50,663 nt of DNA from Thermoflexales bacterium. GTDB lineage: Bacteria > Chloroflexota > Anaerolineae > B4-G1 > DUEL01. The position numbers and the translations under genes are program-made. The first letter of the stretch is position 1; every line of letters begins with the position of its first letter. The notes under the pieces are model-generated. The model saw only the letters and a list, made by a program, of their open reading frames with translations. It was not told the origin of the DNA and did not search any database. Shown in pieces: positions 1 through 50,663 of the stretch. The stretch lies in the NCBI GenBank assembly GCA_014360895.1, contig JACIWQ010000009.1, positions 1 to 50,663 on the forward strand. The letters are read 5' to 3'.

Positions 1-15
1 CTTTTCCCCTCACCC

Positions 16-50
16 CCCCTTCTCCTCCCCGTTTCGGGGAGGAGAAGGGG
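16..50. repeat. Perfect GC-rich hairpin
   Basis: Positions 16-30 and 36-50 are exact reverse complements (15 bp) around a short loop. No T-tract follows on either strand, so this looks more like a REP-type intergenic palindrome than an intrinsic terminator. Similar C-rich sequence lies at the right end of the window (50620-50663) and near 45636-45683. Confidence 0.55.
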
Positions 51-98
51 GCCGGGGGGATGAGGAGGGGACCACGCGCTGCCCGAAAGCGGCGTTAT

Positions 99-137
99 CC
101 GGTACGACTTTGTGAGACTTTAAACCGGTACGACTTT
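99..137. repeat. 13-bp direct repeat upstream of the first gene
   Basis: CCGGTACGACTTT occurs at 99-111 and again at 125-137, a period of 26 bp. It lies 30-65 bp ahead of the zinc-ribbon start codon. The phasing, close to 2.5 helical turns, could suit tandem binding of a regulator, but no regulator can be named. Confidence 0.4.
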
Positions 138-165
138 ATAGGATTCAACACCCTGGGAGGATGAT

Positions 166-438
166 ATGCGAGGCGTTCGCTGTCAGCGATGCGGCCATAT
201 GTTTTCCCTGTCCGTAGACCAGGTGGTGGCCGCACTGGACCAACTGACCGAAAAGGGCGAGAGCCACTACGGCGTGGAATGCCCCCGCTGCCGCCACCTG
301 ATGAAGGTCCCCCGGAGCGAATTGGAGCGGATGCGACCGCGCCGGACGGGGCCCGGCGTAGAGGCAGAGGCGACACCGGCCCCGCCCGCTCCCCCAGAAG
401 CGCCGGAATCGGCACGGAATACGGAGCACGCCGCATAG
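166..438 (+). CDS. Small zinc-ribbon protein
   Basis: A 90-residue protein. Two CxxC knuckles (CQRC near residues 6-9 and CPRC near 39-42) can form one zinc site. A Pro/Ala-rich low-complexity tail follows. The start is supported by GGGAGG at 155-160. The stop is one base before the next gene's ATG, so the two are probably co-transcribed. The last residues (ARNTEHAA) are encoded by an intergenic repeat of the TACGGAATACGGAG type, so the native C-terminus may once have been elsewhere. Function is unknown; nucleic-acid or protein binding is the usual inference for such ribbons. Confidence 0.75.
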   Translation: MRGVRCQRCGHMFSLSVDQVVAALDQLTEKGESHYGVECPRCRHLMKVPRSELERMRPRRTGPGVEAEATPAPPAPPEAPESARNTEHAA

Positions 439-439
439 G

Positions 440-1465
440 ATGACCACCGCCGTCCTTCGCCGGGTTGAACAGGGACTGGTGCCCTTCCATCCGCTCCGCC
501 ATCTGGGGCCGGTGGCGGACCTCATGACCGAGGCGTTCGCCGGAGAATTGGGGCCCTGGGCCCGCCAGACGCTGCACCGGATGCGGCGCATTGCCCGCTG
601 GGGCGCGCTGGGGTTCCTGCTCTGGGGGATAGACCTGGACCAGGAGTCGCCGGGGTTTGTCTGGGTGGAGGACGGGCGGGTGGTGGGCAACATCTCGTTC
701 CGGCGGGCCGCTACGGCGGGCGGCTGGATGATCGGCAACGTCGCCGTCCACCCCCAGTGGCGGGGGCGCGCCATCGGTCGGGCGCTGGTAGAGGCTGCGC
801 TGGAAGACATCGCCGCGCGGGGCGGTGTGTGGGTGGGGTTAGAGGTCCGGGAGGATAATCCCGCCGCCCGCCGCCTCTACGAAGGGCTGGGTTTTGAGAC
901 CGTCGGGGCGTCGCTGGAAATGGCCCGCCCGGCGGGCCAGCCCTGGCCCGATGCCCCATCCCTCCCCCTCCCGCTGCGACGGGCACGCGCGGCCGAAAGC
1001 CACGACCTCTACTACCTGGCCCGCGAGGGGCTGACCCGAACCCATCAGGAGGTGCTGGAAATCCGCCCATCCGCCTACCGGGCCGGGTGGGAGGCCCGGC
1101 TCTCCGCCTGGCTGGAGGGCCGCAACGAGGACTGGTGGGTGCTGCGAGAGGAATCGGGGGCATCTCTCTCCAGCGCGCTCCGCCTGACTTCGTACCGCTC
1201 CGGGCGCTGGCACGAAGTGGAGGTCCTGGTCCGACCGGAACGAATGGAGGGACTGGGAGGACCTCTGGTCACGGCGGCGCTGGCCCTCCTGGCCCGCCGT
1301 CCCGCCTGGGAGACGGTCACTGCCCTGCCGGGAGTGCGGATGCGCCTGGAGCCGCTCTTTGCCGACGCTGGATTCCGTCCCCTCCGTCGCCTGCTCCAGA
1401 TGCGGCGGATGCTGGGGACTCCCGTTCAGATACAACCACGAAGACACGAAGACCCAAAGGAATAA
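440..1465 (+). CDS. GNAT-family N-acetyltransferase, two-domain
   Basis: 341 residues. The N-terminal half is a recognisable GNAT fold. The acetyl-CoA pyrophosphate loop lies near residues 104-114 (HPQWRGRAIGRA, the Q/RxxGxG/A motif). The B motif follows near 140-155 (DNPAARRLYEGLGF). The C-terminal half (about 175-330) looks like a second, degenerate GNAT-like lobe, as in tandem-GNAT proteins. The acceptor substrate cannot be told. It follows the zinc ribbon with a one-base gap. The last residues (RRHEDPKE) come from an intergenic ACGAAGACACGAAGACCC repeat, so the 3' end has been remodelled. Confidence 0.8.
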   Translation: MTTAVLRRVEQGLVPFHPLRHLGPVADLMTEAFAGELGPWARQTLHRMRRIARWGALGFLLWGIDLDQESPGFVWVEDGRVVGNISFRRAATAGGWMIGNVAVHPQWRGRAIGRALVEAALEDIAARGGVWVGLEVREDNPAARRLYEGLGFETVGASLEMARPAGQPWPDAPSLPLPLRRARAAESHDLYYLAREGLTRTHQEVLEIRPSAYRAGWEARLSAWLEGRNEDWWVLREESGASLSSALRLTSYRSGRWHEVEVLVRPERMEGLGGPLVTAALALLARRPAWETVTALPGVRMRLEPLFADAGFRPLRRLLQMRRMLGTPVQIQPRRHEDPKE

Positions 1466-1532
1466 AAATCTGCTATATTCGCATTCCGGTCGCGTTCCGG
1501 CGATTTTCGCGGCTGAAAGACGGTTGGGGAAT

Positions 1533-2333
1533 ATGGGACGTTCGCCGCGCGCCGTCTCCCTGCTGATCCGAATCTGGCCCCTGGGCAAAGCGTTGAACCG
1601 AATGGGTCGCTGGCCCGTCGTCGGCGGCTGGCTCCGACCCTTCTTCCGTCCAGAAGACAACGAGACCGTTGTCCTGCCTGTCGGAGAGGTAGTCCAGGCG
1701 ACGGAGAGCGTAGTCCTGCCCTACGTCGTGCTGGCGCCGCTGGTGGAGGGGGCCCGCGCGCGCTTCATCCTGAACGAATGCCTCTGCCGACGGGCGGAAA
1801 ACCGGCCCACCTGTCCGCGCGATATCGGATGCCTGTTTCTGGGCGACGGGGCGGCGGAGATTCACCCGGAACTGGGACACCCGGCCGATCCGGACCTGGC
1901 GCTGGCACACGTCCGGCGGGCCCTGGAGGCCGGATTGATGCCGCAAATTGTCCACTCGGCCTTTGACGCCTGGATGTTGGGCATTCCATACCGCCGCATG
2001 CTGGCGGTCTGCTTCTGCTGCGATTGCTGCTGTTCGGTGCGCCAGACCCTTCGCCATGGCCCGCCCATTTTTCAGGAGACGGTGCGCCGTCTCCCGGGCC
2101 TCTCGGTGCTCGTCGGGCCGGATTGCGTGGGCTGCGGGCGCTGCGCGGAGGTCTGCCCGGCCGGCGCCATCCGGCTGGAAGACGGACGGGCGTCGGTCCG
2201 CCAGAACTGCCAGGGCTGTGGCCGCTGCGCGGCGGCCTGTCCGCAGGGGGCCATCACCCTCTACCTGGACCCGGCGGTGGACCCGGTGGGCCGACTGCTG
2301 GCGCTGGTAGAGAGGCGCACGGAAATTCGGTGA
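1533..2333 (+). CDS. 4Fe-4S dicluster ferredoxin-like protein
   Basis: About 267 residues from ATG 1533, which has GGGG a few bases upstream. The frame is open further upstream but would overlap the preceding gene and the repeat there. The C-terminal region carries two CxxCxxCxxxCP motifs (CVGCGRCAEVCP and CQGCGRCAAACP), typical of a bacterial 2[4Fe-4S] ferredoxin. The middle has an unusual Cys cluster (CFCCDCCC) and an earlier NECLCRR motif, suggesting another metal site. It is probably a cytosolic electron carrier or small Fe-S oxidoreductase. The partner is unknown. Confidence 0.75.
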   Translation: MGRSPRAVSLLIRIWPLGKALNRMGRWPVVGGWLRPFFRPEDNETVVLPVGEVVQATESVVLPYVVLAPLVEGARARFILNECLCRRAENRPTCPRDIGCLFLGDGAAEIHPELGHPADPDLALAHVRRALEAGLMPQIVHSAFDAWMLGIPYRRMLAVCFCCDCCCSVRQTLRHGPPIFQETVRRLPGLSVLVGPDCVGCGRCAEVCPAGAIRLEDGRASVRQNCQGCGRCAAACPQGAITLYLDPAVDPVGRLLALVERRTEIR

Positions 2334-2414
2334 CAGGATAAGGGGGGAACCCCTTGCCTCCTCGCCTCCTTGTATCCTTGCCTACTCGTATCCTTGTTTC
2401 CTCCGAGGTGATAT

Positions 2415-4088
2415 ATGGAAGAATTGGATCGCTGGTTTCCTCGCCCGCCCGCGCGGGGGCCGCAACGGCGGCTGGGCATCGTCGTCGGCGGCAGTCTCTC
2501 CAAAGGGCTGGAGGTGAAACTGGACCCCCAGACGGTCATTGAGGGGCTGGCCGTGGGACGGTACGTCGTCATCCACGGGCGCACCGGGCGGCGGTTTTTC
2601 TCCATTATCAACGACGTTGCGCTGGACGCCACCAACCCGCTCATTGAGAAGACGCCGCCGGACGTCTCCGACCCGTTCATCGCCCAGGTCGTCCGGGGCA
2701 CTACCACCTTCGGGCGCGTCCACGTCGCGCCGATGCTGATGCTGGAGCCGGACGCCGAGGAGCCCAAACCGGTCAAGACCGTCCCGGAGCACTTCTCGGA
2801 GGTGTACGAGGCGTCGCCGGAGGACGTCGCGCGGGTCTTCGGCCAGGAGGAGCAACCCGGCTACTTCGTCATCGGGGAGCCGCTGGATATGGCCGGGGTG
2901 CCCGTTACCGTCAACCTGGAACGGTTCGTGGAGCGGTCGGCGGGCGTCTTCGGGAAGACGGGCACCGGCAAGACCTTCCTGACCCGTCTCCTGCTGGCGG
3001 GCATCATCCAGGCGCGGGTCGCGGTCACCCTGATTTTTGATATGCACAACGAGTACGGCTGGAAGAGCCAGGACGAGGCCCGACGGGAGGTCAAGGGGCT
3101 GCGGCAACTGTTTGATACCGGCGAGGTCGCCGTCTTTACGCTGGACGAGGAGTCGTCCCGGCGGCGGGGTAGCAAGACCGACGGGGCGATCTACATCGGC
3201 TACGACCAGATTGCGCCGGAGGACGTGGACGGCCTCTCCGCTCTGCTGGCCCTCACCGACGTCCAGGTGGGCGCGCTCTACTTCCTGCACCGTCGGCTGG
3301 GGGGCCGCTGGCTGGCCCGCTTGCTGGACGAGGAGGACCCGCTGGAGGAACTGCAGGACGCGCTGGAAAAAGGGACGCTCCACGGCGGGACGCTGGGGGC
3401 CATCCAGCGCAAACTGGGCCTCTTCCGGCGGTTCGGGTTCCTGCGGGCGGAGGTGCCGGAGGACCCCGTCCGCCAAATCCTGGAGTACCTGGACCGGGGG
3501 GTCAGCGTGGTGTTGGAGTTCGGGCGGTACGGGAATAGCCTGGAGGCGTACATTCTGGTGGCCAACTACATCACCCGCCGCATCCACGAGCACTACGTCC
3601 ACCGCAAGGAGGCGGCGCAGGGCGGGCGGGGGGAGGAGCCCCGGCCGCTGGTCATCGCGGTGGAGGAGGCGCACAAGTTCCTGGACCCGGCCGTCGCCCG
3701 GCACACCATCTTCGGCACCATCGCCCGGGAGTTGCGCAAGTACAACGTGACCCTGCTCATCGTGGACCAGCGGCCCAGCGGCATAGACCCGGAGGTGATG
3801 AGCCAGATTGGGACCCGGGTCACATGTCTTCTGGACGACGAGGCGGACATTCGGGCGGTCTTCTCCGGGGTGGCGGGGGCGGCGCCGCTGCGGGAGGTGC
3901 TGGCCCGCCTGGACACCCGTCAGCAGGCGCTGATTCTGGGGCATGCGGTGCCGATGCCGGTGGTGGTGCGCACCCGCTCCTACGATGTGGAGTTCTATGA
4001 GTCGGTGGCGCGCCGCGGTCGCCTGCACCCGGAGGACACCCTGGCGCGGGGTCGGGCCTTGCTGCGGGGCGAGGGGGAGGAACTGTGA
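2415..4088 (+). CDS. HerA-type (DUF87) ATPase
   Basis: 557 residues. An N-terminal HAS-barrel-like beta domain (about 20-110) is followed by a RecA/FtsK-type motor with Walker A GKTGTGKT at 180-187 and a Walker B-like strand with AVEEAH in the C-terminal half. This order matches HerA, the hexameric DNA translocase that works with NurA nuclease in end resection. No nurA lies next to it here, so it may act alone or with a distant partner; bacterial HerA homologues also occur in phage-defence pairs. The start is supported by GAGGTG just upstream. The 81 bp before it hold a low-complexity CTCCTTGTATCCTTGCC repeat. Confidence 0.85.
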   Translation: MEELDRWFPRPPARGPQRRLGIVVGGSLSKGLEVKLDPQTVIEGLAVGRYVVIHGRTGRRFFSIINDVALDATNPLIEKTPPDVSDPFIAQVVRGTTTFGRVHVAPMLMLEPDAEEPKPVKTVPEHFSEVYEASPEDVARVFGQEEQPGYFVIGEPLDMAGVPVTVNLERFVERSAGVFGKTGTGKTFLTRLLLAGIIQARVAVTLIFDMHNEYGWKSQDEARREVKGLRQLFDTGEVAVFTLDEESSRRRGSKTDGAIYIGYDQIAPEDVDGLSALLALTDVQVGALYFLHRRLGGRWLARLLDEEDPLEELQDALEKGTLHGGTLGAIQRKLGLFRRFGFLRAEVPEDPVRQILEYLDRGVSVVLEFGRYGNSLEAYILVANYITRRIHEHYVHRKEAAQGGRGEEPRPLVIAVEEAHKFLDPAVARHTIFGTIARELRKYNVTLLIVDQRPSGIDPEVMSQIGTRVTCLLDDEADIRAVFSGVAGAAPLREVLARLDTRQQALILGHAVPMPVVVRTRSYDVEFYESVARRGRLHPEDTLARGRALLRGEGEEL

Positions 4089-4260
4089 GCCGATAGGGGC
4101 GGGACAGGGGGGGCAGGCTACAAGCTTAACCCCAATGGGGAAAACGTAGTGCAGGCCGCCAGGCCTGTAAAGCAACAAAGGCGAATCACCCGCAGAACGT
4201 CATCCCGGTTGCCTTTTGCGGGCTCCCGGTCTGCGCACATGAACCGTTACGCCTTCAGGC

Positions 4261-5133
4261 TCAACCCTGGGGTTTCCCCGTGGGGAAGAAACAAACCCCC
4301 ACCGTTCCCGGCCCGGAGTGGACGGCCAGGGCCGGGGAGAGGCTGGTGACGATGACCTCCACGCACTCAAATTGTTCCAGCACCCGCTCCTGGAGTTGTC
4401 GCAGCCGGTCCAGCGCTGCCACGTGGGTGAAGGCCACCTTGATGCGGGCTCTCTTTCCCACCCGCTCCTCCATCAATTCCACCATCCGGGCATACGCTTT
4501 GGAGAGACTGCGGGCGGTCCCCAGGGCGACAATCACGCCGTCCTCCATCCCGATGAGCGGCTTGATGTTCAGAAGGGTGCCCACCAGGTGCTGCGCCCGT
4601 CCGATGCGGCCGCCCATGTGGAGGTAGCGGAGCGTGTCGGCGGTCTGAATCATCATCGCCTGACGGGCCACCTCGCGGGCCCGTTCCACCACGTCCCGCA
4701 GACTCTGCCCTGTGAGGGCCGCGCGGGCCGCCTCTATCGCCGCCCAGCCATGGGCCATGGCGACCTGCAGGGTGTCCACGACCTCCACCTGTAGCCGGGG
4801 CAGCCGCTCTTTCAGAATCTCCACCGCCGCCCGGCAGGACTGAAATGCGCCGCTCCCTTTGGAGGTCATGGTCAGGGCGACAATCTCGCGCGTCCGCTCC
4901 GCCAGCCGCTGAAGCCCGCTCAGGTAATCCCCTGGGCTGGGGTTGGACGTGGTCGGCAGGGTGTCGGCCCGCTCCAGGTACCGGGCCAGTTCGTCGGTGT
5001 CTATGTCCACCCCGTCCCGCAATGTCTCCAGGCCGCGATGGACATAGTAGGGCACCAGTTCTATCCCCAGTTCCTCGGCCAGCGGCCGGGGAATGCTGGA
5101 CGTGGTGTCGGTCAGAATGCCCACAGTGGCCAT
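4261..5133 (-). CDS. DegV-family fatty-acid-binding protein
   Basis: About 290 residues. DegV proteins (FakB-like) bind a long-chain fatty acid and present it to a fatty-acid kinase. Visible hallmarks are the N-terminal TDTTSSIP motif, the PTTSNPS lipid-carboxylate motif, and the HMGGRIGRA region. I chose ATG 5133 because it follows GGAGGAAGG and places the TDTTSS strand at the usual distance. An upstream in-frame ATG at 5178 has its own weaker GGAG and would add 15 residues. No FakA kinase is nearby. The 172 bp beyond its 3' end (4089-4260) show no gene. Confidence 0.88.
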   Translation of the reverse strand: MATVGILTDTTSSIPRPLAEELGIELVPYYVHRGLETLRDGVDIDTDELARYLERADTLPTTSNPSPGDYLSGLQRLAERTREIVALTMTSKGSGAFQSCRAAVEILKERLPRLQVEVVDTLQVAMAHGWAAIEAARAALTGQSLRDVVERAREVARQAMMIQTADTLRYLHMGGRIGRAQHLVGTLLNIKPLIGMEDGVIVALGTARSLSKAYARMVELMEERVGKRARIKVAFTHVAALDRLRQLQERVLEQFECVEVIVTSLSPALAVHSGPGTVGVCFFPTGKPQG

Positions 5134-5217
5134 CTCCCCTTCCTCCGAAGCCTCCAGGTCGCGGATATGACTACCCATATTAAACTCCAGAATGGGGAAA
5201 AATGCAACAGGCGCTCC

Positions 5218-6405
5218 TCACGGGCACCGCACAATGTCTTGCGCCCAGAGGCAGTCCGCACAGGAGGGGCACCATCCCCAGCAGCCGTCGTTGGCCTCGG
5301 CAATGTCGCAGGCGTCCCGAAGTTGGCAGTCCACACAAGAGGGAAAGTTGAAGCGCCGCACCTCCGCCCGGAAGCGAACGTACTCATCCGAGGTCCAGAT
5401 GTCGGCCAGGCTCCGCTCGTTGACGTTCCCGAAGGTGTAGCGGGCCACGTTCTTGCGGCGGCCGAAGATGTAGTAGGGATAGGTGTGGGAGAGGGCATAA
5501 CAGGGGCTGACGCCCCCGTCCCACCCCACCACCAGCGCCCGGTTGGTGACGAAGCGGCAGCGCCGTTCGGCCCCCCAGTTCATCCGGGGGAGTTCCGCGA
5601 TCCCCCAGAGCAGCCATCCGCCGCTCTCCAGCGCCCACCCGGGGGGCAGCGGCAGCGACGGCGTCTCATCCCGCCGATAGAGCGCCTCCTCGGCCATCTC
5701 CGGCGTGTGCGGCAGGACGTGGGTGACCAGGACCCGGTTGGCCTCCAACCGCTGCGCCAGGTCGGAGAGCGCGGGCAAGTCGGCGACGTTTCGCTTCAGG
5801 ACGACGAACTCCAGTTGAATCCGGGGCAGCGCCCGCCCAAGCGCGTGCTTGATGCGGTTCAGGGCCTCCACGTTCGCCACCACCGCCCGTAGGTCCGCCC
5901 CCTGCCGGACGTCGGCGAAGATTTCCGGACGGGCCCCGTCCACCGAGATGCTCAGCGCGTCCACCCCCATCTCCACCAGCGCCTGCGCCCGCTCCTCGTC
6001 CAGCAGCGTGCCGTTGGTGCTGACGGTCACCCGGACGCCCAGGGCCTTCACCGCCGCCAGGTAGTCCAGCGCGCGGGGGTGGGCGAAGGGCTCCCCGTAC
6101 CCGCCGAAGAAGACCTCCCGCAGGTCGGGCAATTCCCGCAGTCCCGCCAGCACCCGCTCAAAGGTCGCGTCGGTCATATCCGCCAGCGGCTCTCCCCAGA
6201 CGTTGCGGACGCAGGTCCGGCAGGCCAGGTTGCAGCGGGTGGTGATTTCCAGGTAGACCTTGCGGACGTCGGGCCGGAGCGGGTGCAGGACGATGCCCCC
6301 CTCCGTCTCCTGCAAGAGCATCTCCGCCCCGGCCTTTAGCCCGTACCGGCGCCGCAGCCCCTCCGGCAGCACCACTCTCCCTTCAGCATCCACTCGTACC
6401 CTCAC
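5218..6405 (-). CDS. SpoVT/AbrB-radical SAM-SPASM protein, tungsten-oxidoreductase maturase-like
   Basis: 395 residues. Residues 1-45 form a SpoVT/AbrB-like swapped-hairpin domain (RVVLPEGLRRRYGL). The radical SAM core follows with CNLACRTC (Cys 58, 62, 65), which binds the SAM-coordinated cluster. A Cys-rich SPASM-like tail (about 295-395) should bind auxiliary clusters. This AbrB-rSAM-SPASM order and the TTRCNL/CVRNVW/EPLADM segments match what I recall of the tungsten cofactor oxidoreductase radical SAM maturase family (TIGR04317). No aldehyde:ferredoxin oxidoreductase gene lies in the window, so the client enzyme would be elsewhere. It is followed upstream on the same strand by the double-UGA gene. 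The start abuts a TTCACGTTTCAC repeat. Confidence 0.8.
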   Translation of the reverse strand: MRVRVDAEGRVVLPEGLRRRYGLKAGAEMLLQETEGGIVLHPLRPDVRKVYLEITTRCNLACRTCVRNVWGEPLADMTDATFERVLAGLRELPDLREVFFGGYGEPFAHPRALDYLAAVKALGVRVTVSTNGTLLDEERAQALVEMGVDALSISVDGARPEIFADVRQGADLRAVVANVEALNRIKHALGRALPRIQLEFVVLKRNVADLPALSDLAQRLEANRVLVTHVLPHTPEMAEEALYRRDETPSLPLPPGWALESGGWLLWGIAELPRMNWGAERRCRFVTNRALVVGWDGGVSPCYALSHTYPYYIFGRRKNVARYTFGNVNERSLADIWTSDEYVRFRAEVRRFNFPSCVDCQLRDACDIAEANDGCWGWCPSCADCLWAQDIVRCP

Positions 6406-6480
6406 GTTTCACCCCTCACGTTTCACTTTTCACTTTTCACGTTTCACTCTTCACGTTTCACTCTTCACGTTTCACTTTTC
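6405..6480. repeat. TTCACGTTTCAC intergenic repeat, copy 1
   Basis: An imperfect tandem array of TTCACGTTTCAC/TTCACTTTTCAC units fills the space between the radical SAM gene and the double-UGA gene. The family recurs at 9233-9302, 17305-17342, 37917-37957, 38521-38565 and 38706-38795. It lies between genes in every case. Confidence 0.8.
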
Positions 6481-6784
6481 ACGCTTCACCCTCCCACGGC
6501 TCCTCAAACTGCAGCACGAACCTCCCATACCCGTCCACGTAGAAAATCATCTCCTTCGCCCCCGGCTTGAGGGTCGCCAGGAGTTTCCGGGAGACGTAGA
6601 CGGTCAGGTCGTCCGCCTCAAAGCGGACGAACTCTTCCGGATTTTCGGGTTCGCCCATCCGACCGGATGAGCCCTCAAAGAAGATTCATCAATCCAGGCA
6701 GACAAGGCGGCGGGCGATGTTGAGCACCCCGCCCCGCTGGCGGATGAAGTCCTGCAGCCAGGTTGAGGGAATCGCGACTTTCAT
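6479..6784 (-). CDS. Probable selenoprotein with tandem UGA (Sec-Sec) codons, CC/Se-motif-like
   Basis: Read from ATG 6784 (preceded by AAAGGAG), the frame runs 31 codons (MKVAIPSTWLQD...VCLD). It meets two adjacent UGA codons at 6689-6691 and 6686-6688, then continues 68 codons to UGA at 6479. Both halves look coding: the downstream part reads GEPENPEEFVRFEADDL then TVYVSRKLLA. The 101-residue layout resembles the small CC/Se motif (seleno)protein family, in which the motif is a Cys-Cys or Cys/Sec pair; here both positions would be selenocysteine. A conventional call would give a 31-residue stub and a separate 59-residue ORF from ATG 6658. A SECIS-like hairpin lies at 6653-6672. Its neighbour is a radical SAM/SPASM maturase. 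The role is unknown; a redox or metal-cofactor job is inferred. The alternative is a pseudogene. Confidence 0.72.
6653..6672 (-). promoter_or_regulatory. Candidate bacterial SECIS element
   Basis: On the minus strand an 8-bp stem (GCTCATCC with GGATGGGC, one G-U pair) closes a GGTC tetraloop. It starts 13 nt after the second UGA and 16 nt after the first. The E. coli fdhF SECIS also presents GGUC in its apical loop about 11 nt plus a short stem after UGA, and SelB reads that loop. No bulged U is obvious on the 5' side, so SelB recognition remains to be shown. Confidence 0.6.
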
Positions 6785-6822
6785 TTTTCTCCTTTAACCG
6801 TAGGGATGCAGAGATTACCAAG

Positions 6823-6853
6823 AAATCCGCGTTCATCCGCGTTCATCTGCGTC
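6823..6853. repeat. GCGTTCATCCGCG intergenic repeat, copy 1
   Basis: Tandem copies of CCGCGTTCATCTGCGT-type units lie just downstream of the Fe-S protein gene. The same family occurs at 14757-14785 and 50479-50521. Confidence 0.7.
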
Positions 6854-7405
6854 CTATTTCTTCGGCCCGATGGCGGGCAGGTCCACGTCCAGCAGCGCGG
6901 CCAGTTCCTCCCGCTGCGCCGCGTACTGCGGGTCCGCAAAGAGCGGCGTACAGGCCTCCAACTTGACCTGTCCGGCGGCCAGACGGTTGGCAAAGGCGAA
7001 GCAGGAGGCTTCGCCGCAGGCCTTACAGTTGGTGCGCGGCAGAAGTTTGTAGAGTTCCAGGCCGGTGGGACGGCGGCGGGTCTCGTAGTTGGGCTCAATC
7101 TGGTCCCGCCGCTCCCAGGTCCGGTTGACCAGGGCGATGATGCCCTCTATCTCCTTGATAGCCGCCTCCCGGTCCTCCACGTTGCTGACGGCAATCTGTG
7201 TCGGCTGGAAGACGACGTAGTGGCCGGCCTTGGTCCACCGCAGGGACGGGACCGCCGGTTCGTAGACCGCGCCGCGCAGAGTGGCGTTGAGGTACGGGAA
7301 GACCTCGCGGATGTCGTTGGGCAGGTGGGCGACCGCGCTGAACCGCTCCGCCCCCGGCTCACACGGCGGGGTGAAGACCTCCAGGTCGTATTTGTCTATC
7401 AGCAT
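6854..7405 (-). CDS. Fe-S domain protein (PF04060-like), copy 1
   Basis: 183 residues. A C-x2-C-x4-C-x16-C motif (NCKACGEASC, then Cys in KLEACTP) in the C-terminal third matches the 4Fe-4S FeS domain found in corrinoid Fe-S protein/CODH subunits and RnfB. The N-terminal ~120 residues form a conserved-looking domain shared with the gene at 9298-9828, which has the motifs VFPYLNA and an RR/RRR-LPRxNC lead-in in both. It lies upstream of the double-UGA gene on the same strand, separated by a repeat. A role as electron donor or metallocofactor carrier for the neighbouring maturase is inference. The start has GAGGGGG upstream. Confidence 0.78.
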   Translation of the reverse strand: MLIDKYDLEVFTPPCEPGAERFSAVAHLPNDIREVFPYLNATLRGAVYEPAVPSLRWTKAGHYVVFQPTQIAVSNVEDREAAIKEIEGIIALVNRTWERRDQIEPNYETRRRPTGLELYKLLPRTNCKACGEASCFAFANRLAAGQVKLEACTPLFADPQYAAQREELAALLDVDLPAIGPKK

Positions 7406-7415
7406 TGGACCCCCT

Positions 7416-7464
7416 CAGGAATGACAGAATGGCAGAATGACAGAATGACAAAATGACGGAATGA
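7416..7464. repeat. ATGACAGAATGACAG repeat
   Basis: Short tandem units of AGAATGACAG/AAAATGACGG separate the divergent Fe-S gene and PIN module. A related copy lies at 18762-18790. Confidence 0.7.
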
Positions 7465-7553
7465 CAGATTTGATGGTTGTTTGTTAAGGTCGGCGAAGGC
7501 CGACCGCTGGCCGCAGGCCCAGCAAGGGCGACTTGAGTCGGCACCCGGCGGAA

Positions 7554-7582
7554 TTGCCACCGGCGCGGGCCGGTGGTATAAT
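7554..7582 (+). promoter_or_regulatory. Sigma-70-type promoter of the PIN module
   Basis: TTGCCA at 7554-7559 and TATAAT at 7577-7582 with a 17-bp spacer. The expected transcription start is about 15 bp before the ATG at 7604. Confidence 0.75.
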
Positions 7583-7603
7583 GAAACCGGAAGGAGCGGG
7601 ACG

Positions 7604-7912
7604 ATGCGATCGGTAGAACGGGAGTTGCTGGAACTCCGGACCCGGGTGGAGCGGCTGGAGGAGCGGCTGAACCGGTTAGCGGGCGCAGAGCCGGAAGCCG
7701 CCCCATCCCTGCCAGACCCCTCAGACCCGGCCCAGATTCGGGCCTGGCTGAAGGCCCAGGGCATCATCCGGGACCCGACCCCCGAAGAACTCCGGCTGGC
7801 GGCGGAGTGGGAAGCACTCCCGGAAGAGGAGAAAGAGGCCATCCGGCGGGAACTGGACCACCTGCCCCCTGGTCCGCTGGCCAGCGACATTATCATTGAG
7901 AACCGCCGCTGA
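7604..7912 (+). CDS. Putative antitoxin-like partner of the PIN protein
   Basis: 102 residues from ATG 7604, supported by AAGGAG at 7591-7596. An N-terminal heptad-like helix (about 1-30, rich in L/E/R) suggests a coiled-coil. An acidic middle follows, then a C-terminal SDIIIENRR tail. It is 2 bp upstream of the PIN gene and has its own strong promoter, the usual antitoxin-first arrangement. It has no obvious AbrB, RHH or Phd fold, so the antitoxin role rests on position only. Confidence 0.6.
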   Translation: MRSVERELLELRTRVERLEERLNRLAGAEPEAAPSLPDPSDPAQIRAWLKAQGIIRDPTPEELRLAAEWEALPEEEKEAIRRELDHLPPGPLASDIIIENRR

Positions 7913-7914
7913 GA

Positions 7915-8423
7915 ATGGCCACCTACTACCTGGACGCCAGCGCGCTGGTCAAGTACTACATCCTGGAACCCGGCAGCACCTGGGTGCGGGAACTGGTAGA
8001 CGTTTCGGTCCCTGATAACGGCGCCCGGGCCAACTCCATTCTGGTCTCCGAAGCGAGCATCGCGGAGTGCGCGGCGGCTTTTGCCGTTCTCTTCCGTACC
8101 AGGCGCATCAGCCTGCGCGCACGGGATGGCGCATTCCGCGCCTTTATGCATCATCTGGCCACCGCCCGATTTCACCCCATCCGCGTCCTCACGGAAGATT
8201 TCTATACCGCTGCGCACCTCACCCAGCGCCACCCCCTCAAGGCCTACGATGCGGTCCAGTTGGCCGTCGCCCTGCGATGCCAGCAGGTGTTGGCCTCGTT
8301 CCCGTCCCCCTCACCTTCGTCAGCGGCGACCGGACGCTCCTGACCGCCGCGCAGTCCGAGGGACTCCTCACCGATAACCCCTTTGACCACGTCGCCCCCG
8401 AAGATACGCCGCCCCCTCTGTGA
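7915..8423 (+). pseudogene. PIN-domain toxin (VapC-like), frameshifted
   Basis: The start MATYYLDASALVKYY carries the first conserved PIN Asp (YLDAS). SEASIAECAAAF and the YDAVQLAVAL segment with the later acidic residue follow. After ALRCQQ (about 8285) the frame drifts into SFPSPSPSSAATGRS and stops at 8343. The expected C-terminus (VPLTFVSGDRTLLTAAQSEGL, in part) continues in another frame to a stop at 8423. A one-base deletion near 8285-8295 would explain both. The last acidic active-site residue (SGD) is therefore lost from the product. The toxin is probably inactive, or this is a sequencing error. Confidence 0.75.
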
Positions 8424-8445
8424 CCAGAGGGTCTGAAAACCTATC

Positions 8446-8475
8446 CTTCGTGTCTTGGTGCCTTCGTGGTTTCCC
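8446..8475. repeat. CTTCGTGTCTTGGTGCC repeat
   Basis: A copy of the CCACGAAGACACGAAG family, seen here in reverse complement between the PIN pseudogene and the YlbF gene. Other copies are at 1436-1462 and 49619-49683. Confidence 0.6.
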
Positions 8476-8476
8476 T

Positions 8477-8842
8477 TCAGACCCGCCGGGCCAGCGCGGT
8501 GTAATCCGCCCCCAGCAGGGTGCTGATCTGGAATGCGACGTCCGCGAAGTACTGCTTCAGTTCGCTCAGGGCTATGTCCCGTTCCACGATAAGCGGGTGG
8601 GACTCGGCCTGATTCCGCAGCCGGTAGAACCGGTCCACCTCCTCCCTGGGCAGGTCCTCCCCCGCCTGCTGACGGGCCAGCAGGCTCTGGTAGAGCGCCT
8701 GGAACTCCTCCTCCAGCGCGCGGGCCTCCGGGTCGGCCTCCAGGCGCGCCTGGGCCTCCAAGTACTCCCGCACGGGCTCGCTGGAAGCCAGCGCTCGGCC
8801 CAGCGCCTCGCAGGCCCGCTGCAACTCTTCGGATAACGGCAT
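8477..8842 (-). CDS. YlbF/YmcA-family protein, copy 1
   Basis: 121 residues from ATG 8842, with AAGGAGG upstream; the open frame before it lacks a good start. The sequence is nearly all helical (SEELQRACEALGRAL...), which is typical of the Com_YlbF family. In B. subtilis YlbF, YmcA and YaaT form the RicAFT complex, which binds 4Fe-4S clusters and aids RNA processing and competence. It lies 11 bp after the second YlbF-family gene, so the pair is probably an operon. No YaaT homologue is in the window. Confidence 0.75.
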   Translation of the reverse strand: MPLSEELQRACEALGRALASSEPVREYLEAQARLEADPEARALEEEFQALYQSLLARQQAGEDLPREEVDRFYRLRNQAESHPLIVERDIALSELKQYFADVAFQISTLLGADYTALARRV

Positions 8843-8853
8843 CGTCGTCCTCC

Positions 8854-9210
8854 TTATCCACAGCAACTGCGCCGGGCGTTGGCGGCGAAATCCACCCCCG
8901 CCGCCCGGCTGATAGCCTCGTCCACCTCCTGGAACAGGGCCCGCACGGCGCTCTCCGCCGCCCGGTATGCCTGGACCGAGGGGTAGGCTTCCAGTTGAGC
9001 CTGGAGTTGCCGCAGGGCCCGCAGGTGCTCGGCGCCGTCGCCCCGCCCCCACTGGAGCGCGGACTGGTGGGCGCGGATCTGCTGCAGCAGGTCCTGTACC
9101 GCCTCGTCGTGATTGATGGCCCGCGCGGCCTCCCAGAGCGCCCGAAACTCCGGCGTCTCCCGCACGGCCTCCACCAACTCCCGAATCGCCAATCCTACAT
9201 CAACTTCCAT
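8854..9210 (-). CDS. YlbF/YmcA-family protein, copy 2, Cys-Cys tail
   Basis: 118 residues, helical, with the YlbF-type core (INHDEAVQDLLQQIRAHQ) and a C-terminal GVDFAANARRSCCG. The terminal CCG could bind a cluster or metal, in line with the Fe-S binding reported for the RicAFT proteins. It is upstream of the first copy on the same transcript, with a GGAGGTGGAG-type ribosome-binding site. A TTCACGTTTCAC repeat separates it from the Fe-S gene upstream. Confidence 0.75.
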   Translation of the reverse strand: MEVDVGLAIRELVEAVRETPEFRALWEAARAINHDEAVQDLLQQIRAHQSALQWGRGDGAEHLRALRQLQAQLEAYPSVQAYRAAESAVRALFQEVDEAISRAAGVDFAANARRSCCG

Positions 9211-9232
9211 CTCTCCACCTCCTCCCTTTAAG

Positions 9233-9302
9233 CTTCACGTTTCACGTCTCACTTTTCACGTCTCACGTTTCACGCCTCACGCTTCACGCTTCACGTTTCA
9301 CA
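9233..9302. repeat. TTCACGTTTCAC intergenic repeat, copy 2
   Basis: A tandem array of TTCACGTCTCAC/TTCACGCTTCAC units. It overlaps the last few bases of the Fe-S gene ending at 9298. Confidence 0.8.
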
Positions 9303-9828
9303 CCCCCACCAACTCCGCCAGCCGACGGCCTCCTTCGGCGAAGGCTTCCTCCCAGAGATGTGGACACTCGTCCAGATGACGGTCGCCCCGGAGCAGCGCG
9401 GCGGCGAAGGCCATACAGGTCGGCTCCCCGCAGTCGCCGCAGTTCCTGCGCGGCAGGAGCCGGTAGGCATCCAGCGGCCCGATCAGGTTCCGTCGTTCGT
9501 GGCAGGGTGTGATTTCCTCCCGTCTCCGCCAGACATCGTTGCACAGGTCCTGAAACCACCGCAGTTGGGCCAGCGCGTCCTCCGCGCCGTCTACCTTCGC
9601 CATCACCGCCCCGTCCGGATAGAAGGTCAGGATGCGTTCCCCCCGCTTGACGGTGACCGTGTTGTTCTCCGGGTTGTACATCAGATTGGGCACGACGGCG
9701 TTCAGGTACGGGAAGACGGGCGAGACGTCGCCCGAAAACCGGGCGATGACCCGGTTCTTGGTCGGGTCGGCGATGCAATCCAGGATACGGACGATAGTGA
9801 AACTGGAAAGCAGGACGTCGTCGCTCAT
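9298..9828 (-). CDS. Fe-S domain protein (PF04060-like), copy 2
   Basis: 176 residues. C-x2-C-x4-C-x16-C (NCGDCGEPTC, then Cys in HLDECPHL) matches the FeS domain more closely than copy 1, since CGEPTCMAFA is the classical consensus. The N-terminal domain is paralogous to the gene at 6854-7405: both carry VFPYLNA and a predicted beta-rich YxPxxxTVxVKxGxx-like segment. It sits between the YlbF pair and the ABC exporter. Partner and substrate are unknown. Confidence 0.8.
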   Translation of the reverse strand: MSDDVLLSSFTIVRILDCIADPTKNRVIARFSGDVSPVFPYLNAVVPNLMYNPENNTVTVKRGERILTFYPDGAVMAKVDGAEDALAQLRWFQDLCNDVWRRREEITPCHERRNLIGPLDAYRLLPRRNCGDCGEPTCMAFAAALLRGDRHLDECPHLWEEAFAEGGRRLAELVGV

Positions 9829-9834
9829 CCTTCC

Positions 9835-9903
9835 CTACCGGGGCCCGAAAATATTCCCGCGCACTTCGGTGATGCCCGCACCGGGCACGTCAATGAGGAC
9901 CTT
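9835..9903 (-). other. In-frame extension after UGA, possible readthrough
   Basis: Directly after the UGA that ends the 48-residue gene at 9904, the same frame stays open for 22 codons (KVLIDVPGAGITEVRGN..., to UAG at 9835-9837) and looks coding. A hairpin at 9872-9888 (GTGCCC...GGGCAT with GGTG at its apex) starts 15 nt after the UGA. This geometry matches the SECIS-like hairpin at 6653-6672. It has no start codon of its own. It could be chance, a gene remnant, or selenocysteine readthrough. Confidence 0.3.
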
Positions 9904-10050
9904 TCAGCCGCCCTCTAACGCCTGCTGGGCCGGCTTCCTGAGATGTCGGTCCAGGAACGCCAGCGCGCCCTCAGCGTCCCGGTCCAGGATGATGCGGCAG
10001 AGGTCCAGGAGTTCCTCCTCCGTCAGGACAATCGTCAGCCCCTTTTTCAT
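9904..10050 (-). CDS. Small acidic helical protein
   Basis: 48 residues from ATG 10050, with AAAGGA upstream (MKKGLTIVLTEEELLDLCRI...LEGG). An amphipathic helical protein with one Cys. It lies between the ABC permease and the second Fe-S gene on the same strand. The stop is UGA with 22 further in-frame codons behind it, described separately. No function recognised. Confidence 0.55.
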   Translation of the reverse strand: MKKGLTIVLTEEELLDLCRIILDRDAEGALAFLDRHLRKPAQQALEGG

Positions 10051-10063
10051 CCCGTCGTCCTTT

Positions 10064-10813
10064 TCAATCCGCGCGTCGGGCCAGCGTGCGCACCGCCAGT
10101 GCGAAGAACCCTGCGGCGAAGACCGCCAGAGCCCCCAGATCAAGTACCGTCGTGGGCAAAACGCGTCCGTCCAGCGCCGCCCGCAGCGCTTCCACCGCGT
10201 AGGTCAGTGGCAGGAGACGGGCCACGGCCTGCAGCGCGGGCGGCATGGACGCCAGCGGCACGAAGATGCCGCCCAGGAACATCATCGGGAAGCGGATAAA
10301 GTTGGCCAGCGTCTGCGCCTCAAAGACCTCCCGGACCGCCACCGAGACGAACGCCCCCAGCGCCGAGAAGGCCGCCGCCGAAAGGAGCAGCGCCAGCACC
10401 AGCAGCGGCCAGTTGACGGAGCCCACGCCGAAGACGACCAGGGCAACAGCCAGCACCGCCGCCGTCACCGTCAGCCCGAAGGCCATCCCGCCCAGGAGTT
10501 TCCCCGCCAGCAGCGCCGGGAGCCGCACAGGAGCCAGGAGCAGCCGCTCCAGCGCGCCGGTCCGCTGCTCAAAAACGATAACGATGGCCTCCATAGAACT
10601 GGAGCCGAACAGGAGCGTCAGCGCCAGCAGTCCTGGCGTCAGCGAGCGCAGGTCGCCCGGGTTGCGGATGGCAAAGGCCAGGACGAAGGCGAACGGGAAC
10701 AGAATGCCCCAACTGATGTTGGGCGGCTTGAGATAGTAGGCCCGCAGGTCCTTCAGGGCGATGTACCACATCCCGCGCAGATCGTCGCGCAGCACGAAAT
10801 GCCCACTCCTCAC
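10064..10813 (-). CDS. ABC-2 type transporter permease
   Basis: 249 residues with about six hydrophobic segments (roughly 35-55, 65-85, 105-130, 140-160, 175-195, 220-245) and the ABC-2 motif region ALERLLLAPV. It is the membrane half of an exporter whose ATPase is the gene upstream at 10871. ATG 10771 (MWYIALKDLR) is an alternative start that would remove 14 residues. Drug, lipid or metal-thiol export is possible; the substrate is not evident. Confidence 0.85.
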   Translation of the reverse strand: MRSGHFVLRDDLRGMWYIALKDLRAYYLKPPNISWGILFPFAFVLAFAIRNPGDLRSLTPGLLALTLLFGSSSMEAIVIVFEQRTGALERLLLAPVRLPALLAGKLLGGMAFGLTVTAAVLAVALVVFGVGSVNWPLLVLALLLSAAAFSALGAFVSVAVREVFEAQTLANFIRFPMMFLGGIFVPLASMPPALQAVARLLPLTYAVEALRAALDGRVLPTTVLDLGALAVFAAGFFALAVRTLARRAD

Positions 10814-10817
10814 GAAA

Positions 10818-10872
10818 CACAGCGTATGGACGGAGTACGGAGTACGAAATACTCCGTACTGCGTATTCCGTT
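10818..10872. repeat. TACGGAGTACG intergenic repeat
   Basis: Units of GGAGTACGGAGTACGAAATACTCCGTACTGCG form a palindrome-prone array between ABC permease and ATPase. The family recurs at 16060-16122, 18750-18763 and 35269-35312, and as the 3' ends of the genes ending at 438, 44936 and 47873. Confidence 0.75.
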
Positions 10873-11800
10873 ATGTCCTCCCCTTCTCCGCCAGCATCAC
10901 CTCGGCGCTCAGGCCGGTGAGGTGGACGAAGACGTCCTCCAGCGTTGGGCGGACGGTGTTGAGGGCCAGGACCCGTCGGCCTTCGGCGGTTGCCCGGGCC
11001 AGCGCCGCCTGGGTCGCCTCCTCCACGCTGCGCCCCTCAAACCGGAGCGTCTCCGTCCGGCCATCCCCGTCGGCCAGCGTCGCCTCCACCGCCAGGCGGG
11101 CCGGCAGCCGCGCCTTCAGCCCGTCCACCGTGTCCAGCGCCACGATGCGCCCCTGGACGATGATGGCGATGCGGTCGCACAGCCGCTCCGCCTCCTCCAG
11201 GTAGTGGGTGGTCAGGAAGACGGTCACCCCTTCCCGGCGAAGGTCGGCGATCATCCCCCGCAGGCCGCGCGCGCTCATCACGTCCAGGCCGGTAGTCGGC
11301 TCGTCCAGGAAAAGGAGCGGCGGACGGTGGGCCAGCGCGGCGGCGATCGTCAGCGCCCGCTTCATCCCGCGCGAGAGTTTGGCGAAGGGCACGTCCCGTT
11401 TGTCGCTCAGGCGGAAGCGGGCCAGCAGTTCTTCGGCGCGCGCCTTGCGCTCGCGGCGCGGCACGCCGTACAACTGCATGGAGAAGAGCAGGTTGTCAAA
11501 GGCCGAGAGTTCGTCGTAGAGGTTGGACGTCTCCGGCACGACGCCGACGCGCTTCTTGATCTGCGTCACCTCGGTCGCCAGGTCATAGCCCAGGACGCGG
11601 GCGCCGCCGGCGGTGGGACGGGTCAGGCCGGTGAGCATGCGTACCGTCGTCGTCTTCCCGGCGCCGTTGGGGCCCAGGAAGCCGAAGACCTCGCCCTCGC
11701 GCACCGTGAATTCTATCCCCTCCACCGCGCGGACGGGCGGCGCGCCCCGCGCCCCGGGATAGTGCTTGGTCAGTTGGGCAACCTGGATGACGTCGCTCAC
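10871..11800 (-). CDS. ABC transporter ATP-binding protein (DrrA-like)
   Basis: 309 residues. Walker A GPNGAGKTT, Q-loop region, signature LSRGMKRALTIA and Walker B LLFLDEPTTGLD are all present, with a C-terminal extension typical of DrrA/CcmA-type exporters. It pairs with the ABC-2 permease at 10064. Its start overlaps the stop of the TSUP gene upstream by 4 bp, so exporter and permease are co-transcribed with the sulfur-handling genes. Confidence 0.9.
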   Translation of the reverse strand: MSDVIQVAQLTKHYPGARGAPPVRAVEGIEFTVREGEVFGFLGPNGAGKTTTVRMLTGLTRPTAGGARVLGYDLATEVTQIKKRVGVVPETSNLYDELSAFDNLLFSMQLYGVPRRERKARAEELLARFRLSDKRDVPFAKLSRGMKRALTIAAALAHRPPLLFLDEPTTGLDVMSARGLRGMIADLRREGVTVFLTTHYLEEAERLCDRIAIIVQGRIVALDTVDGLKARLPARLAVEATLADGDGRTETLRFEGRSVEEATQAALARATAEGRRVLALNTVRPTLEDVFVHLTGLSAEVMLAEKGRT

Positions 11801-12552
11801 TTCACCAGGTCAAAAATCATCTTGGCCGCGATCAGCCACAGCAGCACGCCGATCACCCTCTTCAGTTGCGCGCTGGAGAGTTTGACCTTCATCAACTGGG
11901 AGCCGACGAGGGAACCGGCGGCCGCCATCACGGCCATAATGCCGACAAACGTCGGGTTCAGGCCGCCCAGGGTGACGTGGCCCAGAAAGCCGGAGAGGGA
12001 TGAGAAGACCACGATCAGCGAGGTCGTCCCGGCGGCGATTTTCGGGTCCAGCCCGATCCAGTTCAGGACGGGCAGGATGAAATTCCCCCCGCCGACGCCC
12101 AGCATCCCACCCAGAAACCCGGCCACTGCCCCGATCCCTGCGCCGGCCGTAACCTCCGCGCTCCGGGCCAGCGGCCGGCTCCGGGTCCTGGCCCGGTAGA
12201 ACAGCATCATGAAGCCGGCGAAGACCAGGAAGGCCGCGAACAGGCCCAGGAGCAGCCGCTTGTTCACGTAGGGCGTCAGGCGGGCACCGACAGGCGAGAG
12301 GGCAACGGCAGTGATCAGCACCGGCAGCCCCACGCGCCAGTTGATCAGACGGCCCCGCCAGTAGTTGATGGCGGCGAACAGCAGGCTCACCACGTTGAGC
12401 AACAGGGCGATGGGCGTCGCTTCGGCCAGCGGTACCCCCAGGTAGTAAAAGAAGGGCACGAACAGGAAGGCCGCGCCGATGCCCGCCATGGCCAGCAGTC
12501 CGGAGAAGAGAAACACCACTCCGGCGCTCAGGACGTAGAAAACCGGGCTCAT
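11797..12552 (-). CDS. TSUP (TauE/SafE) family permease, copy 1
   Basis: 251 residues, about 8 hydrophobic segments. It has the duplicated TSUP glycine-rich motifs (GLLAMAGIGAAF near the N-terminus and GFLGGMLGVGGGNFI in the middle). TSUP proteins move small anions, often sulfite, thiosulfate or sulfonates. It follows the rhodanese gene by 9 bp. Confidence 0.88.
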   Translation of the reverse strand: MSPVFYVLSAGVVFLFSGLLAMAGIGAAFLFVPFFYYLGVPLAEATPIALLLNVVSLLFAAINYWRGRLINWRVGLPVLITAVALSPVGARLTPYVNKRLLLGLFAAFLVFAGFMMLFYRARTRSRPLARSAEVTAGAGIGAVAGFLGGMLGVGGGNFILPVLNWIGLDPKIAAGTTSLIVVFSSLSGFLGHVTLGGLNPTFVGIMAVMAAAGSLVGSQLMKVKLSSAQLKRVIGVLLWLIAAKMIFDLVK

Positions 12553-12561
12553 CGGGGCGCC

Positions 12562-12960
12562 TCAGTCCTGCTTCTTTTGGAGCGTCGCCCGCACCTTGCC
12601 CGGCATCAGTTCCGGGAACAGATTGGCGTACCCGCCCGGCATAATGCGGACGTTGTCAAAACCGTGTGCGTGCAGGTAGGCGAACGCCACGTTGGCCCGG
12701 TCGCCGCCGGAGCAGAAGGTGACCACCAGTTTGTCGCGCGGAACCTCGTCCAGGCGCGCGGGCAACTCGTTGATGGGAATCTCCAGCGCAAAGGGAAATC
12801 TCACGAACCCTTTCTCCTCCGGCGCGCGCACGTCCAGCAGGACGGCCTCGCCCTTCGCCCACTTTTCAAAGAAGACGGCCGGCTCAACCTTGTGCTGGCC
12901 GGTGCTCCAGTACTCAAAGTCCAACCTGCTCAGCCATTGAGAGAAGGTGTCCTCTGGCAT
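12562..12960 (-). CDS. Rhodanese-like sulfurtransferase
   Basis: 132 residues from ATG 12960, preceded by AAGGAG. Single rhodanese domain with the persulfide-carrying Cys in FCSGGDRAN and the LLDVRAPEE strand. It transfers sulfane sulfur to a thiol acceptor. It is flanked by two TSUP permeases, which fits handling of thiosulfate or persulfide. The frame is open far upstream, but the overlapping TSUP gene is the real occupant there. Confidence 0.9.
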   Translation of the reverse strand: MPEDTFSQWLSRLDFEYWSTGQHKVEPAVFFEKWAKGEAVLLDVRAPEEKGFVRFPFALEIPINELPARLDEVPRDKLVVTFCSGGDRANVAFAYLHAHGFDNVRIMPGGYANLFPELMPGKVRATLQKKQD

Positions 12961-13022
12961 TTTTGGCTCCTTGTGATGTAGAATTCGGGTGGCCGAAGGA
13001 GAGCCTCCGGCCACCCCCGTCC

Positions 13023-13943
13023 CTACCAGATGCGAATCCCGAAGTAGCCCAGGACGAACTTGAGGGCGACGTACAGGAAGTAGATGCCGAAGATGAACTT
13101 GAGGGTATGCGGCTTCAGGCGCTTGATGACGGCCGCGCCGACCTGGGCGCCGACAATCGTGCCGCCGCCCAGCAGCCCTCCGGCCACCAGCGCCACGAAC
13201 CCCTGGGCCACTTTGATCAGCCCGCCCACCAGCGCCAGCGGGATCATAACGGCCAGCGAGGTGCCCATCGTGATGTAGACGGGCGCGGAGAAGAGGTAGA
13301 TGAGCCCGGGCACCAGCGCGTAGCCGCCGCCCAGCCCGGCGATACCGGTAGCGATGCCGACGATGAAGCCGAAGACGGCCATTCCCCAGCCGCTGCCGGG
13401 AATCTCGTTGCCTTCTTTCTTCGCCGGCCCCTTCCCGGTGAAGCCCTGGACCCCCTCCCAGATCATCCGGATGGCGGGCCAGAGGAAGAGCAGGCCCAGG
13501 ACCAGCCCCAGGAGCGCCTGATGGGCAGCCAGAAAGGTGAAGAGCCACGAGCCCAGGAGCACGCCCAGGACGCCCCCACCGCCCAGCCAGAGCGCCGCCC
13601 GCCGGTCCAGATTGCGCCGCACCAGGTGTCCCCACGCCCCGGAGATGGCGGTGAAGATGACGGCGAAGAGGGTCGTGCCCACCGCCAGCGGAGCCGGGAA
13701 GCCCATCCAGAAGTGGATGACGGGGAGCATCACGCTGCAGCCGCCGGTGCCGATGAGGCCCCCCAGCAGCCCGGCGAAGAAGCCCACCACCAGCAGGAGA
13801 ATCCCCCGGCCGATGCCGATGGGCGGTTCTCCCTGGGCATGAACCCCAGCCAGCGCGGCCCAGATGACGATGACCGCCACGATGGCCAGCAGCACCAGTG
13901 TGACGGCCTGTGTCCGATACCACGGAGCCTTTTCTGCGGCCAT
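13023..13943 (-). CDS. TSUP (TauE/SafE) family permease, copy 2
   Basis: 306 residues. An N-terminal signal-anchor-like helix is followed by TSUP half-motifs GLLGGLIGTGGCSVM and GIATGIAGLGGGYAL and about 8-9 membrane segments. It carries an extra charged cytoplasmic loop (GKGPAKKEGNEIPG) that copy 1 lacks. The start has AGGAGGTAAGG upstream. It probably exports or imports a small sulfur anion. Confidence 0.88.
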   Translation of the reverse strand: MAAEKAPWYRTQAVTLVLLAIVAVIVIWAALAGVHAQGEPPIGIGRGILLLVVGFFAGLLGGLIGTGGCSVMLPVIHFWMGFPAPLAVGTTLFAVIFTAISGAWGHLVRRNLDRRAALWLGGGGVLGVLLGSWLFTFLAAHQALLGLVLGLLFLWPAIRMIWEGVQGFTGKGPAKKEGNEIPGSGWGMAVFGFIVGIATGIAGLGGGYALVPGLIYLFSAPVYITMGTSLAVMIPLALVGGLIKVAQGFVALVAGGLLGGGTIVGAQVGAAVIKRLKPHTLKFIFGIYFLYVALKFVLGYFGIRIW

Positions 13944-14015
13944 TTGTCCTTACCTCCTGCAAGGAACCGGCGCCACGCGCCCGGCGCGTGTGCGCCTGTC
14001 TGTGGGAAAACGATG

Positions 14016-14129
14016 TCAGAATAGGGAACTTGCCGCTGACCAGACTCCGCGACGGACCGGCGGTGGGCGCTTGCGGCCGGGCCCGCGCCCCCGACAGCAC
14101 AGACACTGGCACCCTGGACGGCATTTCAT
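14016..14129 (-). CDS. Possible Cys-rich micro-protein
   Basis: A 37-codon ORF with GGAGGGAG upstream of ATG 14129. It encodes a CxxxGCxCLCC cluster and a basic Pro/Arg tail. The five cysteines suggest metal binding, but the length is near chance in such GC-rich sequence. It fills part of the 243-bp gap between the AhpD-like remnant and TSUP copy 2. Nothing else is seen in that gap. Confidence 0.25.
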   Translation of the reverse strand: MKCRPGCQCLCCRGRGPGRKRPPPVRRGVWSAASSLF

Positions 14130-14186
14130 CGGACTCCCTCCGGCGGACGGGCGACGCCGTCTGCCTCTGCTATCCCCGGACCGACC

Positions 14187-14393
14187 TCACTCGCCCGGGG
14201 ACTTCAGTTCCTGGATCATCGTCCGCACCTTCCCGGCGGCGATGACCTCGGCAACGGCCATCGCCTCGCGGATTTCGTCCTCCGTCGCGCCGTACCGGCG
14301 CGCTTTGCCCACATGGGCCTCCGTTCAGGGCTGACACCCCGCTGCCAGCGAGGCGGCGATAAGGTGACAGTCACCTTGAAGGTGACTGTCACC
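14187..14393 (-). pseudogene. 5'-truncated AhpD-like (CMD) selenoprotein gene with CxxU
   Basis: The frame reads LIAASLAAGCQP, UGA (14325-14327), TEAHVGKARRYGATEDEIREA, then the helix to UGA 14187. This is the carboxymuconolactone decarboxylase/AhpD redox core, in which the motif is CxxC; here the second Cys is UGA, as in known CxxU selenoprotein members. No start codon exists: the first ~10-12 residues are replaced by the inverted repeat at 14362-14394. A 6-bp stem with a GGTAC loop lies at 14286-14302, about 22 nt after UGA. It is probably a recently damaged selenoprotein gene, a redox partner for the thioredoxin-fold protein upstream. Alternatively a Cys-to-stop mutation in decay. Confidence 0.6.
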
Positions 14394-14394
14394 T
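14362..14394. repeat. Perfect 16-bp inverted repeat
   Basis: AGGTGACAGTCACCTT (14362-14377) and its exact reverse complement (14379-14394) flank one base. Each arm is itself nearly palindromic. It sits where the 5' end of the AhpD-like gene should be, 4 bp past the thioredoxin-fold stop codon. A partial copy (GGTGACCGTCACCTT) is at 37158-37172. Confidence 0.8.
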
Positions 14395-14397
14395 CAA

Positions 14398-14670
14398 CTA
14401 TTTAGCGCCGTCCAGCGCCTCCCGCAGCCAGGCGACCACTTCCTCCACCTTCGGGATACGCCCGGCGCAGACCAGTTTCTCGTTGATGACCAGCCCCGGA
14501 GTGAAAAGGATCGGGTATTTGGTGATTTCAGCGTAGTCGGTGATGTGCTGGATGGTGGCCTCCAGGTCGGGCATCTCTTCGGCCAGGACCTCCAGCGCGG
14601 CGACGGCCTGCTGCTCCACCCAGTCGCAGGCCTCGCAGCCCGGTCCCAGAACCTTGATGTTCAGCGGCAT
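14398..14670 (-). CDS. Thioredoxin-fold redox protein (CxxC)
   Basis: 90 residues from ATG 14670, preceded by AAGGAGGG. CEAC (Cys 12 and 15) follows the first beta-strand (IKVLGPG). The later TPGLVIN cis-proline segment completes the fold. The size fits the small TIGR00412-type redox-active disulfide proteins that often accompany arsenic- or sulfur-linked permeases. It is immediately upstream of the damaged AhpD-like gene. Confidence 0.88.
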   Translation of the reverse strand: MPLNIKVLGPGCEACDWVEQQAVAALEVLAEEMPDLEATIQHITDYAEITKYPILFTPGLVINEKLVCAGRIPKVEEVVAWLREALDGAK

Positions 14671-14756
14671 ACGTCCCTCCTTGGGTGCGCAAGAATAGAC
14701 TTTATCGGAAATAGCGCCAGGTGGCGCAGCACGTATCTCTCTCGATAAGGAAAATC

Positions 14757-14785
14757 TGTGCTCGTCCGCGTTCATCCGCGTCCTA
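14757..14785. repeat. GCGTTCATCCGCG intergenic repeat, copy 2
   Basis: CGTCCGCGTTCATCCGCG lies between the OsmC and thioredoxin-fold genes, within a 134-bp gap that shows no gene. Confidence 0.65.
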
Positions 14786-14804
14786 TTTCCGATGAAGTTT
14801 AATC

Positions 14805-15254
14805 TTACGCCACAGTAATCTCCGGCTCTATGATGACCTCTGACTTAATGGAGTTGGCGACGAGGCTGTATTTGCGGGCGCTCTCCACCGCCCGCCGAAC
14901 CCGCTTCTCCACGACCGCCGGGTCCTCGCCCCCCGCGCGCACCACAATCTTCGGCCACAGCCGGACGTGGGTGAAGATTTCCGTCCGGTCCAGTTCTATC
15001 AACTTGGTCCCCTCGGCGCGGCACTCGTAGGAGACCAGGTCCAGTTTGAACCGCTCCGCCGCCCAGATGAACATCATCATAATGCAGGTGTTGACGGCGG
15101 CGACGAAGGCGTCCTCCGGCGTCAGGACGCCGGGATGGCCGTGGGCATCGGGCGGCGCGGAGAAGTCCATCTCCGGCCCGTTGCCCATCACGATGTGCCC
15201 CCAGTGCTCCCCCTTCCAGGTGACGACGGTGTAGTAGGTGGCTGTTCGGCTCAT
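14805..15254 (-). CDS. OsmC-family peroxiredoxin-like protein
   Basis: 149 residues from ATG 15254, with AAAGGAG upstream. The OsmC fold is indicated by GVLTPEDAFVAAVNTCIMM with Cys 57 at the usual active-site helix. A second Cys (about 78) sits in the strand that follows. OsmC proteins reduce organic hydroperoxides and some handle persulfides. The context of rhodanese, TSUP and thioredoxin-fold genes favours thiol or persulfide chemistry. Confidence 0.88.
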   Translation of the reverse strand: MSRTATYYTVVTWKGEHWGHIVMGNGPEMDFSAPPDAHGHPGVLTPEDAFVAAVNTCIMMMFIWAAERFKLDLVSYECRAEGTKLIELDRTEIFTHVRLWPKIVVRAGGEDPAVVEKRVRRAVESARKYSLVANSIKSEVIIEPEITVA

Positions 15255-15267
15255 CGGTCTCCTTTGC

Positions 15268-15295
15268 GTAGGACAACTGCTCGCAGTTGTCCTAC
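15268..15295. repeat. 13-bp perfect inverted repeat over a stop codon
   Basis: GTAGGACAACTGC at 15268-15280 and its reverse complement at 15283-15295. The UAG stop of the DGC gene ending at 15292 lies inside the right arm, so the repeat supplies that gene's terminus. It could also act as a transcript-stabilising hairpin. Confidence 0.75.
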
Positions 15296-16047
15296 GAATG
15301 AGCAGCGCGTTTTCGGCAGAACTTCTCGTACTCCCGCGCCAGCGCTTCGGCGTAGGCGGCCTCCTCCTCCGGCGGGATGGGGTTGTAGATGCGGGTGGTC
15401 TCCAGCAGTTCCCGCGTCGTCCCATTGCCGGGCCGCTTGCCGGCCTGGTAGAACTGCTCAAAGATGGCCGGCAGCGCGATGAGGGTGACCACCCGCCCGT
15501 TGATGGCCACCTTCTGCACCGGAATGCCGGAGCCGCAGGAGCAGAGGGTGATGGCCTCCTCCTCGTCCTCCGGAGCCTCTGGGGCCTCTGCGGCTGGCTC
15601 CTCCACAGCGACCTCCACCTCCGCCTCGGCCTCCCGCTTCCGGCCCAACAGTTCGTCCACCAGCCGGGCCACCTCCTGGGCGACCAGGTCCGCCGCCTGC
15701 ATCCCGGCCTCGTTGAGGCGACGGGTCCCCCGGATGGGCCCCAGGCCGTTCCCCGCCACCACGTCCGTCACGACAATGCTGGCGGCGGGCTTGCCGGAGT
15801 ACATCTCCGTCGCCCGCGCCGCGCACCGCTTCTCGCAGCCATCTATGGCGACCGTCGGATAGAAGCGGGCGAAGGCCCGGTCCCCCTCCCCGCCGGCCAG
15901 AAAGAGCGGCAGGCAGATGGTCACCGTGTCGTTGGGGCGCAACGCCTCCAGCACTTTCAGCGCCGCCACCCGTGAAACCGTCCCCTCCGGCAACTCCTCC
16001 CCGGAGCAGGCCACAATCCCCACCTTCTTCTTCGGCAACAACGGCAT
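15292..16047 (-). CDS. DGC-domain putative zinc-binding protein, long form
   Basis: About 251 residues from ATG 16047, placed by GGAGGG five bases upstream; GTG 16059 is an alternative. The N-terminal VACSGEE and AIDGCEKRCA segments are the paired Cys motifs of the DGC (PF08859) putative metal-binding family. An acidic linker (about 165-190) leads to a C-terminal part with CSCGSG and a final FCRKRAAHS. It is paralogous to the short DGC gene upstream. The role is unknown; metal or thiol sensing or transport is inferred from context. Confidence 0.8.
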   Translation of the reverse strand: MPLLPKKKVGIVACSGEELPEGTVSRVAALKVLEALRPNDTVTICLPLFLAGGEGDRAFARFYPTVAIDGCEKRCAARATEMYSGKPAASIVVTDVVAGNGLGPIRGTRRLNEAGMQAADLVAQEVARLVDELLGRKREAEAEVEVAVEEPAAEAPEAPEDEEEAITLCSCGSGIPVQKVAINGRVVTLIALPAIFEQFYQAGKRPGNGTTRELLETTRIYNPIPPEEEAAYAEALAREYEKFCRKRAAHS

Positions 16048-16059
16048 CGTTCCCTCCAC

Positions 16060-16122
16060 GAATTACGGAGTACGGAATACGGAATACGGAGTACTGCGTA
16101 TTGCGTATTCCGTATTCCGTTT
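16060..16122. repeat. TACGGAATACGG intergenic repeat
   Basis: Mirror arrays of TACGGAGTACGGAATACGGAAT and ATTGCGTATTCCGTATTCCGT form a long imperfect hairpin between the two DGC genes. Confidence 0.75.
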
Positions 16123-16522
16123 ATGCTTCCCCTTCCAGCGCGTCTATCGCCGCCGCGACCTCCTCCGCCAGCGCCCGGGCCAGTTGCTGACCCTCCGGGT
16201 TCAGCGCCGAGATGCCCTCCGGCTTCAGGTCGCGGTGTTTCCGGAAGGCATCCAGGACGGTGAAGGAACGGGCCACCGGCAGGCCGCTCTCCTGCACCAT
16301 TTTGGTTGCGCAGGCCAGGCGACAGCCGTCAATGGTGACGGTGGGATGGCCCGCCACCGCTGCCCGTGCTTCTTCGTCCCCCAGCACCAGCAGGGAAAGG
16401 GCGACCAGTTCGGTCCGGTCCGGGCGCAGGTCCTCCACCACGGTGTACGCGGCCTCCCGGCTCACCGTCCCGAACGTCTTCCCGATCCCGCTGCAGGGAA
16501 CCACTACGACTTTTCCGCTCAT
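16121..16522 (-). CDS. DGC-domain putative zinc-binding protein, short form
   Basis: 133 residues, with GGAGGAGAT before the ATG. VVVPCSGIGKT and TIDGCRLACATK are the DGC family's two Cys motifs. It is about half the length of its neighbour, with no C-terminal CSCG region. The family is often found near permeases and thioredoxin-like genes. No enzymatic activity is established to my knowledge. Confidence 0.82.
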   Translation of the reverse strand: MSGKVVVVPCSGIGKTFGTVSREAAYTVVEDLRPDRTELVALSLLVLGDEEARAAVAGHPTVTIDGCRLACATKMVQESGLPVARSFTVLDAFRKHRDLKPEGISALNPEGQQLARALAEEVAAAIDALEGEA

Positions 16523-16549
16523 ATCTCCTCCGGTATCCCAGGCATCACT

Positions 16550-16843
16550 GCGAGCCGCTTGGCTGTCCTGAGGGTCATTGCGAGCCCGAAGGGCGAAGGG
16601 TCATTGCGAGCCGCCCGTCAGGGCGGCGAAGCAATCTCCCCGCTGCCTTTGGGGATTGCTTCGGGCACTCCGTGCCCTCGCGATGACCCCTTCGGGCGCT
16701 GCGCGCCCTCGCAATGACCCCGTGGCCGTCATTGCGAGCCCGAAGGGCGAAGCAATCTCCCCACCACCTTTGGAGATTGCTTCGGGCGCTGCGCGCCCTC
16801 GCAATGACCCTTCGGGGCCATCGCCCCTCGCAATGACCGCCGA
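16550..16843. repeat. GTCATTGCGAGCC / GCGAAGCAATCTCC repeat block
   Basis: The 321-bp gap between the GcvH-like gene and the short DGC gene holds at least six copies of GTCATTGCGAGCCC or its reverse complement and two GAAGCAATCTCC modules. They pair into long hairpins. No ORF with coding character is seen. The same family fills 37136-37352. Confidence 0.85.
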
Positions 16844-17296
16844 TTATTTCTTCCTCATCTCCTCCTCGGCGACCTCCCGCACCCGCTCCAGGTACGCCTG
16901 GGCGTCCATCAGGTGGGCCCGGTCGGCCTCCCAGTCCGTCGCCGCTATGACCGCCAGCCAGCCCTCGCCGTAGGGGTCCTCGCTGATGACCTCGGGGGTC
17001 ATCTCCAGCGCGGGGTTGACCTCGGCCACCGTCCCGCTCACCGGCGCCGGGACGACAATGTCCGTCTTCATCGTCTCAATGGACGCGACCTCCTCGCCGA
17101 AGGCCACCACCGTCCCCACCGGCTTCACCTCGGCGAAGGCGACGTCGCCGCCCGACTGCTGGGCGAAGTCCGAAAGACCGATACGCACCCGGCCGTCCCC
17201 CTCCGGCCGCGCCCATACCCCCTCCGGATGGTAGTATCGGTCGGTCGCGAACCGGAAGGTGAACTTGTCCACCGTCAGTTCCAGAAACTCGCTCAT
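16844..17296 (-). CDS. GcvH-like lipoyl carrier protein
   Basis: 150 residues from ATG 17296 (GGGGAG upstream). It matches glycine cleavage H-protein architecture: GLSDFAQQSGGDVAF, the lipoylation loop SIETMKTD with Lys 77, and NEDPYGEGW-like SEDPYGEGWL. The loop differs from the usual ESVKA. The other glycine-cleavage genes (gcvT, gcvP) are absent. It is paired with lpdA and set among sulfur-handling genes, so it may be a lipoate-binding protein for sulfur oxidation (LbpA-like) rather than glycine cleavage; that is inference. A C-terminal basic helix (EEEMRKK) is extra. Confidence 0.85.
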   Translation of the reverse strand: MSEFLELTVDKFTFRFATDRYYHPEGVWARPEGDGRVRIGLSDFAQQSGGDVAFAEVKPVGTVVAFGEEVASIETMKTDIVVPAPVSGTVAEVNPALEMTPEVISEDPYGEGWLAVIAATDWEADRAHLMDAQAYLERVREVAEEEMRKK

Positions 17297-17304
17297 CGCT
17301 CCCC

Positions 17305-17342
17305 TCACTTTTCACGCTTCACGTTTCACTTTTCACGTTTTA
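17305..17342. repeat. TTCACGTTTCAC intergenic repeat, copy 3
   Basis: A short array between lpdA and the GcvH-like gene. It reaches into the last codons of lpdA. Confidence 0.7.
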
Positions 17343-18739
17343 CGATGATAGTGAATCGTCGCCCCTTGGAAGCCCAGCGCGGCCTCCAGGACAGCCTCCG
17401 TCAGCGTGGGATGGGCGTGGGTCGTCCAGGCCAGGTCGTCGGCGGTGGCGCCGGTCTGCACCGCCAGCGCCCCCTCGGCGATCAGTTCGGTGACATGCGG
17501 GCCCATCATATGGACGCCCAGCACCCGCCCGCTGCCGGCCTCGCAGACGATGCGGACCAGCCCCTCCGTCTCCCCCAGAATCTGGGCGCGGGGATTGGCG
17601 GAGAACGGGAACTGGAGCACCCGGACGTCGGCCCCCTGCTGGCGGGCCTGCTCCTCCGTCAGCCCGACGCCCGCCACTTCCGGTGAGGTAAAGATGGCAC
17701 TGGGCACGGAGCGGTAGTCCACCGCCCGCTTCTGCCCGGCGATGTTCTCCACCGCCACCCGCCCATCCACCATCGCCTTGTGGGCCAGCATCATCCCGCC
17801 CACCGCGTCGCCGATCGCCCAGACGTTCGGGACGTTCGTCCGCAGGTACTCGTCCACCGCAATGGCGCGCCGGTTCATCCGGATACCGACCTCCTCCAGC
17901 CCCAGGTCGGCGGTGTTGGGCCAGCGGCCCGTCGCCAAAAGGACCCGGTCGCCCTCCACGGCCTCTTCGCCCTTCGCTGTGGTGAACCGGACCCGCAGCC
18001 CACCCTCCGCCTCCTCCACAGCCTGGACCGTCGCGCCGGTCCGGATGTCCATCCCTCGCCGCCGCAGGACCACCGCCAGCCGTTTGGCAATGGCCTCGTC
18101 GGCCGCGCCGGGAAGGAGATTCGGCATCATCTCCAGGACGGTCACCCGGCTCCCCAGGGCCTGGTAGATGCAGGCAAACTCCAGCCCGATCACCCCGCCG
18201 CCGATGACAATCAGGTGGGCCGGGAGGGTGGAGACGTCTAGGGCCTCCGTACTGGTCACCACGCCGGGCAGGTCCAGGCCCGGGATGGGCGGGCGGGCCA
18301 TCACCGAGCCGGGGGCCAGGATGATGTGGCGGACGACGACCTCCGTCGTCCCCCCGGCCCCGTCGGCCACGGCGAGGGCGTCCGGGCGGACCAGGCGGCC
18401 CCGGCCCCGGACCACCGTCACCTTCCACTCCTTGAGCAATTGCTCCACGCCGCCCACCAGCCGCTCCACGGCGGCCCGCTGGTAGGCCATCATCCCCTCC
18501 AGGTCGGGCGCGGCCTCCGGGATGCGGACCCCGTACTCCGCGGCGCGGCGGGCGCGGGCCAGCAAGTCCGTCGCGGTGACCAGTGCCTTCGTCGGGATGC
18601 AGCCGACGTTAAGGCAGGTCCCGCCGACGCGCGCCTCCTCCACCAGCGCGACGCGCATCCCCAGTTGGGCAGCCCGCAGCGCGGCCACGTACCCGCCGGG
18701 TCCCGCCCCCAGAATCGCGACATCGTAGACCTCGGTCAT
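17333..18739 (-). CDS. lpdA: Dihydrolipoamide dehydrogenase
   Basis: 468 residues, full length. N-terminal FAD site GAGPGG, redox-active disulfide GGTCLNVGC (Cys 42 and 47), NAD site GGGVIGLEFA and the C-terminal base HAHPTLTEAV are all present. It reoxidises the dihydrolipoyl arm of a carrier, here most likely the adjacent GcvH-like protein, passing electrons to NAD. No 2-oxoacid dehydrogenase subunits are nearby, supporting a specialised role. Confidence 0.93.
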   Translation of the reverse strand: MTEVYDVAILGAGPGGYVAALRAAQLGMRVALVEEARVGGTCLNVGCIPTKALVTATDLLARARRAAEYGVRIPEAAPDLEGMMAYQRAAVERLVGGVEQLLKEWKVTVVRGRGRLVRPDALAVADGAGGTTEVVVRHIILAPGSVMARPPIPGLDLPGVVTSTEALDVSTLPAHLIVIGGGVIGLEFACIYQALGSRVTVLEMMPNLLPGAADEAIAKRLAVVLRRRGMDIRTGATVQAVEEAEGGLRVRFTTAKGEEAVEGDRVLLATGRWPNTADLGLEEVGIRMNRRAIAVDEYLRTNVPNVWAIGDAVGGMMLAHKAMVDGRVAVENIAGQKRAVDYRSVPSAIFTSPEVAGVGLTEEQARQQGADVRVLQFPFSANPRAQILGETEGLVRIVCEAGSGRVLGVHMMGPHVTELIAEGALAVQTGATADDLAWTTHAHPTLTEAVLEAALGFQGATIHYHRKT

Positions 18740-18780
18740 CCTGTCCTCCGTGTTCCGTATTCCGTCATTCTGTCATTCCG

Positions 18781-18987
18781 TCATTTCTTCATTTTTCGTT
18801 CACATTCCATGCAGTACTCCGTCTCCCGGTTGGTCCAGAAGACCAGGCCGCAGCCGGGACAGGTGACCTGCCGGAGACTGCTCTTTTTCTTCTCGCGCGG
18901 CCGCATCTCCGGCGGGAGCAGGGCGAACGGGTCCTTGACACAGGCGCACTGAATGGGGGGCTTCTCGCCCTCACGCGGTTCAGTCAT
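18781..18987 (-). CDS. Small zinc-ribbon protein
   Basis: 68 residues. A C-terminal ribbon (CPGCGLVFW and CMEC) plus an N-terminal CAC make a likely single zinc site. It lies between ArsR and lpdA, 1 bp from the ArsR stop, so it is part of the ArsR transcript. No known function. A TGACAGAATGAC-type repeat follows its 3' end. Confidence 0.65.
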   Translation of the reverse strand: MTEPREGEKPPIQCACVKDPFALLPPEMRPREKKKSSLRQVTCPGCGLVFWTNRETEYCMECERKMKK

Positions 18988-18988
18988 C

Positions 18989-19351
18989 TCAGTTTACCTC
19001 CACCAGGAAGATGGATTTAGAGAGAGGGGTCTCCTGACAGCGGGGACAGGTGCACTGCGGGATAGGGGGCGCTTCCGTCACCGGCCCGAGGACGTCCTCC
19101 AGCAGGTGGGCCACCCGCGGGTCGGCCAGCCGGTAATAGACGAAGAGCCCCTCCCGCCGCTGGGAGATCACCCCGGCCTCCCGCAGTACCCGCAACTGCT
19201 GGGAGACGTAGGGCTGGGGAGCCCCCAGCGCCGCCTGCAGATGGCAGACGCAGGCCTCACCGCGCCGCAGAATGTCCAGAATCCGCAGGCGCGCCGGATG
19301 GGCCAGAAGAGAAAAGAGTTGGATAATCGGCTCGTACGGGTCTTCGTTCAC
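18989..19351 (-). CDS. ArsR-family transcriptional regulator
   Basis: 120 residues from GTG 19351. An in-frame TTG at 19369 lies inside the operator and too close to the inferred transcript start. The winged helix has LFSLLAHPARLRILDIL and a recognition helix QPYVSQQLRVL. The CVCHL sequence sits where alpha-3 metal sites (ELCVCDL) occur in ArsR/SmtB sensors. An extra C-terminal CTCPRC may add a thiol or metal site. It heads the long minus-strand gene run (lpdA to the ABC exporter) and probably autoregulates through the palindrome at 19361-19382. Confidence 0.88.
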   Translation of the reverse strand: MNEDPYEPIIQLFSLLAHPARLRILDILRRGEACVCHLQAALGAPQPYVSQQLRVLREAGVISQRREGLFVYYRLADPRVAHLLEDVLGPVTEAPPIPQCTCPRCQETPLSKSIFLVEVN

Positions 19352-19360
19352 AGCGCCAGT

Positions 19361-19382
19361 TATATGCAATGGATTGCATATA
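19361..19382 (-). promoter_or_regulatory. ArsR operator palindrome
   Basis: TATATGCAAT (19361-19370), GG, then ATTGCATATA (19373-19382): a perfect 10-bp inverted repeat. It covers the expected transcription start and touches the -10 box of the ArsR promoter, the standard position for metal-dissociable ArsR repression. Confidence 0.85.
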
Positions 19383-19409
19383 GTATACTCGCGTTCTCGT
19401 ATTTGTCAA
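19382..19409 (-). promoter_or_regulatory. Promoter of the ArsR-led gene run
   Basis: On the minus strand TTGACA (19404-19409) and TATACT (19382-19387) with a 16-bp spacer. The operator overlaps the downstream edge. Confidence 0.82.
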
Positions 19410-19461
19410 GTCGGACGCCACTGAAGTTGGGACGTGAGTTCCGAGTCTCAGCAAACCCCGG

Positions 19462-19490
19462 TTGAGCGCTGGGTGGACCGGTGGTATACT
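19462..19490 (+). promoter_or_regulatory. Promoter of the methylase-like gene
   Basis: TTGAGC at 19462-19467 and TATACT at 19485-19490 with a 17-bp spacer. The -10 sits inside a CCGGTGGTATACTAATACCGG-like palindrome that may bind a regulator. Confidence 0.65.
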
Positions 19491-19507
19491 AATACCGGGA
19501 GCAAAGC

Positions 19508-21805
19508 ATGGGAGAAATCGCCTGGTTTATACCCGGCTGCCCGGAAGTGGCCAGGGGGCCGTTGGCCCGCTACCGCCCTCCCACCCCCGCTGGCGCGGCC
19601 GACGGCTATATCCGGCAGTTGACCTCGCCCGGCGCGTTGGTGCTGGACCTGTTCTGCCAGGGGCCGACCTTTCTGAGGGAAGCGGTTCGGGCCGGCTGTC
19701 GGGCCATTGGCGCGAACGCCAACCCCATCGGCCTGCTGATTGCCGGATTGGGACTGGAGGGTACCCCCGCGAACCTGGACGCCGTCTTCACCCGCCTGGC
19801 CGACGCGCCCAAAGAGACCCCCAACCGCCGCTCCATTCCCCTCCACCGTCACATCCTCTCCCTCTACCGCAGCCGCTGCCCGGTCTGCGGGGGTGAGGGG
19901 ACAGCGGAGTGGTTCGCCTGGGACCGGGAGGCCCGCTACCCCTACGCCAAGGCCGTCCGCTGTCCCCGCTGCGGGCGCATCCAGGAGGGCCCCACCGACG
20001 AGGCGGATATGATCGCCGCCCGCCGCCTGGACCGAAAGGGCTTTGCCTACTACTTCGCCCTGGATCGGGTCGCGCCCCTCAAAAGCTCCCACCGCGCCCG
20101 CGCGGCGGAACTGGTGGACCTTTACACCCCCCGCAACCTCTCCGCGCTGGTGGACATCCTGATCCGGCTGGAGGGGCTGGAACTGGAACGGCCGGCGCGC
20201 GCGGCGCTGCAGGGAGCCCTTCTGGAGACGATGGACCGCGCCAGCAGCTTGGACCCCCACGGGGAGGAGCGGCCCCGGCCGCGCCTTCTCCGTCCGCCCG
20301 CCCGCTTCCTGGAGCGGAACGTCTGGTACTTGCTGGAGGCAACGGTCGCGCGGGCGATGGAGTGGGCCCCGGAGCCGGTCCGACGGGCACCCGGGCTGAA
20401 AGAACTCTTCGCAGACCCTACCCCGGCCTACACACTCCTCCCGCTCCCCGCCCGCGAAGTGGCCCGCCACCTGGCACCGGGCACCGTCTCCCTCATCTTG
20501 GCCGACCCGCCCCGTCCGGACGGGGTCTTCTGGGCCCTCTGCGCGCTCTGGGCGGGCTGGCTCTGGGAGTCCCCGGCCTCCCAGGCCATGCGCCCCCTCC
20601 TGGGCCGCCGCCGCCTGGAATGGGACCGGCATCAGGAGGCGTTCCAGGCGGCCCTTTCCGCCGTCGGCCCGCTGCTCGCCCCCGACGGCTATCTCGTCAT
20701 CCTCTTCGCCGAACCGGATGAGAATCTGGTCGCCTCGGCCTGCCAGGCCGCCTCCGCCGCCGGATACGACCTGGTCGGCTGGGGGGCCAGCACGGAGGTC
20801 GGATGCCGGCTGGTCTGGCGGTGGGCCCCCAGGAGCGACGCCGGCGGCCGTCCCTCTGGGAGAGGGGGGATAGGGGCAGGCCCCGCCCCTCCAACGGACA
20901 ACGCAGAGGCGCCCCCTGCGGTGGCCGAGACGGTCCGGGAAACCCTGCAGGCGCGCGCCGAACCGACGCCCCGTTTCCTGTTGACCGCCGCCGTCCACAC
21001 CGAACTGGCCCGGCGCCGATGGAACGGCCCCTTTGGAGAGGTGGTCCAGGCCGTCCGGTGCGGATGGGAGAGCTTGGAACTGGAGGCGCTGGAGATGGAC
21101 CTCCTCTGGCTCCCCGACCTGGACGCCCGTCGCTTGGACCCGCCGCTGGCGGACCGGGCAGAGGAAATCGTCCGCTCACTGCTGACGGAACGTTCCCCCT
21201 GGGCGACCGACGACCTTCTGCTGGCCGTCTACCGCGCCCTGGACGGGCCTCTCACTCCGGAGCCATCGCTGGTCCTGTTGTGTATGCGCTCCTACGGCGT
21301 GGAAGACGGCGGGGTCTGGCGCCTGCGGGAGGAGGACGACCCGGCCCGCCGGGCAGAGGAACTGGAGAATTTGCGGCGAGACCTGGAAGAACTGGGGCGA
21401 CGGTTGCGCTATCGCCCGGCCCGGGGGCGCGGCTGGGACCTGCGCTGGCGAGAGCGGGGACGGGACGTCTACCTGTTTCGGCTCTCCGCCACCGCCGCGC
21501 TGGGAGACCTCATTCCCGGCAAACTCCCCCTCCCGCGCGGCGGACGCCCCTGCTGGGTCCTCCCCGGCGGCCGGGCGGAATTGCTGGCCGAGAAACTCCG
21601 GCGGGACCCGCGCCTGGCCCGCGCCGCATGGGGGGCCGGCTGGCAGTTCGTCAAATTCCGCCATCTCCGCCGCCTCATCGCCGAAGGAGTGGACCGCCGT
21701 ACCTTCGCGGTGATGCTGGGACTGGACCCGGCCACCGGCCCCCGGGGAGTCCAGATTCCCCTGATGATGACGGCGGACGACGGACCACCGACGACGGACC
21801 ACTGA
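19508..21805 (+). CDS. Aberrant DNA-methylase-like protein
   Basis: 765 residues, with GGGAG before the ATG. LVLDLFCQGPTFLREAVRAG resembles AdoMet-binding motif I of DNA methylases. ILADPPRPDG takes the place of catalytic (D/N)PPY, with Arg for the aromatic residue. Between them lies a zinc ribbon (CPVCGG and CPRCGR, about 120-160). A Pro/Gly-rich linker (about 445-480) leads to an unrecognised C-terminal domain (about 490-765). The organisation recalls DUF1156-type adenine methylases, but the altered catalytic motif makes activity doubtful. No restriction gene is adjacent. The end (MMTADDGPPTTDH) is encoded by a GACGACGGACCA repeat. Confidence 0.65.
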   Translation: MGEIAWFIPGCPEVARGPLARYRPPTPAGAADGYIRQLTSPGALVLDLFCQGPTFLREAVRAGCRAIGANANPIGLLIAGLGLEGTPANLDAVFTRLADAPKETPNRRSIPLHRHILSLYRSRCPVCGGEGTAEWFAWDREARYPYAKAVRCPRCGRIQEGPTDEADMIAARRLDRKGFAYYFALDRVAPLKSSHRARAAELVDLYTPRNLSALVDILIRLEGLELERPARAALQGALLETMDRASSLDPHGEERPRPRLLRPPARFLERNVWYLLEATVARAMEWAPEPVRRAPGLKELFADPTPAYTLLPLPAREVARHLAPGTVSLILADPPRPDGVFWALCALWAGWLWESPASQAMRPLLGRRRLEWDRHQEAFQAALSAVGPLLAPDGYLVILFAEPDENLVASACQAASAAGYDLVGWGASTEVGCRLVWRWAPRSDAGGRPSGRGGIGAGPAPPTDNAEAPPAVAETVRETLQARAEPTPRFLLTAAVHTELARRRWNGPFGEVVQAVRCGWESLELEALEMDLLWLPDLDARRLDPPLADRAEEIVRSLLTERSPWATDDLLLAVYRALDGPLTPEPSLVLLCMRSYGVEDGGVWRLREEDDPARRAEELENLRRDLEELGRRLRYRPARGRGWDLRWRERGRDVYLFRLSATAALGDLIPGKLPLPRGGRPCWVLPGGRAELLAEKLRRDPRLARAAWGAGWQFVKFRHLRRLIAEGVDRRTFAVMLGLDPATGPRGVQIPLMMTADDGPPTTDH

Positions 21806-21839
21806 CGACGGACGGACCACAGATCACAGGAGGGATTCC

Positions 21840-22355
21840 ATGAGACGCGTCGCCGGCCCGCTACTGGTTTCTCTCAGCCTGCTCATCTCCCTGGCGGCCC
21901 TGGCCGTCGGCGGCATCGCCTACTACAGGGCCACCGTGTTGCAACGGGGCATACTGGAAGCCGTCACCCAGACCCGCGCCGCCCTTGCCTCCCTTCCCGG
22001 GCGGACGGTGGAGGTCCCCATCCACATCCAGGAGACCCTCCCCATCAGCGCCCAGATTCCCGTGCAGGAGGAATTTGCCGTCCCCATTCATACCGTTCTG
22101 CCCGTCTCCACAAATGTGGAAGTCCCCCTGAACATCCCGGTTCTGGGGGAACGGCGGATCAGCATCCCCATCCAGGCCGATGTGCCCATCCACATAGAAG
22201 TGGTGATTCCGATCAGTAAGACGGTGAGCCTGGAAACTTCGGTGGCGGTGAACCTGCAGGTGCCGGTGCGGATAGACCTGGACACATTGGGAATTGAGGG
22301 CCTGTTGGAGGAAGTGGACGCGCGGCTGGCAGAGATAGAGCGGCAATTACGATGA
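21840..22355 (+). CDS. Membrane-anchored protein with VPI/IPI repeats
   Basis: 171 residues. One N-terminal helix (about 7-27) should anchor it, with the rest outside. The outer part is a run of short alternating strands ending in VPI, IPV or LPI about every 8-12 residues (EVPIHIQETLPISAQIPV and so on), like a beta-solenoid or stalk. A short helical tail (LLEEVDARLAEIERQLR) may oligomerise. The function is unrecognised. The last 9 bp overlap the convergent gene at 22347. Confidence 0.6.
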   Translation: MRRVAGPLLVSLSLLISLAALAVGGIAYYRATVLQRGILEAVTQTRAALASLPGRTVEVPIHIQETLPISAQIPVQEEFAVPIHTVLPVSTNVEVPLNIPVLGERRISIPIQADVPIHIEVVIPISKTVSLETSVAVNLQVPVRIDLDTLGIEGLLEEVDARLAEIERQLR

Positions 22356-24014
22356 GGGGAAATCCGGCAGGATGCCCCGTTCCACCAGCGCCTGCGCCAG
22401 TTTCTCCGCGTCGCCCGGAGCGACCAGGGCAATGGTCGGGGCAACGATTTCCCGGATGTAGCGGCGAGTAGCGGGGGCGGCAGCCAGTTCCCGCAGCAGC
22501 GCCTCGTCCTGTACCCGCAGAAGGACGACCGACTCCAGTCGGGCCTCCGGCCCCCGTTGCGCCCAACGCTCCAGCGCCCGACGCAACTCAGAGGGCACCG
22601 GCCCCCCGGTTGCCTCCTCCAGAAAAGCCACTACCCGCTCCGGCGGGATACGCTGCTGGCGGGCCCGCTCCAGCGAGGCGGGCGTCAGCCGATAGCGGGA
22701 AGGGTCGCCGACGTGGAGCCAATCGGCCACGCGACTCACCTGGAAGCGCTCGTACCGCCGCCCCGCCGGAACCTCCAGGACAAAGTCGGGCCGGATGACC
22801 ATCGGCGGCGGGGGGGGCTCCTGGGGCAGTTCTGCCCGTCCCAGAAACGCCGCACCGGTGGGCGTGAGGGAGAAACGAGTTTCGTCCCCATCCGCTACCG
22901 CCACCACCCCCAGCCAGGCCAGCGGCCCCGTAATGATGGCGCGGATCAGCGCCCCCTCTACCCGGTCCCAGTTCTCAAACCCCCGCAGATACTCCCCGGT
23001 GACCGCGTCCCGGATGTACCAGGTGTCGTAGTTGCCGTCGGGCCGCTGGAAGTCCGGGTCGGCCTCTTTGACAGCGGCGACGAAGTCCGCCAGGGAGTAC
23101 CACTCCCCCGGGGAGCAAGCGGCCAGGTATCGGAGGACGGCCTCCCGGGCCAGGAGCGGGTCATTGCGCCAGGAACCGGTCTCCTCCGGACGCAGGGTGG
23201 GGATATGCCGGAGGTCGTCCCAGGTCGGGTCTTCCCGCCAGGCCTGGGCCAGCATCAGCCGCTGGCGGGGCGGGGAGGCCCGCAGCCAGTCGGTGACCGG
23301 CTCCGGGGCCGGGCGGAGGTGCCCGGAGCGGTCCGTCCGCAGCCAGCCCAGCCGCCGGACCAGGTGGCTCAGGAAGGCCCACCGCTCCGGGTCGGGGTCG
23401 CGCAGGTAGCGCCTCAGGCTGGCCTCGGCGGAGGACGGCCACTTTCCGCCGGCCGTGGGGCGGACCGGGTGGGCCTGAAAGTAGGCCAGGAGGGTACAGA
23501 GGTCGTCCAGGAGCGCGTCGGTGGGGAGAACTGGGGAGGGCGGCGGCGCCGTCGGCGCCAGCCGGAAAAGGGGGACGGGCGAGATCGGGAGGATGGCCCG
23601 CAGTTCGTTCGGTATCAGGGCCACCTCGTGGAGGCCGGTGAGGCCCTCCACGACGGTGCGGAAGACCAGTCCCCGATACCAGAGGGACTCCGCCACCGAC
23701 GCGGGCGATTCCCAGGGCCGCTCCTGCCGGAGGCGGCCCGGGCCCATATCCCGCACCGGTCCCCAGCGGCGGACGAAGGTGGGCCACGCCACCGCCCCGC
23801 CAACGGAGTGGAGAAACTCCAATGCGGCCCGCTCTTCGGGGGAGAGCGAGGCCCACACCTCTGCTCCCCGCTTGGGGTCGCTCATCTGCGCCTCCAGCGC
23901 GGCGACGGCTTCCAGCCGGCGGTCGGGCAGGCCCTCCAGCCCCCAGCGGCGGGCCACCACCTCCAGCCGTACCGCATCCACATCCGCCAGACACTGCGCC
24001 AGATTCCGGCTCAT
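22347..24014 (-). CDS. Helicase-associated-domain protein (XPB N-terminal-like)
   Basis: 555 residues without a helicase motor. The layout, an N-terminal SPEERAALEFLHSVGG winged-helix region, a long helical middle and the C-terminal VIRPDFVLEVPAGRRYERFQVSRVADWLHVGD segment (in part), resembles the helicase_C_3/XPB-N family seen as stand-alone proteins in Actinobacteria and Chloroflexota. The family may assist a DNA helicase, but this is not established. The start region contains no unusual signals. Confidence 0.65.
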   Translation of the reverse strand: MSRNLAQCLADVDAVRLEVVARRWGLEGLPDRRLEAVAALEAQMSDPKRGAEVWASLSPEERAALEFLHSVGGAVAWPTFVRRWGPVRDMGPGRLRQERPWESPASVAESLWYRGLVFRTVVEGLTGLHEVALIPNELRAILPISPVPLFRLAPTAPPPSPVLPTDALLDDLCTLLAYFQAHPVRPTAGGKWPSSAEASLRRYLRDPDPERWAFLSHLVRRLGWLRTDRSGHLRPAPEPVTDWLRASPPRQRLMLAQAWREDPTWDDLRHIPTLRPEETGSWRNDPLLAREAVLRYLAACSPGEWYSLADFVAAVKEADPDFQRPDGNYDTWYIRDAVTGEYLRGFENWDRVEGALIRAIITGPLAWLGVVAVADGDETRFSLTPTGAAFLGRAELPQEPPPPPMVIRPDFVLEVPAGRRYERFQVSRVADWLHVGDPSRYRLTPASLERARQQRIPPERVVAFLEEATGGPVPSELRRALERWAQRGPEARLESVVLLRVQDEALLRELAAAPATRRYIREIVAPTIALVAPGDAEKLAQALVERGILPDFPSS

Positions 24015-24064
24015 CCTCCCGGGCCTGCCTGAAGTAAGGTCGTGCGGCGGTGGCAGAGCCTGAT

Positions 24065-24109
24065 GTAGCGCAGGCTGTTCGCCTGTACCGGCCTGGCAGC
24101 CGGCGCTAC
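24065..24109. repeat. GTAGCGC...GCGCTAC hairpin repeat
   Basis: GTAGCGC (24065-24071) pairs with GCGCTAC (24103-24109), enclosing TTCGCCTGTACCGGCCTGGC. Related pieces occur near 4148-4195 and 37370-37415. The 156-bp gap shows no gene. Confidence 0.6.
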
Positions 24110-24170
24110 GTTCTCATCGGGTGGCAGAGCCACCGCCGCACATCGCCGGTCCACGATGGGGTCCGTCCTA

Positions 24171-25358
24171 TCAAAAGAGTGGGAACTCGCGGTTGATGAT
24201 TCGGTCCCGGACCTGGTGAACCCGGCTCAGATGCTCATCCAGAATGGCCTCCACATCGGCCTGGATGCTGGGCGTGAGGCCACCGGAAACCGGACGCACC
24301 TGCGCTGTCGCAATCAGGGGCTGGTCCAGGGGCTTCCCGATCTGGGAGAGGATGTAGACGGTGGCTTCGCGGACCGTCGGTATCCGCTCCACGATGTCCC
24401 GCGCTACCAGCATCGCCAGCACGTTGTAGACCTTGCCGACATGGGAGATGGGGTTCTTCCCGCATGCTGCCTCCAGACTGGCCGCGCGGAAGGGAGCGAT
24501 CAGGCCGTTCACCCGGTTCCCCCGTCCTACAGCGCCGTCGTCGCCCATCTCGGCAGAGGTGCCGGTGAGGGTCAGATAGACCGCCCCGGCATCCGCGTCG
24601 TCGGCCGTGTTGACCGCCACCACCACTTTTCGGTTGTCCAGTTGGCTGGCAAAGGACTGGATGGCTTCCTGAGCCGCGTGTTTCAGTTCCAAGTATTCGG
24701 CCATATCTCCGATGCGGGTGGCGATGAAGGGAAGGGCCACCGTCAGCACCATCTCATCCCCCCGCCGCGCCCCCATCACCTTCACATCCTCACCGATGGG
24801 GAACTGGTCAATCAGTTGGTAGTTAATGTACCGGGAGGTCTCATAGACCGCGCGCTCCAGTCCGGAGCGGGGCCAGTGGCTGACGCCAAAACTGGTATCA
24901 TTGGCCGTCACTTCCTCTACCACGTGGACCAGTTCCTCCGCCCCGCGCCCCACGTAGGAATCTATGACCATGTGACGGTCGGGGTCCAGATAGCGCATCG
25001 TCTCCCGGATGTGCTGGCGGGCGGCCTGGATGGCGATGGTATCCAGAGGGATTTTGCGGCCCCGGTACGTCGGGGTGCCGCGACCGGCAATCTGGATGCG
25101 GATGGGGCGAATCATATGGCCGCCGCCGAAACCGACCTCCACTTCCCCGGCCACCAGTTGCACCTTGTCAAAGTTGTGGTGGAGCAAGGTGCCCAGGTTT
25201 TCCAGGCACCAGCGGCAGTATTCCACGGAAATCCGCTCGGCGATTCCGTCACACAGGCTATCGGGGTGGCCGATGCCCTTGCGCTCCACAATCTCCACCG
25301 GGAGGTCCTCAATATACTGTCCGCTGGCCTCTGTCACGACGATATTTCGTTTGGACAT
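24171..25358 (-). CDS. Archaeal-type S-adenosylmethionine synthetase
   Basis: 395 residues, full length for the archaeal-type MAT family (PF01941). It makes AdoMet from methionine and [17 protein letters not shown] near the N-terminus, [18 protein letters not shown] (in part), and the central [14 protein letters not shown] are family hallmarks; it does not resemble bacterial MetK. The start ATG 25358 has AGGAGAG upstream. Control is by the SAM-I riboswitch directly upstream, so AdoMet represses its own synthase. Confidence 0.93.
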
Positions 25359-25423
25359 GTTCTTCTCTCCTGCTCAGGGGCTCCCGGTCGGTGCACTCTG
25401 GGGTCGGTTGGGGGGATAGGAGG

Positions 25424-25457
25424 TAAAAAAAGCCCCCTCTGGAAAGACAGAAGGGGC
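25424..25457 (-). terminator. Riboswitch-controlled intrinsic terminator
   Basis: On the minus strand GCCCCTTCTG pairs with CAGAGGGGGC over 10 bp, followed by seven T. It lies between the SAM-I aptamer and the start codon, the standard place for the expression-platform terminator. Confidence 0.9.
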
Positions 25458-25473
25458 ACGACAGGCGCGCCGC

Positions 25474-25615
<142 letters not shown>

Positions 25616-25643
25616 CCGCCGGGGCTATTCAATTGTTGGCTGA

Positions 25644-25671
25644 ATCATACCACAGACAGGAAATTTGTCAA
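25644..25671 (-). promoter_or_regulatory. Promoter of the SAM-I riboswitch transcript
   Basis: TTGACA (25666-25671, minus strand) and TATGAT (25644-25649), spacer 16 bp. The expected start is about 25 bp ahead of the aptamer. It is divergent from the pdxS promoter. Confidence 0.85.
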
Positions 25672-25694
25672 GAAAGGCTTCTTAAAGCCGTCCA

Positions 25695-25723
25695 TTGACG
25701 ATTTGACCAAATAGCGGTAGAAT
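25695..25723 (+). promoter_or_regulatory. pdxS promoter
   Basis: TTGACG at 25695-25700 and TAGAAT at 25718-25723 with a 17-bp spacer, about 55 bp before the pdxS start codon. Confidence 0.8.
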
Positions 25724-25778
25724 GATATTGCCGAACAGCAAATCTCCAGCCACTTGCTGGATTCAGGAGGTCGGAAAA

Positions 25779-26666
25779 ATGGAACGGGAAATCGGAACGG
25801 ATACGGTCAAGCGCGGTCTGGCACAGATGCTGAAGGGCGGGGTCATTATGGACGTGACCAATGCCGAGCAGGCCCGGATCGCCGAAGAGGCAGGTGCCTG
25901 CGCCGTCATGGCCCTGGAGCGGGTACCGGCGGATATTCGCGCCCAGGGTGGCGTGGCCCGCATGGCGGACCCGGAGAAGATTCTGGAGATTATGGAGGCC
26001 GTCTCCATCCCGGTGATGGCCAAATGCCGCATCGGCCACTTCGTGGAGGCGCAGATACTGGAAGCACTGGGGGTGGATTTCATTGACGAGAGCGAGGTGC
26101 TGACCCCTGCCGATGAGGAACACCACATTGACAAGCGCAAGTTTAAAGTCCCCTTCGTCTGCGGGGCGCGCAACCTGGGGGAGGCACTCCGGCGCATCGG
26201 CGAGGGCGCGGCCATGATCCGCACCAAAGGGGAGGCCGGTACCGGCAACGTGGTGGAGGCGGTCCGGCACGCCCGCGCCGTCCTGGGGGAAATCCGCCGT
26301 CTGACCACGATGGCCGAAGAGGAGATGATGGCCTACGCCAAAGAGATCGGCGCGCCCTACGAACTGGTGGTGGAGACGGCCCGGCTGGGGCGGTTGCCGG
26401 TGGTCAACTTCGCCGCCGGGGGGATCGCCACTCCCGCCGATGCCGCCCTGATGATGCAACTGGGGATGGACGGCGTCTTCGTGGGCAGCGGCATCTTCAA
26501 GAGTGGCGACCCGGTCAAACGGGCCCGGGCCATCGTCCAGGCCGTCACCTACTATAACGATCCGAAGATTCTGGCCGAAATCAGCCGGGGGCTCGGCGAA
26601 CCGATGGTCGGCATCAACATCAGCCTCATCCCGGCCGAGGAGCGGCTGGCCGTAAGGGGATGGTAG
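25779..26666 (+). CDS. pdxS: Pyridoxal 5'-phosphate synthase subunit PdxS
   Basis: 295 residues from ATG 25779, chosen because AGGAGG ends 8 bp upstream; the frame is open earlier. A (beta/alpha)8 barrel that condenses ribose 5-phosphate, glyceraldehyde 3-phosphate and ammonia into PLP. The two catalytic lysine regions are visible in [10 protein letters not shown] and [10 protein letters not shown]. Its glutaminase partner pdxT lies about 720 bp downstream, with a toxin-antitoxin-like pair wedged between. Confidence 0.96.
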
Positions 26667-26704
26667 AATAAAGACCGACGCTAACGCGCCTCGGGAGAGG
26701 GAGA

Positions 26705-27007
26705 ATGAGGGCCCGATCGGCAACGATGAGTGTAGACGTTGGACGATTCGCTAAAGAACTGTCTATGAGCGAACAGGACCTGCTGGTGCAAAGCCTGCGG
26801 TCTTTCATCGCCGAACAGTTGCGGCTTTTGCGGGCAGAAAAGCAGGCCCGGTGCGCCCGGTTTGGCGTCACGTCGCTGGAGGAGATGGACAGGTTGATCT
26901 CCGAGGGTGCTGTAGAGGAGGAGGAGATTCTGGACGACTTCCAGAACGTGGATTATTTGACGGCCCGCATTGAGCACCTGGAGCGCCTGCTGGAGACCCT
27001 TCAATGA
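26705..27007 (+). CDS. Putative antitoxin of the TumE-like pair
   Basis: 100 residues, highly charged and helical, with a leucine-rich C-terminal zipper-like helix (TARIEHLERLLETL). An in-frame ATG at 26726 is an alternative start. It overlaps the following TumE-like toxin frame by 4 bp (ATGA), typical of toxin-antitoxin translation coupling. It is inserted between pdxS and pdxT. Confidence 0.6.
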   Translation: MRARSATMSVDVGRFAKELSMSEQDLLVQSLRSFIAEQLRLLRAEKQARCARFGVTSLEEMDRLISEGAVEEEEILDDFQNVDYLTARIEHLERLLETLQ

Positions 27008-27380
27008 TCAACCTGTTCCATCTGGCCCGGATTGCAAGGGCAGAGTTTTCGGATATCGTTGTGGGACCACCATTATCCGGGACAAACTGCGCATCGTGCT
27101 GGAGGACGGCTCCTATATTGACTTCTGGTGGTCGGCAAAGATTCCGGGACGGTTCGCTCATCATTGGGAACGAGTTCATGTGGACGGAACGATCTATCGG
27201 CATGACAATATGCCTCATCCCCGCTGGAAAGGGGTGTCCACGTTCCCGCAGCATTACCATCAAGAGAAACCCAACGTAGTCGTAGAGAGTGATCTGCCCT
27301 CTGACCCGCCAGAGGCGGCTCTGCGTGCATTTCTGACTTTTGCTCGCCAGACGTTGAACCTGACAAAGAAAACGGAGTGA
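27004..27380 (+). pseudogene. TumE-like (DUF6516) toxin, N-terminal frameshift
   Basis: ATG 27004 gives MINLFHLARIARAEF, a plausible native N-terminus. The conserved core (RDKLRIVLEDGSYIDFWWS, WERVHVDGTIYRHDN, PHPRW, TFPQHYH) is in a different frame and runs to 27380. The frames cross near 27035-27070, so a small indel has split the gene. The core resembles DUF6516, the toxin part of TumE/TumA systems. It is likely inactive unless translation shifts frame. No slippery heptamer is seen. Confidence 0.65.
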
Positions 27381-27383
27381 AAT

Positions 27384-27962
27384 ATGCCGAGGGTTGGTGT
27401 CCTGGCTTTGCAGGGCGCGTTCATTGAGCACAAAAACGTCCTGGCCCGTCTGGACACACAGGCAGTGGAAGTCCGCCTGCCGGAGCATCTGGAGGGCCTG
27501 GACGGCCTCATCATCCCCGGTGGAGAATCCACCACGATGGGCCTGCTGGCCCAGAAACGGGGCCTGCTGGAGCCGCTGCGGGCGTTCGCCCGCTCGGGGC
27601 GGCCGGTCTGGGGCACATGCGCCGGAATGATCCTGCTGGCTAAAGAGATTGTGGACGGCGTGCCCGGTCAGCCGACCCTGGCCTTGATGGACATTGCCGT
27701 CCGGCGCAACGCCTTCGGTCGCCAGGTGGATAGTTTTGAGGCCGACCTGACGGTTCCCGCGCTGGGAGACCCGCCCTTCCACGCCGTCTTCATCCGGGCT
27801 CCGGTTATTGAACGGGTGGGAACCGGGGTGGATGTGCTGGCCGCTTTGGAGGACGGGACGGCCGTCGCCGTGCGGCAAGGCAACCTGCTGGCGACCGCGT
27901 TTCACCCGGAACTGACGGCGGATGTGCGGTTCCATCGGTATTTTCTCCAACTGACCGGATAA
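27384..27962 (+). CDS. pdxT: Pyridoxal 5'-phosphate synthase glutaminase PdxT
   Basis: 192 residues. The class-I glutaminase triad is visible: Cys in GTCAGMILL, and His/Glu in AFHPELT. PGGEST and RAP near the active site are the PdxT signatures. It feeds ammonia to PdxS. The start follows the damaged toxin by 3 bp. Transcription from the pdxS promoter now has to pass through the inserted module. Confidence 0.95.
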
Positions 27963-28071
27963 ACGGTGACTGTTCGGCATTGGTCTCATCACCGGGCGCG
28001 GGGAACGGGGGCCGCCCGGCCCGCCGCTCCCCGCCTGCGGAATCTGACGGAGGAGAAGAGAACTGAGGCCT

Positions 28072-29631
28072 GTGGAGAAGGGATACTACAATCACATCAC
28101 CGATGATCTGGACGCGTTGCTCAACGTCCTGCCGGAAGACCTGCGCGAGCGGGTCCAACAAATTGGCCGGCGGGATGAGTTGCTGGAAGTGATTCTGGAC
28201 CTGGGACGGGTACCCACCGCCCGCTACACCGACGGCGAGGTCGTCCTGAGCGAACGGGAGGTCACCCGGGAGGACATCCAGCACGTGGTGGAACGGGTGG
28301 GCGAGTTTGACGCCGACAACCGCGCCGGCATCGCCCGTACCCTCCACCGCATCGCCGCCATCCGCAACCGCAAGGGCGACATCGTCGGGCTGACCTGCCG
28401 GGTCGGGCGGGCCGTCTACGGCACCATCGCCATCATCCAGGACATCATTGAGAGCGGCAAAAGCATCCTCCTCCTGGGCCGGCCCGGCGTCGGCAAGACG
28501 ACCATGCTTCGGGAGGCCGCCCGGGTCCTGGCGGAGACGAAACGGGTCATCATCGTGGACACGTCCAACGAAATCGGCGGCGACGGCGACATCCCTCATC
28601 CCGCCGTCGGACGCGCGCGCCGAATGCAGGTGGAAATGCCCTCCCTCCAGCACGAGGTGATGATTGAGGCCGTGGAGAACCACAACCCCGAGGTCATCGT
28701 CATTGACGAAATCGGGAGGGAACTGGAGGCCCTGGCCGCGCGGACCATCGCCGAGCGGGGCGTCCAACTCATCGCCACCGCCCACGGCAACACCCTGGAT
28801 AACCTGCTCCTGAACCCCACCCTCTCCGACCTGGTCGGCGGGATTGAGAGCGTGACCCTTTCGGACGAGGAGGCGCGGCGGCGGGGCACCCAGAAGACCA
28901 TCCTGGAGCGGCGCGCGCCGCCGACGTTTGACGTCCTCATTGAAATCCAGGACCGCCAGCGGCTGCTCATCCACCACAGCGTGGCCGAATCGGTGGACGC
29001 ATTGCTCCGGGGCCGGCCTTTGCAGGCCGAACTCCGCTACCGGGACGCCTCGGGGGAGATTCGGGTGGAGAAAGCTAAACCGCCGTCGCTGGAGGAGCGG
29101 GAGGCCGGCCGCGCCCGCCCGTCCCCGGCAGGTCCGGCCCCCTCTCCGACGCCGCTGGCGCCCAAAATCCAGGAGCCGGTGCGCATCTTCCCCTACGGCA
29201 TCGCCCGCAACCGGCTGGAGCGGGCCGCCCGCCGCATGCAGGTCCCCGTCTACGTGGTGGACGAACTGGGTCAGGCAGACGCCTTCGTGACCACCAAGGG
29301 CTTCTTCCGCAAGCGCCCCCGGCTCATCACCGACGCTGAGCGCAAAGGCATCCCCGTCTACGTCCTGCGGGCCAACACCGTCGCTCAGATGGAGGCCTGC
29401 CTGAGCGATATCGCGGCGGAGAACCACCTGCCCGGCCCGCTGACGCCCGCCCTGCGGGAGGCGGACCAGGCCATCCGCCGCATCCTGGACGGCGACGCCG
29501 ACGAGGTGGAACTTTCCCCCCAGAACGCCTTCGTCCGCCGCCAGCAGCACGAAATGGCCCGGGAGGCCGGGCTTTCGTCCTACTCAGTGGGGGAAGAACC
29601 GAACCGGAGAGTCCGGATCACGAGGGCCTGA
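28072..29631 (+). CDS. AAA ATPase with R3H domain (SpoIIIAA/Ycf45-like)
   Basis: 519 residues from a GTG start. Walker [10 protein letters not shown] and Walker B VIVIDEIG lie in a single-ring ATPase like SpoIIIAA. A Pro-rich linker (about 345-365) is followed by a [21 protein letters not shown] region and a C-terminal R3H-type single-strand nucleic-acid-binding domain ([10 protein letters not shown]...[12 protein letters not shown]). The same architecture is the chloroplast Ycf45 family. The cellular role is not settled. The start codon context is weak. Confidence 0.85.
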
Positions 29632-29709
29632 ATGGCTCAGCGGGCGTGGGATTGGTTCCGACAGTATGCCCGTGAGATTGTGGACTTCGTCCGTGCTCAA
29701 ATGGCCTGA
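29632..29709 (+). pseudogene. HEPN toxin remnant (internal deletion)
   Basis: A 25-codon frame, MAQRAWDWFRQ joined to YAREIVDFVRAQMA. The first part matches the usual start of HEPN (HepT-like) proteins and the second their usual C-terminus. About a hundred middle codons appear to be missing. It directly precedes the nucleotidyltransferase gene, which it overlaps, as in HEPN/MNT toxin-antitoxin pairs. Confidence 0.5.
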
Positions 29710-30001
29710 TGCCCCGACCGTTCTGGAGGCACTCCGGCAGTGGGCGGAGAGAGTCCGACGGCCGGATGTTCTGGGCATCGGATACTGCGGCTCGTACAGC
29801 CGGGGCGATTGGGGGGTCGGCAGCGACCTGGATATGGTGATCCTGCTGGAGAGGACGGACGCGCCGCCGGAGCGGCGGGCCGCCGAGTGGGACGTGACCG
29901 ACCTGCCGGTGCCGGCCGACGTCCTGGTCTACTCGCCGGAGGAATGGGAGCGCCTCCCCCGCCGCCTGCGGGAGGAGACGGTGTGGGTCTATCGCCGGTA
30001 G
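29666..30001 (+). CDS. Nucleotidyltransferase-domain protein (MNT antitoxin-like)
   Basis: 111 residues. The GSYSRGDWGVGSDLDMVI motif (GSxxxG...SDxD) is the minimal nucleotidyltransferase signature, here complete. GTG 29693 (LKWPDAP) is an alternative start that lies nearer the family norm. In intact HEPN/MNT systems this protein adenylylates the toxin. Here the HEPN partner is only a remnant, so the gene is orphaned. It is 10 bp before tmk. Confidence 0.75.
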   Translation: MPVRLWTSSVLKWPDAPTVLEALRQWAERVRRPDVLGIGYCGSYSRGDWGVGSDLDMVILLERTDAPPERRAAEWDVTDLPVPADVLVYSPEEWERLPRRLREETVWVYRR

Positions 30002-30011
30002 GTATGGCGCG

Positions 30012-30650
30012 ATGTTCATCACCCTGGAAGGACCCGACGGGAGCGGCAAGACGACCCAGGCCCGCCTGCTGGCCGGATGGCTGCAGGAACAGGGCTATCC
30101 GGTTGTCCTGGCGCGGGAGCCGGGGGGGACGGCCATCGGGGAGCGCATCCGGGAGGTCCTCCACGACCCAACCCACACCGGCATGGCCCCCTGGGCGGAG
30201 GTCTTCCTGTACTGTGCCGCGCGGGCCCAACTGGTGGCGGAGGTCATCCGGCCCGCGCTGGCCGCCGGACAGACCGTCCTCTGCGACCGCTACGCGGATA
30301 GCACCCTGGCCTACCAGGGCTACGGGCGCGGGTTGGACCTGGAGGCACTACAGCGGGTCCTCTCCCTGGCGACCGGCGGCCTGACCCCCGACCTGACGTT
30401 CTGCCTGGATATTTCGCCGGAAGAGGGGTTGGCTCGTCGCCAGAGGGGAGGCGAGGAGTGGAACCGTCTGGACCGGGAGACAGTGGAGTTCCACCGCCGG
30501 GTGCGGGCCGGCTACCTGGAACTGGCCGGCCGGGAGCCCCGGCGGTGGATTGTGGTGGACGCCGCCCGCCCGGTGGAGGCGGTGCAGGCGGACCTGCGTG
30601 CCCTCCTGCGGGCGCGCTGGACCGGAGGGGGCGCCCCTCCGGCGTTATAA
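30012..30650 (+). CDS. tmk: Thymidylate kinase
   Basis: 212 residues, normal length. P-loop GPDGSGKTT, the DRY motif in CDRYADST, REPGG and the LID-region RRQRGGEEWNRL are present. It converts dTMP to dTDP. It overlaps the convergent FmdB-like gene by 6 bp at the 3' end. Confidence 0.95.
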   Translation: MFITLEGPDGSGKTTQARLLAGWLQEQGYPVVLAREPGGTAIGERIREVLHDPTHTGMAPWAEVFLYCAARAQLVAEVIRPALAAGQTVLCDRYADSTLAYQGYGRGLDLEALQRVLSLATGGLTPDLTFCLDISPEEGLARRQRGGEEWNRLDRETVEFHRRVRAGYLELAGREPRRWIVVDAARPVEAVQADLRALLRARWTGGGAPPAL

Positions 30651-31046
30651 CTCGTCGCCGATGTCCGTTTCTCCGCCCTCCTCCCCCATCAGTTCCGGCA
30701 TGGCCTTCTCTATCTCCTCCGGGCTCTCCCCCGCCTCCAGCCGCCCGACGACCTCTTCAAACTCCGGCCCCAGGTCTTCCCCCACCTCGTCCGCCATCCG
30801 GCGCATCATCCGCGCCAGCGAGCGGGGGTCCTTCTCGTCAAAGTCGGAGAAGAAAGAATCGTCGGCCAGCGACTCCAGGCGGCTCTCCTCGGAGCGGACC
30901 ACGCGCACGCGGGAGATCAGGCGGGTCAGATTCGTCCCCCCACAGTGGGGGCAGACCGGCGTCCCGCTCTGGGCTTCGGCGAATGTCCGCCAGAAAACGG
31001 AAATCCGGCGACGACAATCGTGACAACGGTACTCGTAAACGGGCAT
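30645..31046 (-). CDS. FmdB-family zinc-ribbon protein
   Basis: 133 residues from ATG 31046 (GGAG upstream); the longer frame is made of repeat sequence. The N-terminal MPVYEYRCHDC and CPHCGG knuckles are the FmdB/CxxC_CXXC_SSSS ribbon. The rest is acidic and helical. Role unknown; named from a formamidase operon regulator family. Confidence 0.8.
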   Translation of the reverse strand: MPVYEYRCHDCRRRISVFWRTFAEAQSGTPVCPHCGGTNLTRLISRVRVVRSEESRLESLADDSFFSDFDEKDPRSLARMMRRMADEVGEDLGPEFEEVVGRLEAGESPEEIEKAMPELMGEEGGETDIGDEL

Positions 31047-31062
31047 TCCATCTACTCCTGCA

Positions 31063-31168
31063 AACTTGCCGTCTTGCCAACTTGCCGTCTTGCCAACTTG
31101 CCGTCTTGCCAACTTGCCGTCTTGCCAACTTGCCGTCTTGCCAACTTGCCGTCTTGCCAACTTGCCCT
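31063..31168. repeat. 16-bp tandem repeat, six copies
   Basis: AACTTGCCGTCTTGCC repeats six times exactly from 31063 to 31158 with a seventh partial copy. It occupies the whole divergent space between the FmdB-like gene and gmk. The last copy supplies a TTGCCG that is 16 bp from a TAAAAT, so the array may overlap the gmk promoter. Confidence 0.9.
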
Positions 31169-31201
31169 AAAATTATACCGTCCCCCGAAAAGGAAGGCAA
31201 G

Positions 31202-31810
31202 ATGACCTGGACACTCCCTCGCTATCCGCTGCTCATCGTCATCTCCGGGCCGCCCGGGGTCGGGAAGGACTCCGTCCTGCGACGGATGAAGGAACTGGGC
31301 TACCCCTTCCACTTCGTCGTCACCGCCACCGACCGGCCCCCGCGCCCCGGCGAGGTCCACGGGGAGGATTACTTCTTCCTCTCCACCGAAGAATTCCTGC
31401 GCCTGGAGCGGGAAGGGGAACTCTTGGAGCACGCCGTCGTCTACGGGGAGCACAAGGGAGTACCCAAACAGCAGGTCCGGGACGCCTTCGCCTCCGGCCG
31501 GGACGTCATCATGCGGGTGGACGTGCAGGGCGCGGCGACCATCCGCAAACTGGCTCCGGAGGCGGTCCTCATCTTCCTGACCGCCGAATCCAAAGAGGCA
31601 CTGGTCCGCCGCCTGACGGGGCGCGGGACCGAGACGCCGGAGAAACTGGCCGAACGCATCGGGAAGATAGAGTGGGAAATGAGCCGGATCGGGGAGTTTG
31701 ACTACGTGGTGGTCAACCGGGAAGGGGAACTGGATCGCGCCGTGGCCCAGATTGCGGCCATCGTGGAGGCGGAGCACTGCCGGGTTCACCCGCGCCGGGT
31801 CCAACTATGA
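31202..31810 (+). CDS. gmk: Guanylate kinase
   Basis: 202 residues from ATG 31202 with AAGGAAGG upstream. GMP to GDP. The P-loop is GPPGVGKDS: the usual Ser/Thr after GK is Asp here, a departure worth noting since that residue coordinates Mg. The GMP-binding RPPRPGEVHGEDYFF and DVQGAATI segments are canonical. The stop overlaps the nth start (ATGA). Confidence 0.9.
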   Translation: MTWTLPRYPLLIVISGPPGVGKDSVLRRMKELGYPFHFVVTATDRPPRPGEVHGEDYFFLSTEEFLRLEREGELLEHAVVYGEHKGVPKQQVRDAFASGRDVIMRVDVQGAATIRKLAPEAVLIFLTAESKEALVRRLTGRGTETPEKLAERIGKIEWEMSRIGEFDYVVVNREGELDRAVAQIAAIVEAEHCRVHPRRVQL

Positions 31811-32502
31811 CCGACCGAATTCGCCGCATTCATCAGCGATTGGTAGCAGAGTACGGTGAGCCGCAATGGACGCCGCGCGACCCGCTGGCGGTCCTGGTCT
31901 CCACCATCCTCTCCCAGAACACCAACGACCTTAATCGGGACCGGGCATACGCGCGGTTGCGGGAGCGGTTCCCCACCTGGGAGGCCGTCCGGGACGCCCC
32001 GCTGGAAGAACTGGTGACGGCGATCCGTCCGGCGGGACTGGCGCCCACCAAAGCCCCGCGCATCCAGGAGACGCTGCGGCGCATCGGGGCCGAACGGGGC
32101 CGGTTCTCCCTGGATTTTCTGGCCGAACTGCCGCTGGAGGCAGCGCGGGCCTGGCTCCTCTCCATCCCCGGCATCGGCCCCAAGACGGCGGCCATCGTTC
32201 TCCTCTTCGCCTTTGGCCGCCCCGCCTTCCCCGTGGATACCCACATCCATCGGGTATCCCGACGGCTGGGACTGATCCCCGCGCGGGCCACCCGGGAGCA
32301 GGCCCATACGCTCCTGGAGGAACTCATCCCCCCCGAACTCTACTACCCCCTGCACCTGAACCTCATCGCGCTGGGGCGGGACGTCTGTCACCCCCGCAAC
32401 CCAGAATGCAACCGCTGCGCCCTGCGGGACGAGTGCGATTTCTATCGCCAGAGGCAGGCGGAACCCTATGGCTCTGCACCTGATCCTCATCCGTCACGCT
32501 GA
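31807..32502 (+). CDS. nth: Endonuclease III-like DNA glycosylase
   Basis: 231 residues. The helix-hairpin-helix LLSIPGIGPKTAA contains the catalytic Lys, VDTHIHRVSRRLG the catalytic Asp. A C-x6-C-x2-C-x5-C cluster loop lies near the C-terminus (CHPRNPECNRCALRDEC). Base-excision repair of oxidised pyrimidines. It overlaps the next gene by 35 bp. Confidence 0.9.
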   Translation: MTDRIRRIHQRLVAEYGEPQWTPRDPLAVLVSTILSQNTNDLNRDRAYARLRERFPTWEAVRDAPLEELVTAIRPAGLAPTKAPRIQETLRRIGAERGRFSLDFLAELPLEAARAWLLSIPGIGPKTAAIVLLFAFGRPAFPVDTHIHRVSRRLGLIPARATREQAHTLLEELIPPELYYPLHLNLIALGRDVCHPRNPECNRCALRDECDFYRQRQAEPYGSAPDPHPSR

Positions 32503-33091
32503 GACCGCTGCCAACGTCCAGAAACGCTGGGTGGGGTGGAACGACACCCCGCTGACCGAACGGGGGGAGGCCCAGGCGGAGGCCGTCGCCCGCCGCCTGG
32601 CGAACGAAGTGAGCGACGCCGTCGCCCTCTACACCAGCCCGCTCCCCCGCGCCCGCCGGACGGCGGAGGCCATCGGGCAGGCGCTGGGGCTGGACCCCGT
32701 CCCGCTGGACGGCCTGCGGGAAATCAACTTCGGCGATATGGACGGGGTGACACTGGAGGAAATGAAGACCCATTACCCCGACCTCTACGAGCGCTGGCGG
32801 GACCGGACGGACGTGGAGTTCGCCTGGCCCGGGGGCGAGCGCCGCTCCGATTTCTTCCGCCGGGTCATCGCGACCTGCGACGACATCCTCTCCCGCCACC
32901 GGCAGGGCACCGTCCTCATCGTGGCCCATGGCGGGACCCTGCGGGCGATGCTGGCCCACCTGCTCCCGGAGCGGATGAGCCAGTGGTGGGGGTACGAACT
33001 GACCCACTGCGCCGTCACGCGGATTTCGGTGGAGGACGGTCGGGCCTCCCTGCTGGCCCTCAACGATACCGCCCACCTCCCCTCTTTCTGA
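32468..33091 (+). CDS. Histidine phosphatase (phosphoglycerate-mutase superfamily)
   Basis: 207 residues. LIRHAETAAN carries the phosphoryl-accepting His; VAHGGTLRAML carries the second catalytic His. Substrate not evident; CobC, Gpm-like or nucleotide phosphatases share the fold. It is translationally coupled to nth by overlap. Confidence 0.9.
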   Translation: MALHLILIRHAETAANVQKRWVGWNDTPLTERGEAQAEAVARRLANEVSDAVALYTSPLPRARRTAEAIGQALGLDPVPLDGLREINFGDMDGVTLEEMKTHYPDLYERWRDRTDVEFAWPGGERRSDFFRRVIATCDDILSRHRQGTVLIVAHGGTLRAMLAHLLPERMSQWWGYELTHCAVTRISVEDGRASLLALNDTAHLPSF

Positions 33092-33156
33092 GAGACGGAC
33101 CCCCCTCATCCGGTCCCCTTCGCGGCCAACAGCGGCCCCTTTTCCCTTTCTCAGCC

Positions 33157-33199
33157 TTGACAACTGTCGCGGCCTGTGATATAATATGACCAGTCATAT
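33157..33199 (+). promoter_or_regulatory. Consensus promoter with PadR operator
   Basis: TTGACA (33157-33162) and TATAAT (33180-33185) with a 17-bp spacer, a perfect consensus. An inverted repeat ATATGAC-CA-GTCATAT at 33184-33199 overlaps the -10 and the start region. This is where a PadR repressor encoded by the first gene would block transcription. Confidence 0.9.
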
Positions 33200-33231
33200 A
33201 TAGGATGAGTCAAACATAAACGGGAGGCGCG

Positions 33232-33783
33232 ATGTCCCTGGAGCATGCCATTCTCGGTTTCCTGAACTACGCCCCGATGACGGGCTACGACCTGAAGAAG
33301 GCCTTTGACACCTCCGTCCGCCATTTCTGGCCCGCCGACCAGGCCCAAATCTACCGCACGCTGAAGGACCTGGCCCGCCGGGGTTGGGTGACGGTGGAGG
33401 TCGTCCCGCAGGAAGACCGGCCCAACCGCAAGGTCTACCACATCACCGACGCCGGGCGGGAGGAACTGCGCCGCTGGCTGCGCACCCCCACCGACCCGGA
33501 GGACCCCCGCGTCCCCCTGCTGGTCAAGGTCTTCTTCGCCGGGGGACTGACCAACGAGGAGGCCGTCGCTCTGCTGGAGGCCTACGCCGCCGGCCTCCGG
33601 GCCCGGCTGGAGGAATATGCCCGGGTCCCGCAACAGGCCGCCCATTACGCCGAGGCGATCCGATCCCCCCGCGAGGTCTTCTTCTGGACCCTCACGCTGG
33701 ACTACGGCGTCCGGCTCACCCGCGCCGCGCTGGAGTGGGCGGAAGAAGCGATCCGCAATATCCACAACCAGGAGGAATCATGA
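33232..33783 (+). CDS. PadR-family transcriptional regulator
   Basis: 183 residues. The N-terminal winged helix (LEHAILGFLNYAPMTGYDLKK, in part) and the C-terminal dimerisation helices with VR/PQQAAHYAE fit the long (Vir-like) PadR class. GGGAGG precedes the ATG. Its stop overlaps the next start (ATGA). It probably represses its own operon through the palindrome at 33184-33199 until a small ligand binds. Confidence 0.9.
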   Translation: MSLEHAILGFLNYAPMTGYDLKKAFDTSVRHFWPADQAQIYRTLKDLARRGWVTVEVVPQEDRPNRKVYHITDAGREELRRWLRTPTDPEDPRVPLLVKVFFAGGLTNEEAVALLEAYAAGLRARLEEYARVPQQAAHYAEAIRSPREVFFWTLTLDYGVRLTRAALEWAEEAIRNIHNQEES

Positions 33784-35312
33784 CCACTGACGCGACCCGC
33801 TCCGTCATCATCATCGGCGCCGGCATCGCCGGCCTCTCCGCCGGATGCTATGCCCGGATGAATGGCTACCGCACCCACATCTTTGAGATGCACACCCAGC
33901 CCGGCGGACTCTGCACGTCCTGGTCGCGCAAGGGCTATACCATAGACGGCTGCATCCACTGGCTCGTCGGCTCCTCCCCCTCCTCGCCGTTCTACCCGCT
34001 CTGGGAGGAGGTGGGCGCCGTCCAGGGAAAAGAGTTCCTCTACGCCGACGAATATGCCCGCTACGAGACCGAAGACGGGCGGACCCTCCGGTTCCCGACC
34101 CACCTGGACGCGCTGGAGGAGCACTGGCTGGAATTTGCCCCGGAGGACGCCGGCCCCATCCGGGAGTTCGTCTCGGCCGCCCGCCGACTCCTCGGGTTCC
34201 ACCAGCCGCTGGGCAAACCGCCGGAACTCTACGGCCCCACGGACGGCCTCCGGATGTTGCGCCAGATGGCCCCGTATATGGGCCTGATGCGCCGCTGGTC
34301 GGCTCTGTCCATCGCCGATTTCGCCGCCCGCCTGAAGAACGACGCGCTGCGCGACCTCGTCCTGCGGGCCTGGTATCCGGAGTTCAGCCTCTTCTTCCTC
34401 CTCGTCACGCTGGTCTGGCTGCACCGTCGGGAGGCCGGGTACCCGGTCGGCGGCTCGCTGGCGTTCGCCCGAAGCATAGAGCAGCGCTACCGGGACCTGG
34501 GCGGCGAGATTACCTACCGCGCCCGCGTGCGCCGCATCCTGGTCCGGGACGACCGGGCCGTCGGGGTGGAGTTGGAGGACGGGAGCCAGCACTTTGCCGA
34601 TGCCGTCATCTCCGCCGCCGACGGCTACACCACCATCTTCGGGATGCTGGAGGGACTGTACCTGAACGACCGGATCCGCCGTCTCTACGAGATGCCCCTC
34701 TTCCCGCCGCTGGTGCAGGTCTCCCTCGGCGTCCGCCGGACCTTTGAGGACGTGCCGCATCTCATCGCCGGGCTGGATATTCCCCTCAAATCCCCGGTCC
34801 GGGTAGGAGGGCGAGAGGAACGGAGGCTAACGGTCCATCCCTATTCCTTTGACCCGACTCTGGCTCCGCCGGGCAAAACCGTGGTGGTCGTGCTCTTCAG
34901 CGCGGACTATGACTACTGGCGGCGGCTCCACGAGACGCCCGAACAGTACCGGGCGGAGAAGGAGCGGGTGGCCGAACAGGTGGTGGCAGCGCTGGAGGAA
35001 CGGTTCCCGGGCCTCTCCGCGCAGGTGGAGATGTGGGATGTCGCCACGCCGGTGACCTACGAGCGCTACACCGGCAACTGGCGGGCATCCTTTGAGGGTT
35101 GGCTGCTGACGCCTCAAAACGTGCGCGTACAGGTGCCCCGCACCCTCCCCGGCCTGCGGAACTTCTACATGGCCGGCCACTGGACGATGCCCGGCGGCGG
35201 CCTGCCCACCGCGCTCCTCACCGCCCGCTGGGCCGTCCAGGTGATGTGCCACCACGACGGTCAGGAGTTCAGAACACAACGGCCTACGGAACACGCAATA
35301 CGGAGTACTTGA
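33780..35312 (+). CDS. CrtI-like FAD-dependent oxidoreductase
   Basis: 510 residues. GAGIAGLSAG at the N-terminus is the Rossmann FAD loop; the C-terminal AGHWTMPGGGLPTAL is the phytoene desaturase/carotene isomerase signature. The substrate is likely a polyisoprenoid or other lipid, but no carotenoid genes are nearby. The end (TEHAIRST) comes from a TACGGAACACGCAATACGG repeat. Same PadR operon. Confidence 0.85.
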   Translation: MTTDATRSVIIIGAGIAGLSAGCYARMNGYRTHIFEMHTQPGGLCTSWSRKGYTIDGCIHWLVGSSPSSPFYPLWEEVGAVQGKEFLYADEYARYETEDGRTLRFPTHLDALEEHWLEFAPEDAGPIREFVSAARRLLGFHQPLGKPPELYGPTDGLRMLRQMAPYMGLMRRWSALSIADFAARLKNDALRDLVLRAWYPEFSLFFLLVTLVWLHRREAGYPVGGSLAFARSIEQRYRDLGGEITYRARVRRILVRDDRAVGVELEDGSQHFADAVISAADGYTTIFGMLEGLYLNDRIRRLYEMPLFPPLVQVSLGVRRTFEDVPHLIAGLDIPLKSPVRVGGREERRLTVHPYSFDPTLAPPGKTVVVVLFSADYDYWRRLHETPEQYRAEKERVAEQVVAALEERFPGLSAQVEMWDVATPVTYERYTGNWRASFEGWLLTPQNVRVQVPRTLPGLRNFYMAGHWTMPGGGLPTALLTARWAVQVMCHHDGQEFRTQRPTEHAIRST

Positions 35313-35324
35313 GGAGGTACCCCA

Positions 35325-37091
35325 ATGTACATTCTCGCCATTAACGGGAGCCCGCGCGGCCGCCGGAGCAACACCGACCGCATCCTCCAGCCCTTCCTGG
35401 AGGGAGCCCGCGCGGCCGGCGCGCAGACGGAGACCGTCTACCTGGCCGACCTGAAGATCAACCCCTGCCTGGGGTGCTTCACCTGCTGGACGAAGACCCC
35501 CGGCGTCTGCGTCCACAAGGACGATATGGCGGACCTGCTCCCCAAACTCCGCCGGGCCGACGTCGTCGTCTACGCCACGCCCCTCTACGTCTTCACCGTC
35601 AGCGGGCTGATGAAGGATTTTATGGACCGGCACCTGCCCAACCTGGACCCGCACATCGTCCGACGGGGGGAGCATTTCCTGCACCCGCCCCGCCACGACG
35701 ACGGGCCGGCTCTCCAGAAAATCGTCCTCATCTCCAACTGCGGCTTCCCGGAACGGGCGCACTTCTCCGGACTGGTGGAGACTTTCCGCTGCTTCACCGT
35801 CAACCCCGACACCGAACTGGCGGCGACCATCCTCTGCGCCGGGGGCGAACTTCTGGCTCAGGAGGCCCTGCGGGAGAGCTTGCGGTGGTACACCGATGCC
35901 GCCCGCAGGGCCGGGGAGGAACTGGTCCGCTACGGGCGCGTCCTGCCGGAGACCCAGGCCGTCCTGGATACCCCTCTGGCGGAGCCGGAGGTCTACGCGA
36001 ATATGGCCAACCTGTGGTGGGATAGCCAGATCGGAGCGTCGGCCCGCCGCCCGGCGGGGGGCAAGGGCGAAGCGCCGCCCCCGCCGGAGGATTCCCTCTC
36101 CCCGCCCGTTCTCCTCCCCGCCGGAGGGCCGGGGCAGGGCCCCCGGACCTGCCGGGAGGCCGTCCTGGGGATGGCGACGGTCTTCAACCCCGCGGCAGCC
36201 GGAGACCTGCGGGCCGACATCCAGTTCGTCGTCGCCGGGGAGGAGCCGGGGCACTACGTCCTGCGCATCCGGGACGGCCGCTGCACGGCCCACGAGGGCA
36301 CCGTCTCCCGACCGACGCTCACCATTCACACCCCGGCGGACGTCTGGCTGAAGATTGCCCGGAACGAGTTGAGCGGGCAGGCCGCCTACGTGAAGGGGAT
36401 GTACCGGGTGGAGGGGGACTTCGGCCTGTTGTTGCGGCTGGGGAGTCTCTTCTCCGGGCCGGAGGGACCGCAGGCGCCGCCGGAGCCCGTCGCGCCTTCG
36501 CCGCCCCCGGAGGAGACCGTCCAGCGGGGCCCCATCCGCCTGCCCGGCATGGCCTGGCTGACGGTGGCCTTTATCCCCTGGATCGTCCACTGGGCGACAA
36601 TGGACATCCCCGACGTCGGCCCCTGGGTCAGCCTGGGGGGGCCGCTGCTGCTGGGGGCGCTCATCTGGGGGTACCGGCAGCTCTTCGCCCGCCCCACCTG
36701 GATGGAGACGGGGACGCCCTTATACTTCGCGCTGGCCGGTCTGGCGACGCTGTTGGGAAGCCGGTTCTTCACCGATTACGGGGACGTCCTGGGGTATCTG
36801 ACGCTGGCGGGTATCTGGCTGGGGACGCTGGCTGCCGAGCGACCGTTTACCGCGGAGTACTCCAAATGGTCGTATCCGCCTGCCCTCTGGAACCTGCCCG
36901 TCTTTCTCCGGACCAATGCCATTATCACCACGGCGTGGGGGTGGGTCTACCTGCTGATGGCCGCTCTGGCGCTGGCGGGGCACGCGCGGCCGGAGCAGGC
37001 GCTGCTGTGGGTAGTGGTCCGCAACCTGCTCCTGATCCCGGCCTTCGCCTTCACCGCCTGGTTTCAGAAATGGTACCCGGCGCGGGGATAG
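35325..37091 (+). CDS. Flavodoxin-like / SCP2 / membrane fusion protein
   Basis: 588 residues in three parts. Residues 1-200 are an NADPH-dependent FMN reductase-type flavodoxin fold (INGSPRGRRSNT phosphate loop, PCLGCFTCW, YVFTVSGLMKDFMDR). After a Pro-rich linker, about 275-390 matches an SCP2 sterol-carrier fold (FVVAGEEPGHYVLRI, WLKIARNELSGQAAYV). Residues 420-588 hold five or six membrane helices. The set suggests electron transfer to a lipid substrate at the membrane, working with the CrtI-like gene upstream. GGAGGT precedes the ATG. I know of no standard name. Confidence 0.75.
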   Translation: MYILAINGSPRGRRSNTDRILQPFLEGARAAGAQTETVYLADLKINPCLGCFTCWTKTPGVCVHKDDMADLLPKLRRADVVVYATPLYVFTVSGLMKDFMDRHLPNLDPHIVRRGEHFLHPPRHDDGPALQKIVLISNCGFPERAHFSGLVETFRCFTVNPDTELAATILCAGGELLAQEALRESLRWYTDAARRAGEELVRYGRVLPETQAVLDTPLAEPEVYANMANLWWDSQIGASARRPAGGKGEAPPPPEDSLSPPVLLPAGGPGQGPRTCREAVLGMATVFNPAAAGDLRADIQFVVAGEEPGHYVLRIRDGRCTAHEGTVSRPTLTIHTPADVWLKIARNELSGQAAYVKGMYRVEGDFGLLLRLGSLFSGPEGPQAPPEPVAPSPPPEETVQRGPIRLPGMAWLTVAFIPWIVHWATMDIPDVGPWVSLGGPLLLGALIWGYRQLFARPTWMETGTPLYFALAGLATLLGSRFFTDYGDVLGYLTLAGIWLGTLAAERPFTAEYSKWSYPPALWNLPVFLRTNAIITTAWGWVYLLMAALALAGHARPEQALLWVVVRNLLLIPAFAFTAWFQKWYPARG

Positions 37092-37135
37092 GGGGAGGCC
37101 CGAGGAGGGCGGCGCGCTCCCCGCAAGCTCCGCGA

Positions 37136-37352
37136 GGGTCATTGCGAGCCCGGATTCGGTGACCGTCACCTTGCGTCATTGCGAGCCGCCCGTCAGGGCG
37201 GCGAAGCAATCTCCCTGTCGCTTCTGGAGATTGCTTCGGGCGCTACGCACCCTCGCAATGACCCTTCGGGCGCTACGCACCCTCGCAATGACCCTTCGGG
37301 CGCTACGCACCCTCGCAATGACCCTTCGGGCGCTGTGCGCCCTCGCCATGAC
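37136..37352. repeat. GTCATTGCGAGCC block with 30-bp tandem
   Basis: In the 426-bp gap 37092-37517. A GTCATTGCGAGCC/GAAGCAATCTCC module is followed by a 30-bp unit (CTTCGGGCGCTACGCACCCT plus ten bases) repeated three times and a fourth diverged copy. Same family as 16550-16843. The rest of the gap holds a GTACCCAGACCGGCC piece and the terminator hairpin below. No gene seen. Confidence 0.88.
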
Positions 37353-37450
37353 CTCTTCCGTCGCAGCGCAATTCGCCTGTACCCAGACCGGCCTGCGGCC
37401 TATGCTGTGGTAGCGCGGACCCGACGAATGGGGACAAACCCCCAAAAGGC

Positions 37451-37493
37451 GCAGAGAGCGCAGGGGCTTGTCGGGTCTCCCTGCGCTCTCTGC
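37451..37493 (-). terminator. Ribosomal-operon terminator-like hairpin
   Basis: GCAGAGAGCGCAGGG (37451-37465) pairs perfectly over 15 bp with 37479-37493. On the minus strand it follows rplL and is followed by a short TTTT. It is built from the same sequence as the intergenic GCGCTCTCTGCGTCC repeat. Confidence 0.6.
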
Positions 37494-37517
37494 ATCCTTT
37501 GCCGTTGCCAAAGCGGA

Positions 37518-37901
37518 TTACTTGATCTCTACTTTGGCGCCGACCGCTTCCAGTTCCGCCTTAGCGCTCTCCGCCGCTTCCTTCGGGACGGACTCCAGCA
37601 CCGTCGCCGGCGCGCTCTCCACCAGGTCTTTAGCTTCCTTGAGGCCCAGGTTGGTCAGTTTCCGCACCACCTTGATGACCTCAATTTTCTTCTCGCCGAC
37701 CTCTTTGAGCACGACGGTGAACTCGGTCTTCTCCTCCACCGGTTCGGCGGGAGCCGTCGTGGCGGCGGTGGGCATCGCGGCAACCGCCACCGGAGCGGCA
37801 GCCGTCACGCCCAGTTTCTCCTCCAGCATCTTCACCAGTTCGGCGGCTTCCAGGAGCGTCAGTTGACTGATCTCCTCCACCAGTTTCTGCAAATCGGCCA
37901 T
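37518..37901 (-). CDS. rplL: 50S ribosomal protein L7/L12
   Basis: 127 residues. The N-terminal dimerisation helix, Ala-rich hinge ([18 protein letters not shown]) and C-terminal GTPase-factor-binding domain ([26 protein letters not shown], in part) are intact. Forms the ribosomal stalk with L10. Preceded by AGGAGGTAAGG. Confidence 0.97.
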
Positions 37902-37916
37902 TCCTTACCTCCTCAC

Positions 37917-37957
37917 ATTTTACGTTTCACGTTTCACGCTTCACGTTTCGCGTTTCG
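37917..37957. repeat. TTCACGTTTCAC intergenic repeat, copy 4
   Basis: A short array between rplJ and rplL. Confidence 0.75.
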
Positions 37958-38503
37958 CTACGCCGCCTGGGGGGCCGTCTTCCCCTCCAGTTTGTCCACA
38001 TACGCCTGCAGTACATTCAGCACCTGCCGGATTCCGCTGGCGACAACGCCGACCACTTGCGAGGCCGGGGCGTTCACCGCTCCCAGGACCTGGGCTAGGA
38101 TAACCTCCCGTGGCGGGAGATTGGCCAGTGCGTTGACCTGTGCGGCCGTAATGGGCGTCTTGCCCAGCAGGCCACCTTTGACGGCGAACTTCTCGTGCCC
38201 CTTCGCGAAGTCTTGGACGATTTTCGCCGCTGCGGGCACCTCGCCGTGGCAGAAGGCCACCGCCACCGGACCCTCCAGCCACTCCGGCGGCATGGTCAGC
38301 CCCATTTGCTGCAGGGCCAGGAGCAACAGCCGGTTCTTGACCACCTGGTACGTCGCCCCGGCGCCTCGCAGCGACCGGCGCAGTTCCTCCACCTCCGCCA
38401 CCCGCAGGCCCCGATAGTCGGTCAGGATGAGCCCCTGGCTCCCCTGCAGGTGCTCTAAGTACTGCTCCACCCGCTCTGCCTTCTTCGCTTTGCTGATGGC
38501 CAC
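37958..38503 (-). CDS. rplJ: 50S ribosomal protein L10
   Basis: 181 residues from GTG 38503, with AAGGAGGTGATG upstream. The N-terminal rRNA-binding domain (YRGLRVAEVEELRRSLRGAGA, in part) and C-terminal helix that carries L12 dimers (about 140-181) are visible. Expression is probably self-limited through the L10 leader. Confidence 0.96.
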   Translation of the reverse strand: MAISKAKKAERVEQYLEHLQGSQGLILTDYRGLRVAEVEELRRSLRGAGATYQVVKNRLLLLALQQMGLTMPPEWLEGPVAVAFCHGEVPAAAKIVQDFAKGHEKFAVKGGLLGKTPITAAQVNALANLPPREVILAQVLGAVNAPASQVVGVVASGIRQVLNVLQAYVDKLEGKTAPQAA

Positions 38504-38566
38504 CCGACATCACCTCCTTCCGTATCACGTTTCACGCTTCACGCTTCACGCATCACGCTTCACGTT

Positions 38567-38599
38567 AAAAAGAAACCCCCGCGCCAGCCGACGCGGGGG
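38567..38599 (-). terminator. L10 leader attenuator terminator
   Basis: CCCCCGCG (38592-38599 and pairing 38576-38583) forms a GC stem on the minus strand followed by TTTCTTTTT (38567-38575). It lies between the L10 leader and rplJ. Confidence 0.88.
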
Positions 38600-38708
38600 A
38601 GTCTTCCTCATCGGACATCCAATCAGCCCGATGAGGGAATGGACACGCTCTCCAGCCTCGGCAGGCAACTTTCAGCGCCCGTTGGCGCGCCTGCTGTCTT
38701 CGGCCTCA
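38600..38708 (-). ncRNA. Ribosomal protein L10 leader
   Basis: The minus strand carries GAAGACAGCAGGCGC, a variable arm, then CCTGCCGAGG, the core of the L10 leader that L10(L12)4 binds. A second stem CCTCATCGG/CCGATGAGG at 38606-38636 precedes the terminator. Together they should provide feedback attenuation of rplJL. Confidence 0.88.
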
Positions 38709-38795
38709 CTTTTCACGCTTCACGCTTCACGTTTCACGTTTCACGCATCACGTTTCACGCTTCACACGCTTCACGCATCACGTCTCGCGCCTCAC
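38706..38795. repeat. TTCACGTTTCAC intergenic repeat, copy 6
   Basis: The longest array of this family, between rplA and the L10 leader. It extends into the last codons of rplA. Another short array (38521-38565) is on the other side of the leader terminator. Confidence 0.8.
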
Positions 38796-39508
38796 GCCAC
38801 TTCCAGCGCCTGCACGGCCACCGGGTCCACCTTAATCCCCGGCCCCATAGAGGAGGCCAGGGTGACCTTACGGATATAGGTGCCTTTGGCGGCCGTAGGG
38901 CGGGCTTTTTTGACCGCGTCTATCGCGGCGGCCAGGTTCTCCAGCAGCGCCTGATTGGAGAAACTGACCCGTCCAATGGGGATATGCAGATTGGCCGTCT
39001 TATCCACGCGGAACTCGGCGCGGCCGGCCTTCGCCTCGGAAATCACCCGGGGCAGGTCTTCCGGCGGGACCACGGTGCCGGTCTTCGGGTTGGGCATTAG
39101 CCCGCGCGGGCCCAGGATACGGCCCAGGCGGCCCACCTTCCCCATCATATCCGGCACCGCGATGGCGACGTCAAAATCCGTCCAGCCGTCCTGAATCTTC
39201 TTGATCCCCTCGTCGTCGGAGATGACGTAATCCGCCCCGGCGGCTTCGGCGATGCGGGCGGCGTCGCCGGCCGCGAAGACCAGCACCCGCACTGTCTTGC
39301 CCAGGCCGTGGGGGAGCAGGACCACCCCCCGGACCTGCTGGTCCGCGTGGCGGGGGTCCACCCCCAAGCGGATGTGCAGGTCCACCGAGGCATCAAAGCC
39401 GGCGTATGAGGTCTCTTTGACCAGTTGGACCGCTTCCTGCGGCGAGTAGAGGCGGTTGCGGTCCACCTTCTTCAGTGCTTCCAGGTACTTCTTTCCTCGC
39501 TTCGGCAT
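38792..39508 (-). CDS. rplA: 50S ribosomal protein L1
   Basis: 238 residues, full length. [18 protein letters not shown] and the [18 protein letters not shown] (in part) C-terminus are signature. Binds 23S rRNA at the L1 stalk; in many bacteria also represses the rplKA mRNA. Confidence 0.97.
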
Positions 39509-39556
39509 TTTCCCTCCTTGTGGTGATTGACGGGCATTGCCCTCCCACCGGGTCGG

Positions 39557-39985
39557 CTAATCCACGATTTCAATCCCCATACTGCGCGCCGTCCCCTCAA
39601 TCTGGCGCATCGCGCCCTCCAGGTCCACGGCGTTGAGGTCCCGCATCTTCATCTGGGCGATTTCCCGCAACTGGGCACGGGTGATGCGCCCCACCTTGCT
39701 GCGGTTCGGCTCCGAGGAGCCTTTCTCCACCCCGGCGGCCTTACGGAGCAGGTCCGGCGTGGGCGGCGTCTTCAGGACGAAGGTAAAGGAGCCGTCCTGG
39801 TAAATGGTGACTTCCGCCGGGACGATGTTGCCCGCCATAGACGCCGTGCGGGCGTTATATTCTTTACAGAATTGCATCAGGTTGATGCCGTGCTGGGCCA
39901 GCGCCGGCCCCACGGGCGGGGCCGGATTGGCCTTTCCGGCCTCAATCTGCAATTTCACCACGGCTTTGATTTTCTTCATTGGCAC
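39557..39985 (-). CDS. rplK: 50S ribosomal protein L11
   Basis: 142 residues. The N-terminal [25 protein letters not shown] (in part) and C-terminal RNA-binding domain are canonical. Stringent-response and factor-binding region of the ribosome. Confidence 0.97.
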
Positions 39986-40015
39986 TCTCCCACCGAATCT
40001 ACGATTTCCGATCTG

Positions 40016-40717
40016 CTACACTCGCTCCACCTGCAGAAAGTCCAGTTCCACCGGTGTATCCCGCCCGAAGAAGGAGACTAGGACCCGCACTTTGGTCCGC
40101 TCTTCGTCAATGGTATCCACGACGCCAATGAAATCGCGGAAGGGGCCGTCAATGATGCGCACCTTCTGGCCGGTCTTGTAGGTGACCTTGACCCGGGGCG
40201 CCTCGGCCTCCATCCGCTTCATAATCGCCTGCACCTCTTCCGGGCGCAGCGGTGTCGGACGGTTGCCCATCCCCACGAAACCGGTCACCCCGGGGGTGTT
40301 GCGGACCACCGACCAGGATTCATCGTCCAGAATCATCTGCACCAGGACGTAGCCGGGGAACACCCGGCGCTCCACGGTGCGCCGCTTGCCGTCCCTGACC
40401 TCAATCTCTTCCTCGGTCGGGATGACCACCTGGAAGATTTTATCCTGCATGCGCATCGTCTCAATGCGCTGCTCCAGGTTGTGTTTGACCTTGTTCTCGT
40501 AGCCGGAGTAGCAGTGGATGACATACCAGGCCCGTTCGTCCGTCGGCTCGGCGGTCGGGTCGGACGATGCACCGGCGCTCCCCGCGCCTTCGGCCGGAGC
40601 GGATGGGCCTGCATCGGGCGCGGAGAAACGGGAGCGCGGCCGCGACGGTCCCCCTGGGGACTCCGGGCGCTCCTGTGCCTCCTGTTCCGCTCCTTCCAGG
40701 CGGTCTTCCTGCTCCAT
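40016..40717 (-). CDS. nusG: Transcription antitermination protein NusG
   Basis: 233 residues. NGN domain starts at about residue 62 (AWYVIHCYSGYENKV), KOW motif in GPFRDFIGVVD. The first ~60 residues are an acidic, Pro/Ser-rich extension beyond the usual NusG length, probably disordered. Couples RNA polymerase to ribosome or Rho. Confidence 0.95.
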   Translation of the reverse strand: MEQEDRLEGAEQEAQERPESPGGPSRPRSRFSAPDAGPSAPAEGAGSAGASSDPTAEPTDERAWYVIHCYSGYENKVKHNLEQRIETMRMQDKIFQVVIPTEEEIEVRDGKRRTVERRVFPGYVLVQMILDDESWSVVRNTPGVTGFVGMGNRPTPLRPEEVQAIMKRMEAEAPRVKVTYKTGQKVRIIDGPFRDFIGVVDTIDEERTKVRVLVSFFGRDTPVELDFLQVERV

Positions 40718-40738
40718 CCCTTCACCTCTCCGTCGCCG

Positions 40739-41014
40739 CTACTCCTGCTGCCGTCCCAGGATGACCCCGACGACGATGCCTGCCACCAGGACGGCCAGGC
40801 CCATCGCGATCCGCCAGGGGTCGCTCTCTATGATGCCCCGTAGCCACCATGAAAAGAGCAGGTCCATCAGCCAGAGGAAAAGGGCCATGCTGACGGTGAC
40901 CACCAGGACAATGCGGGTCAGCCGCCAGGTCTCCTCTCGGGTGGGCCAGCGGACCCGTTTGACCTCCACCCGGGTCTCCCGGAAGTAGCGGACCAGTGCG
41001 TTTTCTTTCTTCAC
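40739..41014 (-). CDS. secE: Preprotein translocase subunit SecE
   Basis: 91 residues from GTG 41014, which has GGAGG ten bases upstream; the longer frame adds a non-native Arg/Asp-rich stretch. RYFRETRVEVKRVRWPTREE is the SecE amphipathic helix. Two hydrophobic segments follow (about 37-57 and 68-86), one more than in minimal SecE proteins. Confidence 0.88.
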   Translation of the reverse strand: MKKENALVRYFRETRVEVKRVRWPTREETWRLTRIVLVVTVSMALFLWLMDLLFSWWLRGIIESDPWRIAMGLAVLVAGIVVGVILGRQQE

Positions 41015-41096
41015 GATGAACCGTCCTCCGGCATGATCGGCTCGCGGCCTGTGTTGGTCCATCAGCGCAAGAGAACCGTGCGCCGCATCCGCCTAA

Positions 41097-41136
41097 CATT
41101 TCAAGACACCGCCGGGGTGGGCGGTGTCTTGAAATG
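41097..41136. repeat. 17-bp perfect hairpin between tRNA-Trp and secE
   Basis: 41097-41113 pairs exactly with 41120-41136 around a GGGGTG loop. No T-tract on the minus strand, so it is more likely a processing or stabilising stem than a terminator. Confidence 0.8.
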
Positions 41137-41143
41137 CATCAGG

Positions 41144-41217
41144 CAGGGGGTGCGGGACTTGAACCCGCAGCCTGCGGTTTTGGAGACCGCTGCTCTGCCT
41201 TATTGAGCTAACCCCCT
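41144..41217 (-). tRNA. tRNA-Trp (CCA)
   Basis: Cloverleaf fits: acceptor AGGGGGT/ACCCCCT, anticodon loop CTCCAAA with anticodon CCA, T-loop GGTTCAAGTCC. The 3' CCA is not encoded. It lies between rpmG and secE, a common bacterial order. Confidence 0.95.
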
Positions 41218-41260
41218 GCGATGATCGGTCGCCCGGTGGGGGCAAGCGCCGGGCCTGCTC

Positions 41261-41431
41261 CTACTTAGTTTCCCGATGAAGCGTGTGCTTGCGACAGCGC
41301 GGGCAGAACTTGCGCAGTTCCAGCCGCGATGGATCGTTCCGCCGATTCTTCTCGGTGGTGTAATTCTGTTCTTTGCACTCTGTACAGGCCAGAGTAATCG
41401 TCAGCCGAATTGCCTTTCCCTTCTTCGCCAT
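41261..41431 (-). CDS. rpmG: 50S ribosomal protein L33
   Basis: 56 residues from ATG 41431 ([11 protein letters not shown]); a longer start would add four residues. CTEC and CPRC show the zinc-binding form of L33. Confidence 0.94.
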
Positions 41432-41467
41432 AGGAATCCCCAAAATTCAAAGTCACCAACAAAGCCC

Positions 41468-41707
41468 TTATGCGGATTGGAGATGATGCGCAAAGGAATT
41501 GACCAGAACTGGTTCGGCCTCTTCTGCCAGTTCAACTAGAACAAAGTAAGAGGCGGGATACAGATAGTCCTCCCCCGTTTCGTCCACGATGCGCAAATCT
41601 CCGTCCTGTTCGGCCACTTCGTCGGGCAGTACTCTATAGACTTTGTGCAACTCCAGTGAAGCGGGATATACCGAATTGTCAACACATATGGCAAAACGGA
41701 GTTTCAT
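41468..41707 (-). CDS. Small conserved-type protein of unknown function
   Basis: 79 residues (MKLRFAICVDNSVYPASLELHKVYRVLPDEVA...). Predominantly beta, with an acidic DETGEDYLYPASYFVLVEL strand. I recall similar short proteins in cyanobacteria and Chloroflexota, without known function. It is 4 bp downstream of the next gene and both are inserted between tRNA-Thr and rpmG. Confidence 0.6.
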   Translation of the reverse strand: MKLRFAICVDNSVYPASLELHKVYRVLPDEVAEQDGDLRIVDETGEDYLYPASYFVLVELAEEAEPVLVNSFAHHLQSA

Positions 41708-41711
41708 CGCT

Positions 41712-41948
41712 CTAATCCAGATAACGTTTTCGCTTGATCTCTTTCCTGCCGATTCCGTGCGCTTCGTACCAGTGAAGTTCCGCCCGACGCGTCCTGCAGT
41801 TTATTAGATGAATGGTCGCGATCCCTTTCAGTTTACGCCAGCGGCCCCGGCCATACTGCTTCCGCAGCCGTGCGATTTCCCGAATTCCACTCCCGACGGC
41901 GATTACTTCAACGTCCGTTATCTCGCCGAGAATCTCAAATGGCTGCAT
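41712..41948 (-). CDS. Small basic protein of unknown function
   Basis: 78 residues, basic C-terminus (GIGRKEIKRKRYLD). The N-terminal half has an ITDVEVIAVGSGIREI strand-helix unit. The pair it forms with the 41468 gene could be a toxin-antitoxin-like module, but nothing in the sequence proves that. Confidence 0.6.
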   Translation of the reverse strand: MQPFEILGEITDVEVIAVGSGIREIARLRKQYGRGRWRKLKGIATIHLINCRTRRAELHWYEAHGIGRKEIKRKRYLD

Positions 41949-41978
41949 TTATCCGCCGGAGTGGGGAGATCATCCAGG

Positions 41979-42051
41979 AGCCCACGATGGGAATTGAACC
42001 CATAACCACACCCTTACCAAGGGTGTGCTCTGCCGATTGAGCTACGTGGGC
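41979..42051 (-). tRNA. tRNA-Thr (GGT)
   Basis: Acceptor GCCCACG/CGTGGGC, anticodon loop TTGGTAA with GGT, T-loop GGTTCAATTCC. CCA not encoded. Confidence 0.95.
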
Positions 42052-42057
42052 CCACAG

Positions 42058-42139
42058 TGGGCCGGGCAGGACTCGAACCTGCGAAGGCTGAGCCAGCGGA
42101 TTTACAGTCCGCCCCCTTTGCCGCTCGGGCCACCGACCC
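42058..42139 (-). tRNA. tRNA-Tyr (GTA)
   Basis: Acceptor GGGTCGG/CCGGCCC, anticodon loop CTGTAAA with GTA, long variable arm as expected for bacterial tRNA-Tyr. Confidence 0.95.
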
Positions 42140-42143
42140 ATCA

Positions 42144-42216
42144 AGCCGACGGCGGGACTTGAACCCGCACACTTCCGCTTACAAGGCGGATGCTCTGCCG
42201 ATTGAGCTACGTCGGC
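42144..42216 (-). tRNA. tRNA-Thr (TGT)
   Basis: Acceptor GCCGACG/CGTCGGC, anticodon loop CTTGTAA with TGT, T-loop GGTTCAAGTCC. First gene of the tRNA run. Confidence 0.95.
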
Positions 42217-42222
42217 AGAAAC

Positions 42223-42250
42223 ATTATACCATACCCACCCGAAGGGTCAA
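42223..42250 (-). promoter_or_regulatory. tRNA operon promoter
   Basis: TTGACC (42245-42250, minus strand) and TATAAT (42223-42228), 16-bp spacer, 6 bp before the first tRNA-Thr. Confidence 0.88.
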
Positions 42251-42298
42251 GCCCCAGCCGCCGATAAGTATACCCCAATCGGGCCTTTTTGTCAAATT

Positions 42299-42646
42299 CT
42301 ACCTGCGCTCCAATCCCAGAACGCGGACCACCGGTACGACGAAGAGAATCCCCGTGTGATGGGTATTCAGGTCACCGGTAATTTCCTGGGTCGCCGCGAC
42401 GACTCGGTCCACCGCTTCCTCATCCTGGACGACGGTGAAGATGGTGCGGTGGTGAAGTTCGCAGACGCCCAGCAGGTCCCGAACAGAGGGCACCAGCGGC
42501 AGGTCGTCCCAGATGGCTTTCTGCATACGGCCCAGACCCGTGCTCTCCAGAATCGTCGCGCCGGGAACTCCCGCTTCGTCCCATGCCCGAAGGACATCGG
42601 GACACTGGTCGGGGTTGTCCAGAACCAGAACGACCAGATAGGCCAT
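42299..42646 (-). CDS. PII-like signalling protein
   Basis: 115 residues from ATG 42646, with AGGAGG eight bases upstream. YLVVLVLDNPDQCPDVLRAW and ATILESTGLGR resemble the beta-alpha-beta ferredoxin-like fold of small P-II-like regulators. The T-loop of true GlnB is absent. It lies downstream of the Kef-type antiporter on the same strand, so it may gate that transporter in response to a nucleotide. That link is inference. Confidence 0.7.
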   Translation of the reverse strand: MAYLVVLVLDNPDQCPDVLRAWDEAGVPGATILESTGLGRMQKAIWDDLPLVPSVRDLLGVCELHHRTIFTVVQDEEAVDRVVAATQEITGDLNTHHTGILFVVPVVRVLGLERR

Positions 42647-42668
42647 TTTGGATACCTCCTCCTTAAAA

Positions 42669-42740
42669 CTCACCGCAGAGGAAGCAGAGGGCGCGGGGTT
42701 TTCGTTCCTTCCATCATATCTCTGCGCTCTCTACGGTAAT
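42669..42740. repeat. GCAGAGGGCGCGGGG / GCGCTCTCTACGG repeat
   Basis: A copy of the GCGCTCTCTGCGTCCTTTGCGG family in the gap between antiporter and PII-like gene. The arms can pair into a hairpin. Confidence 0.55.
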
Positions 42741-43940
42741 CTACGCGGTCATCCGCCGGGCCGGTTGCTGATAGAGCAGGCGCAGCAGGATGGGCGTGAA
42801 GAGGGTCGTCGCCAGGACCACCAGGACCACGCCCGCAAAGATTTGCCCGGTGATCAACCCGCCCTCCATCATAATGGAAGCCACGATCAGACCTACCTCG
42901 CCCCGGGACATCATCCCCACTCCCAGGCGAAGGGCATCCGTCAATGAGAACCCACCCGCCAACCCTCCCAGTCCGCAGCCCACCACCTTAGAAAGCATGG
43001 CGGCCCCGATGAGCGCCAGGGCGTAACCGATACCCTCTGCGCCGATAGCCCGCGCGTCTGCCTCCAGGCCGATGTTGACAAAGAAGATAGGGACGACCCA
43101 CGCGTAGGTCAGGATGTGCATCCGGTCCCGGATGTAATGGTGGAGCGGCGAACGGGCGAAAGCCAGGCCGGCCAGGAAAGCGCCGGTGATGGCCGCGACG
43201 CCGCCCAGCGCCTCCGCCGCCCAGGCGAAAAAGAGCAGGGTGACCACGACCAGGGCCATCACCCCCTCGCTGATGGGGAGTCGCTCTACCCGGGCCGGCA
43301 GACGCGGGATGACGCGCGCCCCCACCCAGATGGCGATGGCCAGGAAAAGGAGCATCCGCACCAGGACCCAGAGGATATGCCAGATGGTGCCTCCCTCGCC
43401 GGTCAGCGCGATGGAGACAGAAACCAGCAGAATGACCAGAATATCATCTACGACAGCCGCCCCCAGAAGCGCCACCCCTACCCGGCTGCGCAGGACGCCC
43501 AATTCTATCATCGTCTGCGCGGAGATGCTCACGCTGGTCGCGGCCAGCAGCAGGCCGACCAACACCCCCTCCAGCAGGCCGAAGCCGAAGAGGAGAGAGA
43601 CCCCCAGCCCCAGGCCGATGGGAAAGAGAACCCCCAGAACGCCGGCCCACACCGCAGGCCGCCCCGCCCGTCGCATCGCCTCCACGTCCACCTCCAGGCC
43701 GGCGATGAACATCAGGAAGAGGACGCCCAGATGGGCCAGGTAGCGGAGGGTCTCTTCCAAATGACCCCCGGCGAAGACCGGCCAGTGGAGCATATTGAGG
43801 ACGGTCGGGCCCAGGATGAGGCCGATGAGCAATTCTCCCAGCACCGCCGGTTGCCCCAAGCGGACGCTCAGATAGCCGGAGGCTTTGGCGGCGAAGATGA
43901 TGATGGCAAGGATCAGCAAAAACTGGAGCAATGGGTCCAC
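42741..43940 (-). CDS. Kef-type cation/proton antiporter
   Basis: 399 residues, about 12-13 membrane helices, Na_H_Exchanger family. AVVDDILVILL carries the acidic pair used for ion/proton exchange, GVLFLMFIAGLEVD the family's helix-5 region. It has no C-terminal RCK/TrkA-N domain, so regulation may be supplied by the separate PII-like protein. It is preceded by a promoter with a palindromic operator. Confidence 0.9.
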   Translation of the reverse strand: MDPLLQFLLILAIIIFAAKASGYLSVRLGQPAVLGELLIGLILGPTVLNMLHWPVFAGGHLEETLRYLAHLGVLFLMFIAGLEVDVEAMRRAGRPAVWAGVLGVLFPIGLGLGVSLLFGFGLLEGVLVGLLLAATSVSISAQTMIELGVLRSRVGVALLGAAVVDDILVILLVSVSIALTGEGGTIWHILWVLVRMLLFLAIAIWVGARVIPRLPARVERLPISEGVMALVVVTLLFFAWAAEALGGVAAITGAFLAGLAFARSPLHHYIRDRMHILTYAWVVPIFFVNIGLEADARAIGAEGIGYALALIGAAMLSKVVGCGLGGLAGGFSLTDALRLGVGMMSRGEVGLIVASIMMEGGLITGQIFAGVVLVVLATTLFTPILLRLLYQQPARRMTA

Positions 43941-43999
43941 GTCCTCCTCCTAATGTGATGTGGAAGTCGCCTGAAAATTGTATCCCAAAGGACACACGA

Positions 44000-44020
44000 A
44001 TAAATTGCACGGCAATTTAT
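44000..44020 (-). promoter_or_regulatory. Palindromic operator of the antiporter gene
   Basis: ATAAATTGC-ACG-GCAATTTAT is a perfect 9-bp inverted repeat that overlaps the -10 end of the antiporter promoter. The repressor is not encoded next to it. Confidence 0.75.
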
Positions 44021-44046
44021 GTTATCCGCAAACGCTCAGATGTCAA
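44019..44046 (-). promoter_or_regulatory. Antiporter promoter
   Basis: TTGACA (44041-44046, minus strand) and TAACAT (44019-44024), spacer 16 bp. Confidence 0.75.
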
Positions 44047-44062
44047 GTCCGGCGTCCGGCGC

Positions 44063-44090
44063 TTGACAAATCCGCGTTCTGGATTATAAT
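44063..44090 (+). promoter_or_regulatory. Promoter of the MBL/sugar-acid gene run
   Basis: TTGACA at 44063-44068 and TATAAT at 44085-44090, spacer 16 bp. Back to back with the antiporter promoter, 16 bp between the two -35 boxes. Confidence 0.9.
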
Positions 44091-44150
44091 CCCATTTAGT
44101 GAGATTTATTCCCGTTTTTTGGGACTCGGCTCCCGGAAAGGAGGCCCGGT

Positions 44151-44936
44151 ATGCGCCTCATCCTCATCGGTCATATGACCGTGCGCGTGGAACTGGACGG
44201 TGTGGCCTTTCTCACCGACCCCTGGTTCGGCCCGCGCACCCGGCTGGAACGCCTGCTGGCCCCCCGCACCCTGCCCCCCGCTCTCTCCCCGGACGACATC
44301 ACCGCTCTGGATGCCCTGCTGGTCTCCCACGACCACATAGACCATCTGGATGAGCCCGCGCTGGCGCTGGCCCGACGGCTGGGGTGCGCCGTCATTGGCT
44401 CCGGGAAGGTCGCCCGGCGGGCGCGGCAGGTTGGGGTGGGAGAGGCGATCCCGCTGCGGCCCGGCGAGAGCGTCCCTCTGGGTACCCTCACCGTCCACGC
44501 CGTCCCCGCTGACCACCCGTTGGCCCCCGATGCGGTGGGGTTCGTCGTCGTCGGGAGCCAGACCGTCTACTTCAGCGGCGACACCCGCTGGACCCCCGCG
44601 CTCCGGGATGCCCTCGCCGCGTTCGCCCTGGATGTGGCCCTGGTCCAGGCCGCCTGTGCTCATTATCCCTTTTTCGGCGACGACGGGATGTCCCTCCCCA
44701 CCGCCGCCGCCCTGGCCCGCGCCCTCCGGCCCCGCTGGACCGTTCCCCTGCACCTGCACTGCGCGGGGAAGTGGCTGGACCGGGCCGCTGGAATCCGCGT
44801 AGAAATGGACAACGCCGACCGGGTGCAGGCCGCGCTCTCCGCCTGGGCCGACGCGCTCCGGGCCGACGGCCTGGGCGTCCAACTCCTGGAGCCAGGCGTG
44901 CCCTGGGAGACGGAACACGCAGTACGCAATCCGTAA
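44151..44936 (+). CDS. MBL-fold metal-dependent hydrolase (UlaG-like)
   Basis: 261 residues. SHDHIDHLD is the HxHxDH dizinc motif; GHMTVRVELDGVAFLTDPWF (in part) is the UlaG-like N-terminus. SGDTRW and LHLHCAGKW supply later ligands. A lactonase role would suit the downstream sugar-acid genes. The C-terminus (TEHAVRNP) is encoded by the TACGGAACACGCAGTACG repeat family. AAGGAGG precedes the ATG. Confidence 0.85.
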   Translation: MRLILIGHMTVRVELDGVAFLTDPWFGPRTRLERLLAPRTLPPALSPDDITALDALLVSHDHIDHLDEPALALARRLGCAVIGSGKVARRARQVGVGEAIPLRPGESVPLGTLTVHAVPADHPLAPDAVGFVVVGSQTVYFSGDTRWTPALRDALAAFALDVALVQAACAHYPFFGDDGMSLPTAAALARALRPRWTVPLHLHCAGKWLDRAAGIRVEMDNADRVQAALSAWADALRADGLGVQLLEPGVPWETEHAVRNP

Positions 44937-44961
44937 AACGTCCAATGTGAGGAGGTACAAA

Positions 44962-45630
44962 ATGGCCGCAAGCGACATTCCCCTGGAAGAGATGATCGCG
45001 CGCTACAAACAGGTGCGCACCCCCGCCATCGCCGACATCCTGGACCAGAAGGGGCTCTTCCACCAGATTCTCCCGCCCCAGATCCAGGCCATCGCGCCGG
45101 GGATGCGCGTCGCCGGGCCGTCGCTCACCGTCAAGGGCACCCCCACCGTCATCCATAAGGACGAGTACCTGCAGGTGGCGGTGGAGGCGTACGCGACGCT
45201 CCAGCCGGGCCAGGTGGTGGTCTACGATACCTCCAACGACCCCGGCACGGCCCACTGGGGGGAGATGATCAGCACGACGACGAAGGCCAAAGGCTGCGGC
45301 GGCGCGGTGATAGACGGCGGCGTGCGAGACGTGGAGGCCATTATAGAACTGAGCTTCCCCGTCTTTGCCCGCTACAAGACCCCCGCCGACATCCGGGGCC
45401 GCTGGCGCTACGTGGAGATCAACGTCCCCATCCGCATCGGCGACGTCCACATCTGCCCCGGCGACTGGGTCGTCGGCGACGCCAACGGCGTGGTCGTCGT
45501 CCCCCAGGACCTGGCCGTGGAGGTCCTGCTGGAGGCGGAGAAGGTCCTGGAGACGGAGCGGAAAATCTGGGAGGAGCTGCGCGCCGGCGAACATCCGCTC
45601 AACGTCTACCTGAAATACGGGCGGTTTTAG
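44962..45630 (+). CDS. RraA/HMG-aldolase-like family protein
   Basis: 222 residues from ATG 44962 (GGAGG, spacing 7). GGAVIDGGVRDVEAI is the RraA-family metal and carboxylate site. Members include oxo-acid aldolases and decarboxylases such as HMG aldolase. Given its neighbours it probably cleaves or decarboxylates an oxo-sugar acid. RNase E inhibition (true RraA) is unlikely. Confidence 0.88.
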   Translation: MAASDIPLEEMIARYKQVRTPAIADILDQKGLFHQILPPQIQAIAPGMRVAGPSLTVKGTPTVIHKDEYLQVAVEAYATLQPGQVVVYDTSNDPGTAHWGEMISTTTKAKGCGGAVIDGGVRDVEAIIELSFPVFARYKTPADIRGRWRYVEINVPIRIGDVHICPGDWVVGDANGVVVVPQDLAVEVLLEAEKVLETERKIWEELRAGEHPLNVYLKYGRF

Positions 45631-45635
45631 AGACC

Positions 45636-45683
45636 TCACCCCACCCCCGCCGCCTGCGGCGAAGCCGCTGGGGGAGGGGTGAG
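45636..45683. repeat. CCTCACCCC...GGGGTGAGG hairpin
   Basis: A long imperfect stem between the RraA-like gene and the dehydratase gene, with an inner CCGCCTGCGGCG stem. It may serve as a transcript-processing hairpin; no T-tract follows. Confidence 0.65.
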
Positions 45684-45697
45684 GCAAGGAGGGGCAA

Positions 45698-46906
45698 ATG
45701 AGGATCACCGACCTGATCGTCACCCCCGTCGCCATCCCCCTGGGGGTCCCGCTGGCCCACGCCTGGGGCGTCCACCTCGGCTTCGGGCGGGCCATCATCC
45801 AGGTCGTTACCGATGAGGGGCTGGTGGGGCTGGGCGAGACGACGCTCACTCCCAGCGGCCGCCAGATGGAAGAGGTGCTCCGCTCCTGCCGGATGCTGGT
45901 CCTGGGCGAGGACCCTTTCAACCTGGAGCGGCTGCGCTGGAAGGTCGCCAACCCCTTCTACGTCCGTATGTTCGGCCCCAACCTGATCAACGCCTACGCC
46001 GCCATTGAGTTCGCCTGTCTGGACATCCAGGGGCAGGCGGTCGGGCGGCCCGTCTGCGACCTGCTGGGCGGGCAGATGCGGGACCGGGTGCCGGTCTCTG
46101 CCTACATCTTCTACGAGACGCCGCCCGGCGGGGAGGAACTGCTCCCCTGGGAGGAGGCGGATGCCCGCATCGTGGAGAAGTGCGCTGAACTGGTGGAGGG
46201 GAAGGGCTGTCGGGCCATCAAGTTCAAGGGTGGCGTCTATCCGCCCCACCTGGAGGCCCGGACGGTGCGCCACCTCCGAGCCCGCTTCCCCGACGTCCCC
46301 ATCCGGCTGGACCCCAACAGTTCCTGGGCGCTGACGACGGCGGTCCGTATCGCCCGCGAACTGGCCGACGCCGGCCTGGAGTATCTGGAGGACCCGGTCT
46401 GGGGGCTCTCTGGGATGGCCAAACTGAAGCGGATGGCCCCCTGGATGCCGCTGGCGTCCAACATGGCCTGCTTCGGCTACGAGGATGTCGCTCCGGCGAC
46501 GCTCCTGGATGCGGTGGACGTGGTCCTGGCGGACCCCCACTGGTACGGTGGGCTGCGGGCCACCCGCGCGCTGGCCCAACTCTGCGAGACCTTCGGGCTG
46601 GATATGGGGATGCACTCCGGCACCGAATTCGGCGTCTCCCTGGCGGCGGTGCTGCACCTGGCCGCGTCCCTTCCCAGCATCCACCACGCCCCGGACGTCC
46701 ATTACCACTACCTGGGGGACGATGTCATCCGGGGCGGGCCGCTGCCCTACGAGGACGGGGCCATCCGCGTCCCGCCGGGGCCGGGCCTGGGGGTCCAATT
46801 GGACCCGGACAAGTTGGCCCTCTACAACCAGGTGTACGAGTGGTACATCGCCGCGCAGGCAACCCAGCCGCGCCGGGAGCCGATCTACACGAAGGCGAGG
46901 TGGTGA
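45698..46906 (+). CDS. Enolase-superfamily sugar-acid dehydratase (glucarate dehydratase-like)
   Basis: 402 residues. The AIKFKGG motif gives the catalytic KxK Lys. Metal ligands are in RLDPNSSW (Asp), LEDPV (Glu) and the following Asn (SNM). GMHSGTE supplies the His base, all placed as in glucarate dehydratase. It removes water from an aldarate or aldonate to give a 2-keto-3-deoxy acid. The exact stereochemistry cannot be told. Two bases from the next start. Confidence 0.88.
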   Translation: MRITDLIVTPVAIPLGVPLAHAWGVHLGFGRAIIQVVTDEGLVGLGETTLTPSGRQMEEVLRSCRMLVLGEDPFNLERLRWKVANPFYVRMFGPNLINAYAAIEFACLDIQGQAVGRPVCDLLGGQMRDRVPVSAYIFYETPPGGEELLPWEEADARIVEKCAELVEGKGCRAIKFKGGVYPPHLEARTVRHLRARFPDVPIRLDPNSSWALTTAVRIARELADAGLEYLEDPVWGLSGMAKLKRMAPWMPLASNMACFGYEDVAPATLLDAVDVVLADPHWYGGLRATRALAQLCETFGLDMGMHSGTEFGVSLAAVLHLAASLPSIHHAPDVHYHYLGDDVIRGGPLPYEDGAIRVPPGPGLGVQLDPDKLALYNQVYEWYIAAQATQPRREPIYTKARW

Positions 46907-46907
46907 A

Positions 46908-47873
46908 ATGGCGCTTCACCTGGTGACCGGAGCTGCCGGTTTTCTGGGCCGGTATCTGGTGCGCGGGCTGCGGGCGCGGGGAGACGGGGTGCGCGCGCTG
47001 GACCTGAAGCGCCCGGACGACGCGGAGCCGGATGTGGAATGGGTCGTCGCCGACGTCCGGGACGCCGACGCGGTGCGGCGGGCCTGTGAGGGTGCGGAGG
47101 TCGTCCACCACCTGGCCGCGCTCATCCCGCAGCGCCGCGCCGACCCGGAGACGATGCGCGCCGTCAACGTGGGCGGGACGGAGAACGTCCTGGAGGCCGC
47201 CCGCGCGGCAGGTGCCCGCCGGGTCGTCTTCCTCTCCAGCGTGGAGGTCTTCGGCGTGCCGGGGGTCGTGCCCTGCCCGGAGGACGGGCCGCTGGCCCCG
47301 CTGGGGGAGTACGGGCGCAACAAGATCGCCGCCGAGGCACTCTGCCGGGAGGCGGCGGCCCGGGGGCTGGAGGCCGTCATCCTGCGGCCACCCACCATCG
47401 TGGGGCCGGGGCTGGAGGAGCCGTTCCTGGTGGGGCTGATGGCCGCCATTCGGGACGGGAAGCCGGTGACGCTCCTGGGCGATGGCCGCAACCGCTTCCA
47501 GTTCGTCCACGCCGAGGACGTCGTCTCGGCCTGCCTGCTGGCCGCCGACCATCCCGCGGCCGCCGGGGAGGCCTTCCACATCGGCAGCGCCGATGTCCCG
47601 CCCATCCGCGAAATGGTGGAGACGGTCATCGCCCGCGTCGGCTCGTCGTCCCGAATCCAGACCATCCCGGTCTGGCTGGCCCGGCTGGCGATCGCGCTCC
47701 TGCGCCCGTTCGGCAGGGCGCCGCTGGAGCCGGAGCACGTCGCCATCGCCGTCGCCGACTACGTCTTTGACATCTCCAAAGCCCGCCGGGTGCTCGGTTG
47801 GGAGCCCCGCTGGGGGAACGTGGAGGCCGTCCTGGATACCTACCGGGCCGCCTACGGAACACGCAGTACGTAA
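46908..47873 (+). CDS. NAD-dependent epimerase/dehydratase, uronate dehydrogenase-like
   Basis: 321 residues from ATG 46908; the longer open frame lies over the upstream gene. Extended SDR: TGAAGFLG NAD loop, DVRD, and the YGRNK catalytic Tyr-Lys pair with Ser in FLSSVEVFG. With the dehydratase and lactonase-like neighbours it could oxidise a uronate. The end (YRAAYGTRST) is partly encoded by the ACGGAACACGCAGTACG repeat. Confidence 0.82.
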   Translation: MALHLVTGAAGFLGRYLVRGLRARGDGVRALDLKRPDDAEPDVEWVVADVRDADAVRRACEGAEVVHHLAALIPQRRADPETMRAVNVGGTENVLEAARAAGARRVVFLSSVEVFGVPGVVPCPEDGPLAPLGEYGRNKIAAEALCREAAARGLEAVILRPPTIVGPGLEEPFLVGLMAAIRDGKPVTLLGDGRNRFQFVHAEDVVSACLLAADHPAAAGEAFHIGSADVPPIREMVETVIARVGSSSRIQTIPVWLARLAIALLRPFGRAPLEPEHVAIAVADYVFDISKARRVLGWEPRWGNVEAVLDTYRAAYGTRST

Positions 47874-47874
47874 T

Positions 47875-48630
47875 ATGGAGACCGCCCAGACCGTCCTGCG
47901 CGCGCTGGCGCTCCTGGAGGCCGTGGCGGAAGGGGTCCACGACCTGGAGGGGTTAAGCGCCCATGTCGGCCTCAGCCGCAGCACGGCCCACCGTCTGCTG
48001 ACCACCCTGGTCCGCGCCGGCTATCTGCGCCACTCGCCCCGCGAGGGGTACCGTCTGGGGCCCAAACTGATAGAACTGGGCTTCCGCGCCCACGCCGGGC
48101 TGCATCTGCCCTCCCTGGCCCGTCCCTACCTGGAGGAATTGTCCGAGGCCACCCGCGAGACCGTCCACCTGGGCGTCCTGGACGGGAACCAGGTCGTCTA
48201 CATTGACAAAGTGCCGGGGAAGCGGGAGTTGCAGATGGCCTCGTACATCGGCGCGCGGGTTCCGGCCCAGTCCACCGCCCTGGGCAAGGCGCTGGTCTCC
48301 ACCCTGCCGCGGGAGGAATGGCTGCGGGCCTTCGTCCCGGGCCTCCGACGGACGGAGCGGACCATCGCCGAGGCGGACCGGTTCCTGGAGGAGATAGAGC
48401 GGGTGGCGCGGGAAGGGTACGCGCTGGACCTGGAGGAGAACGAGCCGGGGATCCGCTGCGTCGCCGCGCCGGTGCGGGACGGGGCCGGGCGGGGGGTGGC
48501 GGCGGTCAGCATCTCCAGCGCGGTCCTCTATCTGACCGAGGAGCGCATCCGGGAACTGATCCCGCTGGTCCGGGAGACGGCCCGGCGGATTTCGCGCGAG
48601 TTGGGATGGAGGGGCGATGAAGCAGGTTAA
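47875..48630 (+). CDS. IclR-family transcriptional regulator
   Basis: 251 residues from ATG 47875. N-terminal winged helix (LSRSTAHRLLTTLVRAGYL, in part), C-terminal ligand-binding domain with IDKVPGKRELQM and GIRCVAAPV. Such regulators often respond to sugar acids. The IclR end overlaps the next gene by 14 bp, so it is co-expressed with the operon it probably controls. Confidence 0.92.
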   Translation: METAQTVLRALALLEAVAEGVHDLEGLSAHVGLSRSTAHRLLTTLVRAGYLRHSPREGYRLGPKLIELGFRAHAGLHLPSLARPYLEELSEATRETVHLGVLDGNQVVYIDKVPGKRELQMASYIGARVPAQSTALGKALVSTLPREEWLRAFVPGLRRTERTIAEADRFLEEIERVAREGYALDLEENEPGIRCVAAPVRDGAGRGVAAVSISSAVLYLTEERIRELIPLVRETARRISRELGWRGDEAG

Positions 48631-49687
48631 CGGGCCGGGCGCCGGCAAAGTGGTGACCTTCGGCGAGGTGATGATGCGGCTCTCGCCGCCGGGCCGGCTG
48701 CGCCTGGGGCAGGCCCGCGCGCTGGAGGTCACTTTCGGCGGCAGCGAGGCCAACGTCGCCGTGGCGCTGGCCGGGTGGGGGGTGGAGGTGGAGCACGTCA
48801 CCGCGCTGCCCGAGAACGACCTGGGCCGGGCCTGCGCCCGCTTCCTGCGCCAGTTCGGCGTCGGCCTGGAGCATGTGGTCTGGGGCGGCCCGCGCCTGGG
48901 GCTCTACTTCTATGAACGGGGCGCCGCCCAGCGGCCCGACGCCGTCCTCTACGACCGCGCCCATTCCGCCTTCGCCACGCTGGAGCCGGGGCGGATTCCC
49001 TGGCCGGAAATCTTCGCCGACGCCGCCTGGTTTCACTGGAGCGGCATCTCTCCGGCCGTCTCCGCCTCCGCCGCCGACGTCTGCCGGGAGGGGGTCCGGG
49101 CGGCGCGGGCGGCGGGGCTTGTCGTCTCCTGCGACCTGAACTACCGGGAGCGGTTGTGGGATTGGGGAGGCTCTCCCGGGGAGGTGATGGCCGAACTGGT
49201 CGCCCTCTGCGATGTGCTGGTCGGCAATCCGGGGAGCCTGGCGGCCGTCTTCGGGCTGGATGCCGGGGAAGGGACGGAGGGGAGCTGGGCCGCGAGCGGG
49301 GAACTGGCCCGTCGCTTCCCGTCCCTGCGAATGGTCGCCCTCACCTGGCGCGGCGTCCGCTCCGCCCGCCACCACACCTGGACGGCCACTCTCTGGGAGC
49401 CGGACGGGTTCTACACCGCGCCCGTCTACGAGATTTTCCCGATTGTGGACCGCATGGGAGCCGGGGATGCCTTCACCGCCGGCCTCATCTACGGCCTGCG
49501 GACGTTCGGGGCGGACCGGCAGCGGGCGCTGGATTTCGCCGTCGCCGCGTCGGCCCTGAAACACTCGGTCTGGGGCGACGTGCATCAGGTGTCGGTGGCC
49601 GAAGTGGAGGCGTTAATAAAAAACCACGAAGGACACGAAGGGCACAAAGGGTTTGATAAAAAACCACAAAGGGCACAAAGGGCATAA
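48617..49687 (+). CDS. PfkB-family 2-keto-3-deoxygluconate kinase-like
   Basis: 356 residues. TFGEVMMRLSPP and GGSEANVAVALA at the N-terminus, DRMGAGDAFTAG catalytic/anion-hole motif near 290. KDG kinase is the usual function in this context, giving KDPG. The last ~20 residues (NHEGHEGHKGFDKK...) are encoded by the ACGAAGGACACGAAGGGC repeat; the native protein likely ended near EVEAL. Confidence 0.9.
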   Translation: MKQVNGPGAGKVVTFGEVMMRLSPPGRLRLGQARALEVTFGGSEANVAVALAGWGVEVEHVTALPENDLGRACARFLRQFGVGLEHVVWGGPRLGLYFYERGAAQRPDAVLYDRAHSAFATLEPGRIPWPEIFADAAWFHWSGISPAVSASAADVCREGVRAARAAGLVVSCDLNYRERLWDWGGSPGEVMAELVALCDVLVGNPGSLAAVFGLDAGEGTEGSWAASGELARRFPSLRMVALTWRGVRSARHHTWTATLWEPDGFYTAPVYEIFPIVDRMGAGDAFTAGLIYGLRTFGADRQRALDFAVAASALKHSVWGDVHQVSVAEVEALIKNHEGHEGHKGFDKKPQRAQRA

Positions 49688-49768
49688 AGAAAATTTTAAA
49701 AAAAGACCTCTGCGCTCTCTGCGTCCTTTGCGGTGAAATTCAGAGCGTCCTTTGCGGTGAAATTCAGG
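49619..49768. repeat. ACGAAGGACACGAAGG array plus 23-bp direct repeat
   Basis: ACGAAGGACACGAAGGGCAC units run through the 3' end of the kinase gene. They are followed by GCGCTCTCTGCGTCC and a 23-bp direct repeat (GCGTCCTTTGCGGTGAAATT plus CAG) at 49721-49743 and 49745-49767. Confidence 0.85.
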
Positions 49769-49792
49769 TGAACCGCATCGGAAAGGGGCGGG

Positions 49793-50479
49793 ATGAGCCG
49801 GTTCAGCCGATTGGAGGTTTTTCGGGCCGTTCTGGAGACGGGCCTGGTGCCGATTTTCTACCACCCGGACGGGGAGACGGCGCGGGAGGTTGTCCGGGCC
49901 TGTGCGGCGGGCGGCGCCCGGGTGGTGGAGTTCACCCATCGCGGCGACTTCGCCCTGGACGTCTTCCGGGGGCTGGCCCACTGGGCCCGCCAGGAGGTCC
50001 CGGAGGTTGTCCTGGGGGTGGGGTCGGTGGTGGATGCGCCGACGGCGGCCCTATACCTGGCCTGCGGCGCCGACTTCGTGGTGAGTCCGGCCTTCATCCG
50101 GGAGGTGGCCCGGCTGTGCAACCGTCGTCAGGCCGCCTACATCCCCGGCTGTGGAACGGTTGGCGAGATTCTCCGCGCCTGCGAATGGGGGGCGGAGGTG
50201 GTCAAACTCTTCCCGGCCCAGGTGCTGGGGCCGGCCTTCATCCGGGCGGTGCGCGGCCCGTGTCCCTGGGTGCGTCTGTTGCCGACGGGCGGGATCCGGC
50301 CGGCCGAGGCGGAGGTCCGGGCCTGGCTGGAGGCGGGCGCGGCGGCCATCGGCATGGGCTCCGAACTGATCCGCCGGGAGTGGGTGGAGGCCGGGGACTG
50401 GGCCGCCATTGCCGGGACGGTGCGGGAGGTCCTGGAGTGGATCAGGGGCTTTCGCCGGCAAAATGCTGATGGGAAATAG
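49793..50479 (+). CDS. KDPG/KHG aldolase-like
   Basis: 228 residues. The Schiff-base Lys lies in VVKLFPAQ; VPIFYHPDGETA and EFTHRGD are the early strands. It would cleave KDPG to pyruvate and glyceraldehyde 3-phosphate, completing the sugar-acid route. The opening differs from the classical VPV-substrate loop. Confidence 0.88.
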   Translation: MSRFSRLEVFRAVLETGLVPIFYHPDGETAREVVRACAAGGARVVEFTHRGDFALDVFRGLAHWARQEVPEVVLGVGSVVDAPTAALYLACGADFVVSPAFIREVARLCNRRQAAYIPGCGTVGEILRACEWGAEVVKLFPAQVLGPAFIRAVRGPCPWVRLLPTGGIRPAEAEVRAWLEAGAAAIGMGSELIRREWVEAGDWAAIAGTVREVLEWIRGFRRQNADGK

Positions 50480-50521
50480 GACGCGGATGAACGCGGATAA
50501 ACGCGGATAAACGCAGATAAG
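50479..50521. repeat. ACGCGGATAAACGCGGAT repeat, copy 3
   Basis: Four tandem ACGCGGATGA/ACGCGGATAA-type units directly after the aldolase. The remaining 140 bp to the window end hold no gene. Confidence 0.8.
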
Positions 50522-50663
50522 CGCGGGTTTTCTTTTGCAGATTGACAAATTGTTTCGGCAATCGCCGCTTGCGCCCGACCGTGTTGCAACCTGAAAAATT
50601 AATCCGGCAATCTGCCGTTTTTCGCCCTCACCCCTCCCCCGACCCCTCCCCTCTCCCGCTCGC

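Follow-up and report, generated by a model that had tools for sequence, protein, structure and literature searches.

Two consecutive selenocysteine (Sec) residues have been reported in the algal protein PDI_e, which carries the motif GUGUU and was presented as the first selenoprotein of this kind (PMC7539508); this was the only report of consecutive Sec in the searchable literature, a body that leaves most subscription papers outside. A 2026 review of prokaryotic selenoproteins lists no Sec-Sec motif, and gives NF041239, a family of small proteins with a CC/Se motif, as CxxU with one Sec (PMC13188914). The same searchable literature contained no arsenic-type neighbourhood for NF041239. Here we describe a bacterial locus encoding a small protein, designated hereafter as UU, which shares consecutive Sec residues with PDI_e but differs from it in that PDI_e is a eukaryotic protein disulfide isomerase, an unrelated protein in an unrelated setting. 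Like the NF041239 proteins, UU is small and has a CC/Se motif; unlike them, it always has two adjacent Sec residues in place of the single Sec of CxxU.

The DNA analysed (the window) covers positions 1-50,663 of contig JACIWQ010000009.1 of a Thermoflexales bacterium (phylum Chloroflexota, class Anaerolineae; GCA_014360895.1), 50,663 nucleotides in all, and coordinates given here are those of the window; other genomes are denoted by G and a number. A first-pass annotation had placed three genes head to tail on one strand, and this arrangement holds: on the minus strand, the transcription order is FeS (7405-6854), the double-UGA open reading frame UU (6784-6479 including the stop codon) and an AbrB-radical SAM-SPASM protein, rSAM (6405-5218), with intergenic gaps of 69 nt (FeS-UU) and 73 nt (UU-rSAM). 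The annotation had also suggested a stand-alone system, which is not what the surroundings indicate, as the trio is the distal end of a long same-strand cluster led by an ArsR gene. Starting at position 19354, the order is ArsR, Lpd, GcvH-like, DGC, DGC, OsmC, Trx3, TauE, rhodanese, TauE, ABC, FeS2, YlbF(CC), YlbF, FeS, UU, rSAM and DegV, broken by a plus-strand PIN pair. The cluster was traced by tblastn with proteins of related clusters, and its features are as follows.

19025-19354, minus strand: ArsR-family metalloregulator with ACVCHL and C-terminal CTCPRC motifs, 52% to the ArsR of G011, which matches HTH_5/NF033788.
16844-18739, minus strand: GcvH-like lipoyl carrier (48% to a G011 protein matching PF01597) and dihydrolipoamide-dehydrogenase-like protein (Lpd), the latter named from its own sequence (GGTCLNVGCIPTK) and conserved at related clusters by tblastn.
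14805-16513, minus strand: OsmC, DGC and DGC proteins (PF02566, PF08859), the second DGC by tblastn at 42%; the order is shared with G011 and G438.
14398-14679, minus strand: Thioredoxin_3 protein, Trx3 (PF13192).
11797-13943, minus strand: TauE, rhodanese and TauE (PF01925 twice, PF00581).
10064-11800, minus strand: ABC transporter permease and ATPase, named from sequence, with a 79-82% identical pair at the UU locus of G416.
9298-9828, minus strand: FeS2, a second PF04060 protein and paralogue of FeS, present too in the G011, G468, G438 and G639 regions.
8854-9210, minus strand: YlbF-family protein (PF06133) with a Cys-Cys-Gly C-terminus, resembling halo-CC-star HcsL (NF041416, 66 bits against a cut-off of 140).
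8477-8842, minus strand: YlbF/YmcA-family protein (PF06133).
6854-7405, minus strand: FeS, 183 aa, with a C-terminal PF04060 4Fe-4S domain (46.9 bits).
6479-6784, minus strand: UU, tandem-selenocysteine protein of 101 aa with Sec32-Sec33 and a conserved tandem TGA (reading frame 6482-6784, stop codon 6479-6481).
6686-6691, minus strand: two adjacent in-frame TGA codons (Sec-Sec), codons 32-33 of UU, read from the sequence and invariant in 25-row alignments.
6653-6672, minus strand: bacterial-type SECIS hairpin, GCUCAUCC-GGUC-GGAUGGGC, identified by pair conservation and compensatory change in 25 sequences.
5218-6405, minus strand: rSAM, AbrB-radical SAM-SPASM protein of the TIGR04317 family, 395 aa (TIGR04317; PF04014, PF04055, PF13186).

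A search of the source genome with the NF041239 model resulted in no match, after which the UU protein itself served as the query for homologues. A protein search of 400 genomes of the phylum revealed one strong relative, in G011, which is 43% identical and has both TGAs. When a profile was run against 400 genomes spanning the phylum, UU was recovered from the source genome and G011 alone. The contig collection contained four close relatives (85-90%) in addition to the G011 record, from Anaerolineae, Thermoflexus sp. and Chloroflexi MAGs. A five-row profile searched against 396 genomes of the class identified 26 places in 25 genomes, with both TGAs in all. TGATGA was thus present in every UU homologue found (26 genomes), and a Cys-Cys form was seen neither among these homologues nor when the 400 phylum genomes were searched with a profile. 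In the alignment of 25 rows both Sec columns were invariant, a property shared only with P46 and G87. Within the genus, changes 3' of the TGAs were mostly at third codon positions, indicating a coding frame; between the source genome and G436 there were 3, 3 and 16 differences at codon positions 1, 2 and 3, respectively, in counts that leave out the comparisons with G659, which were out of register.

The SECIS hairpin begins 13 nt after the second UGA. Its seven pairs were kept in 98.9% of cells of a gapless 25-row alignment (uncorrected for kinship), and in controls with the 3' arm shifted by 1-3 columns pairing fell to 31-51%. The loop-closing pair was C-G in 15 sequences and A-U in nine, a compensatory change (again uncorrected for kinship). 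At the codon that contributes to this pair, sequences with A-U encode Leu and those with C-G encode Arg (or equivalent), and the protein therefore follows the RNA. The hairpin was missing in a degenerate second copy of UU (G596b). Folding of the SECIS region as a single sequence was no better than for shuffles (z -0.53), and the alignment test was decisive. The source genome encodes SelB (308 bits, contig C241) and tRNA-Sec (70.7 bits, contig C198). Three genomes of the order that lack UU (G503, G536 and G551) had no SelB over the cut-off; other genomes lacking UU have SelB. Because TGATGA is kept in all homologues with none in Cys-Cys form, the SECIS covaries, and SelB and tRNA-Sec are both present, the UU reading frame is a true tandem-selenocysteine protein. 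That the TGAs are ordinary stops and the frame a pseudogene or an assembly error, a reading for which the sole support is that table 11 treats TGA as a stop, is scarcely credible with both codons retained in 26 genomes ahead of a conserved protein sequence, and with a SECIS showing compensatory change alongside the Sec machinery in the genome; on these grounds it was ruled out and dropped.

UU scored 28 bits against NF041239, whose cut-off is 40. All 25 aligned members matched this model (best E 1.5e-11), no other model matched consistently, and Sec32-Sec33 lie inside the matched stretch (residues 11-69). Since the score is below the cut-off yet the match is common to all 25 members, UU is placed by sequence as a relative or outlying branch of the CC/Se family NF041239. 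An AlphaFold model based on 25 sequences had a pLDDT of 92.4. A Foldseek search against the PDB returned IscA, SufA, DsrR and related proteins as the nine best chains, matches that were weak singly (best E 0.026) but in agreement with each other, and VIA, run on the Foldseek matches only, placed the IscA/SufA-type group on top (Z 3.4-4.6, with the next unrelated entry at 2.4). From the model we infer, with moderate confidence, an IscA/HesB-like fold for UU. Judged by eye, the Sec pair of the model appears to lie in an inter-strand loop at the position of the first Cys of IscA. In predicted fold UU resembles the A-type carriers (IscA/SufA/HesB), a group to which the HesB-like selenoprotein TIGR01911, with its single Sec, also belongs; it differs from them in having Sec-Sec in the loop, in the absence of the C-terminal CxC of IscA from its alignment, and in sequence: no Pfam match to the A-type carrier family was obtained even at E 10, and a sequence profile search of the PDB with UU found no relative, IscA sequences included.

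Linkage of UU with FeS and rSAM in relatives, a check set by the first-pass annotation, was borne out by a comparison of neighbourhoods. Across 26 UU loci the same-strand neighbours included ArsR at 18, FeS at 15, Trx3 at 14, ArsP at 13, rSAM at 11 and ACR3 at seven, these counts being lower bounds as contig ends cut several loci; FeS was within about 150 bp of UU at ten of the 26 and rSAM within 100 bp at nine. At nine control loci, where rSAM is linked to an aldehyde ferredoxin oxidoreductase (AOR), the corresponding counts were one for ArsR and zero for each of Trx3, FeS and ArsP (Fisher p about 0.005 for ArsR, Trx3 and FeS, UU loci vs AOR-linked rSAM loci). G438 and G011 have a similar block of ArsR, an ArsP-type permease, GcvH, DGC, DGC, OsmC, Trx3, FeS and UU, to which rSAM and AOR are added in G438. 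The UU locus of G659 had no cluster gene nearby. A CVCHL/CVCDI form was found in 17 of 26 ArsR matches, including that of the window, and the CVCHL motif resembles the As(III) site of classical As(III)-sensing ArsR proteins. Cluster members in relatives matched ACR3 (271.7 bits, cut-off 282.8) and ArsP_1 (241.6 bits). No ArsP or ACR3 permease gene was found in the window, and the link to arsenic therefore rests on the window ArsR and on the relatives. The rhodanese, TauE, OsmC and lipoyl genes of the window cluster would fit sulfur traffic as well.

The UU clusters are similar to the neighbourhoods of the Sao/Tso selenoproteins of Haft and co-workers in having ArsR/SmtB regulators, a SaoE-like permease, and thioredoxin and DsbD-type parts beside selenoproteins. 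The SaoE, TsoR and TsoB models matched cluster members of relatives below their cut-offs and none of the named Sao/Tso models reached its cut-off, this likeness being judged from the models together with the review table.

The assignment of rSAM to the tungsten-oxidoreductase maturase family, made earlier from sequence features, was confirmed by an HMM search: rSAM scored 412.4 bits against TIGR04317 (cut-off 380), and contains a MazE/AbrB N-terminus (PF04014), a Radical_SAM domain (PF04055) and a SPASM domain (PF13186). It is similar to the TIGR04317 maturases in this score and in its AbrB, radical SAM and SPASM parts; it differs in having no adjacent AOR, in having UU and FeS as neighbours within an ArsR cluster, and in belonging to a clade separate from the AOR-linked members. 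Co-occurrence with UU was also observed. An over-cut-off TIGR04317 gene was present in 15 of 25 genomes with UU and in none of 20 without (Fisher p 1.2e-5, uncorrected for kinship, the 20 being all from the window's own order); in that order alone the numbers were 7/10 and 0/20, and within the genus the gene occurred in five genomes with UU and was absent from two without.

SPASM enzymes modify peptides, and rSAM might accordingly act on UU itself as a dedicated substrate, for example by forming a Se-linked crosslink. The co-occurrence and the proximity of rSAM to UU, within 100 bp or nearby at the loci counted above, are in favour of this. However, in seven of the 25 UU genomes of the class, some of them >90% complete, TIGR04317-type matches at E<=1e-60 are absent; elsewhere the sole over-cut-off rSAM adjoins AOR, away from UU; and UU has no marks of a leader-core peptide. 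This reading is quite unlikely in our judgement. An over-cut-off TIGR04317 gene adjoins AOR in seven UU genomes, and AOR-linked rSAMs occur with no UU alongside. As UU and rSAM each occur without the other, UU is not an obligate client of rSAM. The roles first proposed for the Sec-Sec protein were substrate, carrier or reductant; the first, in its obligate form, is weakened by these absences, and carrier or reductant is favoured.

The view that the usual client of such a maturase, AOR, is missing was correct for the window and incorrect for the genome. No AOR was found in the window; a search of the source genome revealed seven AFOR_C genes, of which the one on contig C79 shares 71% identity with the AOR that adjoins an rSAM in G438. 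The window rSAM could thus mature an AOR encoded elsewhere in the genome, its place beside UU being coincidental or regulatory; in support, the source genome contains no other TIGR04317-type match at E<=1e-60. Against this, a C79-type AOR is retained in two further genomes of the genus, G463 and G628, that lack both rSAM and UU, and G412 and G413, in which rSAM adjoins UU or lies close to it, have no C79-type AOR at E<=1e-90 (these genomes being 83-97% complete). These cases argue against AOR as the client, though rSAM could still act in trans. In a tree of rSAM proteins, UU-linked and AOR-linked members were largely separate, needing two changes each as opposed to seven in shuffles, which also counts against AOR maturation; overall we regard it as improbable.

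In the same tree the UU-linked clade that includes the window protein is sister to an AOR-linked clade, and the groups G451/G424 and G412/G413/G639/G438 stand separate. A more distant clade is found mostly next to divergent AORs, with members in ArsR clusters in G377, G355 and G005. From this context the rSAM family looks to have started out alongside AOR and to have been drawn into ArsR clusters on more than one occasion, and rSAM would be an optional accessory. A tie of rSAM to UU only was rejected, since AOR-linked, UU-linked and ArsR-linked members (the last without UU) all exist.

The explanation that we favour for the locus as a whole, and to which we give about even weight, is that UU may serve as a diselenol carrier (soft-metal(loid)/redox) within a cluster controlled by ArsR, rSAM being a recruited accessory. 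The vicinal diselenol would bind and hand on, or reduce, a soft metal(loid), for instance As(III) or an organoarsenical, with electrons presumably supplied by the adjacent Trx3, FeS and lipoyl (GcvH-like/Lpd) proteins. Efflux would be via ArsP/ACR3-type permeases, or in the window perhaps via the TauE or ABC transporters, and expression would be under ArsR control in response to soft-metal(loid) or thiol stress. The rSAM protein may modify a protein of the cluster or act on the substrate itself by a radical step. Put in terms of the family, the proposal would be that a Sec-Sec protein on an IscA-like fold handles metal(loid)s as a diselenol in ArsR clusters, paired with an rSAM lineage that left its tungsten-enzyme client; this we advance tentatively, at somewhat less than even weight.

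The main rival, because the window contains rhodanese and TauE and no arsenic permease, is a cluster handling reactive sulfur (persulfide or sulfite), in which ArsR would be a persulfide sensor, rhodanese, TauE, lipoyl proteins and Trx3 would move sulfur, and UU would be a selenol sulfur-transferase or reductase. The window cluster, with its rhodanese, two TauE, OsmC, DGC, Trx3, GcvH-like and Lpd genes, is consistent with this, as are a match of the G011 ArsR to BigR (58 bits, below cut-off) and a SufE in the cluster of G355. Beside UU, however, the seven loci with ACR3 and 13 with ArsP compare with one of 26 for rhodanese, and the CVCHL motif of ArsR is of metalloid type. We consider sulfur handling unlikely, and soft-metal(loid) handling by UU remains the preferred reading.

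The TIGR04317 family appears here to have changed partners, and a score by itself may be a misleading basis for annotating its members as tungsten-enzyme maturases. UU raises the question of how a single SECIS can act on two UGAs in a row. The finding that Sec-Sec is never swapped for Cys-Cys in the UU family suggests a chemistry needing both selenols, and the locus places a Sec-Sec protein in a context, stress from metalloids or sulfur, in which it can be tested. With side-by-side Sec almost unknown, UU suggests metal or sulfur chemistry out of the ordinary.

In two genomes of the same genus (loci L008 and L009), the genes of the 4Fe-4S protein (FeS) and the tandem-selenocysteine protein (UU) were separated by a BadF/HgdC-type activase (ASKHA) gene, which in genome G413 (locus L092) lay immediately upstream of FeS-UU; the UU cluster of G413 contained, at L092 4664-8923, an ACR3 permease gene, then two dehydratase-like genes and the activase.

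L008 4921-5937, activase
L009 3557-4573, activase
L092 7970-8923, activase

The following features were identified in the window:

6405-6480, short tandem repeats of the GTGAAACGTGAA type, between UU and the radical SAM gene
7604-8343 (+), small protein and PIN-domain protein pair, toxin-antitoxin-like
8854-9210 (-), YlbF-family protein with a C-terminal SCCG
25474-25613 (-), SAM riboswitch, scoring over the gathering threshold
38561-38721 (-), leader of ribosomal protein L10, likewise scoring over the gathering threshold

The PIN-domain pair, which interrupts the minus-strand cluster, was also found in L008 and L009, where similar repeats stand after UU. The SCCG-ending protein, adjoined by a second YlbF protein and also present in L008, resembled halo-CC-star HcsL, with a score below the cut-off.

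A second UU copy in G596 (contig C358; L076 1048-1287) retained both TGAs with the SECIS hairpin deleted, and is perhaps decaying. An AOR-linked radical SAM gene with a single in-frame TGA (G490, contig C14; L114 2362-3540) is either broken or selenocysteine-containing.

Follow-up and report, generated by a model that had tools for sequence, protein, structure and literature searches.

Sec insertion in bacteria is generally described as relying on one local hairpin per UGA, and the SECIS of Escherichia coli fdhF exposes GGUC in its loop. Eukaryotic SECIS elements are located in the 3' UTR. The published consensus for bacterial SECIS elements comprises a stem of 4-16 bp, a loop of 3-9 nt with G at its first two positions, a spacing of 16-37 nt and an MFE of at most -7.5 (PMC13188914). 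Two consecutive Sec residues have been described in the algal protein PDI_e (GUGUU motif), a case that its authors call the first of its kind (PMC7539508). The CC/Se motif family NF041239 is given one Sec (CxxU) in a 2026 review, and the adjacent UU motif occurs in none of the families in Table 1 of that review. An earlier note on the DNA studied here had called adjacent Sec-Sec pairs very rare, and they are indeed hardly ever reported: PDI_e was the case that we found, and the searchable literature yielded no description of consecutive Sec in bacteria.

We analyzed a stretch of 50,663 nucleotides from a Thermoflexales bacterium (contig JACIWQ010000009.1; hereafter the window), in which a gene on the minus strand contains two adjacent in-frame UGA codons. 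UU denotes the adjacent Sec-Sec pair encoded by UGA-UGA, and the UU gene, clade, and genomes are named after it. The features of the locus are as follows.

5218 to 6405, minus strand: tungsten cofactor oxidoreductase radical SAM maturase (TIGR04317), next downstream of the UU gene; 412.4 bits against a cut-off of 380
6479 to 6784, minus strand: UU gene, 101 amino acids with UGA codons 32 and 33 read as putative Sec and a terminal UGA stop at 6481-6479; assigned from homologues and from purifying selection on either side of the UGAs
6653 to 6672, minus strand: SECIS hairpin with 5' arm 6672-6665, loop GGUC 6664-6661, and 3' arm 6660-6653; assigned from covariation, codon constraint, fold, and published limits
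6691 to 6689 and 6688 to 6686, minus strand: tandem UGA-UGA, the candidate Sec codons; TGATGA in all clade homologues spanning the site
6789 to 6795, minus strand: Shine-Dalgarno-like AAAGGAG, 4 nt before the ATG at 6784; read directly
6854 to 7405, minus strand: 183-aa protein whose C-terminal part bears an Fe-S motif (PF04060), next upstream; found beside the UU gene in many loci

Re-reading of the minus strand confirmed the frame claimed in the earlier note, with ATG at 6784-6782, 31 codons, UGA-UGA, 68 codons, and the terminal UGA. TGATGA itself is not rare, occurring 31 times across both strands of the window and 17 times within frames of more than 60 codons. A long hairpin (8 bp) with a G[G/U] loop follows only the copy in the UU gene, the hairpins after two others being 5-6 bp long. 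Taken without comparison, the TGATGA and hairpin of the UU gene are weak evidence. What lifts the observation above chance is the recurrence of the same combination, with covariation, in ~42 genomes.

All four components of the Sec machinery (selA, selB, selD, and tRNA-Sec) were present in the source genome (3.57 Mb, 96% complete). The tRNA-Sec scored 70.7 bits and was called tRNA-SeC with anticodon UCA by ARAGORN, SelB was above its cut-off, and SelA scored 571.6 bits. SelD (335 bits) carries its own in-frame TGA of the Sec type, and past this UGA, GGCGCAGGUCCUGCGCC likewise offers an AGGUC loop by eye. SelB was undetected in four UU genomes with fragmented assemblies (G400, G410, G454, and G480), two of which had a clear tRNA-Sec, and a high-scoring tRNA-Sec was absent in 5 of the 12 UU genomes tested. 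Among the relatives, presence of the UU gene and of SelB was not significantly associated (p 0.28), because SelB is common.

A search with the protein query matched 19 of 99 related genomes (the source genome included); every full match contained at least two TGA, and identity of the other matches to the UU protein ranged from 91% to 36%. With a clade profile, 25 matching genomes were found among 396 of the class, and these too always had at least two TGA. For a contig scan, the 17 UU sequences together gave too variable a profile, and a subset profile was used instead; all 21 matches of that scan read UU. They came from Chloroflexota (Thermoflexus, Anaerolineae, and Chloroflexi assemblies) and from Bacillota (Geosporobacter ferrireducens, G. 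subterraneus, Thermosediminibacter litoriperuensis, and Clostridia assemblies). Nine more Bacillota loci were read, and 9/9 were UU, which brings the tally to ~42 genomes, ~28 in the class (Anaerolineae-type Chloroflexota) and 14 in Bacillota. No Cys, TAA, or TAG was found at either codon in clade homologues covering the site, whereas TAA and TAG do occur among the terminal stops of these genes, and the two halves shared one frame in every one of these homologues. Outside this count stands a partial match, L044 (G431, C282), which covers residues 40-99 only, without stops, inside a 269-codon frame. No relatives of the UU protein were found in phages, plasmids, or viral contigs.

Both halves of the gene are under purifying selection, dN being well below dS upstream and downstream of the UGAs. 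Among four genus members (six pairs), the 12 SECIS codons after the UGAs showed no synonymous change, while dS in the rest of the gene was 0.19-0.91. A sequencing error or a pseudogene might be suspected where the sources are mostly metagenome assemblies, as here. The same TGATGA is nevertheless present in isolates, among them Geosporobacter ferrireducens, whose complete chromosome (NZ_CP017269) carries it, and Thermosediminibacter, and dN/dS is low; we regard this explanation as refuted by independent genomes and its probability as negligible. A genome-wide change of code, with UGA read as tryptophan or another sense codon, would also keep the frame open, but UGA is also the terminal stop of most UU genes (in 26 genes: 17 TGA, 6 TAA, and 3 TAG), the Sec machinery is present, and relatives show Cys or Sec at the site rather than Trp. 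Gene structure disfavors such a change, and it has next to no probability in our estimate.

We then examined the hairpin, GCUCAUCC-GGUC-GGAUGGGC at 6672-6653 on the minus strand. The hairpin, with its 8-bp stem and GGUC tetraloop, starts 13 nt past the second UGA, as claimed in the earlier note. The loop begins 21 nt from the second UGA and 24 nt from the first; loop, stem, and spacing fall within the published limits for both codons (PMC13188914). The 35-nt stretch containing the hairpin had a folding energy of -13.8 kcal/mol, likewise inside the limits but not significant in itself (z -1.3), and the minimum-energy fold of a longer 71-nt stretch, taken in isolation, did not contain the hairpin. 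No SECIS model of Rfam matched at the hairpin, the sole match there being to SNORD125 by chance (E 1).

Comparison among homologues was more informative. A hairpin with a loop that is mostly GGUC follows UGA-UGA in 42 of 43 distinct UU sequences. The sole sequence without it, L119, comes from genome G1031, where it is the second UU copy; it is missing eight codons, the entire hairpin among them, is probably a decayed paralogue, and provides a natural control for the SECIS. In L129, the hairpin sits one codon later and is rebuilt from different codons (CCGUUA GGUC UAACGG). Across the 41 remaining sequences, the six core pairs were standard in 99.6% of cells. The covariation score was 0.340 against 0.188 +/- 0.015 in shuffles, with 0/500 shuffles reaching it, and two-sided changes numbered 23 cells against 10.3 in shuffles; these shuffle figures, like the binomial ones, ignore relatedness and therefore overstate significance. 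When the partner column was shifted by 1 to 3 positions, the score was at most 0.047. The closing pair was AU in 20 sequences, CG in 18, UA in 1, and UG in 1, and a second variable pair was AU in 34, GU in 4, and GC in 3. The closing pair tracks coding, with Ser TCC and Arg CGG giving C-G, Ser TCA and Leu CTG/TTG giving A-U, and Ser TCT and Gln CAG giving U-A. The independent, repeated switches of this pair and the rebuilt hairpin of L129 do not depend on relatedness. The Gly codon of the loop was GGT in 24 of the first 26 sequences, as against 16% for Gly codons in the remainder of these genes; the Pro codon ended in A or G in every one. The label of a GGUC-loop SECIS given in the earlier note is appropriate. 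Like the fdhF-type SECIS of E. coli, it is a short hairpin downstream of UGA with an exposed GGUC; it differs in that a single element seems to act on both UGAs of a pair, from distances of 21 and 24 nt.

The 3' arm of the hairpin contains an in-frame ATG, and the locus could in principle consist of two short genes, a 31-codon open reading frame followed by a restart at this ATG to give a 59-codon frame. An ATG stands at that position in many relatives (GTG in L040 and L041), but L130 and L134 have ACG there and L135 has GCG. The residues from the UGAs to the ATG are conserved, sister families read through the site with Cys, Ala, or Gly, and the structural model is a single compact domain. Moreover, a two-gene arrangement needs neither UGA as the stop nor a GGU loop kept in a hairpin. 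We consider it very improbable.

The relationship of the UU protein to the CC/Se motif family was examined next. The earlier note had suggested a resemblance to this family, and the resemblance is real, NF041239 aligning across the UGAs with an E value of 1.3e-6. The score of 28.4 bits is, however, below the curated cut-off of 40, and the UU sequences form a separate clade that is wholly UU. In an unrooted tree calculated without the motif columns, the UU sequences made up one branch with support of 99/100 and a long joining branch; the UU clade is probably a sister of NF041239 rather than a member. NF041239 is common in Bacillota (90 of 398 genomes), and most of the loci that we read had one Sec, with Ala, Cys, or Gly as the next residue (GGUAG, GGUCG, and GGUGG). 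Sec-Cys was found at the site in L090, L095, and L098, and the UU form and a single-Sec paralogue coexist in several genomes. Among distant relatives in Chloroflexota, L017, L018, L020, and L022 have CC, and another distant relative, L019 (G251), has the order Cys-Sec (CU) rather than Sec first. The argument from Sec/Cys pairing rests on the sister families, because the UU clade has no Cys version. In genome G874 (C13), two NF041239 matches at 31701-31967 and 28056-28307 have one in-frame TAA or TAG. The UU protein and NF041239 (Moorella-type) are alike in length, in alignment across the UGAs, in Sec at the first motif position, and in predicted fold, whereas the NF041239 members read have at most one Sec and the UU clade has two.

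These comparisons bear on whether only one of the UGAs encodes Sec, the other being a true stop in most rounds of translation, yielding a short peptide, or being misread as another residue. One SECIS usually serves one UGA, the sister family carries Sec at the first position only, and two recodings in a row would be inefficient. Against this, both UGAs are equally invariant across two phyla, both lie within the published 16-37 nt spacing, and purifying selection continues past the second UGA. Decoding of a single UGA is accordingly improbable in our view, and it is highly probable that both adjacent UGAs are decoded as Sec, as the earlier note had proposed; the machinery, the invariant UGA-UGA in ~42 genomes, and the conserved hairpin all support this reading. 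The algal PDI_e shares the consecutive Sec residues but is eukaryotic and belongs to the protein disulphide isomerase family, whereas the UU gene has one in-frame hairpin right after the codons.

The predicted structure of the window protein (pLDDT 94.4, pTM 0.86) places both Sec at the turn joining strands 20-30 and 34-43. Its best structural neighbors were of the IscA, SufA, and HesB type, with weak similarity (E 0.02, TM about 0.4), and a model of the single-Sec sister matched IscA/SufA clearly (E 3e-4, probability 1.00, TM 0.63). Profile comparison with IscA/SufA/ErpA, for which the IscA sequence was checked against 1s98, gave E values of 1.2e-4 with the mixed family and 4.8e-5 with the mostly single-Sec family, and a UU-only profile gave no significant match to IscA. 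In the profile alignment, the first Sec (position 32) fell on the IscA ligand Cys35. No Pfam family matched the window protein, no solved structure was similar to it by sequence, and the sister-family sequence was far below the cut-offs of the HesB-like families (TIGR01911 and NF038090). The UU protein is predicted to have an IscA/HesB-like (A-type iron-sulphur carrier) fold. It would be IscA-like in fold and not a member of that family, because the C-terminal Cys-Gly-Cys of IscA is absent. With IscA/SufA/ErpA and the HesB-like selenoproteins, it would share the predicted fold, and the first Sec is placed at Cys35; from the A-type carriers (PF01521), it differs in the replacement of Cys35 by Sec32, the second adjacent Sec, and the lack of a C-terminal Cys pair.

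In many Chloroflexota loci, the UU gene is again accompanied by the maturase, by the 183-aa Fe-S protein, or by the two together, and a protein weakly similar to the 183-aa one is also present in Geosporobacter. The maturase was found in 12 of 19 UU genomes versus 20 of 80 others (p 0.0024, a value that ignores relatedness), and two genus members (G401 and G403) lack both the UU gene and the maturase. Eight Bacillota loci have the order ferredoxin, aldehyde:ferredoxin oxidoreductase (AOR), and UU gene, followed in seven of them by a hydrogenase-like gene. The source genome has seven AOR-type genes, one of which is 66% identical to the UU-adjacent AOR of Thermosediminibacter and sits away from the UU gene. 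Geosporobacter and some others have different genes near the UU gene, namely an ArsE-like thioredoxin, ArsD/ArsA, and a SaoE-like permease. We infer that tungsten or soft-metal handling is the shared thread of these neighborhoods.

Several other elements were noted in the window. An adjacent pair of YlbF-like genes lies on the minus strand at 8854-9210 and 8483-8842; the former resembles the halo-CC-star protein HcsL below the cut-off and ends in Ser-Cys-Cys-Gly, and the latter, which lacks the Cys pair, appears to be its partner. Arrays of a 7-base unit (TCACGTT and variants) occur at 6402-6489, 9234-9301, 17305-17344, 37913-37956, 38525-38564, and 38706-38796, with one array immediately following the UU gene. 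A SAM riboswitch (25474-25613, 91 bits) and a ribosomal protein L10 leader (38561-38721, 58.7 bits) were detected on the minus strand. On the plus strand, a 519-aa open reading frame (28072-29631) of this Chloroflexota genome shows similarity, below the cut-off (E 1e-18), to stage III sporulation protein AA.

In the mechanism that we propose, SelB and tRNA-Sec would decode both UGAs, guided by one SECIS within working distance of both; the first UGA would be recoded with the loop ~24 nt ahead and the second with the loop 21 nt ahead. The use of a single SECIS is suggested by the anatomy of the locus, as there is one hairpin and both codons are in range. Sec32 would stand in for the cluster-ligand Cys35 of IscA, and Sec33 would add a neighboring selenolate. 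The resulting Sec-Sec pair would most likely form a soft-metal, Fe-S, or redox center, which may serve in making or servicing tungsten-containing aldehyde:ferredoxin-type oxidoreductases. A role in the maturation of tungsten enzymes, or in a related soft-metal task, is offered as a tentative hypothesis. The full combination is possible, if rather more doubtful than probable: a single SECIS would direct two Sec insertions in succession, and the resulting protein of IscA-like fold, with its obligatory vicinal diselenol/diselenide, would handle metal or clusters on behalf of tungsten oxidoreductases.

The fact that Cys never takes the place of Sec in the clade suggests a need for selenium at both positions, where the Sec-Sec pair would constitute unusual chemistry. 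Gene finders that treat UGA as a stop should split or miss UU genes, and the family is therefore probably under-counted. The UU clade makes it testable whether, and how, SelB delivers twice in succession from one SECIS. If the proposal is true, these genes would represent the first natural processive Sec decoding system of bacteria, and the Sec-Sec pair would be a new type of selenium-based metal site.

Follow-up and report, generated by a model that had tools for sequence, protein, structure and literature searches.

Probable deletion relic of a CxxU-type CMD/AhpD selenoprotein gene beside a dispersed palindromic repeat in an Anaerolineae genome

The window, the whole stretch of 50,663 nucleotides analyzed here, most probably carries the relic of a CxxU CMD/AhpD selenoprotein gene truncated by a deletion of approximately 3.3 kb that abuts a pre-existing repeat; we put the probability of this reading at about 0.85. 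The ancestral gene would have encoded approximately 91 residues, with Sec inserted through UGA in the CxxU motif, and would have been located approximately 3.3 kb downstream of a thioredoxin-fold gene. The dispersed palindrome would already have been present just past the thioredoxin gene, and the deletion would have run from the downstream edge of the repeat to codon 34 of the CMD gene. Three transporter-, permease-, and phosphotransferase-like genes would have been lost together with the promoter, start, and first 34 codons of the CMD gene. The proposed order of events rests on G006, a genome of the same genus, and on distant relatives. The features concerned are as follows.

14187..14360, minus strand: 5'-truncated CMD/AhpD selenoprotein gene (codons 35–91 of the G006 gene plus TGA stop; PF02627)
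14325..14327, minus strand: in-frame UGA in place of the second Cys of the motif (CxxU), very probably a former Sec codon (translation; 8 of 43 aligned loci with UGA here)
14286..14302, minus strand: putative SECIS hairpin (7-bp stem, GUA at the apex) whose loop lies 29 nt past the UGA (RNA fold)
14362..14394, no strand assigned: dispersed palindromic repeat AGGTGACAGTCACCTT-G-AAGGTGACTGTCACCT, with the deletion junction at its edge (orthologous copy at G006 L009 4898–4931)
14398..14670, minus strand: intact thioredoxin-fold gene (Thioredoxin_3), the upstream neighbor (PF13192, E 2.6e-20)
14016..14129, minus strand: small Cys-rich ORF MKCRPGCQCLCC..., downstream of the CMD relic (also at G006 L009 8453–8608 and G002 L073 2421–2510)

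Truncated gene and deletion relative to G006

Translation of the minus strand from 14360 to 14187 yielded LIAASLAAGCQP-UGA-TEAHVGKARRYGATEDEIREAMAVAEVIAAGKVRTMIQELKSPGE-stop, which corresponds to the last 57 residues of a CMD/AhpD protein, with CxxU in place of CxxC. A search of the whole genome with PF02627 (CMD) recovered this segment with an E-value of 8.9e-9 and one TGA inside, and the relic was the only match over the cut-off in the window genome. With the TGA read as Cys, the relic scored 44.7 bits over model positions 30–72 of 84, and the intact G006 protein scored 76.7 bits, both above the curated cut-off of 23 bits. A complete domain and a start codon were found in G006 and not in the window copy, in which model positions 1–29 of 84 are missing and the helix ahead of CxxU is interrupted. 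Comparison with the intact G006 gene revealed that 34 residues are absent from the N-terminus of the relic, and no in-frame ATG, GTG, or TTG was found in the relic frame between the repeat and the CxxU motif. The first-pass annotation had described a CMD/AhpD frame with UGA at the second Cys, which was confirmed by the translation and the PF02627 match. It was also correct that the start codon is gone, but its figure of a dozen lost residues was too low. Judged from its sequence, the feature is a truncated member of the known CxxU CMD selenoprotein kind; having lost its start and more than one third of a small helical domain, it most likely gives no protein product.

G006, a MAG with 83% completeness, is the sole same-genus relative with an intact orthologue. 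It carries a complete 91-codon CMD gene (L008 1399–1674) with TGA at the same codon, and the relic is approximately 88% identical to residues 35–91 of its product. CMD matches were obtained in two of the seven same-genus genomes, namely the window's own and G006, and none in the remaining five, including G002, which has the same neighbors. The N-terminal CMD region is common to G006, G502, G450, and G458, and because the last three share it, the full length is ancestral.

On one G006 contig, the intact CMD gene lies 3.3 kb from the thioredoxin gene and on the same strand. Window positions 14362–14683 (thioredoxin gene and repeat) align to G006 L009 4609–4931, and positions 14059–14360 (CMD gene from codon 35 onward and the small ORF) align to L009 8220–8523. 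Both blocks have the same order and strand in G006, where they are separated by 3,288 bp that are absent in the window. The absent stretch carries ACR3/SBF-like transporter, TauE-like permease, and CDP-alcohol phosphotransferase-like genes as well as CMD codons 1–34, and only pieces of approximately 50 bp of it were found elsewhere in the window genome (a 96.4%-complete, 262-contig assembly). The repeat of G006 already lies directly past the thioredoxin stop codon, with the CMD gene intact further on, and G006 thus has both the intact gene and the inverted repeat that the first-pass annotation sought in relatives. Because the repeat is already in place there, a 3,288-bp deletion ending at the repeat is preferred to an insertion; repeat insertion as the primary event, which that annotation had suggested, was not supported and was set aside as the first choice.

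The flanks of the junction share ATC. The G006 sequences are CACCT-ATC-CGATG and GGC-ATC-GCC, and the window reads CACCTT-ATC-GCC, where one extra T counts against the preferred reading. The ATC at both flanks is compatible with a microhomology deletion at the palindrome edge. The deletion may have been triggered by the palindrome, either through the 3-nt ATC microhomology or through recombination between repeat copies.

The palindrome consists of two 16-nt arms (14362–14377 and 14379–14394) that are 100% complementary and separated by 1 nt. The 16-bp inverted repeat of the first-pass annotation therefore stands, with a gap of 3 bp rather than 4 bp to the thioredoxin-fold gene, whose stop codon is at 14398–14400. 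The half-site GGTGACAGTCACC has 63 exact copies (32 forward and 31 reverse) in the 3.57-Mb assembly, and a reversed-control half-site has 0 forward and 1 reverse in the same genome. A spacing of 18 bp separates the first pair of half-sites in the window and at 19 sampled sites, which were picked among those with two neighboring half-sites; extra copies are present at two sites. No coding-like ORF extended across the repeat at 14 of the 19 sampled sites, and five were ambiguous, under a simple GC3 model. An exact scan of viral contigs detected no full repeat, and literature searches for the half-site letters and for Anaerolineae palindromic repeats found no paper. The 63 half-sites and the intergenic sampled sites mark the palindrome as an ordinary dispersed, mostly intergenic element that is not specific to the CMD gene. 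It is rather doubtful that this palindrome is a deletion hotspot in the genus, repeatedly beheading genes downstream of its copies, with the selenoprotein loss here as one product.

An unlikely sequence of events, though the one nearest to the idea of the first-pass annotation, is that a copy of the repeat first inserted at CMD codon 34/35 and that the 3.3 kb were then lost by recombination with the copy past the thioredoxin gene, with the same end result. The junction lies exactly at the repeat edge, and the T before ATC would fit a GGT (Gly) codon interrupted by the insertion. However, the repeat was inside the CMD gene in no relative seen, the sampled copies are mostly intergenic (14 of 19 without a coding-like ORF across them), and a single deletion with ATC microhomology requires fewer steps. 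It is improbable that the short repeat joined two unlinked stretches during assembly. Although the assembly has 262 contigs and dozens of repeat copies and the junction falls exactly at one of them, both sides occur in matching order and orientation on a single G006 contig, and neither the missing 3.3 kb nor the 5' end of the CMD gene was found anywhere else in the 96.4%-complete assembly.

Remaining codons and candidate SECIS hairpin

Between the relic and G006, 17 codons differ, 11 of them synonymously, with dN of 0.049 and dS of 0.416. Six residues are changed, compared with a mean of 13.3 expected on random placement of the 20 differences (P 0.0001). A stop or UGA also arose in 41% of the random trials, and none was observed; the 57 relic codons contain no other disabling change. 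These figures show that purifying selection acted over most of the divergence, so the gene was working until not long ago and its inactivation looks recent.

Continued translation of the truncated gene into a short CxxU selenopeptide, from a non-standard start or by re-initiation past the thioredoxin stop, is highly improbable. The dN/dS of approximately 0.12, with few amino-acid changes in the remaining codons, would suit a functional product, as would the intact UGA, hairpin, and stop and the position of the relic close behind an intact same-strand gene. Nevertheless, a recent truncation also predicts low dN/dS, the frame from repeat to motif offers no ATG, GTG, or TTG, and the helix before CxxU is cut, with Pfam positions 1–29 of 84 missing.

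A hairpin with a GGUAC loop had been proposed approximately 22 nt downstream of the UGA, and the RNA fold agreed with this: the hairpin of the window starts 22 nt past the UGA and has a GUA/GGUAC apex. The G006 hairpin has a 5-bp stem, the same GUA loop, and the same 29-nt spacing. The geometry of both fits the bSECIS model of hairpin spacing, stem, and apical-G rule, as set out in the available portion of PMC13188914. Their stability was within the range of shuffled sequences, with 10 of 200 shuffles (window) and 29 of 200 (G006) as stable or more, and Rfam gave no match for L011 or for L008, the latter being the G006 CMD locus. Geometry alone is supportive and weakly suggests a SECIS element; the predicted stability is not clearly beyond that of the shuffles.

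UGA codon and UGA-type relatives

The window genome encodes a tRNA-Sec (70.7 bits; tRNA-SeC with anticodon TCA in ARAGORN), and SelA and SelB exceeded their curated cut-offs. In the 13 family genomes searched, SelB was over the cut-off in 11 and SelA in 12. Cys homologues exist, and their conserved Cys falls in the column of the in-frame UGA: of the 43 loci aligned, 34 have Cys there, 8 have UGA, and 1, a poor row, has a different residue. This alignment covers part of the 101 genomes with a CMD match and takes in all eight matches flagged with one TGA. Because the genome has tRNA-Sec, SelA, and SelB and the intact G006 gene has UGA at this position, the UGA of the relic very probably once encoded selenocysteine. 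The same observations bear out the disabled CxxU CMD selenoprotein suggested in the first-pass annotation, which had counted TGC or TGT in relatives as evidence against it; the opposite was found, as the intact same-genus gene carries TGA.

The class-level search revealed CMD matches in 101 of 396 genomes at E 1e-5, and those flagged with one TGA were in G000, G006, G502, G450, G458, G663, G649, and G453. Beyond the window genome and G006, six relatives among the 396 genomes thus also have UGA at the motif. No further UGA forms were detected among 48 order genomes (9 with a match) or, at a stricter threshold, among 400 phylum genomes (5 with a match). The UGA rows did not form one clade in a 43-row, 70-column tree, which required 4 changes, at least 2 of them forced by well-supported branches. 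This tree has few columns and long branches and may be compatible with either one or several Cys-to-Sec origins. In the UGA-type CMD gene of G458 (L080 1501–1748), the frame seems to shift after residue 63, giving two overlapping matches in different frames; this gene may be another copy in decay, or the shift may come from an error in sequencing.

A plain pseudogene of a Cys-type CMD gene, with the TGA as a nonsense mutation, would suit the truncation and the Cys in most CMD homologues (34 of 43 loci), but it is extremely unlikely and was rejected on the intact UGA gene of G006, with TGA also at this codon in six other class members, Sec machinery present, and 57 codons free of other disabling changes.

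CMD-domain CxxU selenoproteins are known from the Sargasso Sea (PMC1088965) and listed in a 2026 review (PMC13188914), and a marine survey reported an AhpD-like pfam02627 CxxU family with 70 selenoproteins (PMC2398784), according to the available portions of these sources. The relic shares with the family, as described in the first two, the PF02627 domain and UGA at the second CxxC position. It differs in being without the first 34 residues and the start, and the genome with the intact orthologue is a MAG from the Anaerolineae. In NCBIfam, the intact G006 protein passed TIGR00778, the AhpD core domain, alone (59.2 vs. cut-off 27.8). Among its best matches were also the NF041047 GSU3128 family (seleno)protein (47.2 bits, below the cut-off of 110) and the NF041537 ArsM_AhpD_UU AhpD domain (77.1 bits, below the cut-off of 510).

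Neighboring genes and significance

The gene cluster of the window contains OsmC, Thioredoxin_3, DGC-domain, TauE, rhodanese, and ArsR-type genes. Orthologues of the thioredoxin-fold gene were found in four of the six other same-genus genomes. In G005, this gene is followed by an ACR3 arsenite transporter gene, and the same repeat is located after the ACR3 gene and not after the thioredoxin gene (L074 4892–4922). An ArsR-type regulator is present near the UGA-type CMD genes of G450 and G458. A role in thiol, sulfur, or arsenic stress would be plausible. Fusion of expression between the thioredoxin gene and the CMD relic, which the first-pass annotation had raised, is contradicted by the reading frames and was rejected: the thioredoxin gene keeps its stop codon, the upstream frame meets TGA, and the CMD frame has no ATG, GTG, or TTG.

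The small Cys-rich ORF has the pattern M[KR]CxPGCxCLCCxGRGPGRKxPPP and adjoins the relic, the intact CMD gene, and the thioredoxin/TauE genes of G002; no NCBIfam match was found for it. At approximately 5033–5100 of G006 L009, flanked by the repeat and by a second, ACR3-like transporter gene, a short N-terminal stretch resembles the start of the G005 ACR3 gene and is perhaps another relic. In G004, an ORF on the plus strand (L071 785–1096) has two consecutive in-frame TGA codons (LVCLD-UU-IFFEG). It resembles the NF041239 CC/Se motif (seleno)protein family (27.8 bits, under the cut-off of 40) and possibly encodes a double-Sec protein.

As a rule, the loss of a selenoprotein is deduced from its absence. 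In the present case, the relic with its UGA, the junction left by the deletion, and the intact gene of the sister can all be read, and the genome with the relic keeps the Sec machinery. The trend toward selenoprotein loss in sister genomes is well established, according to the available portion of PMC1794560. The present case is alike in that one lineage loses the gene and its sister keeps it; it differs from the cases in that portion in that the relic and the boundary of the deletion can still be seen and the genome retains its Sec machinery. It provides a concrete example of loss that most probably occurred by deletion, not by Sec-to-Cys exchange. The result is modest but clean, with UGA-type CMD genes from several Anaerolineae genomes as a further gain.
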